DNA of 27,354 nt from a virus. Location of the stretch: the IMG/VR virus record IMGVR_UViG_3300042261_001362, positions 1 through 27,354 of that record; one strand, given 5' to 3'. Under the pieces are notes generated by a model that saw nothing but the letters and a program-made list of their open reading frames with translations, was not told the origin of the DNA and made no database searches. Every line of letters begins with the position of its first letter. Positions within the stretch are counted from its first letter, which is position 1. A program made the position numbers and the translations under genes. Positions 1 to 27,354 of this stretch are shown in pieces.

Positions 1-28
1 AATCGAAATTTGAAACTGGAGGATCAAA

Positions 29-469
29 ATGAGTGTCGTTCAAGAACCTGAAGTGAAGTGGACGCCCGACCAAATGGTGGAAGTGATTCTTAACGAACCT
101 GATGACTTTCTAAAGGTACGTGAGACTTTGACCCGAATCGGAGTTGCTTCAAGAAAAGAAAAGAAAATCTATCAGTCTTGCCATATTCTACACAAGCAAG
201 GTAGATATTATCTCGTTCACTTTAAGGAACTGTTTGCTCTGGATGGCAAACACGCAAACCTGACTGTGAATGATGTTCAGCGTCGTAATCGTATCGCCCA
301 ACTTCTTGCTGATTGGGGTCTGATCACGATTGTTGATGTTAAAAAAATCCAAGATATTGCTCCCTTGAATCAAATCAAAGTCCTTGCTTATAAGGATAAG
401 GGAGATTGGATTCTCGAAACTAAGTACAATATTGGTGCTAAAAAGAAAAAGGTAGAGGATGCCGAATAA
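29..469 (+). CDS. regA: RegA translational repressor
   Basis: RegA is the T4 early-gene translational repressor; it binds ribosome-binding regions of phage mRNAs and blocks initiation. The 146-aa product contains the family's clearest blocks: PDDFLKVRETLTRIGVASRK (about residues 24-43), YQSCHILHKQGRYYLVHFKE and LLADWGLITIV, then a basic C-terminal tail. It is slightly longer than T4 RegA (about 122 aa) because of an N-terminal extension and a Lys-rich tail. A GGAGG lies 6 nt before the ATG. A strong terminator follows. T4 gene order (44-62-regA-43) fits the polymerase downstream, although here other genes intervene. Identification by recalled family similarity is confident. Confidence 0.95.
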   Translation: MSVVQEPEVKWTPDQMVEVILNEPDDFLKVRETLTRIGVASRKEKKIYQSCHILHKQGRYYLVHFKELFALDGKHANLTVNDVQRRNRIAQLLADWGLITIVDVKKIQDIAPLNQIKVLAYKDKGDWILETKYNIGAKKKKVEDAE

Positions 470-477
470 ATAAACGT

Positions 478-505
478 GAGACCTTTCGTGCGGTCTCTAC
501 GAAAG
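478..505 (+). other. Alternative RNA hairpins after regA
   Basis: GAGACC (478-483) can pair with GGTCTC (492-497). The overlapping TTTCG (484-488) can instead pair with CGAAA (500-504). The two stems interleave with almost no linker, so they look mutually exclusive rather than a pseudoknot. The element sits between the regA stop and its terminator. Function unknown. Confidence 0.4.
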
Positions 506-519
506 TCGGAACACCCTAA

Positions 520-553
520 AGAGAGGTTCGGTTTTTACCGTTCCTCTCTTTTT
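520..553 (+). terminator. Intrinsic terminator after regA
   Basis: Stem AGAGAGG (520-526) pairs with CCTCTCT (543-549), with an inner CGG/CCG stem (529-531 with 538-540), followed by a run of T. It is a classic rho-independent terminator separating regA from hsp20. Confidence 0.9.
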
Positions 554-628
554 CGTTTTATGATTAAATAATATTGGATGCCGAAAGGGTCCACACAACA
601 CAAACTCGCTTTTAAAGGAGCTACTATA

Positions 629-1063
629 ATGACTAACCTCATGCGCTATACTGCGTCGGATCTTCCTGCACTGATGGATAGAATCACACGCAACAGTATT
701 GGGATGGATGAATACTTTGATCGTCTTTTTAATCTTCATGAAACAACTTCCAACTATCCACCTTATAACCTTGTTCAGGTAAGTAACGTAGAATCACGTT
801 TAGAACTTGCACTTGCTGGATTTAAAAAGGAGGAAGTTAATGTATACACAGAGTATGGAAAACTTTTTGTCGAAGGACAAAAGGAGGATAGGGAATCTGA
901 TGCCAACTACGTCCATAAGGGATTGGCTCAACGATCTTTCAAACGGGCGTGGACTCTCTCCGACGATACAGAAGTACGAGAAGTTACCTTTGATAACGGA
1001 TTATTGACCATTAGACTTGGTAAAATTGTCCCCGAGCATCATGCACGTAAGGATTATCTCTAA
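629..1063 (+). CDS. hsp20: Small heat shock protein, Hsp20 family
   Basis: ATP-independent holdase chaperone of the alpha-crystallin family, common in T4-like cyanophages. The 144-aa protein has the alpha-crystallin core: LELALAGFKKEEVNVYTEYG, LFVEGQK, GLAQRSFKRAWTLSDD and DNGLLTIRLGK. No clear C-terminal I-x-I motif is visible. The reading frame is open from 578, but the ATG at 629 is chosen because AAAGGAG lies about 9 nt upstream and the following residues (MTNLMRYTASDLPAL) match a typical start. It stands between two terminators with the 57-aa peptide gene. A weak TTAAATA (564-570) could be a late-promoter variant. Confidence 0.92.
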   Translation: MTNLMRYTASDLPALMDRITRNSIGMDEYFDRLFNLHETTSNYPPYNLVQVSNVESRLELALAGFKKEEVNVYTEYGKLFVEGQKEDRESDANYVHKGLAQRSFKRAWTLSDDTEVREVTFDNGLLTIRLGKIVPEHHARKDYL

Positions 1064-1075
1064 ATAAAAATAAAA

Positions 1076-1249
1076 ATGAAATCTTTCCACCAGTTTCTTA
1101 ACGAAATAAAAACGATTTCGTATCCAGCGGCAAAACCACATAAAGTTTACCATAAAGGAAAGGTGACAAATGTAGGTGCTGGAAGAGCAGTTCCAATTAA
1201 TCCAGGAAGTGGTGCTGGTGATGGTGGTGGAAATGGTAATGGTGACTAA
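1076..1249 (+). CDS. 57-aa peptide with capsid-targeting-like N-terminus
   Basis: Short ORF 12 nt after hsp20 and directly before a terminator. The product starts MKSFHQFLNE, which resembles the T4 internal-head-protein targeting peptide MKTYQEFIAE in length, aromatic/hydrophobic spacing and the terminal (L/I)-x-E that gp21 protease cuts. The middle is basic (KPHKVYHKGK); the tail is Gly/Asn/Asp-rich. No good ribosome-binding site is visible in the short gap, so it may be translated by re-initiation after hsp20. The gene call is moderately supported by its position, sensible composition and the matching N-terminus on the product of 12060-13385. The role as an internal head peptide is inference. 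Confidence 0.6.
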   Translation: MKSFHQFLNEIKTISYPAAKPHKVYHKGKVTNVGAGRAVPINPGSGAGDGGGNGNGD

Positions 1250-1280
1250 ATACAATTGAATATCGTCGGCGCTGTGCCAC

Positions 1281-1321
1281 GGGAGGCAACTGGCAAAATC
1301 CAGTTGACGCCTCCCTTTTTT
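1281..1321 (+). terminator. Strong terminator carrying a promoter -35 box
   Basis: GGGAGGC-AACTGG (1281-1293) pairs with CCAGTT (1300-1305) and GCCTCCC (1309-1315), leaving a GAC bulge (1306-1308). Six T follow. It ends the hsp20/peptide unit. Its right arm contains the -35 of the next promoter. Confidence 0.93.
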
Positions 1322-1332
1322 CTTGCTATAAT
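1304..1332 (+). promoter_or_regulatory. Sigma70-type promoter for the polymerase operon
   Basis: TTGACG (1304-1309), 17-nt spacer, TATAAT (1327-1332), with TGC just before the -10 (extended -10). The expected start site near 1339 leaves a short leader to the ATG at 1355. The -35 lies inside the right arm of the preceding terminator. Confidence 0.85.
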
Positions 1333-1354
1333 GAAAATACAATAATGAACCGAA

Positions 1355-1675
1355 ATGGCAATTAAATTAATTTTACTTAAATCGGGAGAAACAATTATTT
1401 CCGATGCCAAAGAATTGGTTACTCCAGAAGCAGAAACTGTAATTGGTTATATCTTTAACAAACCACATAAAGTAAATGCTAATAGACCTGTTGTATTTTT
1501 GGCAGAGGGTGAAGATCCAAATGCCAAAGAAAGGAGTGTAGAAGTTACTTTGTCTCCTTGGATTCTTCTGACAAAATCTGAGGACATTCCTGTACCAACT
1601 GACTGGGTTGTTACTGTTGTTGATCCACTTGATTCTGTAGTAAATATGTATCAGGAGAAACTCAATGCAAATTAA
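1355..1675 (+). CDS. Conserved small protein, paralogue A
   Basis: 106-aa soluble protein of unknown function, first gene of the polymerase operon. The sequence looks beta-rich: IKLILLKSGETIISD, then IGYIFNKPHKV, a VTLSPWILLT strand, and VVTVVDPLDSVVNMYQEKL at the end. The 86-aa product of the next gene follows the same plan (hydrophobic IK-IL start, a P-W pair, a late strand ending in DP and a terminal helix with Y-x-E). The two therefore look like a tandem duplication. Similar proteins occur near regA/gp43 in cyanophages as far as I recall. A small beta-barrel fold is possible but not demonstrated. Confidence 0.8.
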   Translation: MAIKLILLKSGETIISDAKELVTPEAETVIGYIFNKPHKVNANRPVVFLAEGEDPNAKERSVEVTLSPWILLTKSEDIPVPTDWVVTVVDPLDSVVNMYQEKLNAN

Positions 1676-1925
1676 ATGTATTTTAATCAATGTTGATAAT
1701 GTATTGATTACTCAAATTGAAGAGGTTCCATCTGAACTTGGGGAACCAGATTGTAAACTGATAAAACCTTATAGGTTTCTTGGTGAAGGAAAAATGCAAC
1801 CTTGGTTAGGTGATACTCAGATTACTGATCAGGATGAGTTTATGATTCATTCCGATAAAATTTTAACTATTTTTGATCCAACAGAAGAAATCATTGAAAA
1901 GTACAAAGAACTAATTACAGAATGA
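1665..1925 (+). CDS. Conserved small protein, paralogue B
   Basis: 86-aa protein overlapping the previous gene by 11 nt, with AGGAGA upstream of its ATG, so it is translationally coupled. Shared landmarks with paralogue A: MQIKCILINVDNVLIT start, G-E-P and K-P-Y blocks, M-Q-P-W, and ILTIFDPTEEIIEKYKELI at the end. Its stop overlaps the gp43 start (ATGA), suggesting coordinated expression with the polymerase. Function unknown. Confidence 0.82.
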   Translation: MQIKCILINVDNVLITQIEEVPSELGEPDCKLIKPYRFLGEGKMQPWLGDTQITDQDEFMIHSDKILTIFDPTEEIIEKYKELITE

Positions 1926-4417
1926 GATTTTATACCAACGTCCAAATGGTCGGAGATCATTTTCTCGTTCGTGGATATGATAATGGAGAACATTTCATGG
2001 TCCGCGAGAAGTTTTCTCCGACTCTTTTTGTCCCTGCTAAAAAACAAACTAAGTATCAAACTTTAAGTGGTGAATATGTAGAACCTATCGAACCAGGTTC
2101 TGTTCGTGAGTGTAGAGACTTTATTAAAAAGTATGATGGTGTAGAAGGATTTAAAATTTACGGTAACGATAGGTATATCTATCAATACATTTCTGATAAG
2201 TATCCCGATGAACAGATTATCTTCGATATTGATAAAGTTAAACTAGCAACTCTTGACATTGAGGTTGCATCAGAGAACGGATTCCCTGATGTGGAATCTG
2301 CTGCAGAAGAAATTCTGCTGATTACGATTCAGGACTATACAACAAAACAAATTTACACCTGGGGTCTTGGGAAGTTTCAGAACAATCAAGCAAATGTAAA
2401 GTATCGTGCTTTCTCAACCGAATATGATCTTCTCAATGATTTTATTCATTGGTGGATGGATAATACACCAGAAGTTGTAACTGGATGGAACAGTAAACTG
2501 TACGATATTCCTTACATTGTTCGCCGCTTGGATCGTGTTCTGGGTGAAAAACTAATGAAGCGTATGTCTCCTTGGGGTCTTGTGACCGAAGATGAAACAT
2601 ATATTTCTGGACGTAAGTATTTGTCTTATGATATTGGAGGTATCTCACAGTTAGACTATCTTGATCTTTATAAGAAATTTACTTATACCAACCAAGAATC
2701 TTATCGCCTGGATCACATTGCAAATGTGGAACTGGGGCAAAAGAAACTCGATCACTCTGAGTTTGATACTTTTAAGGATTTCTATACCAAAGGTTGGCAG
2801 AAGTTTGTAGAATACAACATTAAGGACGTGGAACTTGTTGACCGTTTGGAAGACAAGATGAAACTCATCGAACTTGCTCTTACGATGGCATATGACGCCA
2901 AAGTAAACTATGAGGATGTATTCTTTCAGGTTCGAATGTGGGATACCATCATATACAATTATCTTAAGAAAAGGAATATTGTTATTCCACCTAAAGAAAA
3001 GAGTGAAAAAGACTCTAAGTATGCTGGTGCTTATGTAAAAGAACCTATTCCTGGAAAGTATGACTGGGTTGTGTCTTTTGACCTCAACTCGCTATACCCT
3101 CACCTCATTATGCAATACAACATCTCGCCAGAAACTCTTCTGGATGAGAGACATCCAAATGTGACTGTTGATAAGATTCTTAATCAGGAAATCACTTTTG
3201 AGTTGTATAAAGATAAGGCGGTGTGTGCTAATGGGGCGATGTTCCGTAAGGATGTGCGTGGGTTTCTTCCTGAACTAATGGAGAAGATCTATAAGGATCG
3301 CACCATCTATAAAAAGAAAATGCTTGCTGCAAAACAAGAGTATGAAAAGAAAAAGACGAAAGAGTTGGAAAAGGAAATTGCAAGATGTAACAACATCCAA
3401 ATGGCGAGGAAGATTCAACTTAACTCTGCTTATGGTGCTATCGGCAATCAGTATTTCCGTTATTACAAACTAGCAAACGCTGAGGCAATCACCTTGTCAG
3501 GTCAGGTTTCTATCCGTTGGATTGAGAACAAGATGAATGCCTATCTGAATAAAATTCTCAAAACTGACGGAGTAGATTATGTTATTGCTTCAGATACTGA
3601 CTCTATCTATCTTAATATGGGTCCTCTGGTTGAAAGTGTATACAAGGGAAGAGAGAAAACTACTCAAAGCATCGTTTCGTTCCTTGACAAGGTGTGTCAA
3701 GTGGAACTTGAAAACCATATTGAGGGTTGCTACCAAGAACTGGCGACCTATGTAAATGCTTATGACCAGAAAATGCAGATGAAGCGTGAAAACATTGCTG
3801 AGCGTGGAATCTGGTTAGCAAAGAAAAGATACATTCTTAATGTGTGGGATAGTGAGGGTGTTCGTTATGAAGAACCTAAACTTAAAATGATGGGTATTGA
3901 GGCAGTTAAGTCTTCTACTCCTGCTCCTTGTCGTAAGATGATTAAAGATGGTCTTAAGTTAATGATGAGTGGAACTGAGGATGAAGTAATTGAGTTTATC
4001 GATCAGTGTCGAGAATCATTTAAAAAAATGCCTCCCGAAGAAGTTGCTTTTCCAAGAACAGCATCTGATGTTCGTAAGTATTATTCTTCTTCCAGCATTT
4101 ATGCTCCTAAAACACCGATTCATATCCGTGGAGCACTTCTTTTTAATCATTATGTAAAGGAAAAAAAACTTACTAATAAGTATTCTTTAATTAATAATGG
4201 TGAAAAAGTAAAATTTATTTTTCTCAAAAAACCAAATATTATTCAAGAAAATGTTATTTCGTTCATCCAAGATTTTCCCAAAGAACTTGGTCTTGACAAA
4301 TACATTGACTATGAATTACAATTTGAAAAGAGTTTTGTAGATCCACTCAAATCTATTCTTGATGCGATTGGATGGAAAATGGAAAAAACTGTAAACCTTG
4401 AATCATTTTTTGCCTAA
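1922..4417 (+). CDS. 43: DNA polymerase, family B (T4 gp43-like)
   Basis: Replicative DNA polymerase with 3'-5' proofreading. The 831-aa protein carries all family B signatures: Exo I DIE (D112, E114), Exo II around NSKLYDIPY, Exo III YNIKD, motif A DLNSLYP (D387), motif B K497-x3-NSAYG (501-505) and motif C DTDS (D558, D560). The extreme C-terminus (KTVNLESFFA) resembles the clamp-binding tail of gp43. It is somewhat shorter than T4 gp43 (898 aa). No intron, intein or frameshift interrupts it, although gp43 is a known site for such insertions in related phages. The start overlaps the previous gene by 4 nt. Confidence 0.98.
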   Translation: MRFYTNVQMVGDHFLVRGYDNGEHFMVREKFSPTLFVPAKKQTKYQTLSGEYVEPIEPGSVRECRDFIKKYDGVEGFKIYGNDRYIYQYISDKYPDEQIIFDIDKVKLATLDIEVASENGFPDVESAAEEILLITIQDYTTKQIYTWGLGKFQNNQANVKYRAFSTEYDLLNDFIHWWMDNTPEVVTGWNSKLYDIPYIVRRLDRVLGEKLMKRMSPWGLVTEDETYISGRKYLSYDIGGISQLDYLDLYKKFTYTNQESYRLDHIANVELGQKKLDHSEFDTFKDFYTKGWQKFVEYNIKDVELVDRLEDKMKLIELALTMAYDAKVNYEDVFFQVRMWDTIIYNYLKKRNIVIPPKEKSEKDSKYAGAYVKEPIPGKYDWVVSFDLNSLYPHLIMQYNISPETLLDERHPNVTVDKILNQEITFELYKDKAVCANGAMFRKDVRGFLPELMEKIYKDRTIYKKKMLAAKQEYEKKKTKELEKEIARCNNIQMARKIQLNSAYGAIGNQYFRYYKLANAEAITLSGQVSIRWIENKMNAYLNKILKTDGVDYVIASDTDSIYLNMGPLVESVYKGREKTTQSIVSFLDKVCQVELENHIEGCYQELATYVNAYDQKMQMKRENIAERGIWLAKKRYILNVWDSEGVRYEEPKLKMMGIEAVKSSTPAPCRKMIKDGLKLMMSGTEDEVIEFIDQCRESFKKMPPEEVAFPRTASDVRKYYSSSSIYAPKTPIHIRGALLFNHYVKEKKLTNKYSLINNGEKVKFIFLKKPNIIQENVISFIQDFPKELGLDKYIDYELQFEKSFVDPLKSILDAIGWKMEKTVNLESFFA

Positions 4418-4581
4418 TGGATTTGCCTATTAATGATAACGAACTGGATACAATTGTGAAGGCACTTGGTTTTGGTGGAGATGCTGCATTGTATCATAAA
4501 CTAAAACTCGTTAAAGAACTTAAAGAACAAGGTTTACCTTATAAAAAAATACTTCGTGAACAATACGGGATGGTATGCTGA
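4417..4581 (+). CDS. 54-aa protein between gp43 and uvsX
   Basis: Short gene starting on the last base of the gp43 stop (TAATG). The product is mildly charged and probably helical: an acidic N-terminal segment (LPINDNELDTIVKALGFGG), then HKLKLVKELKEQGLPYKKIL. That looks like one compact helical domain. Its stop shares a base with the next start (TGATG), so the gp43-uvsX string is a chain of coupled genes. No family recognised. The call rests on the perfect coupling at both ends and sensible composition. Confidence 0.72.
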   Translation: MDLPINDNELDTIVKALGFGGDAALYHKLKLVKELKEQGLPYKKILREQYGMVC

Positions 4582-4709
4582 TGATTAAACTGAACTATTA
4601 CGTTAAAGAGTTTCCAAACGCAACACTCTTTAAGTTCTTTAAAACTGAAGAAGCAGTAGAGATGTTTAAATCTCAACATCCAGATTATGTTTTTATTGGA
4701 GATGAGTGA
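4581..4709 (+). CDS. 42-aa protein upstream of uvsX
   Basis: Very small gene coupled to both neighbours by one-base TGATG overlaps. The product begins MIKLNYYVKEFPNATLFKFF and continues with TEEAVEMFKSQHPDYVFIGDE, giving a plausible beta-alpha-beta mini-fold. No family recognised. The coupling and the lack of any gap make it likely to be translated. Confidence 0.68.
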   Translation: MIKLNYYVKEFPNATLFKFFKTEEAVEMFKSQHPDYVFIGDE

Positions 4710-5716
4710 TGGATTTTCTTAAAGAAATTGTAAAAGAAGTTGGTGGTGAGTACACCAAACTTGCTTCTGATATTGATGAGACTGAGACTTATGTTGACAC
4801 GGGTTCGTACATTTTTAATGCACTGGTTTCAGGTAGCATATTTGGTGGCGTATCTGGGAATAAGATTACTGCTATTGCTGGAGAGTCTTCTACTGGAAAA
4901 ACTTTCTTCTCTCTCGCTGTGGTTAAGAATTTTCTTGATAATAACCCCGATGGTTATTGTCTCTACTTTGATACTGAAGCTGCCATTACAAAGTCACTCT
5001 TGGAATCGCGTGGCATCGACACATCTCGTCTTGTCGTGGTTAATGTTGTCACCATAGAAGAGTTTCGTAGTAAGGCACTCAAGGCAGTTGATATTTACTT
5101 AAAAAAACCTGTAGATGAACGCAAACCTTGTATGTTCGTGCTAGACTCTTTGGGTATGCTCTCTACTGAGAAAGAGATCACTGATGCACTGAACGATAAG
5201 CAGGTTCGTGATATGACTAAATCACAACTTGTCAAAGGTGCTTTCCGTATGCTCACTCTTAAGTTGGGACAGGCAAACATTCCAATGATTGTAACTAATC
5301 ACACTTACGATGTTATCGGTGCTTATGTTCCTACTAAGGAGATGGGAGGTGGCAGTGGTCTTAAGTATGCCGCTTCTACTATCATATATCTCAGTAAGAA
5401 AAAAGAGAAGGATGGAACAGAAGTTGTCGGAAACATTATCAAAGCTAAGACTGCTAAGTCGCGTCTGAGTAAGGAAAACCAAGAGGTTGAGGTTCGTTTG
5501 TATTATGATGAACGTGGTCTTGATCGTTACTATGGTCTTCTGGAATTGGGTGAAGAGGTTGGAATGTGGAAGAACGTTGCAGGACGTTATGAGATTGATG
5601 GGAAGAAAATTTACGGGAAGGAAATCCTGAAAAACCCAGACCAATATTTTACAGAAGAAGTAATGCAGCAACTTGATGCTGCCGCGAAACAACAATTCTC
5701 TTATGGAACGAATTGA
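4709..5716 (+). CDS. uvsX: UvsX RecA-like recombinase
   Basis: ATP-dependent strand-exchange protein for recombination-dependent replication and repair. The 335-aa protein has Walker A GESSTGKT (58-65), Walker B-type CMFVLDSLGML, and the RecA-core block NIPMIVTNHTYDVIGAYVPT followed by a Gly-rich loop (EMGGGSGLKYAAS). T4 UvsX is about 390 aa, so this is a compact version. A GTG three bases earlier is in frame, but the ATG at 4709 overlaps the previous stop (TGATG) and is preferred. It is followed by gp41 with a 14-nt overlap. Confidence 0.96.
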   Translation: MDFLKEIVKEVGGEYTKLASDIDETETYVDTGSYIFNALVSGSIFGGVSGNKITAIAGESSTGKTFFSLAVVKNFLDNNPDGYCLYFDTEAAITKSLLESRGIDTSRLVVVNVVTIEEFRSKALKAVDIYLKKPVDERKPCMFVLDSLGMLSTEKEITDALNDKQVRDMTKSQLVKGAFRMLTLKLGQANIPMIVTNHTYDVIGAYVPTKEMGGGSGLKYAASTIIYLSKKKEKDGTEVVGNIIKAKTAKSRLSKENQEVEVRLYYDERGLDRYYGLLELGEEVGMWKNVAGRYEIDGKKIYGKEILKNPDQYFTEEVMQQLDAAAKQQFSYGTN

Positions 5717-7076
5717 GACAACTATTCTCAGAAACCTAATATTTAATGAAGACTACTCACGCAAAGTTATTCCTTTCATACAACCAGATTATTTTGAGCA
5801 GAGGTCAGAAAAAACAATTTTTGAGGAGATTGTCCAATTTATTGTTAAGTATGGTTCAGCAATCACAATCGAAGCACTCAACATTGAGATAGAAAACCGA
5901 ACCGATCTTAATGAAACTGAGGTCAAAGAAATCAGAGAGATTAATTCTTCTCTCAATGACTCCCCAGTAGATTCCCAGTGGTTACTTGATACTACTGAAA
6001 AGTGGTGTCGTGATCGTGCTATTTACCTAGCACTTATGGAATCTATTCATATTGCCGATGGTAATAATGAAAAAAAGAATCGTGATGCGATTCCAAGTAT
6101 TCTCTCTGATGCTCTTGCTGTAAGTTTTGATAACAATATCGGTCACGATTATCTACAAAATTATGAAGAGCGTTATGAGTTTTACCACAGACGAGAAGAT
6201 AAGATCGAATTCGACCTTGAGTACTTTAACAAAATCACAAAAGGTGGTCTACCTAATAAGACTCTCAATATCGCTCTGGCTGGTACAGGTGTCGGAAAAA
6301 GTCTTTTTATGTGCCACGTGGCTTCTTCCGTCTTATTGCAAGGCAGGAACGTTTTGTACATCACTCTCGAAATGGCGGAGGAACGAATTGCTGAACGAAT
6401 TGATGCCAACTTACTCAATGTCCCAATTCAGCAATTGGTTGACCTCCCTCGTCAAATGTTTGAGAACAAGGTTACAGGTCTATCCAAGAAAACTCAGGGA
6501 ACTCTTATAATTAAGGAGTATCCGACTGCATCAGCACATAGTGGACACTTTAAGTCACTTCTTAATGAACTTGCACTTAAGAAGTCATTTAGACCTGATA
6601 TTATTTTCATTGATTACCTTAATATATGTGCTTCCAGCAGGTATAAGTCAAACCTTTCTGTCAATTCATATTCGTACATCAAAGCAATTGCTGAGGAACT
6701 TAGGGGCCTCGCCGTTGAGTTTAATGTCCCGATTGTCTCCGCTACTCAGACCACTCGTTCAGGTTATGGTAATAGCGATGTTGAACTTACTGATACTAGT
6801 GAGTCCTTTGGTTTGCCTGCTACTGCTGATCTTATGTTTGCCCTTATTAGCACTGAAGAGTTGGAAGGGCTTGGGCAAATTATGGTGAAGCAACTGAAAA
6901 ATCGATATAATGATCCTACTATCTACAAACGTTTTATTGTGGGTATTGACCGTGCTAAGATGAGACTGTACGATTGCGAACAGTCGGCACAAAAAGATAT
7001 ACTTGACTCTGGAAATGAAGATGAGTATGAAGAGGAACGCAAACCTAAAAAGTCTTTTGAGGGATTTAAATTTTGA
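5703..7076 (+). CDS. 41: Replicative DNA helicase (gp41, DnaB-like)
   Basis: Hexameric 5'-3' helicase that drives the fork with gp61 primase. The 457-aa protein (T4 gp41: 475) has an N-terminal helical domain with a DnaB-like start (MERIETTILRNLI), Walker A GTGVGKS (194-200), LYITLEMAEERIAERIDANL, Walker B-type DIIFIDYLNICAS, and the sensor region VPIVSATQTTRSGYGNSD. An acidic/basic C-terminal tail (DEYEEERKPKKSFEGFKF) may mediate contacts with partner proteins. The frame is open from 5673, but the ATG at 5703 gives the family-like N-terminus and a normal short overlap with uvsX. Confidence 0.96.
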   Translation: MERIETTILRNLIFNEDYSRKVIPFIQPDYFEQRSEKTIFEEIVQFIVKYGSAITIEALNIEIENRTDLNETEVKEIREINSSLNDSPVDSQWLLDTTEKWCRDRAIYLALMESIHIADGNNEKKNRDAIPSILSDALAVSFDNNIGHDYLQNYEERYEFYHRREDKIEFDLEYFNKITKGGLPNKTLNIALAGTGVGKSLFMCHVASSVLLQGRNVLYITLEMAEERIAERIDANLLNVPIQQLVDLPRQMFENKVTGLSKKTQGTLIIKEYPTASAHSGHFKSLLNELALKKSFRPDIIFIDYLNICASSRYKSNLSVNSYSYIKAIAEELRGLAVEFNVPIVSATQTTRSGYGNSDVELTDTSESFGLPATADLMFALISTEELEGLGQIMVKQLKNRYNDPTIYKRFIVGIDRAKMRLYDCEQSAQKDILDSGNEDEYEEERKPKKSFEGFKF

Positions 7077-8152
7077 AGATAGCATCTCTTCATATTGGAC
7101 ACGATGCATCGCTATCATTTTTTGATGGTCAAAATTTAGCGTTTTTTCTACAAGAAAGATATTCTAAAATTAAGCACGATAGTAATTATTTTTATTGTTT
7201 GGAGAAGTTTTTAGATATTGATTGTTATGTTGATATTTTTATAGTATCATCTTTTGATAATAGTATCACTAGAGTTTTAGAAAATGATGGTATCTTTAAA
7301 ACTTTTTTGGCAACATATAAACAAAAATATGGTCATTCTTTAAATATAATCTTTGATTATTCTCACCATCTTTTTCATTCTTCATTAGCGTTTTATAATA
7401 GTGGATTTGATCAATCGATTATTATTGTTGTTGATGGATCTGGAAAAAACGAAGGGTCTATAAGAGAATGTGAGTCTGTTTATGTTGCAAAGTATCCAGA
7501 TGTTTTTTCTCCTATTTTTAAAAATTATTTAATAACATCTGATAGTTATGAAGACGATTTAAATCGCCTTAGAACTGAAAACCCACAATGTGAATACACT
7601 GCAAAAAGTAAATTGGGTGTTGCTGCACTTTATGGGAGTTGTGCTTGTCATTTTGGTGAAGATGAATTATCAGCAGGAAAGATTATGGGATTGCAATCTT
7701 ATGGTAGAGAAACATTTACAACTTATATAAAAGAAAAGTTTTTTGTTAATGATTCTGATTTTTTTATAGATTATAAAAACTTAAAGTGTTATAACAAGAA
7801 TATAAAAATTACCAATAAAATTACAAAAGATAATTATGAATTATATGCAAATTATGCAAAAGATTTGCAAATGCAGACTGAGAATGTTATTGTTGAGTTG
7901 ATTAGAAAATCCATTTATCAAACTGGAATTAAAAAAGTTTGTGTTACTGGTGGATATGGGATGAATGTAATTGCAAATTCGAAGTATAGAAAAGAATTTG
8001 AAAATATACAGTTTTATAATGAACCGTTATCTATGGATTGTGGAATATCTTTAGGGTCTTGTTTCTATCATTATAGAAATAATACAAAGGATATGAAAAA
8101 GAAACCTATTAGAAACCCGTACTTTCACGGGCAGTTGACAAAAATTAATTAA
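7073..8152 (+). CDS. Carbamoyltransferase, Kae1-like domain only
   Basis: NodU/CmcH/TobZ-family protein; the family transfers a carbamoyl group from carbamoyl phosphate via carbamoyl-adenylate. The ASKHA-type N-terminal domain is recognisable: G-H-D near residues 9-11, SHHLFHSSLAFY with H98/H99/H102, VVDGSG (D121), SAGKIMGLQSYG, and VTGGYGMN with a final DCGISLGS. It ends just after that core (359 aa), whereas family members are usually about 550-600 aa with a C-terminal YrdC-like domain that is absent here. The start is TTG, overlapping the gp41 stop (TTGA); no nearby in-frame ATG fits. Codon use is markedly richer in A/T than in gp41, suggesting acquisition. Substrate unknown. Confidence 0.85.
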   Translation: MKIASLHIGHDASLSFFDGQNLAFFLQERYSKIKHDSNYFYCLEKFLDIDCYVDIFIVSSFDNSITRVLENDGIFKTFLATYKQKYGHSLNIIFDYSHHLFHSSLAFYNSGFDQSIIIVVDGSGKNEGSIRECESVYVAKYPDVFSPIFKNYLITSDSYEDDLNRLRTENPQCEYTAKSKLGVAALYGSCACHFGEDELSAGKIMGLQSYGRETFTTYIKEKFFVNDSDFFIDYKNLKCYNKNIKITNKITKDNYELYANYAKDLQMQTENVIVELIRKSIYQTGIKKVCVTGGYGMNVIANSKYRKEFENIQFYNEPLSMDCGISLGSCFYHYRNNTKDMKKKPIRNPYFHGQLTKIN

Positions 8153-8163
8153 TCGATTAAAAT
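8135..8163 (+). promoter_or_regulatory. Sigma70-type promoter before mazG
   Basis: TTGACA (8135-8140), 17-nt spacer, TAAAAT (8158-8163). It lies at the end of the carbamoyltransferase gene, just after a small CCCGT/ACGGG hairpin (8116-8131). The predicted start near 8170 would leave a very short leader to the mazG ATG at 8180. Confidence 0.55.
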
Positions 8164-8179
8164 TATGGAGAAAAAAGTT

Positions 8180-8602
8180 ATGGAAATTGTGGAAACCAAA
8201 CACGTTGATTTTGATAGGTACGCCGAGTTTGTAGATGCTGTAACTTCCGATGCATCTAAAGATTTTCTTGCTCTTTCTGATCGTCTGGTTGAACTGGATG
8301 AGAAAGGTGCTAATATTGAGCGACTCCTGACTGCTGCTGTTGGTATCAATGCCGAAGGTGGAGAGTTTATGGAAATCGTGAAGAAGATGGTGTTTCAGGG
8401 CAAACCTTACAACGAGGACAACCGTGAGCACCTGATTATTGAACTGGGTGATATTATGTGGTATGTTGCCCAGGCTTGTATGGCACTGGATACTACACTT
8501 GATAATGTTGTTGCTCGTAATGTCCAAAAACTTCTCAAGCGTTATCCTGAAGGTGCTTTTGATGTTTACTTCTCTGAAAACCGTGCTGCTGACGACCGAT
8601 GA
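8180..8602 (+). CDS. mazG: MazG-like nucleotide pyrophosphohydrolase
   Basis: All-alpha NTP pyrophosphohydrolase family; members hydrolyse (d)NTPs or related nucleotides to monophosphates, and cyanophage versions are regular auxiliary genes. The 140-aa protein has the paired metal-binding helices: E59-GGE62-FME65 and E88-LGD91, followed by NVVARNVQKLLKRYP, a typical MazG closing segment. An in-frame ATG exists at 8165, but GGAG at 8167-8170 is well spaced (9 nt) for the ATG at 8180. If the promoter just upstream is used, however, its transcript would begin near that GGAG. The next gene overlaps by 4 nt (ATGA). Confidence 0.88.
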   Translation: MEIVETKHVDFDRYAEFVDAVTSDASKDFLALSDRLVELDEKGANIERLLTAAVGINAEGGEFMEIVKKMVFQGKPYNEDNREHLIIELGDIMWYVAQACMALDTTLDNVVARNVQKLLKRYPEGAFDVYFSENRAADDR

Positions 8603-8784
8603 CTAAAGATAAAAAAGTAACAATCAAAATGGATGCTCGTTGTGCAGCCGCAGTTCGTCAAGTTCTGTTTGAAGCACAAAAAGAATACACTTACGATGAA
8701 GTAAGTGTTCCACCTCGTATTACTGATATTCGTACCGTTATCCAGGATATTGATGCTGATCTTGGTGCAGTTTTGGGTGTGTGA
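8599..8784 (+). CDS. Conserved 61-aa protein
   Basis: Small protein coupled to mazG (ATGA) and to the next gene (TGATG). The sequence MTKDKKVTIKMDARCAAAVRQVL continues into a Glu/Lys helix and ends with IRTVIQDIDADLGAVLGV, suggesting one strand and two helices. No family recognised. It may assist or regulate its operon partners, but nothing in the sequence shows this. Confidence 0.75.
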   Translation: MTKDKKVTIKMDARCAAAVRQVLFEAQKEYTYDEVSVPPRITDIRTVIQDIDADLGAVLGV

Positions 8785-9416
8785 TGAAAGTTCATGAGTT
8801 TTCCCCTTTAGTTGTTTATGAAACAGAGATTCCTGGATTTAAGGATTCTCTGTTAGAACTACATAGTGATCATTCTTTTAATCATGAAAATGGAATGATC
8901 ACAGGAGAACTCAATGGTAAAGTCTTAGTTCATCAAGATCCAAAATTTAACTCATTTTTTTATCAAGTCAAACTTAAAGTTCAAGAATATATGGACTTTT
9001 TAAGTTTCGATCATACTTTATATGATTTAAATTTTGTAAAGAGTTGGTATACCGTATGTACTCCAAAGTACAACGTTCCACCTCATCATCATTCTTGCTC
9101 TCATATTAGTTACGTTTACTATTTAAAAACTCCTCCTAACGATCCTCTTTGTTTTAAAATTGATAATCCAAATGAATGGTTTGGGGATGCTTTTTATTTT
9201 GCTTTTAAAAGAGACAAATATAATGGTTGGATTCATACTGTCCAACCTTCTGATGAAAGTTTATTAATTTTTCCTGGTAAAATTCAGCATTTTACAAGAG
9301 GTCCAAGAACATCCGAAAGAATTTGTATTGCTGGTGACGTACTCTTGACACTTAAGGAAGATATGCTAGACTATGAATCAGGAATGTTACCAAATAAGTA
9401 TTGGAGTCAATTTTAG
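8784..9416 (+). CDS. Putative 2OG-Fe(II) oxygenase
   Basis: Phage-type 2-oxoglutarate/Fe(II)-dependent dioxygenase; family members hydroxylate proteins, nucleic-acid bases or small molecules. The 210-aa product has the characteristic block PPHHHSCSHISYVYYLKTP (His at 101-103 and 107) and the closing strand LLIFPGKIQHFTRGP (H169), with R179 in SERI as the likely 2OG-binding Arg. This matches the layout of the short 2OG-FeII_Oxy_5 type. The start is the ATG at 8784, overlapping the previous stop; an in-frame GTG lies 3 nt upstream. The gene is AT-rich like the carbamoyltransferase. A promoter-like sequence for the tRNAs lies inside its 3' end. Substrate unknown. Confidence 0.85.
   Translation: MKVHEFSPLVVYETEIPGFKDSLLELHSDHSFNHENGMITGELNGKVLVHQDPKFNSFFYQVKLKVQEYMDFLSFDHTLYDLNFVKSWYTVCTPKYNVPPHHHSCSHISYVYYLKTPPNDPLCFKIDNPNEWFGDAFYFAFKRDKYNGWIHTVQPSDESLLIFPGKIQHFTRGPRTSERICIAGDVLLTLKEDMLDYESGMLPNKYWSQF
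9345..9372 (+). promoter_or_regulatory. Sigma70-type promoter before the tRNAs
   Basis: TTGACA (9345-9350), 16-nt spacer, TAGACT (9367-9372) with TGC just before the -10. It is inside the 3' end of the oxygenase gene, about 45 nt upstream of tRNA-Ala. Confidence 0.5.
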
Positions 9417-9417
9417 C

Positions 9418-9490
9418 GGGGAATTAGCTCAGTTGGTAGAGCGCCTGCTTTGCAAGCAGGATGTCAGCGGTTCGAGTCCGCTATTCTCCA
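9418..9490 (+). tRNA. tRNA-Ala (anticodon UGC)
   Basis: Full cloverleaf by eye: acceptor GGGGAAT/ATTCTCC, D arm GCTC/GAGC, anticodon arm CCTGC-TTTGCAA-GCAGG (anticodon TGC), T arm AGCGG-TTCGAGT-CCGCT, discriminator A. 73 nt; CCA is not encoded. Probably supplements host decoding for Ala-rich phage proteins such as those at 21358-25664. Confidence 0.96.
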
Positions 9491-9493
9491 TAA

Positions 9494-9573
9494 GCCCAAG
9501 TGGTGAAATTGGTATACACGCTTGACTTAGGATCAAGTGCTTCGGCGTGGAGGTTCGAGTCCTCTCTTGGGCA
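9494..9573 (+). tRNA. tRNA-Leu (anticodon UAG)
   Basis: Acceptor GCCCAAG/CTTGGGC, anticodon arm CTTGA-CTTAGGA-TCAAG (anticodon TAG), a short class II variable arm (TGC-TTCG-GCG), T arm GGAGG/CCTCT with TTCGAGT, discriminator A. 80 nt; CCA is not encoded. Separated by only three bases from tRNA-Ala, so probably cotranscribed. Confidence 0.94.
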
Positions 9574-9575
9574 TA

Positions 9576-9582
9576 CTAAATA
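9576..9582 (+). promoter_or_regulatory. Possible late promoter (CTAAATA)
   Basis: CTAAATA, one base off the T4-type late core ATAAATA, 24 nt before the ATG at 9607. The spacing fits a late promoter for the next block. Confidence 0.35.
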
Positions 9583-9606
9583 AAATTAAAAACTAATGGA
9601 AAACTA

Positions 9607-10800
9607 ATGGCAGCATCCAAAGGTGTTGACAACTGGAATAAAAATTGGAAGGGATCAGATCGTTCAACAGTAGTTAAAAAATCTGGACCTTACTACAACT
9701 ATGGTGAAACTAGATCAATAGGTCTTTTACCTATGGGTGCTAATGTTGTTTATATTGATGCTTTATCAGAATCCCATACAAGAGTCGCAGTAAGATATGG
9801 TAAAGATATTGTTTATACTAATGTAGATAATTTAACAAAACCAAAATCTTTATCAACGGTCAATCTGCAACCACAGGCATTTGGTATCGTTGGTAGAGAA
9901 TTTTCTGTATCTGAATATGTTCGAGAACTGCGAACACAAATACAAAATAGATCTGATATTACTGGTGATTTAGAGACATATTTGTTAGACTTAGTAAATT
10001 ACTCTTATACAGGAACTGCAAGTTTTGGTGGATATGATATTAGAGATTTACCACTCGCAGATATCATTAAATATTTTGGCGAAGTTCTTGGACCAATTCA
10101 TTGTTTAAAAAGAGGATTATTGACAAAATTTAATCTTGGTGTTGGATTATCTACTAAGATACTTGTACCAACTACTACAACTGAACCTCTTCTTGACTAT
10201 TATTTGGTTAAGCAAGATGGTAAAAAAATTCCAATATCAGCAAAATCAACGGGAACATCAAACCCACTTAAAGTTGATATTATAGTTAATAAAATCAAAA
10301 ACAATCCTACTTTACTAAGAAAGTATCAAAATACTACCGAGTTTAAAATTCTTGATACAATTAATAATAATACAATGATGGATGGTCCTTTTGTTGGTGC
10401 AATGTTGTTAGGAGAAATTACCGATCAGGCAGCAGCACTAGCAATTTCTTCTCGTGGTGGAATATTACAGAATACAGCACCATTTCAAAATCTAATTAAA
10501 ACTGATCCTAGATTGAGTATTCTACCCAAAAACCAAAGACCAACAGCAATGCAATTGTCTTATGTTTGTGAGAAGAAAATAGTGCAATATTCTAGATCTA
10601 ATTCTGGAAAGTTTACAAATATGATTAAAGATACCCTTGCTGAGGAAATTGTTTTTGTTAAATTATCGATTAATCCTATGACCAAAACTCCACAATTTGA
10701 AGCATTAAAGGCTAGCGGGTCATATGGAATTGGTCTTGTTAAGTTGAGATCTAAAAATGGATATGCTTCTAAATCTGACAAACTTGGGTTCCAGTTGTGA
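9607..10800 (+). CDS. Conserved hypothetical protein, 397 aa
   Basis: Unrecognised soluble protein opening the late-type block. Visible features: an Asn/Lys/Trp-rich start (GVDNWNKNWKGSDRSTVV), strands around NVVYIDALSESHTRVAVRYG, a helical region with VSEYVRELRTQIQN, and DYYLVKQDGKKIPISAKS near residues 197-214. That last block loosely resembles the D...x-A-K active-site strand pair of PD-(D/E)xK nucleases, but the usual acidic residue is Ser, so I do not assign a nuclease. No signal peptide or membrane segment. AT-rich codon use like the cargo genes before it. Could be a virion or DNA-interacting protein. Confidence 0.75.
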   Translation: MAASKGVDNWNKNWKGSDRSTVVKKSGPYYNYGETRSIGLLPMGANVVYIDALSESHTRVAVRYGKDIVYTNVDNLTKPKSLSTVNLQPQAFGIVGREFSVSEYVRELRTQIQNRSDITGDLETYLLDLVNYSYTGTASFGGYDIRDLPLADIIKYFGEVLGPIHCLKRGLLTKFNLGVGLSTKILVPTTTTEPLLDYYLVKQDGKKIPISAKSTGTSNPLKVDIIVNKIKNNPTLLRKYQNTTEFKILDTINNNTMMDGPFVGAMLLGEITDQAAALAISSRGGILQNTAPFQNLIKTDPRLSILPKNQRPTAMQLSYVCEKKIVQYSRSNSGKFTNMIKDTLAEEIVFVKLSINPMTKTPQFEALKASGSYGIGLVKLRSKNGYASKSDKLGFQL

Positions 10801-10851
10801 AACTGTCCACTCCCCCACCGCATCCGACGAATATTAGACTATAATACCAGT

Positions 10852-12063
10852 ATGGCAAAGAACACACACCTCGAACATTTAGAAGACGACATCCTGAATC
10901 AGGGATCTCAGGGAGGAATGAATGCGATTGCATTTCTCCGTGAATTGGGAAATTTTTTATATCGTCAAAGATCTAATGTTACCATTACAACCAAGTGGGA
11001 CGGTGCTCCTGCAGTTGTTTGTGGAAAAGATCCAGAAACTGGTAAATTTTTTGTGGGAACAAAATCTGTATTTGCAAAAACTGAACCTAAGATTTGTTTT
11101 ACTCAAGATGATATCACTAAGTTTTATGGTGAAGAAGGTCAACTGGCACAAAAACTTAGAAAGTGTTTGGAACTTTTGCGTTATCTAAACATTGAAGGTG
11201 TTCTTCAGGGTGATTTACTTTTTACTAATGATAAAGTTCAGAGAGTTATCAATGGTGAAAATCTAATTACGTTTAGACCTAATACAATTACTTATGCCGT
11301 TCCAACGGGTTCTAATCTTGGTAAAGAAATTGACAATGCTGATTTGGGAATTGTTTTTCATACTCGTTATACTGGACCGTCAATTTCTGAGATGTCAGCA
11401 AGTTTTGGTGTCAATGTAGATACGCTAACGAAAACACCTTCTGTTGCAGTATTTTCGTCTACATTTAAAGATGCCAGTGGAGTTGCTACTTTTGATCCTG
11501 TGCAATATAGAAACTATATTGCTGCAGTAAATCGTGCAGAGGGTTCTCTTCGCCAAGCATCTGCTTTTCTTGATGTTCTTCGTGAAACGGGAACTTCTAA
11601 GTTTATGATGGCAACATTGTTTAAACAGTATTTTAATACCTACATTAAAAGTGGTGAGGGTGTGAGAAATACTCGGGATGTTGCCAGCAATTTTGCAAGA
11701 TATTATATCCAACTTTTGGATAAAGAAATTATGTCAAAAAAGACAAAATCGGCACAAGATAAATACCTACAAATGAAGAAAGAAGGTCTTGCTTTCATTA
11801 GCAAAAATGATAATGCCATTTATATGACAGTGGCATCTTATATTAACCTTCAGACTGCAAAGAAGATGATCATTAATCAATTAGCAAAGGTTAATACTTT
11901 GGGAACTTTCCTTCAGACCGATGATGGTTTTAAGGTAACTGCACCAGAAGGGTTTGTTGCTATTAAAGATGGTGCGGCACTAAAACTCGTAGATAGGTTA
12001 GAATTCAGTAGAGCAAACTTTACTATTGCTAAGAATTGGGATAGGGGAGATACAAAAGAATGA
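10852..12063 (+). CDS. Polynucleotide-ligase-like nucleotidyltransferase
   Basis: The 403-aa protein shows the ordered motifs of the covalent nucleotidyltransferase (DNA/RNA ligase, capping enzyme) superfamily. Motif I is K48-W-D-G51 in TTKWDGAPAVV, where Lys would be adenylated. A motif Ia-like FFVGTKSVF and a motif III-like GVLQGDLLF (120-124) follow. Motif IV is EGFV (366-369) and motif V KLVD (378-381). The family start HLEHLEDDIL is, as I recall, conserved in T4-like marine phages without a known function. The insert between motifs III and IV is long and helical, unlike T4 Rnl1 or gp30. Its stop overlaps the next gene (ATGA), coupling it to another nucleotidyltransferase. Ligase activity is inference; a protein AMPylase or a degenerate enzyme is possible. 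Confidence 0.75.
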   Translation: MAKNTHLEHLEDDILNQGSQGGMNAIAFLRELGNFLYRQRSNVTITTKWDGAPAVVCGKDPETGKFFVGTKSVFAKTEPKICFTQDDITKFYGEEGQLAQKLRKCLELLRYLNIEGVLQGDLLFTNDKVQRVINGENLITFRPNTITYAVPTGSNLGKEIDNADLGIVFHTRYTGPSISEMSASFGVNVDTLTKTPSVAVFSSTFKDASGVATFDPVQYRNYIAAVNRAEGSLRQASAFLDVLRETGTSKFMMATLFKQYFNTYIKSGEGVRNTRDVASNFARYYIQLLDKEIMSKKTKSAQDKYLQMKKEGLAFISKNDNAIYMTVASYINLQTAKKMIINQLAKVNTLGTFLQTDDGFKVTAPEGFVAIKDGAALKLVDRLEFSRANFTIAKNWDRGDTKE

Positions 12064-13385
12064 AAAAATTCTTTACATTTTTACAGGAAGCAGTTTCTAG
12101 TCAAGCAGTCCAACAAGCAACCCGTATGGGATTGCAAAGTGATGGGCACGGAGGGTGGTATAAAGATGGTGAGTTTGTTGCAAAGACTGTAAAAGGAAAG
12201 TTAGTATTTTATAATAAAAGACAATCTGTAGGTGGCAAAGATCCTGCACAAACACCAAAAGAAAAAAATATTTCTGATCCAAACTTTGCAGATCCTGCAC
12301 TTCAACAACAGCAAGTATCTGCACAAGCACCTGTAGATCCAAATGCACAAATAGATCCTGCTACAGGTCAACCTGTTCAGGCAGCACCTCCTCCACCACC
12401 AATTCCTGTTCCCCCACCTGTAGAAAAAACAAAAGGAACTCTAACAATTGCTTTTGGTAGATTTAATCCTCCAACTGTTGGTCATCAACAGTTGATGGAC
12501 ACTGTTGCCAGTGCTGCTGGAGAGGAAGATTTTCTAATCGTTCCTTCTCGTAGTCAAGATAAGAAAAAAAATCCTCTTGATGCTGATACAAAAATTGCTT
12601 ATATGCAAAAAATGTTTCCCCAATACGCTGGAAATATTGTAAACGATCCTAATACAAGAACTATTTTTGATGTTTTAAAGAAGGCACATAACGATGGTTA
12701 TGCAAATATCAGAATCGTTGGTGGCGCAGACAGAGTTAAAGAATTTGATAAATTAGCAAATAATTATAATGGATCGTTGTATCAGTTTGATGGCATTGAA
12801 GTTGTTTCTGCTGGAGACAGAGATCCTGATGCGGAAGGTATTGAGGGAATGTCTGCATCCAAGTTGAGACTTGCTGCATCTGAAGGTGATTTTCTAACAT
12901 TTAGAGGTGGTCTTCCCGATACATTGAGTCGTAAAGAAGCATTAGAACTTTTCTATAACATTAGAAACTCTATGGGAATTAAAGAGGGTGTTGAGGTTTG
13001 GGAAATCGCACCAAAGTTTGATGCTCAAACTTTAAGAGAAAATTACTTGAGTGAAACTATTTTTAGAATAGGATGTTTTGTAGAAAACTTAAATACTGGA
13101 CTTGTTGGACGTATTATTCGTAGAGGTACAAATTATTTGATTTGTGTTACTGAAGATAATATTATGTTTAAGTCTTGGATTAAGGATGTTTCAGAAGCAT
13201 ACACTGAAAAGAAAATGGAAAGAATAATGAGAGATAAAAAACATCCAAATACATTAGTTGGAACTGGTGGATATTTTAAGTATGCACTGAAACAAACTCC
13301 AGGATCTGATATGGGTTCTGATAACCTTGCATCAGGTCAAACTTCATATATCAAAAAATTCCTAAATAAGTATAGGAAAAAGTAA
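12060..13385 (+). CDS. HIGH-type nucleotidyltransferase with capsid-targeting-like N-terminus
   Basis: Four parts are visible in the 441 residues. (1) Residues 1-10, MKKFFTFLQE, then A: the shape of the T4 capsid-targeting peptide cut by gp21 after (L/I)-x-E. (2) A small module, GLQSDGHGGWYKDGEFVAK. (3) A Pro/Gln-rich linker (about 80-123). (4) A nucleotidyltransferase domain of the NMNAT/cytidylyltransferase class: GRFNPPTVGH (133-142), VGGADR (220-225) and SASKLR (265-270). The C-terminal part (FRIGCFVENLNTGLVGRIIRRGTNYL) looks like a small beta domain known from other cyanophage virion-type proteins. It is coupled to the ligase-like gene upstream. Substrate (NMN, CTP-alcohol or other) cannot be told; head packaging is inferred. 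Confidence 0.82.
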   Translation: MKKFFTFLQEAVSSQAVQQATRMGLQSDGHGGWYKDGEFVAKTVKGKLVFYNKRQSVGGKDPAQTPKEKNISDPNFADPALQQQQVSAQAPVDPNAQIDPATGQPVQAAPPPPPIPVPPPVEKTKGTLTIAFGRFNPPTVGHQQLMDTVASAAGEEDFLIVPSRSQDKKKNPLDADTKIAYMQKMFPQYAGNIVNDPNTRTIFDVLKKAHNDGYANIRIVGGADRVKEFDKLANNYNGSLYQFDGIEVVSAGDRDPDAEGIEGMSASKLRLAASEGDFLTFRGGLPDTLSRKEALELFYNIRNSMGIKEGVEVWEIAPKFDAQTLRENYLSETIFRIGCFVENLNTGLVGRIIRRGTNYLICVTEDNIMFKSWIKDVSEAYTEKKMERIMRDKKHPNTLVGTGGYFKYALKQTPGSDMGSDNLASGQTSYIKKFLNKYRKK

Positions 13386-13403
13386 GTAATCAACAATCTT
13401 CCA

Positions 13404-14879
13404 ATGAGTAAAAATATTTTTGAGGAATTACCTTCCCGTAAAGGCACTCCAATTGAAGCGCGTTCAGAAGCACGTCCACAACCTAAGGGTGATGGTGAAG
13501 AGCGCGAAGGAAAGAAAGGAGCAGGTGCTTCTGATGTGGAGCAAGGTGCTGATCCAAAAGCAAAATCGGATAAGCGTATTCGTCAAGCAGTCTATGACAT
13601 CCGTTATCGTGCTAGAAGAGAAGATATTACTCTTGGTCAAGCAGTATCACAATACTTATCTAATAGTAAGTTAACCCCACAGGAACAAGCTGCTGTTAAA
13701 GCGCAGCTCAAGGAAGAGTATGAAGTATCAGAAATGATTTCTGATGCTACAGCAAATGCTCTTTATAGAGTATTTGTTATGAATGAAAAAGAAGAAGTTA
13801 ATCCTTCTCAAGAATATATTGAAGAATTAAAGGCAACTCCAGAAAGGAAGTATCACGTTAGAGTTACGGATAAAAATACTGGAAAGACTTATTATAGATA
13901 TGCAACTCGTGAAAAAATCAATCAACTCAGAGCAAATCCAAATATTCGCTCAGTTGAGATGTTGGATAAGATGCAAGCAACATATGGTAAACCACCATAT
14001 GAGGGTGAGAAGAAGCGTGGAGAACAAACTGCAAGAGTAAAGGCAGGTAAGGGACTTGATCCTGTAGGGCAGGAAGATAAAGATATTGATAATGATGGTG
14101 ATCATGACAAGAATGATAAGTATCTTCTGAATCGTCGTAAGAAAATCGGTAACGCAATTGCAACTCGTAAAGAAGATTTTATTTGGCAAGAAGAGACAAC
14201 CAGCACTGAAGGTCAAAACGCAAAAAAGATTACTGGAAAGGGAGTAGATAACTACTCTACAGGTGTTGTAAAAGTATCACCAAATGAAGATTCTGGAGTC
14301 AAAAAAGAAGAATATTCTTCATCTGGTTTAAGAAGATTTCATTCTGCACTTCAGTTTGAAGCAACTATGACTTCTGCTGAAAAGAAAGAAGAGGGTAAAC
14401 TAAAAAAGAAGTATGATCCTTCTGGTATGAAGGCATCGATGAAAAAGCAGTATGGTGAAAAGAAAGGTAAGCAAGTTTACTTTGCTACCATCCGTAAGCA
14501 AGCAATGCAAAATGCTCACTACGAATTCGAAGACGGTACTCTTCTTGATGAAATGGGAATGCCTATTTTGGGTGTAGTTAAGAAAGATGATGAACCAAAA
14601 CTCAAAAAGAGTGAAGGTGGATGTGAAGATTCTAGAGAAATTCCAACCAAAATGAATTTGGTTAAGAATAAGTTCCGTGCTATGGGACTAAAAATGTCTT
14701 ATGAACCAAATGGAACTACAATTTCTGAAAGAGAATTTGATGAACCAGGTGAGGAAGATTGGAGACCAGATGTTCGTGCTCATAATAGAGCAGTAGGATA
14801 TAAACCTTATAAAAGAGGAACTCGTCGCCCAAGACCAGAAAATCCAGGTCCAGGATCTCAAGCAAAACCTGCCGATTGA
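13404..14879 (+). CDS. Charged virion-type protein with EF-hand-like loop
   Basis: 491-aa highly charged protein, probably a virion or prohead component. Order of features: a Lys/Glu/Gly-rich N-terminus; a helical region (KRIRQAVYDIRYRARREDI, residues near 57-75); a VRVTDKNTGKTYYRYATREK strand block; an acidic loop D227-I-D-N-D-G-D-H-D-K-N-D238 fitting the 12-residue EF-hand/dockerin calcium pattern; YGEKKGKQVYFATIRKQA; then NAHYEFEDGTLLDE (370-383). The last two blocks recur in the 588-aa protein at 21358. The C-terminus is Pro/Arg-rich. Its stop codon overlaps a late promoter. No enzymatic motif seen. Confidence 0.8.
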   Translation: MSKNIFEELPSRKGTPIEARSEARPQPKGDGEEREGKKGAGASDVEQGADPKAKSDKRIRQAVYDIRYRARREDITLGQAVSQYLSNSKLTPQEQAAVKAQLKEEYEVSEMISDATANALYRVFVMNEKEEVNPSQEYIEELKATPERKYHVRVTDKNTGKTYYRYATREKINQLRANPNIRSVEMLDKMQATYGKPPYEGEKKRGEQTARVKAGKGLDPVGQEDKDIDNDGDHDKNDKYLLNRRKKIGNAIATRKEDFIWQEETTSTEGQNAKKITGKGVDNYSTGVVKVSPNEDSGVKKEEYSSSGLRRFHSALQFEATMTSAEKKEEGKLKKKYDPSGMKASMKKQYGEKKGKQVYFATIRKQAMQNAHYEFEDGTLLDEMGMPILGVVKKDDEPKLKKSEGGCEDSREIPTKMNLVKNKFRAMGLKMSYEPNGTTISEREFDEPGEEDWRPDVRAHNRAVGYKPYKRGTRRPRPENPGPGSQAKPAD

Positions 14880-14885
14880 TAAATA
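14878..14885 (+). promoter_or_regulatory. T4-type late promoter (GATAAATA)
   Basis: GATAAATA overlaps the upstream stop codon and lies 30 nt before the ATG at 14916; matches the T4 late core ATAAATA. Confidence 0.7.
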
Positions 14886-14915
14886 GGCCAGGATACTCTT
14901 CACACGGAGGTCATT

Positions 14916-15095
14916 ATGTCCGCACTAGTAGCATGGTGTCTTGCTAATCAAACTTTGATCGCAACTGTTCTTTTTGCAGTTTCGGAAGCACTGGGAGCAA
15001 ACCCAAAAGTCAAATCAAATGGAATTCTTTCGCTCATCCTTATTCAGGCTCAAGCAGTACTGAAAAAGAAGGGTGCTACGGATTTAACTCCTTGA
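14916..15095 (+). CDS. 59-aa small hydrophobic protein
   Basis: Short gene with CGGAGG 6-7 nt upstream of ATG, its own late promoter and its own terminator. The product has a hydrophobic first half (ALVAWCLANQTLIATVLFAV), a polar turn (ANPKVKSNG), a second hydrophobic helix (ILSLILIQAQAVL) and a Lys-rich tail. This may be a membrane-associated hairpin or an amphipathic structural peptide. Size and topology would allow a holin-type role, but nothing specific shows it. I recall near-identical small proteins in other cyanophages. Confidence 0.82.
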   Translation: MSALVAWCLANQTLIATVLFAVSEALGANPKVKSNGILSLILIQAQAVLKKKGATDLTP

Positions 15096-15117
15096 GTTAA
15101 AAAACTCATAATATATT

Positions 15118-15147
15118 GGAGACCGTAACTAAAGGTCTCCTTTTTTT
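15118..15147 (+). terminator. Terminator joined to a late promoter
   Basis: GGAGACC (15118-15124) pairs with GGTCTCC (15134-15140), 9-nt loop, then seven T (15141-15147). The last T is the first base of the late promoter. Confidence 0.93.
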
Positions 15148-15154
15148 ATAAATA
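15147..15154 (+). promoter_or_regulatory. T4-type late promoter (TATAAATA)
   Basis: Perfect match to the T4 late core, 30 nt before the ATG at 15185. It begins on the last T of the terminator. Confidence 0.88.
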
Positions 15155-15184
15155 TCAATATAAAAGAATTATAGGTAAGGAAAC

Positions 15185-15739
15185 ATGTCTCTTTGGGGCA
15201 ATAAAGATGCATTAACGACTGCACTGACAGGTACAATTACCATCAATCTCAACAATGGTGTTGTAACTGGAAGTGGCAGTAATTTCGTCACCGCTGGAAT
15301 TGCCACTGGTGACATCATTTATGTTGGAACAGGTGGAACTTTCGGACAAGCAGTTGTTGGTGTTGTAACCTCTAATACTAGTATTACAATCGGATCTACT
15401 CAATTCCTAATTCCTAATGCAGGATCTGGAATTGTTGGTGCTGCTTATACCGCAACTCAAAAACCAAAATATACACTTCAGGATGGTCAATACGGAACAC
15501 CTGATGCAAAAACTGGCAGATGGTCTGCTGTAGTTGGTGTAAGCACCGCTGAAGTAGGAATCGCTAATACTGCAACAGGAAACGCACGTAAGTATGCACC
15601 TGCTCACGCTGGATGGGTTGGAGTTACAACCTACAATGATAACGCAGGTAATCTAAGAGTTAAGACTGAAGTATTGGTAGCAGGAAGCACCATTACTAAT
15701 GATGCCAACGCTGACGATACTAGATATCCTGATACCTGA
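15185..15739 (+). CDS. Probable virion structural/decoration protein
   Basis: 184-aa protein under its own late promoter with an AAGGAA site upstream. It starts MSLWGNKDALTT and is rich in Gly, Thr, Val and Ala with alternating strands (ITINLNNGVVTGSGSNFV, GDIIYVGTGGTFG), typical of beta-rich virion proteins. The C-terminal block KYAPAHAGWVGVTTYNDNAG, followed by RVKTEVLVAGS and an acidic end (ANADDTRYPDT), resembles a motif I recall from structural proteins of marine T4-like phages. A capsid decoration or neck role is plausible. No enzyme motif. Confidence 0.75.
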   Translation: MSLWGNKDALTTALTGTITINLNNGVVTGSGSNFVTAGIATGDIIYVGTGGTFGQAVVGVVTSNTSITIGSTQFLIPNAGSGIVGAAYTATQKPKYTLQDGQYGTPDAKTGRWSAVVGVSTAEVGIANTATGNARKYAPAHAGWVGVTTYNDNAGNLRVKTEVLVAGSTITNDANADDTRYPDT

Positions 15740-15748
15740 TAGTATGAT

Positions 15749-16120
15749 ATGAGATTTGATGAGTTGAATGAAAATAACTATTTGTTATTTGCTATAAAAT
15801 TCTATGACAATCCACAATCTCTTACTAGAGAAGATTTTGAGGATGATTTGAAACGTTTTAAATATGTCAAAAGACTTTTAAAACGTTATAAAAATACTGG
15901 TGTTTTGAAGACTCATCTCATCTTAAATCATCTTACAGTTTTGTTTAATGTATTTGATGATGCAGCAGTTCCTCTGTTATTTTATAATTTGGAATCTGAT
16001 CTTTGGCCAGCAATAAAAAGTTTTTTACTTTTTTTGCATAGAATACCAGAGTTTCCTCGAAGTGGTATTCACGATATTATAGAAGATGATTATTGTCTGA
16101 CACAACTTCAACAAATCTAA
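15749..16120 (+). CDS. Conserved T4-like phage protein, 123 aa
   Basis: All-helical small protein: NYLLFAIKFYDNPQSLTRED, FEDDLKRFKYVKRLLKRYKN, LKTHLILNHLTVLFNVFD, and a hydrophobic C-terminal region. I recall this pattern (Y-D-N-P near the start, L-K-R-F-K-Y-x-K-R-L, L-I-L-N-H-L) as widely conserved in T4-like marine phages with unknown function. Its stop shares a base with the next start (TAATG). It sits in a late, probably structural or head-related string. Confidence 0.83.
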   Translation: MRFDELNENNYLLFAIKFYDNPQSLTREDFEDDLKRFKYVKRLLKRYKNTGVLKTHLILNHLTVLFNVFDDAAVPLLFYNLESDLWPAIKSFLLFLHRIPEFPRSGIHDIIEDDYCLTQLQQI

Positions 16121-16338
16121 TGAACATCGATAAAATTATTTCTATTGTTAGAGATTTAAAAGAAGAAGCGATAGCAGCACCAACTAATTCTGTTGGTGGT
16201 GGTCAGATTGCTGGTACAAAAGAAGCAGGTGATGATCCACCTGTTGACTTGAGAAGAGGTAAAAGAAGAAATTGGAATCCATTTTTTAAAGACCTTGTAA
16301 GAAGGAATAGAAAAAAGAAAAAGAAAAGGGGAGGATGA
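16120..16338 (+). CDS. Basic 72-aa protein with VGGGQIAG motif
   Basis: Coupled to the preceding gene by TAATG; the frame is open from 16093, but the coupled ATG is preferred. The N-terminal helix (MNIDKIISIVRDLKEEA) is followed by PTNSVGGGQIAGTKEAGDDP and an Arg/Lys-rich tail ending RNRKKKKKRGG. The Asn/Gly-rich segment is similar to motifs I recall in cyanophage head proteins. The basic tail may bind DNA or an acidic partner. Function not established. Confidence 0.78.
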   Translation: MNIDKIISIVRDLKEEAIAAPTNSVGGGQIAGTKEAGDDPPVDLRRGKRRNWNPFFKDLVRRNRKKKKKRGG

Positions 16339-16339
16339 A

Positions 16340-16735
16340 GTGGCTTTCGGTCTCGAAAAACTAGCAGTTCTTGAATCAAAACTCGGTATTTATGAAGACC
16401 TATCAAAAGAGATGCTCGACAAGCTGGAAAGAGCTGTTGCGTCTATTAGTGAAAGCAGCAACAGAGTAGCAATTATTCTAGAACGACACGAAGCACGTTT
16501 GGATGAAAGTGATAAGAATGACCAGTTGATTGTCAATATGCTTAATGATGTAAAAGAAAATATCGGTAAGAGATTGGATAATTTAGAGACAAGAGTCAAT
16601 GATCTTGCCACGTTTAGGTGGATTGCTACAGGTATTGGGTCGGCGGCAGTTTTAATTATCGGTTCGGCACAATTTTTTGGTAATCTTCTATTGACCACAC
16701 AACAGCAACCTGCTACAATAGAAAGAGCGAAGTAA
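16340..16735 (+). CDS. Coiled-coil protein with C-terminal membrane segment (XhlA/holin-like)
   Basis: The GTG start follows a strong GGGGAGG site one codon after the previous stop. Of 131 residues, about 1-90 are helical and charged (LERAVASISESSNRVAIILE, RLDNLETRVNDL) with coiled-coil spacing. One hydrophobic segment follows (FRWIATGIGSAAVLIIGSAQ, about 93-112) and then a short polar tail. This layout matches XhlA-like proteins, which contribute to host lysis, so a holin-related role is possible. A membrane-anchored virion or assembly protein fits as well. A promoter for the primase operon is embedded in its 3' end. Confidence 0.75.
   Translation: MAFGLEKLAVLESKLGIYEDLSKEMLDKLERAVASISESSNRVAIILERHEARLDESDKNDQLIVNMLNDVKENIGKRLDNLETRVNDLATFRWIATGIGSAAVLIIGSAQFFGNLLLTTQQQPATIERAK
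16691..16719 (+). promoter_or_regulatory. Sigma70-type promoter for primase-nrdAB
   Basis: TTGACC (16691-16696), 17-nt spacer, TACAAT (16714-16719) preceded by TGC. It lies within the coding end of the membrane protein gene; the expected start near 16726 is about 22 nt before the primase ATG. Confidence 0.7.
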
Positions 16736-16747
16736 AGCACCTTTATA

Positions 16748-17719
16748 ATGGATTTGATTGACTCCAAGTACATTGGACTCGTTTCGTCACGCTTACAAAA
16801 GTTTAAGAGAGTCAAGGCAGATCTCTACAACTTCCGCTGCCCACTATGTGGCGACTCTCAGAAGAATAAAAACAAGACAAGAGGATACATTTATCCTGTC
16901 AAGAACAACACGAACTTTAAGTGTCACAACTGCGGTGCAAGTTTATCCTTTAATAATTTTCTCAAAGAGTTAGACCCTACGCTTCATAAGCAATACACGC
17001 TGGAGAAATTTAAGGAGGGGCATACTGGTAGAAACTTTGTGGTTGAGGAACCCAAGTTTGAGTTTGTGAAACCAGTCTTTAAAAAGAAACTGGACCTACC
17101 CAAAGCATCGGAAATACCAATCGCCAAACAATACCTAGAAAAAAGACGACTTGATCCCGAAAAGTTTTATTTCGCTGACAAATTTAAAGAGTGGACTAAC
17201 ACTCAAAAGGTTACATTTGACACTATCGGTAGGGATGAGAGTCGCATTATTATACCAATGTATGATATAGACTCCAACCTGATAGGTTTTCAGGGTAGGG
17301 CACTTGGTCCCTCTCCCAATAAATACATCACTGTGATGCTCTCTGATGAATCGCCCAAACTTTATGGACTGGAGAAAGTGGATTCTTCGGAACCCATTTA
17401 CATCGTTGAGGGACCCTTTGACTCCACGTTTATCAAAAATGCTGTTGCTATGTGTGGGTCCGACGTTGATATTAGGTCGTTTAATTGGAGCGATTATATT
17501 TACGTTTTTGATAACGAACCACGTAACCGAGAAATCGTCAACCGAATATCAAAAACCATCAACAGAGGAGACAAAGTAGTCATCTGGCCAACAAGTATTC
17601 AGCAGAAAGATATCAATGATATGGTGCTCGCTGGACTTAACGTTATGGATGTGTTAAAATCAAATACATACACAGGTTTAGAAGCAAAAATTAAGTTTAA
17701 CAATTGGAAGAAGGTATGA
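16748..17719 (+). CDS. 61: DNA primase (gp61)
   Basis: Makes RNA primers for lagging-strand synthesis together with gp41 helicase. The 323-aa protein (T4: 342) has an N-terminal zinc-binding domain with C31-P-L-C34 and C59-H-N-C62, a central segment (SRIIIPMYDIDSNLIGFQGR), and a TOPRIM core beginning YIVEGPFDS (E221) and continuing with DYIYVFDNEPRN and QQKDINDMV. Start: ATG after a short spacer. The stop overlaps nrdA (ATGA). Clear assignment. Confidence 0.95.
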   Translation: MDLIDSKYIGLVSSRLQKFKRVKADLYNFRCPLCGDSQKNKNKTRGYIYPVKNNTNFKCHNCGASLSFNNFLKELDPTLHKQYTLEKFKEGHTGRNFVVEEPKFEFVKPVFKKKLDLPKASEIPIAKQYLEKRRLDPEKFYFADKFKEWTNTQKVTFDTIGRDESRIIIPMYDIDSNLIGFQGRALGPSPNKYITVMLSDESPKLYGLEKVDSSEPIYIVEGPFDSTFIKNAVAMCGSDVDIRSFNWSDYIYVFDNEPRNREIVNRISKTINRGDKVVIWPTSIQQKDINDMVLAGLNVMDVLKSNTYTGLEAKIKFNNWKKV

Positions 17720-20013
17720 GCAACGGAACGAAAGTCGTTAAGAGAAATGGTAAAACTGAACCCCTTGATTTAAATAAACTCCACGTTATGGTGGAAGAAG
17801 CCTGCAAAGACCTAGCAGGTGTATCAGCATCTCAGGTAGAGATGCAATCAGGCATCCAATTTTATGATGGCATCACCACCGCAGAGATTCAGGAGATTCT
17901 GATTCGTTCTGCTTCTGACCTGATTGATCTAGATCACCCTAACTATCAATTCGTCGCTGCCCGTCTGCTTCTATTTGCCCTCCGCAAGCAGTTGTTTGGT
18001 CGTATGCACGATTGCCCCACTGTCAAGCAGCACGTCCTTCGTGCCGTTGGTAGAGGTGTCTATGACGCAGAAATCCTTGACCTGTATACCGATGAAGAGT
18101 TTGATAAACTTGAGTCGTTCATTGATCATAGTCGTGACTATCTGTTTACTTACGCAGGTCTACGTCAAGTCGTTGATAAGTATCTCGTGCAGGACAGAAG
18201 TTCTAACGAACTTTACGAAACGCCACAATTTATGTACCTTCTGATTGCGGCAACAATCTTTTCCAAGTATCCTAAAGAAACACGTTTAGATTACGTGAGG
18301 AAGTACTACGATGCAATCTCCAAGCACAAAATCAACATTCCTACGCCAATCATGGCAGGTGTTAGAACCCCACTTCGCCAATATGCAAGTTGCGTTCTTG
18401 TTGATGTTGATGACACCCTTGATAGCATCTTCAGCTCTGATATGGCAATTGGTCGCTATGTTGCACAAAGAGCAGGAATTGGTATCAACGCAGGTCGCAT
18501 CAGGGGCATCAACTCTAAAATCAGAGGTGGAGAAGTTCAGCATACAGGCGTTGTCCCTTTCCTCAAGAAGTTTGAAGCAACTGTCCGATGCTGCACTCAA
18601 AATGGCATCAGAGGTGGATCAGCGACTGTCCACTTTCCAATCTGGCACCAAGAAATAGAAGATATCCTAGTATTAAAAAATAACAAAGGAACCGAAGATA
18701 ATCGTGTTCGTAAGTTAGACTATTCTATCCAAATCTCCAAACTCTTCTATGAACGCTTCATCCGCAACGAAGAGATTTCTCTCTTCTCTCCCCACGCCGT
18801 TCCTGGTCTGTATGATGCTTTTGGGACTGATGGATTTGACGAGTTATATGTTCGTTATGAACGAGATGAGTCTATTCCAAGAAAAACTATCGCTGCTCAA
18901 GAACTCTTTCTGGACCTCCTGAAGGAGAGAGCAGAGACTGGTCGTTTGTATATTATGAACATCGATCATTGCAACTCTCACTCTTCCTTTATGGATAAGG
19001 TTGAGATGAGCAACCTGTGCCAAGAAATTACACTACCAACTAAACCTATTCAACATATTGATGATCCCGATGGTGAAATTGCTCTTTGTATTCTTTCTGC
19101 TATCAATGTTGGCAAAATCAGGGATAATGAGGATCTCCAAGTTCTTTGTGATCTTGCTGTTAGGTCTCTTGATGAGCTCATTGATTTTCAGGGATACCCC
19201 GTCAGAGCAGCAGAAATCGCCACTAGAGCGCGTCGATCACTTGGGGTGGGGTTCATCGGTCTAGCACACTATCTCGCCAAGCACGGGGAGCATTATGATG
19301 ATCCTGGTGCCTGGAAATTAGTCCACAATCTAACTGAGGCATTCCAGTATTATCTGATTGATGCAACAGTAAATCTTGCCAAAGAAAAAGGTCCGTGTGA
19401 ATATTCTCATAGAACCAAGTATGCTCAGGGAATTCTTCCGATTGATACATACAAGAAGGACGTTGATGAAATAGTTCCAAATGAGCTTAAGTATGATTGG
19501 GAGTCGCTTCGTGAGCGCGTCAAACAGTACGGTGTACGGAACTCAACACTGTCCGCACAGATGCCATCGGAGAGCAGTTCCGTTGTGTCAAATGCAACCA
19601 ACGGAATCGAACCTCCTCGCGGATACTTGTCCGTTAAGAAGAGTAAGAAGGGACCCCTTAAGCAAATTGTTCCCCAGTATCAAACACTTAAGAACAATTA
19701 TACGCTTCTGTGGGATATGCCTAGCAATCGCGGGTATATCAATATTGTTGCTGTTATGCAAAAATTCTTTGATCAAGCGATTAGTGGAAACTGGTCCTAT
19801 AACCCGCAAAATTATCCAGATAATGAAGTCCCGACTTCAGTAATGGCACAGGACCTTTTAACTACATATAAGTACGGATGGAAAACATCCTACTATCAAA
19901 ATACTTATGATCATAAGACTGATGAAGTTGAAGAAACCAAACAGTCTCTTGAAGATTTAATTTCTCAACTAGAAAACGCAGAGGAGGAAGATTGTGAGTC
20001 TTGTAAGATTTAA
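17716..20013 (+). CDS. nrdA: Ribonucleotide reductase large subunit, class Ia
   Basis: Reduces ribonucleoside diphosphates to deoxy forms, feeding phage DNA synthesis. The 765-aa product has an N-terminal ATP-cone (KVVKRNGKTEPLDLNKLHVM). The catalytic cysteines are C226 (YASCVLV) and C458 (ALCILSAIN); N433-L-C435-Q-E437 holds the radical-transfer Cys and active-site residues. A YY pair lies near the C-terminus and the redox tail C-E-S-C-K-I ends the protein. Numbering is close to E. coli NrdA (C225, C439, C462). An in-frame TTG at 17704 exists, but the ATG at 17716 overlaps the primase stop and follows GAAGAAGG. Complete and probably active. Confidence 0.97.
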   Translation: MSNGTKVVKRNGKTEPLDLNKLHVMVEEACKDLAGVSASQVEMQSGIQFYDGITTAEIQEILIRSASDLIDLDHPNYQFVAARLLLFALRKQLFGRMHDCPTVKQHVLRAVGRGVYDAEILDLYTDEEFDKLESFIDHSRDYLFTYAGLRQVVDKYLVQDRSSNELYETPQFMYLLIAATIFSKYPKETRLDYVRKYYDAISKHKINIPTPIMAGVRTPLRQYASCVLVDVDDTLDSIFSSDMAIGRYVAQRAGIGINAGRIRGINSKIRGGEVQHTGVVPFLKKFEATVRCCTQNGIRGGSATVHFPIWHQEIEDILVLKNNKGTEDNRVRKLDYSIQISKLFYERFIRNEEISLFSPHAVPGLYDAFGTDGFDELYVRYERDESIPRKTIAAQELFLDLLKERAETGRLYIMNIDHCNSHSSFMDKVEMSNLCQEITLPTKPIQHIDDPDGEIALCILSAINVGKIRDNEDLQVLCDLAVRSLDELIDFQGYPVRAAEIATRARRSLGVGFIGLAHYLAKHGEHYDDPGAWKLVHNLTEAFQYYLIDATVNLAKEKGPCEYSHRTKYAQGILPIDTYKKDVDEIVPNELKYDWESLRERVKQYGVRNSTLSAQMPSESSSVVSNATNGIEPPRGYLSVKKSKKGPLKQIVPQYQTLKNNYTLLWDMPSNRGYINIVAVMQKFFDQAISGNWSYNPQNYPDNEVPTSVMAQDLLTTYKYGWKTSYYQNTYDHKTDEVEETKQSLEDLISQLENAEEEDCESCKI

Positions 20014-20035
20014 AACAGGTTTGGAGGAAAAACCA

Positions 20036-21178
20036 ATGGTCGAATCAATGACCGTTTTTAACTCCCAAGAAGTAGACACCAAAAAGCAACCTATGTTTTT
20101 TGGTCAACCACTAGGAATACAAAGATATGATTCTTACAAATATCCAATCTTCGATAAACTAACAACACAGCAACTGGGTTACTTCTGGAGACCCGAAGAA
20201 GTTTCTCTTCAAAAAGACCGTAGCGATTATCATATGCTACGCCCAGAGCAAAAACACATCTTTACCAGCAACCTTAAGTATCAGGTGATGCTGGACTCCG
20301 TTCAGGGTCGTGGACCTGGTATGGCATTTGCTCCATACTGTTCACTGCCTGAACTGGAAGCGTGTATGAAGGTATGGGAGTTTATGGAGATGATCCACTC
20401 TCGTTCATACACTTATATCATCAAGAATGTTTACTCAGACCCATCTGAAGTCTTTGATACGATTCTCAAAGAGGATCGCATTATGGAACGTGCCGTGAGT
20501 GTCACTCAGGCATACAACGATTTCATCAACAGTGCTCAGCATTATGGAACTTCCCATGAATGGCTTCATGCGTTAGAACAAGTACCATACGCACAAGAGG
20601 CAAGGTATGAACTCAAGAGAAAACTATTCAGAGCAGTTGCAAACGTTAATATTCTTGAAGGTATTCGCTTTTACGTCAGCTTCGCTTGTAGTTTTGCGTT
20701 TGGCGAACTCAAGCTTATGGAAGGAAGTGCAAAGATCATCTCGCTGATTGCCCGTGATGAGAATCAACACCTAGTTATCACTCAAAACATTCTGAACAAA
20801 TGGAAAGAAGGTGATGACCCTGATATGGCACGTATTTCCAAAGAAGAAGAGCAGTGGTTCTACAAGACCTTTGAGAACGCTGTCAATCAGGAAAAACTCT
20901 GGGCAGAGTATTTGTTTAAGAATGGTTCGATGATTGGTCTGAATGACAAACTGTTGCAACAGTATGTCGAATGGATTGCGAACCGTAGAATGAAAGCAAT
21001 TGGACTTAAGCCACTTTATGACATTCCAGCAAAAAATAATCCACTTCCTTGGACTGAACATTGGATTTCTTCTAAGGGTCTTCAAGTTGCCCCACAAGAA
21101 ACCGAAGTCGAGTCCTATATCGTCGGTGGAATCAAACAAGATGTTACCAAAGACTCCTTCGCAGGATTCCAACTTTGA
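20036..21178 (+). CDS. nrdB: Ribonucleotide reductase small subunit, class Ia
   Basis: Diiron/tyrosyl-radical subunit partnering NrdA. The 380-aa protein (T4: 388) contains D87 in MLDSVQGRGP, E118-M-I-H121-S-R-S-Y125 (iron ligands and radical Tyr; E. coli E115, H118, Y122), EGIRFYVSFACSFAFGE, and DENQH in the last ligand helix. The C-terminus DSFAGFQL resembles the NrdA-docking tail. A GTG at 19994 would extend it into nrdA; the ATG at 20036 is chosen for the GGAGG about 8 nt upstream. Confidence 0.96.
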   Translation: MVESMTVFNSQEVDTKKQPMFFGQPLGIQRYDSYKYPIFDKLTTQQLGYFWRPEEVSLQKDRSDYHMLRPEQKHIFTSNLKYQVMLDSVQGRGPGMAFAPYCSLPELEACMKVWEFMEMIHSRSYTYIIKNVYSDPSEVFDTILKEDRIMERAVSVTQAYNDFINSAQHYGTSHEWLHALEQVPYAQEARYELKRKLFRAVANVNILEGIRFYVSFACSFAFGELKLMEGSAKIISLIARDENQHLVITQNILNKWKEGDDPDMARISKEEEQWFYKTFENAVNQEKLWAEYLFKNGSMIGLNDKLLQQYVEWIANRRMKAIGLKPLYDIPAKNNPLPWTEHWISSKGLQVAPQETEVESYIVGGIKQDVTKDSFAGFQL

Positions 21179-21299
21179 GTGGGATATCGAAGCACAATTA
21201 GATGCTTACCGAAAGGCAGCAGAGTATGATGATTTCCTTTTCGGGGATTTCGATTATGAAAAAGAATGGTTGGGTAAAACTCAAGATGATGTGAAATGA
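21141..21299 (+). CDS. 52-aa acidic protein overlapping nrdB
   Basis: The reading frame runs out of the 3' end of nrdB (38-nt overlap in another frame) and ends inside the stem of a terminator. From the ATG at 21141, with GGTGGA upstream, the product is MLPKTPSQDSNFEWDIEAQL, then DAYRKAAEYDDFLFGDFDYE and a short Lys/Asp tail. It is strongly acidic and aromatic and occupies the place where a glutaredoxin gene might follow nrdB, but no Cys is present. Function unknown; the start is uncertain. Confidence 0.62.
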   Translation: MLPKTPSQDSNFEWDIEAQLDAYRKAAEYDDFLFGDFDYEKEWLGKTQDDVK

Positions 21300-21322
21300 G
21301 GGTCAAAAGACCCTCTTTTTTT
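21298..21322 (+). terminator. Terminator joined to a late promoter
   Basis: GAGGGTC (21298-21304), loop AAAA, GACCCTC (21309-21315), seven T. The left arm begins within the stop codon of the 52-aa gene. Confidence 0.94.
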
Positions 21323-21329
21323 ATAAATA
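21322..21329 (+). promoter_or_regulatory. T4-type late promoter (TATAAATA)
   Basis: TATAAATA starts on the last T of the terminator and lies 28 nt before the ATG at 21358. Confidence 0.9.
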
Positions 21330-21357
21330 AATTTATAAAGAACTAAAAAAAGAAAAA

Positions 21358-23124
21358 ATGTCTAGACTTACAGGTAGTGAAGTTGCTAATTTGATGCAGG
21401 CATATAGTGCTGTTCATAACAATAATCTTCGTGAAGAGATTCTTTTCGAAGAGTTTTTAACTGAAGAGTTTATTCTTGAGGCTTATCAGTACGTTGCCGA
21501 TTTTCTTGTAGCAGAAGGGCACGTTCCTGGTTATGAGACTGCCGAACTCTTTATGGCAGAAATGGATGAGCATTGGATTGATGAAATCCTCTGTGATTAT
21601 GGTCTGTATCTGAATGAAGGTCCATTTAGTAATTTTGCTAATACTGTAGTTGGTGGTGTAAAGAGAGCAGGTTCTGCTGTTGCTGGTGGTGTAAGAAGAG
21701 CTGCTGGCGCTGCTGATAGAGGAGTTGCTGCTGCTGGATCTGCTGTTAGAACTGCTGGACAAGTTGCTACAGGAGCAGCACAAAGAGCAGGTTCTGCTGT
21801 TGCTGGAGCAGGTAGAGCAGCTGCTGGGGCAGCACAAAGAGCAGGGCAGACTGCAGTTGGCGCAGCACAAAGAGCAGGTGGAGCAGTTGCTAGAGCAGCA
21901 ACTCCTGTTGCTCAGGCAGTGAAAGGAACCGCTCAGAGAGCAGTTGCTGCTGGTCAAAGTGCTCTTGGATCTGCTGGAAGAGCGGTTCAGGGTGCTGGAC
22001 AAGCAGTAGTGGGAGGAGCACAAAGAGCTGGTGCTGCCGTTGCTGGCGCTGCCCAAGGTGCTGCTCGTAGAGTTGGTCAAGAAATTGAGATTTCAAGAAG
22101 AGTTGGTGCTGGTCAACCTATCGGTGGAACTCCTGCAAAAGTAGCACCTAAAGCAGCGGGTGGAACTGCTGCAACTAAACCAGCACCTCAACAACGTGTT
22201 ATGAGAGATGGTTCTGCAGCAGGAAAACCCGCTGCCGCTCCTGCTGCTAGACCTGCCGCTGCTGCTCCTGCCGCGGCCCCTGCTGCTAAACCCGCTGCAG
22301 CTACTCCTGCTCCTGCTCCTGCTGCTGCAGCACCTGCTAAGAGACAATCTCTTGCTTCACAAGCAGCAGAACTTCGCCAAATGAGAGCAGCATCACAAGC
22401 AAGACAAGGTGTGGTTAATGCACATTATGAAGTAGAAGGTGATTTGATTGATGAAACAACTTTATCAGCAAAGGCAGCAAGAGCAGGTAAAGATATTGGT
22501 AAACCTGGAAAGCAATTTGCAAAAATTGCTAAAGAAGCAGGTGAGCGTTATGGTTCTGAAGAACGTGGTAAGAAAGTTGCTGGCGCTGTTTTAGCAAAAA
22601 TGAGAGCAAAGGCAAATCTTGCAAATTCTTATGAAGCAGAAGGTGAAGATATTCACGAAATTCCTCTAGTAGTTGCTGCACCTTTAGCAGCTGGCGCACT
22701 TTATGCTGCTGGCAAAGGTATGGAAGCAATGAAGAAAAAAGTAGATGCAAAAATTGATAGAGCGAGAAAAACTTCTCCAATTGGTGGTGATAGAAGAGTT
22801 CCTCAAATGAATTCATATCAACCAGATAATTTTGATTTCATTCTTGAGTATCTTGTTGCTGAAGGACACGCTGATACTAATGAGCAAGCAATTGCTCTGA
22901 TGGCAAATCTTACTCCTGATCAAATTCAGGGTATTATTGAAAATTCTGATGAGGATTCAGCCAGAAAAAGATATAACGCATTGGGTGGTGATGCTAATGC
23001 AAAACGACTTGGAGTAGTGGATAGTAGTGGAAGAGTTCTCAGTCCCGATGAAGCTTCAGCCAGAAAAAGATATAACGCATTGGGTGGTGATGCTAATGCA
23101 AAACGACTTGGAGTGGTAAAATAA
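21358..23124 (+). CDS. Ala-rich low-complexity virion-type protein, 588 aa
   Basis: Probably an internal head or other virion protein. N-terminus MSRLTGSEVANLMQAYSAV, then a helical module with FLVAEGH (about 42-81). Residues about 100-245 are Ala/Gly/Arg 11-residue-type repeats (RAGQTAVGAAQ and relatives) with an Arg roughly every 11-15 residues. Next comes a Pro/Ala/Lys stretch (about 255-330) resembling histone H1 or AlgP tails. The C-terminal part holds NAHYEVEGDLIDE (354-366), YGSEERGKKVAGAVLAK, NSYEAEGEDIHE (423-434), a second AEGH module (491-530) and a duplicated 20-residue end. Several (L/I)-x-E sites could be cut by the prohead protease (inference). Own late promoter; terminators on both sides. 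Confidence 0.82.
   Translation: MSRLTGSEVANLMQAYSAVHNNNLREEILFEEFLTEEFILEAYQYVADFLVAEGHVPGYETAELFMAEMDEHWIDEILCDYGLYLNEGPFSNFANTVVGGVKRAGSAVAGGVRRAAGAADRGVAAAGSAVRTAGQVATGAAQRAGSAVAGAGRAAAGAAQRAGQTAVGAAQRAGGAVARAATPVAQAVKGTAQRAVAAGQSALGSAGRAVQGAGQAVVGGAQRAGAAVAGAAQGAARRVGQEIEISRRVGAGQPIGGTPAKVAPKAAGGTAATKPAPQQRVMRDGSAAGKPAAAPAARPAAAAPAAAPAAKPAAATPAPAPAAAAPAKRQSLASQAAELRQMRAASQARQGVVNAHYEVEGDLIDETTLSAKAARAGKDIGKPGKQFAKIAKEAGERYGSEERGKKVAGAVLAKMRAKANLANSYEAEGEDIHEIPLVVAAPLAAGALYAAGKGMEAMKKKVDAKIDRARKTSPIGGDRRVPQMNSYQPDNFDFILEYLVAEGHADTNEQAIALMANLTPDQIQGIIENSDEDSARKRYNALGGDANAKRLGVVDSSGRVLSPDEASARKRYNALGGDANAKRLGVVK
21661..22080 (+). repeat. Ala/Gly/Arg 11-residue-type coding repeats
   Basis: Degenerate in-frame repeats built on GCACAAAGAGCAGG-type units (GAAQRAG in protein). 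Units are 11 residues or multiples and variants of that, with an Arg roughly at each unit start. Diverged at DNA level, so old compared with the 60-bp repeat further on. Confidence 0.8.
22956..23114 (+). repeat. Perfect 60-bp direct repeat
   Basis: 22956-23015 and 23055-23114 are identical at all 60 positions by eye, offset by 99 bp (33 codons). Both copies are in frame at the C-terminus of the 588-aa protein and encode SARKRYNALGG followed by DANAKRLGV. Confidence 0.93.
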
Positions 23125-23148
23125 GTTCACTTCCCAAACTGATACATA

Positions 23149-23174
23149 AGAGGGTTTCACCACCCTCTTTTTTT
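23149..23174 (+). terminator. Terminator joined to a late promoter
   Basis: AGAGGGT (23149-23155), loop TTCACC, ACCCTCT (23162-23168), then T (23168-23174). The third copy of this arrangement. Confidence 0.93.
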
Positions 23175-23181
23175 ATAAATA
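23174..23181 (+). promoter_or_regulatory. T4-type late promoter (TATAAATA)
   Basis: TATAAATA begins on the last T of the terminator and is 29 nt before the ATG at 23211. Confidence 0.9.
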
Positions 23182-23210
23182 TTTCTATAAAAGCACCAGA
23201 ATATTTTAAG

Positions 23211-25664
23211 ATGTCAAGTTTTAACTTAGAGGATATTTCGTATCTTTACGAACACATTGCGACTCAAGATCAATCATCGCTTGATGAAACTTCAGATTAT
23301 TATGACGAAGAACTTGCAAATCTTGTTGAGGATATTTTCTCAACGATTGCATATAATATGATTGCGAGTGGTCATACTGCTGAGGGAGTTGTTGGGTTTC
23401 TAACGAATTCTTCCGAAACAGATATTCTCGAATACTATATGAACCCTCCTGTGATTTCTGAGGGCACAGTTTCTGAAGAGCATATCGAAACGGAACTCGC
23501 AAGACTTGATGAAGGTCTTGGTGGAATAGTAAGCGGATTAAAACTTCTTGGTAAGGGTGCAATGAAAGCAGTTGCTCCTGCCGCAAGAACTGCTAAAGTT
23601 GCACTCAAAAGAGCTGCTGGTCCTGGTGTTAGAAAGGCACTCGGTGGTGCAGTAGGTAAAGTAAAAGATATTGCTGCAAAAGTTGCACCAAAACTTCCTG
23701 GAATTGCAAAAGGTGCTCTCGCTTTAGGTGCTGGAGTTGGAGCTGGATATCTAGGTGCAAAACTTACTGGCGGCGGCGCTGGCAAATCCAAGGATCAACC
23801 AGGAACTAGTGGTCCTCAAACAGTAGCAGCTGCTGGTGGTAAAGGTGGCAAAGTTACCGTTGGTAAAGAATATGATGCTGTTCTAGGTGGTAAAAAAGGA
23901 AAAGTAACTTACTCACAGTCGGGTGAAAAGTTCTTTAAGCAAACTGAGAAAGGTACTCCTGCTTCACCATCTACCCCATCAGGTTCTGGTTCTGGTGCTG
24001 GAACACCACCATCGAAACCACCTAAATCGCAAAAACCAACAAAACCAGTAAGTCAATTATCACCTGGTGGTAGAAAAGGTAACGAGGAATTAGAAGGGAA
24101 AACTTTCCCAACAAGAAAAACTGCAGGTGGAACTGAATATGAAGTAAGAACTCCAACCAGAGCAGAAATGGAAGCATCTAAAGCTGCTGGTGGTGGTGAA
24201 GCAGGAGTAAAGGCTGCTGCAGAAAGAGGTAGCAAATTAATGGGTGGTCCAGAAGGTCCTGGACAAATTGATACAAAATCAGTAGAAGCAGATATTAAAG
24301 CAGCACAAGAAAGAGATAAAAGAAAAGCAGAACAAAAAGCTTCAGAATCATCTACTAAAAAAGAATCATATGATGCTTTTGATGTAGTTCTTGATTATCT
24401 TTTTGAGACCAATCAAGTTGATACTCTTGCAGAGGCATCTTATGTAATGATGGAAATGGATTCTGATGTAATCCAGTCTATTGTTCTAGAGCAAGCTGGA
24501 TATCTTGCTGATGAATATAATTTTATTGTTGAGGGTCTTATTGCTGAAGGGTATGATTTGTCTGAGTATACTGAAGACGAATTTATTGATATTCTTATTG
24601 CTGAGAATATCTTACCAGCATTAGGTAAACTAATTGTTGGTATTAATAAGGCAAGAGGGGCGGTTTCCGCAGCTGCTAAGAGTCCAGCGACTAAGCAATT
24701 AGGCAAAACTCTAAAAAAAGCAGCATCAGATTTTGGTAAGGGATTTAAAGGAACTGGTAAAGGTGGAGCACTTGTTAAGTCTCCTGGTGGAGCGATGACA
24801 AAGGCAGGAAAACCTGGAGCACTTGTTAAGTCTCCTTCTGGCGCTTTAACATCAGGTGCAAAACCTGGAAAAATGGTTGATGCATCCATTAAACCAGTAA
24901 ATGTTAGTGTTGTTGGTGGTGGAGCAAAAGGTGCAGGCGGTCGTGCTGCGGCAGCAGCTGCTCCTGCTGGTGGAGGTGGTGGAGGAGCAGCTGCTGGTGG
25001 ATCTGCTGGAGGTGGTAGAGGTGGAGCAATCGTTCCATCACCTGGTGGCAAAATGACCACAACTGGTGGTAAGAGTGGTGCTTTAGTTGCTGGTACTACT
25101 GCAACTGGAGTTGCTAAAGCAGCAAAAGGTGCTGCTGCAGCACTTGGTAAAGGTGGTGGAGGTGGTAGAAAAGCACTTCTCGCTGCAGGACTTTTAGGTG
25201 CTGGTGCCTTAGGTGCTGGTATGCTTGCTGCAGGTGTTGCTGGTAAGAAAGAAGCTCCAAGAAGAAAAGAAGCACTCGTTGGTTCTCAGAACGCCAAAAA
25301 ACCACTGACTGCAACTCCAGAGAATATGAAAACCGCTGCAAATGTAAATAAGCAAGGTGGTATTGCTCTAGGTAAAGGTGGACTTGGTTATCTTGCTAAA
25401 AAAGGTGACAAAATGGTTATTAAACAAGCAAAAGCAGTTGGTGCAGACGATGGAATCATCGGTAAGGCAGCACGTGCGCTTGGTTTAACTAAAGCAAAAG
25501 ATAAGGCGATTGAGGCACAAAGACAGGCAGCAGGACGTAAGAACAGAGAGGCATATCTCTCTGGACAAGAACTAACTGATAAGAATATTACTGGTTATCA
25601 AGTAAAAGGTGCCAAGAGAAAGGGTGAAGTAACAGGAACAAAAATTAAAATGGATAATAAGTGA
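23211..25664 (+). CDS. Gly/Ala-rich virion-type protein, 817 aa
   Basis: Large repetitive protein sharing design with the 588-aa neighbour. It has an acidic N-terminus (SFNLEDISYLYEHIATQ) and an AEGH-type module (42-80). A basic amphipathic stretch (LKLLGKGAMKAVAPAARTAK) follows, then a Gly-zipper-like hydrophobic segment (164-187). A Pro/Ser/Gly/Lys linker leads to two adjacent modules (389-428 and 435-466). The SPGGAMTK/SPSGALTS repeats come next, then a poly-Gly/Ala region, a second Gly-zipper segment (655-678) and a Lys-rich end. The hydrophobic Gly-zippers could insert in membranes or pack as helices. No catalytic motif seen. Own late promoter. Confidence 0.8.
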   Translation: MSSFNLEDISYLYEHIATQDQSSLDETSDYYDEELANLVEDIFSTIAYNMIASGHTAEGVVGFLTNSSETDILEYYMNPPVISEGTVSEEHIETELARLDEGLGGIVSGLKLLGKGAMKAVAPAARTAKVALKRAAGPGVRKALGGAVGKVKDIAAKVAPKLPGIAKGALALGAGVGAGYLGAKLTGGGAGKSKDQPGTSGPQTVAAAGGKGGKVTVGKEYDAVLGGKKGKVTYSQSGEKFFKQTEKGTPASPSTPSGSGSGAGTPPSKPPKSQKPTKPVSQLSPGGRKGNEELEGKTFPTRKTAGGTEYEVRTPTRAEMEASKAAGGGEAGVKAAAERGSKLMGGPEGPGQIDTKSVEADIKAAQERDKRKAEQKASESSTKKESYDAFDVVLDYLFETNQVDTLAEASYVMMEMDSDVIQSIVLEQAGYLADEYNFIVEGLIAEGYDLSEYTEDEFIDILIAENILPALGKLIVGINKARGAVSAAAKSPATKQLGKTLKKAASDFGKGFKGTGKGGALVKSPGGAMTKAGKPGALVKSPSGALTSGAKPGKMVDASIKPVNVSVVGGGAKGAGGRAAAAAAPAGGGGGGAAAGGSAGGGRGGAIVPSPGGKMTTTGGKSGALVAGTTATGVAKAAKGAAAALGKGGGGGRKALLAAGLLGAGALGAGMLAAGVAGKKEAPRRKEALVGSQNAKKPLTATPENMKTAANVNKQGGIALGKGGLGYLAKKGDKMVIKQAKAVGADDGIIGKAARALGLTKAKDKAIEAQRQAAGRKNREAYLSGQELTDKNITGYQVKGAKRKGEVTGTKIKMDNK
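24765..24836 (+). repeat. 21-bp direct repeat in the 817-aa gene
   Basis: The 21-nt unit GGAGCACTTGTTAAGTCTCC plus T occurs at 24765-24785 and 24816-24836, 51 bp (17 codons) apart, encoding GALVKSP twice. A diverged third relative encodes GGAIVPSPGG near 25021. Confidence 0.85.
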
Positions 25665-25685
25665 TCCTATCCTAACATAATTTTT

Positions 25686-25709
25686 GGGGGTTGACAAACC
25701 CCCTTTTTT
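25686..25709 (+). terminator. Terminator whose loop holds a promoter -35
   Basis: GGGGGTT (25686-25692), loop GACA, AACCCCC (25697-25703), six T. It terminates the 817-aa gene. TTGACA spans the stem top and loop. Confidence 0.93.
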
Positions 25710-25720
25710 ATTGCTAGAAT
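25691..25720 (+). promoter_or_regulatory. Sigma70-type promoter inside the terminator
   Basis: TTGACA (25691-25696), 18-nt spacer, TAGAAT (25715-25720) with TGC just before the -10. Would start transcription near 25727, upstream of the GIY-YIG gene. Confidence 0.75.
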
Positions 25721-25738
25721 CGCTTTGCTAGGGTTAAA

Positions 25739-25746
25739 GATAAATA
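25739..25746 (+). promoter_or_regulatory. T4-type late promoter (GATAAATA)
   Basis: GATAAATA 22 nt before the ATG at 25769. With the sigma70-type promoter just upstream, the endonuclease gene has both early- and late-type promoters. Confidence 0.65.
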
Positions 25747-25768
25747 ATAGCTCATAAAGATTCTTAGT

Positions 25769-26224
25769 ATGAGTTATGAAAACCCTTGGAGATTCAATGG
25801 GGAAATTTTTGAGTCTTCTGATATTCAAGATTATTTTGGTTTCGTTTATCATATTTACTGCAATAAAACTGGTCGTAGTTATATTGGTCGAAAGTATTTC
25901 TGGAGTTTCCGCACACCAAGAGGAAAATCTAGAAAAGTTAAGGAAGAGTCCGATTGGAAAAGATATTACGGTTCCTGTCCTGAACTCAAATCCGATATTA
26001 ACATTTGGGGAAAAGCATCCTGCGACAGAACAATACTTAGCCTCCATAAAACAAAAGGACAATGTAACTTTGAAGAAACCAAACAGCTTTTCCTAAATAA
26101 TGTGTTGACAGAGGCTCTTGACTCTGGAGAACCTGCGTATTATAATTCGAACATATTAGGTCGCTATATGCGAAAGGATTATTTCTATGCAAACTCTAGA
26201 GACGACTCTGAAGCAATCTCATGA
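25769..26224 (+). CDS. SegE-like GIY-YIG endonuclease
   Basis: Free-standing putative homing endonuclease. The 151-aa protein begins the domain at FGFVYHIYCNKTGRSYIGRK (FVYHIY replaces the first GIY block; YIG at 38-40 followed by R-K). It continues with ESDWKRYYGSCPELKSDINI and ends with YYNSNILGR. That pattern is, as I recall, the segE-type GIY-YIG family of T4-like phages. No separate DNA-binding domain is obvious. It is flanked by dual promoters and overlaps the next gene by 38 nt. Its target site is not visible in this window. Confidence 0.83.
   Translation: MSYENPWRFNGEIFESSDIQDYFGFVYHIYCNKTGRSYIGRKYFWSFRTPRGKSRKVKEESDWKRYYGSCPELKSDINIWGKASCDRTILSLHKTKGQCNFEETKQLFLNNVLTEALDSGEPAYYNSNILGRYMRKDYFYANSRDDSEAIS
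26118..26146 (+). promoter_or_regulatory. Sigma70-type promoter inside the GIY-YIG gene
   Basis: TTGACT (26118-26123), 17-nt spacer, TATAAT (26141-26146). The predicted start near 26153 is about 34 nt before the ATG at 26187. Confidence 0.6.
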
Positions 26225-26390
26225 TTGGGCACTTGATCGAATTCATTTTCTGTGTGAAAACAAAGATTATGAAGACGCATACTCAATTCGAATTGAGTTT
26301 TGTGAGTGGTTAAACCCTGATATTGAAGAACATGATATTGTTTCACTAGAGTACATAGGAGAAGAAGAAGATGACCCTAGATCTTCATAA
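26187..26390 (+). CDS. 67-aa acidic protein
   Basis: ATG preceded by AAAGGA with good spacing; overlaps the endonuclease end by 38 nt and the peptidase start by 20 nt. The product is helical and acidic: MQTLETTLKQSHDWALDRIH, then NKDYEDAYSIRIEFCEWLNP and an EEEDD-rich end. The central part looks like a short helical-repeat (TPR-like) hairpin, but one unit is too little to assign. Function unknown. Confidence 0.78.
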   Translation: MQTLETTLKQSHDWALDRIHFLCENKDYEDAYSIRIEFCEWLNPDIEEHDIVSLEYIGEEEDDPRSS

Positions 26391-27042
26391 CTTTTTTAAA
26401 TTTTATGATGAAAATAATGAGAATCACGTAGCAGCAGTCCAATGGTTGGAAGATAAACTTCCAGAAAAATTCCTAGATGACGCAGAGACTGACTGGATTG
26501 GTATTTTCAGAACAAAACCCCCAACTCCAGAAGTTCTTGCTGTTCCATATTTTAACCAAGTAGACAACTACAGAGATGCACATAGAACTTGCAATAGTTC
26601 ATCGTGCGCCATGTGCCTTGCGTTCCTTAAGCCAGGAAGCATCAAAGGCGACGATGAATATGTCAAGAAAGTATTTGCGATTGGTGACACGACTGACCAT
26701 GCGGTACAGACCAAAGTTCTCGCAGGTTATGGAGTTAAGTCACACTTTAGTTACAATCTTTCTTTTGCTGATATTGATAAAAGTCTTGACGCTGGGAAAC
26801 CTGTCGTTATTGGTATTCTCCACCGTGGTTCTCTATCTGCACCTACTGGTGGGCACATGTGTGTTGTAATCGGCAAGACCCCAGATGGCAAAGGATACTA
26901 TGTAAATGATCCATATGGTTCATTAAATGATAATTATACTGGTCCTGTAACTAACGGTAAGAAGACAATTTATACCAAGGCAGTTCTCAAGCATCGTTGG
27001 TGTCCAGGAGGTAATGATGGGTGGGGAAGGATCTTCGACTGA
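26371..27042 (+). CDS. C39-like cysteine peptidase with N-terminal LHNFF module
   Basis: The 223-aa protein has two parts. Residues 4-47 form a module (DLHNFFKFYDENNENHVAAV, then QWLEDKLP) that reappears in the gene at 27150. Residues about 55-223 look like a papain-fold peptidase of the C39_2 type: VPYFNQVDNYRDAHRTC with probable nucleophile C74, GGHMCVVIGK with H162, and YYVNDPYG with D180. Such domains cut peptides or cell-wall cross-links; a virion-associated or lysis role is plausible. No signal peptide. AGGAGAAGAAG precedes the start. Confidence 0.82.
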   Translation: MTLDLHNFFKFYDENNENHVAAVQWLEDKLPEKFLDDAETDWIGIFRTKPPTPEVLAVPYFNQVDNYRDAHRTCNSSSCAMCLAFLKPGSIKGDDEYVKKVFAIGDTTDHAVQTKVLAGYGVKSHFSYNLSFADIDKSLDAGKPVVIGILHRGSLSAPTGGHMCVVIGKTPDGKGYYVNDPYGSLNDNYTGPVTNGKKTIYTKAVLKHRWCPGGNDGWGRIFD

Positions 27043-27163
27043 GTTTAAGAAAAAAATTCTGGAAGAAGTGAAGAAACTCACAAATCACGGTAAACATAAA
27101 GAAGCAAGTGAATTATTCAACATATACTTTCCAAATATAGGAGGCAACAATGGCAAAAATTGA
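27017..27163 (+). CDS. 48-aa protein bridging two genes
   Basis: A reading frame with AGGAGG just upstream overlaps the peptidase end by 26 nt and the next start by 14 nt. The product MGGEGSSTEFKKKILEEVKK continues with LTNHGKHKEASELFNIYFPN and a Gly/Asn tail: one helical hairpin. Translation is supported by the ribosome-binding site and packing only. An in-frame ATG at 27014 is too close to the site. Confidence 0.55.
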   Translation: MGGEGSSTEFKKKILEEVKKLTNHGKHKEASELFNIYFPNIGGNNGKN

Positions 27164-27354
27164 TTTACACAACTTCTTCAAGTTTTATGACGAGAAGAAT
27201 CCCAACCACGTCAAAGCAGTTCAGTGGTTAGAAGATAATCTTCCTGTTGATTATCTTGGTGATAATGTAGAGTGGGCAGAGATTTATCGCGGAAAAAAGA
27301 CTAGTGCTGCACCAGCCCCTGCCGCTGCTGCAGCTCCTGTAACTGGTGGTGATG
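27150..27354 (+). CDS. Partial: second LHNFF-module protein
   Basis: Starts at ATG with TAGGAGG 5 nt upstream and runs off the window. The first residues (MAKIDLHNFFKFYDEKNPNH, then VKAVQWLEDNLP) are closely similar to the N-terminus of the C39-like peptidase. An Ala/Pro linker follows (SAAPAPAAAAAPVTGGD). A catalytic or binding domain probably follows beyond the window; its nature cannot be seen here. Confidence 0.88.
   Translation, partial: MAKIDLHNFFKFYDEKNPNHVKAVQWLEDNLPVDYLGDNVEWAEIYRGKKTSAAPAPAAAAAPVTGGD

Follow-up and report, generated by a model that had tools for sequence, protein, structure and literature searches.

A probable T4-type capsid-targeting tag on the adenylyltransferase-like virion enzyme of marine T4-related phages: a candidate for delivery with the DNA

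Background

For the internal proteins (IPs) of phage T4 the signal for entry into the head has been mapped: IPIII needs its first ten residues to be packaged, targeting depends chiefly on residues 4 and 7 and processing by the gp21 protease on residues 8 and 10, and gp21 cleaves after L/I-x-E (PMC9026906, a review of work from the Black laboratory). The IPs are small proteins, one of which, IPI, inhibits the GmrSD restriction enzyme. Propeptides of T4-type internal head proteins with such a signal are 10-19 residues long. T4 also has an enzyme with NAD-linked chemistry that is head-packaged, gp21-processed and injected, the ADP-ribosyltransferase Alt.

The cyanophage core gene T4-GC190 (PMC3037559) encodes a protein that has been called 'cytitidyltransferase' or NMNAT and has been detected in the virions of S-SM1 (PMC3037559), S-SCSM1 (ORF91; PMC9602691), S-CREM2 (ORF154; PMC10665884) and S-SZBM1 (S-SZBM1_140, with 2 peptides and 13.5% coverage; PMC9146016); in S-PM2 virions it went undetected (PMC3037559). 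Virion association of the enzyme is thus already known (it was published in 2010), and what the present analysis adds is an N-terminal tag. The portions consulted of these reports describe virion presence, and no account of a targeting tag or of a cleavage site was found in them; nor, in the portions consulted of the cyanophage literature, was a protein bearing a capsid targeting sequence (CTS) found reported for the abundant marine myoviruses. A literature search on prohead-protease cleavage in cyanophages returned no title or abstract dealing with the enzyme described here.

The gene and its product

The window, an entire IMG/VR fragment of 27,354 nucleotides whose nearest named relatives are Kyanoviridae (S-SRM01, S-SKS1 and P-SSM2, for example), encodes an orthologue of these virion proteins that is 46% identical, over the full length, to S-SCSM1 ORF91 (Table 1). 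The start of the ORF is secure, since the closest in-frame stop ends at 12044, 5 codons upstream, and none of the intervening codons is a start; that stop and the Shine-Dalgarno-like run together rule out a wrongly chosen start codon. Translation of codons 12060-12092 gives MKKFFTFLQE/A for residues 1-11 (the slash, here and below, marks the predicted cut). S-WAM2-like phages and S-PM2 encode the small C-terminal domain in a gene of its own.

Table 1. Features of the window at and around the adenylyltransferase gene
Feature	Position	Strand	Basis
DUF6267, overlapping upstream gene	10852..12063	+	Probable RNA-ligase-like fold (model); KxDG motif
Shine-Dalgarno-like run GGGGAG	12045..12050	+	Sequence, 5' of the ORF start codon
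ORF, NMNAT-like adenylyltransferase, 441 aa	12060..13385	+	S-SCSM1 homologue called NMNAT and flagged as virion protein
CTS-like propeptide MKKFFTFLQE, residues 1-10	12060..12089	+	Targeting F4, F7; processing L8, E10
Ala11, predicted P1' position; predicted mature N-terminus AVSSQA...	12090..12092	+	A in 56/66 distinct homologue N-termini
Accessory N-terminal module, residues about 14-55	12099..12224	+	phrog_3561 match, 2-55
Low-complexity Gln/Pro/Ala linker, residues 56-124	12225..12431	+	Sequence; low model pLDDT
Adenylyltransferase domain, HIGH/nucleotidylyltransferase fold, residues 125-308	12432..12983	+	PF01467; pLDDT about 90; PPAT/NadM/NadD matches, Z 12-14
Catalytic motif FGRFNPPTVGH, residues 132-142	12453..12485	+	F132, G133, R134, P137, P138, G141, H142 invariant in 57 sequences
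Second catalytic motif SASKLR, residues 265-270	12852..12869	+	S265, R270 invariant in 57 sequences
Possible second gp21-like site GIKE/G in interdomain linker, residues 306-310	12975..12989	+	Weak; 58/75 homologues
C-terminal small all-beta domain (KOW/SH3-like by inspection), residues 321-380	13020..13199	+	phrog_4808 match
Downstream gene	13404..14879	+	Same position as the genes of S-SCSM1 ORF92 and S-SZBM1_139, virion proteins detected by MS

The tag and its T4 counterparts

With T4 IPII and IPIII the window enzyme shares a ten-residue N-terminal tag of the form M-K-x-(F/Y)-x-x-F-(L/I)-x-E before A, the functional positions being equal: F4 and F7 stand at the targeting positions, and LQE/A (residues 8-11) reads as a gp21-type site. 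IPI shares only the core of the tag. How readily might such a match arise by chance? The pattern was scanned against 255 T4 and 282 S-SCSM1 proteins, with expectations drawn from the column frequencies of these 537 real N-termini. At 4.4e-6 per protein, the probability of the full pattern MK.[FY]..F[LI].E[AGST] rejects a chance match and corresponds to 0.0024 expected among the 537; the only three found are T4 IPII, T4 IPIII and the S-SCSM1 NMNAT. The likeness to the T4 internal-protein tag that had been noticed at the start of the protein is thereby confirmed. The core MK.[FY]..F by itself is matched by 6 proteins (0.65 expected), all three T4 internal proteins included: IPI, IPII, IPIII and 61.1 (4/255) in T4, and ORF30 and ORF91, the NMNAT, (2/282) in S-SCSM1. 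The looser criterion of an LxE near the N-terminus is unspecific (17/255 T4 and 11/282 S-SCSM1 proteins).

ORF30 of S-SCSM1 (L084 44215-44535), a hypothetical protein of 106 aa that starts MKTFKQFMSE/S and is encoded between two MS-detected virion genes, is, by its N-terminus, a candidate for a further tagged head protein.

Both settings are those of a T4-type phage with a gp21-type protease (for the window, judged from its relatives). The cargoes differ: where the T4 IPs are small, that of the window is a predicted enzyme of 441 aa and, unlike the IPs, has an extra 55-aa module behind its tag. As a proposed head-delivered enzyme with NAD-linked chemistry it resembles Alt; however, the N-terminus of Alt (MELITELFDE) is unlike the tag, and Alt consumes NAD, whereas the window enzyme would produce NAD or a related dinucleotide.

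Conservation of the tag and its absence

A set of 165 homologues reduces to 66 distinct N-terminal 16-mers. Conserved among these are K2 (66/66), F4 (65/66), F7 (66/66), L/I8 (63/66), E10 (65/66) and A11 (56/66), while positions 3, 5, 6, 9, 12 and 13 are variable; the conserved positions coincide with those mapped for targeting and processing in T4 IPIII. Codons vary synonymously at some of the conserved sites, an indication of selection at the peptide level. The tag is found in 80/80 window-like loci (one of them with an insertion that shifts the LxE site), in 80/80 S-RIM2-like loci and, as a nine-residue version ending [IL]xE/A or VxE/A, in 68/68 Melnitz-like loci. That it is a mere part of the 55-aa module can be rejected: the enzymes of S-CREM2 (MKNFSSFLTE/A), S-SZBM1 (MRFRQFIIE/A) and Melnitz-2 (MKKFSEIIE/A) keep the tag without the module, as do those of the Melnitz-like phages generally (68/68 loci). 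In phage C48C1 (L095 3016) the cytidyltransferase has been annotated with too late a start; an upstream in-frame GTG adds the beginning of the first catalytic motif and a tag, MIKNFSQYLLE/EEREVYFTFGRMNPP, in which the residue after the cut site is E.

The module (residues about 14-55) also stands behind a like tag, SLLSFLSE/A, in an unrelated ACG-2014f protein of 953 aa. This protein (Syn7803US44_186; L348 3989-6850) carries the annotation 'cytitidyltransferase', has nothing but the tag and the 55-aa module in common with the NMNAT, and is without a Pfam match; its gene sits between genes annotated as DNA adenine methylase, and an HNH-like DHV...N stretch can be made out by eye.

Conservation of the N-terminus among homologues, proposed as a check in the original prediction, holds for most lineages and fails in some: the enzyme is untagged in S-WAM2-like phages (25/25 checked), P-HM2, S-PM2, RaK2 and Paride, and the tag is not universal. 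The existence of untagged homologues implies that packaging is a trait of lineages, that delivery by way of the head is not intrinsic to this enzyme family, and that the enzyme can work without being injected. The split-off C-terminal domain of the S-WAM2-like phages starts MKDFKKLREE/A or REQ/A; given the Q variant, a gp21-type site there is doubtful. In S-PM2 the enzyme domain (p142; L347 4099-5271) forms one protein with the C-terminal part of DUF6267, which is split over p141 and p142.

Presence in virions and the predicted cut

Tag and detection go together in the five phages compared, the enzymes of S-SM1, S-SCSM1, S-SZBM1 and S-CREM2 being tagged and detected and that of S-PM2 untagged and undetected, an agreement that is suggestive only. 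The authors of the S-SCSM1 and S-CREM2 studies allow for carry-over or co-purification of a highly expressed protein (PMC9602691, PMC10665884); for repeated detections put down until now to packaging or carry-over, the conserved tag offers a specific packaging mechanism. The packaging of the enzyme in the capsid, as originally predicted, has come to be strongly supported, with the mapped CTS positions matched, the tag conserved independently of the rest of the protein, and tagged homologues found in purified virions in four separate studies. Judged from its sequence, the window enzyme appears to be a T4-style CTS cargo, and this is well supported as far as packaging goes; trimming, ejection and NAD chemistry are what we infer beyond it.

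The 27-kb fragment is devoid of head genes. Its relatives S-SCSM1 and S-SM1 encode a gp21-type prohead protease, and the gp23 proteins of these two phages have sites of like form (FLAE/A and ILTE/T, respectively, located by inspection rather than by experiment). The suggestion of gp21 trimming stands to this extent, at the level of sequence, and the mature N-terminus is a prediction; a gp21-type cut after E10 of the window enzyme seems quite likely from the form of the site. The tag in this way yields a one-residue prediction. For S-SCSM1 the predicted N-terminal peptides are EAAESGASVQAK with trypsin alone and AAESGASVQAK after a gp21-type cut; for S-SZBM1 the peptide predicted after such a cut is AVAAAAK.

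The enzyme

The adenylyltransferase domain is matched by PF01467 (33.3 bits against a gathering score of 21; residues 125-308) and by PHROG 395, and has motifs of the HIGH-superfamily types G-x-F-x-P-x-x-x-G-H and S-x-S-x-x-R, whose key residues are invariant in 57 sequences. An AlphaFold2 model built from 57 sequences has its structural matches among phosphopantetheine, NMN and NaMN adenylyltransferases (Z 14.1 to 12.4; with PPAT at 14.1, NadD at 13.0 and NadM at 12.8, differences of about 1 count as ties); by sequence, there is no solved homologue of the enzyme at E 0.01. On the model, the domain is of the adenylyltransferase type, with the NMNAT/PPAT fold and its motifs intact. The best NCBIfam match, nadR_NMN_Atrans, lies far under its cut-off, and the curated NMNAT cut-offs are not reached (TIGR01526, 22.8 against 341.15 bits; TIGR00482, 22.4 against 112.45). 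For the enzyme earlier called NMNAT/cytidylyltransferase-like, the Pfam family and an adenylyltransferase-type fold are supported, and NMNAT is not established by the family models. The signatures GRFNPP and NPL..K are, by inspection, ones that we take to resemble NadM/NadR rather than PPAT.

In phage NAD+ salvage by NadV with NadM/NadR, a HIGH-fold adenylyltransferase is likewise proposed to restore NAD+, with NadV as its usual partner (PMC9503650). In contrast, a NadV/NAMPT partner (PF04095) is absent from 7/7 related phage records in which the controls were positive (the window's own genome is incomplete), and the window enzyme is seen without a Nudix or kinase domain. With zero partners in seven related phages, NadV-based salvage is unsupported; the enzyme would have to draw on NMN or NaMN of the host.

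Packaging, delivery and reaction: a proposal and its alternatives

One can put these elements together as follows. Residues 1-10 would act as a CTS of the T4 type, in which F4 and F7 dock the enzyme onto the scaffold core of the prohead (the match of positions is seen, and the docking is supposed from it). During prohead maturation a gp21-type protease would cut after L-x-E10, at the site that is seen, to leave the mature enzyme beginning AVSSQA, and this would be retained in the head with the DNA, as the published finding of tagged homologues in purified virions suggests for the window phage also. By analogy with the T4 IPs and Alt, the enzyme would then be ejected into the cyanobacterium, there to act as a nucleotidyltransferase, most likely an adenylyltransferase, and to replenish NAD+ ahead of phage gene expression. 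Packaging through the tag is very likely. Ejection into the host, for which T4 provides the analogy, is the more probable outcome, though with ample room for doubt, and the same can be said for the chain of steps as a whole, in which an active enzyme, its substrate left unnamed, is packaged, trimmed and delivered.

The N-terminal peptide might, alternatively, target the prohead while the protein works there as scaffold or as an internal part of the structure, or otherwise stays in the head, and is never delivered. Targeting and virion detection alone do not show ejection, and the small C-terminal domain and 55-residue module could have binding roles; catalytic motifs invariant in 57 sequences, however, would be superfluous for a structural role, and the T4 IPs and Alt, which are loaded through core-targeting propeptides, are ejected (PMC9026906). 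Such a head-bound fate is unlikely. More improbable still is an ordinary amphipathic helix, for dimerization or partner binding, on a cytoplasmic phage enzyme that contaminates virions by carry-over. The model does make residues 4-12 helical, with an i, i+3, i+4 hydrophobic pattern that would fit any amphipathic N-terminal helix, and the proteomics authors' caution about carry-over weighs on the same side, as do the few peptides (2) from S-SZBM1. Helix packing leaves the conservation of E10 and A11 unexplained, however; the tag persists without the adjacent module in three phages, the pattern is matched almost exclusively by T4 internal proteins, and detection has been repeated in four phages in separate studies.

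And if the enzyme is indeed packaged and delivered, is NMN its substrate? NMNAT activity (NMN + ATP -> NAD+) would be the single most likely reaction, at roughly even chances. A HIGH-fold adenylyl- or cytidylyltransferase whose substrate is some other small molecule, or which joins the neighbouring DUF6267 in acting on RNA ends, falls a little short of that; it is a variant of the proposal given above and compatible with its packaging part. It gains from PPAT matches equal to or slightly better than those of NadM and NadD, from NMNAT family scores far below cut-off, from the lack of NadV in related phages, and from the RNA-ligase-like fold of DUF6267, which is both the neighbour and, in S-PM2, the fusion partner. 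Against it stand the signatures nearer to NadM/NadR than to PPAT and the identity of the best NCBIfam match.

The tag also provides a searchable signature of head-delivered cargo in abundant marine myoviruses. It is a tentative thought, on the doubtful side of even, that marine T4-like phages load enzymes into their heads by means of an exchangeable capsid-targeting cassette (a 10-residue CTS with or without the 55-residue module), and that these enzymes constitute an injected kit acting on nucleotides and nucleic acids before phage gene expression; the cargo would comprise the NAD-type adenylyltransferase, the ligase-fold DUF6267 (in some lineages) and the unrelated large ACG-2014f protein encoded between two DNA adenine methylases.

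Neighbouring genes

The invariant residues of DUF6267, K48-x-D50-G51, E366-G367 and K378, lie in KxDG, EG and K-x-V-x-R motifs. The best structural matches of its model are Naegleria RNA ligase (Z 8.7), T. brucei REL1 (7.8) and T4 Rnl2 (7.5), above unrelated entries; a Z near 8 is only moderate, and Foldseek alone gives no significant match. An RNA-ligase-fold protein is probable on the strength of the model. The single low-E match by sequence, to a designed helical fusion (E 0.0005), falls largely within the helical insert of DUF6267 and is likely an artefact. DUF6267 itself has a CTS-like N-terminus in Melnitz-like phages and C48C1 (for example MINFSSYLTE/D and MMLDFKNFITE/Q). These starts, and the MS detection of counterparts of the downstream gene, suggest, without proving, that the gp41-gp61 stretch holds several head-delivered proteins.

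Close to the gene of the gp61 primase lie genes for small proteins that imitate the N-arm of gp23 about the gp21 cleavage site. T4 61.1, which has a CTS-like start, MKTFKEFIKE, scores 82 against gp23 (shuffles reach at most 50, the next-best T4 protein 53), and S-SCSM1 ORF97, which is MS-detected, scores 83 with the gp23 of its own phage (next-best protein 42); in the window copy (16093-16338, +) the mimicry is weaker (score 43; 2/500 shuffles). Farther along, 21358-23124 and 23211-25664 (both +) encode large Ala/Gly/Lys-rich proteins with several internal L/I-x-E/A/G/S/T sites (the first slash separating L from I, the second marking the cut, the rest separating alternatives) and recurring 'YLxAEG'-type segments. 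At the end of the window (26371-27354, +) two ORFs, the final complete one (26371-27042) and a partial one behind it, begin near-identically, LHNFFKFYDE.N..HV.AVQWLED, and are likely a tandem duplication.
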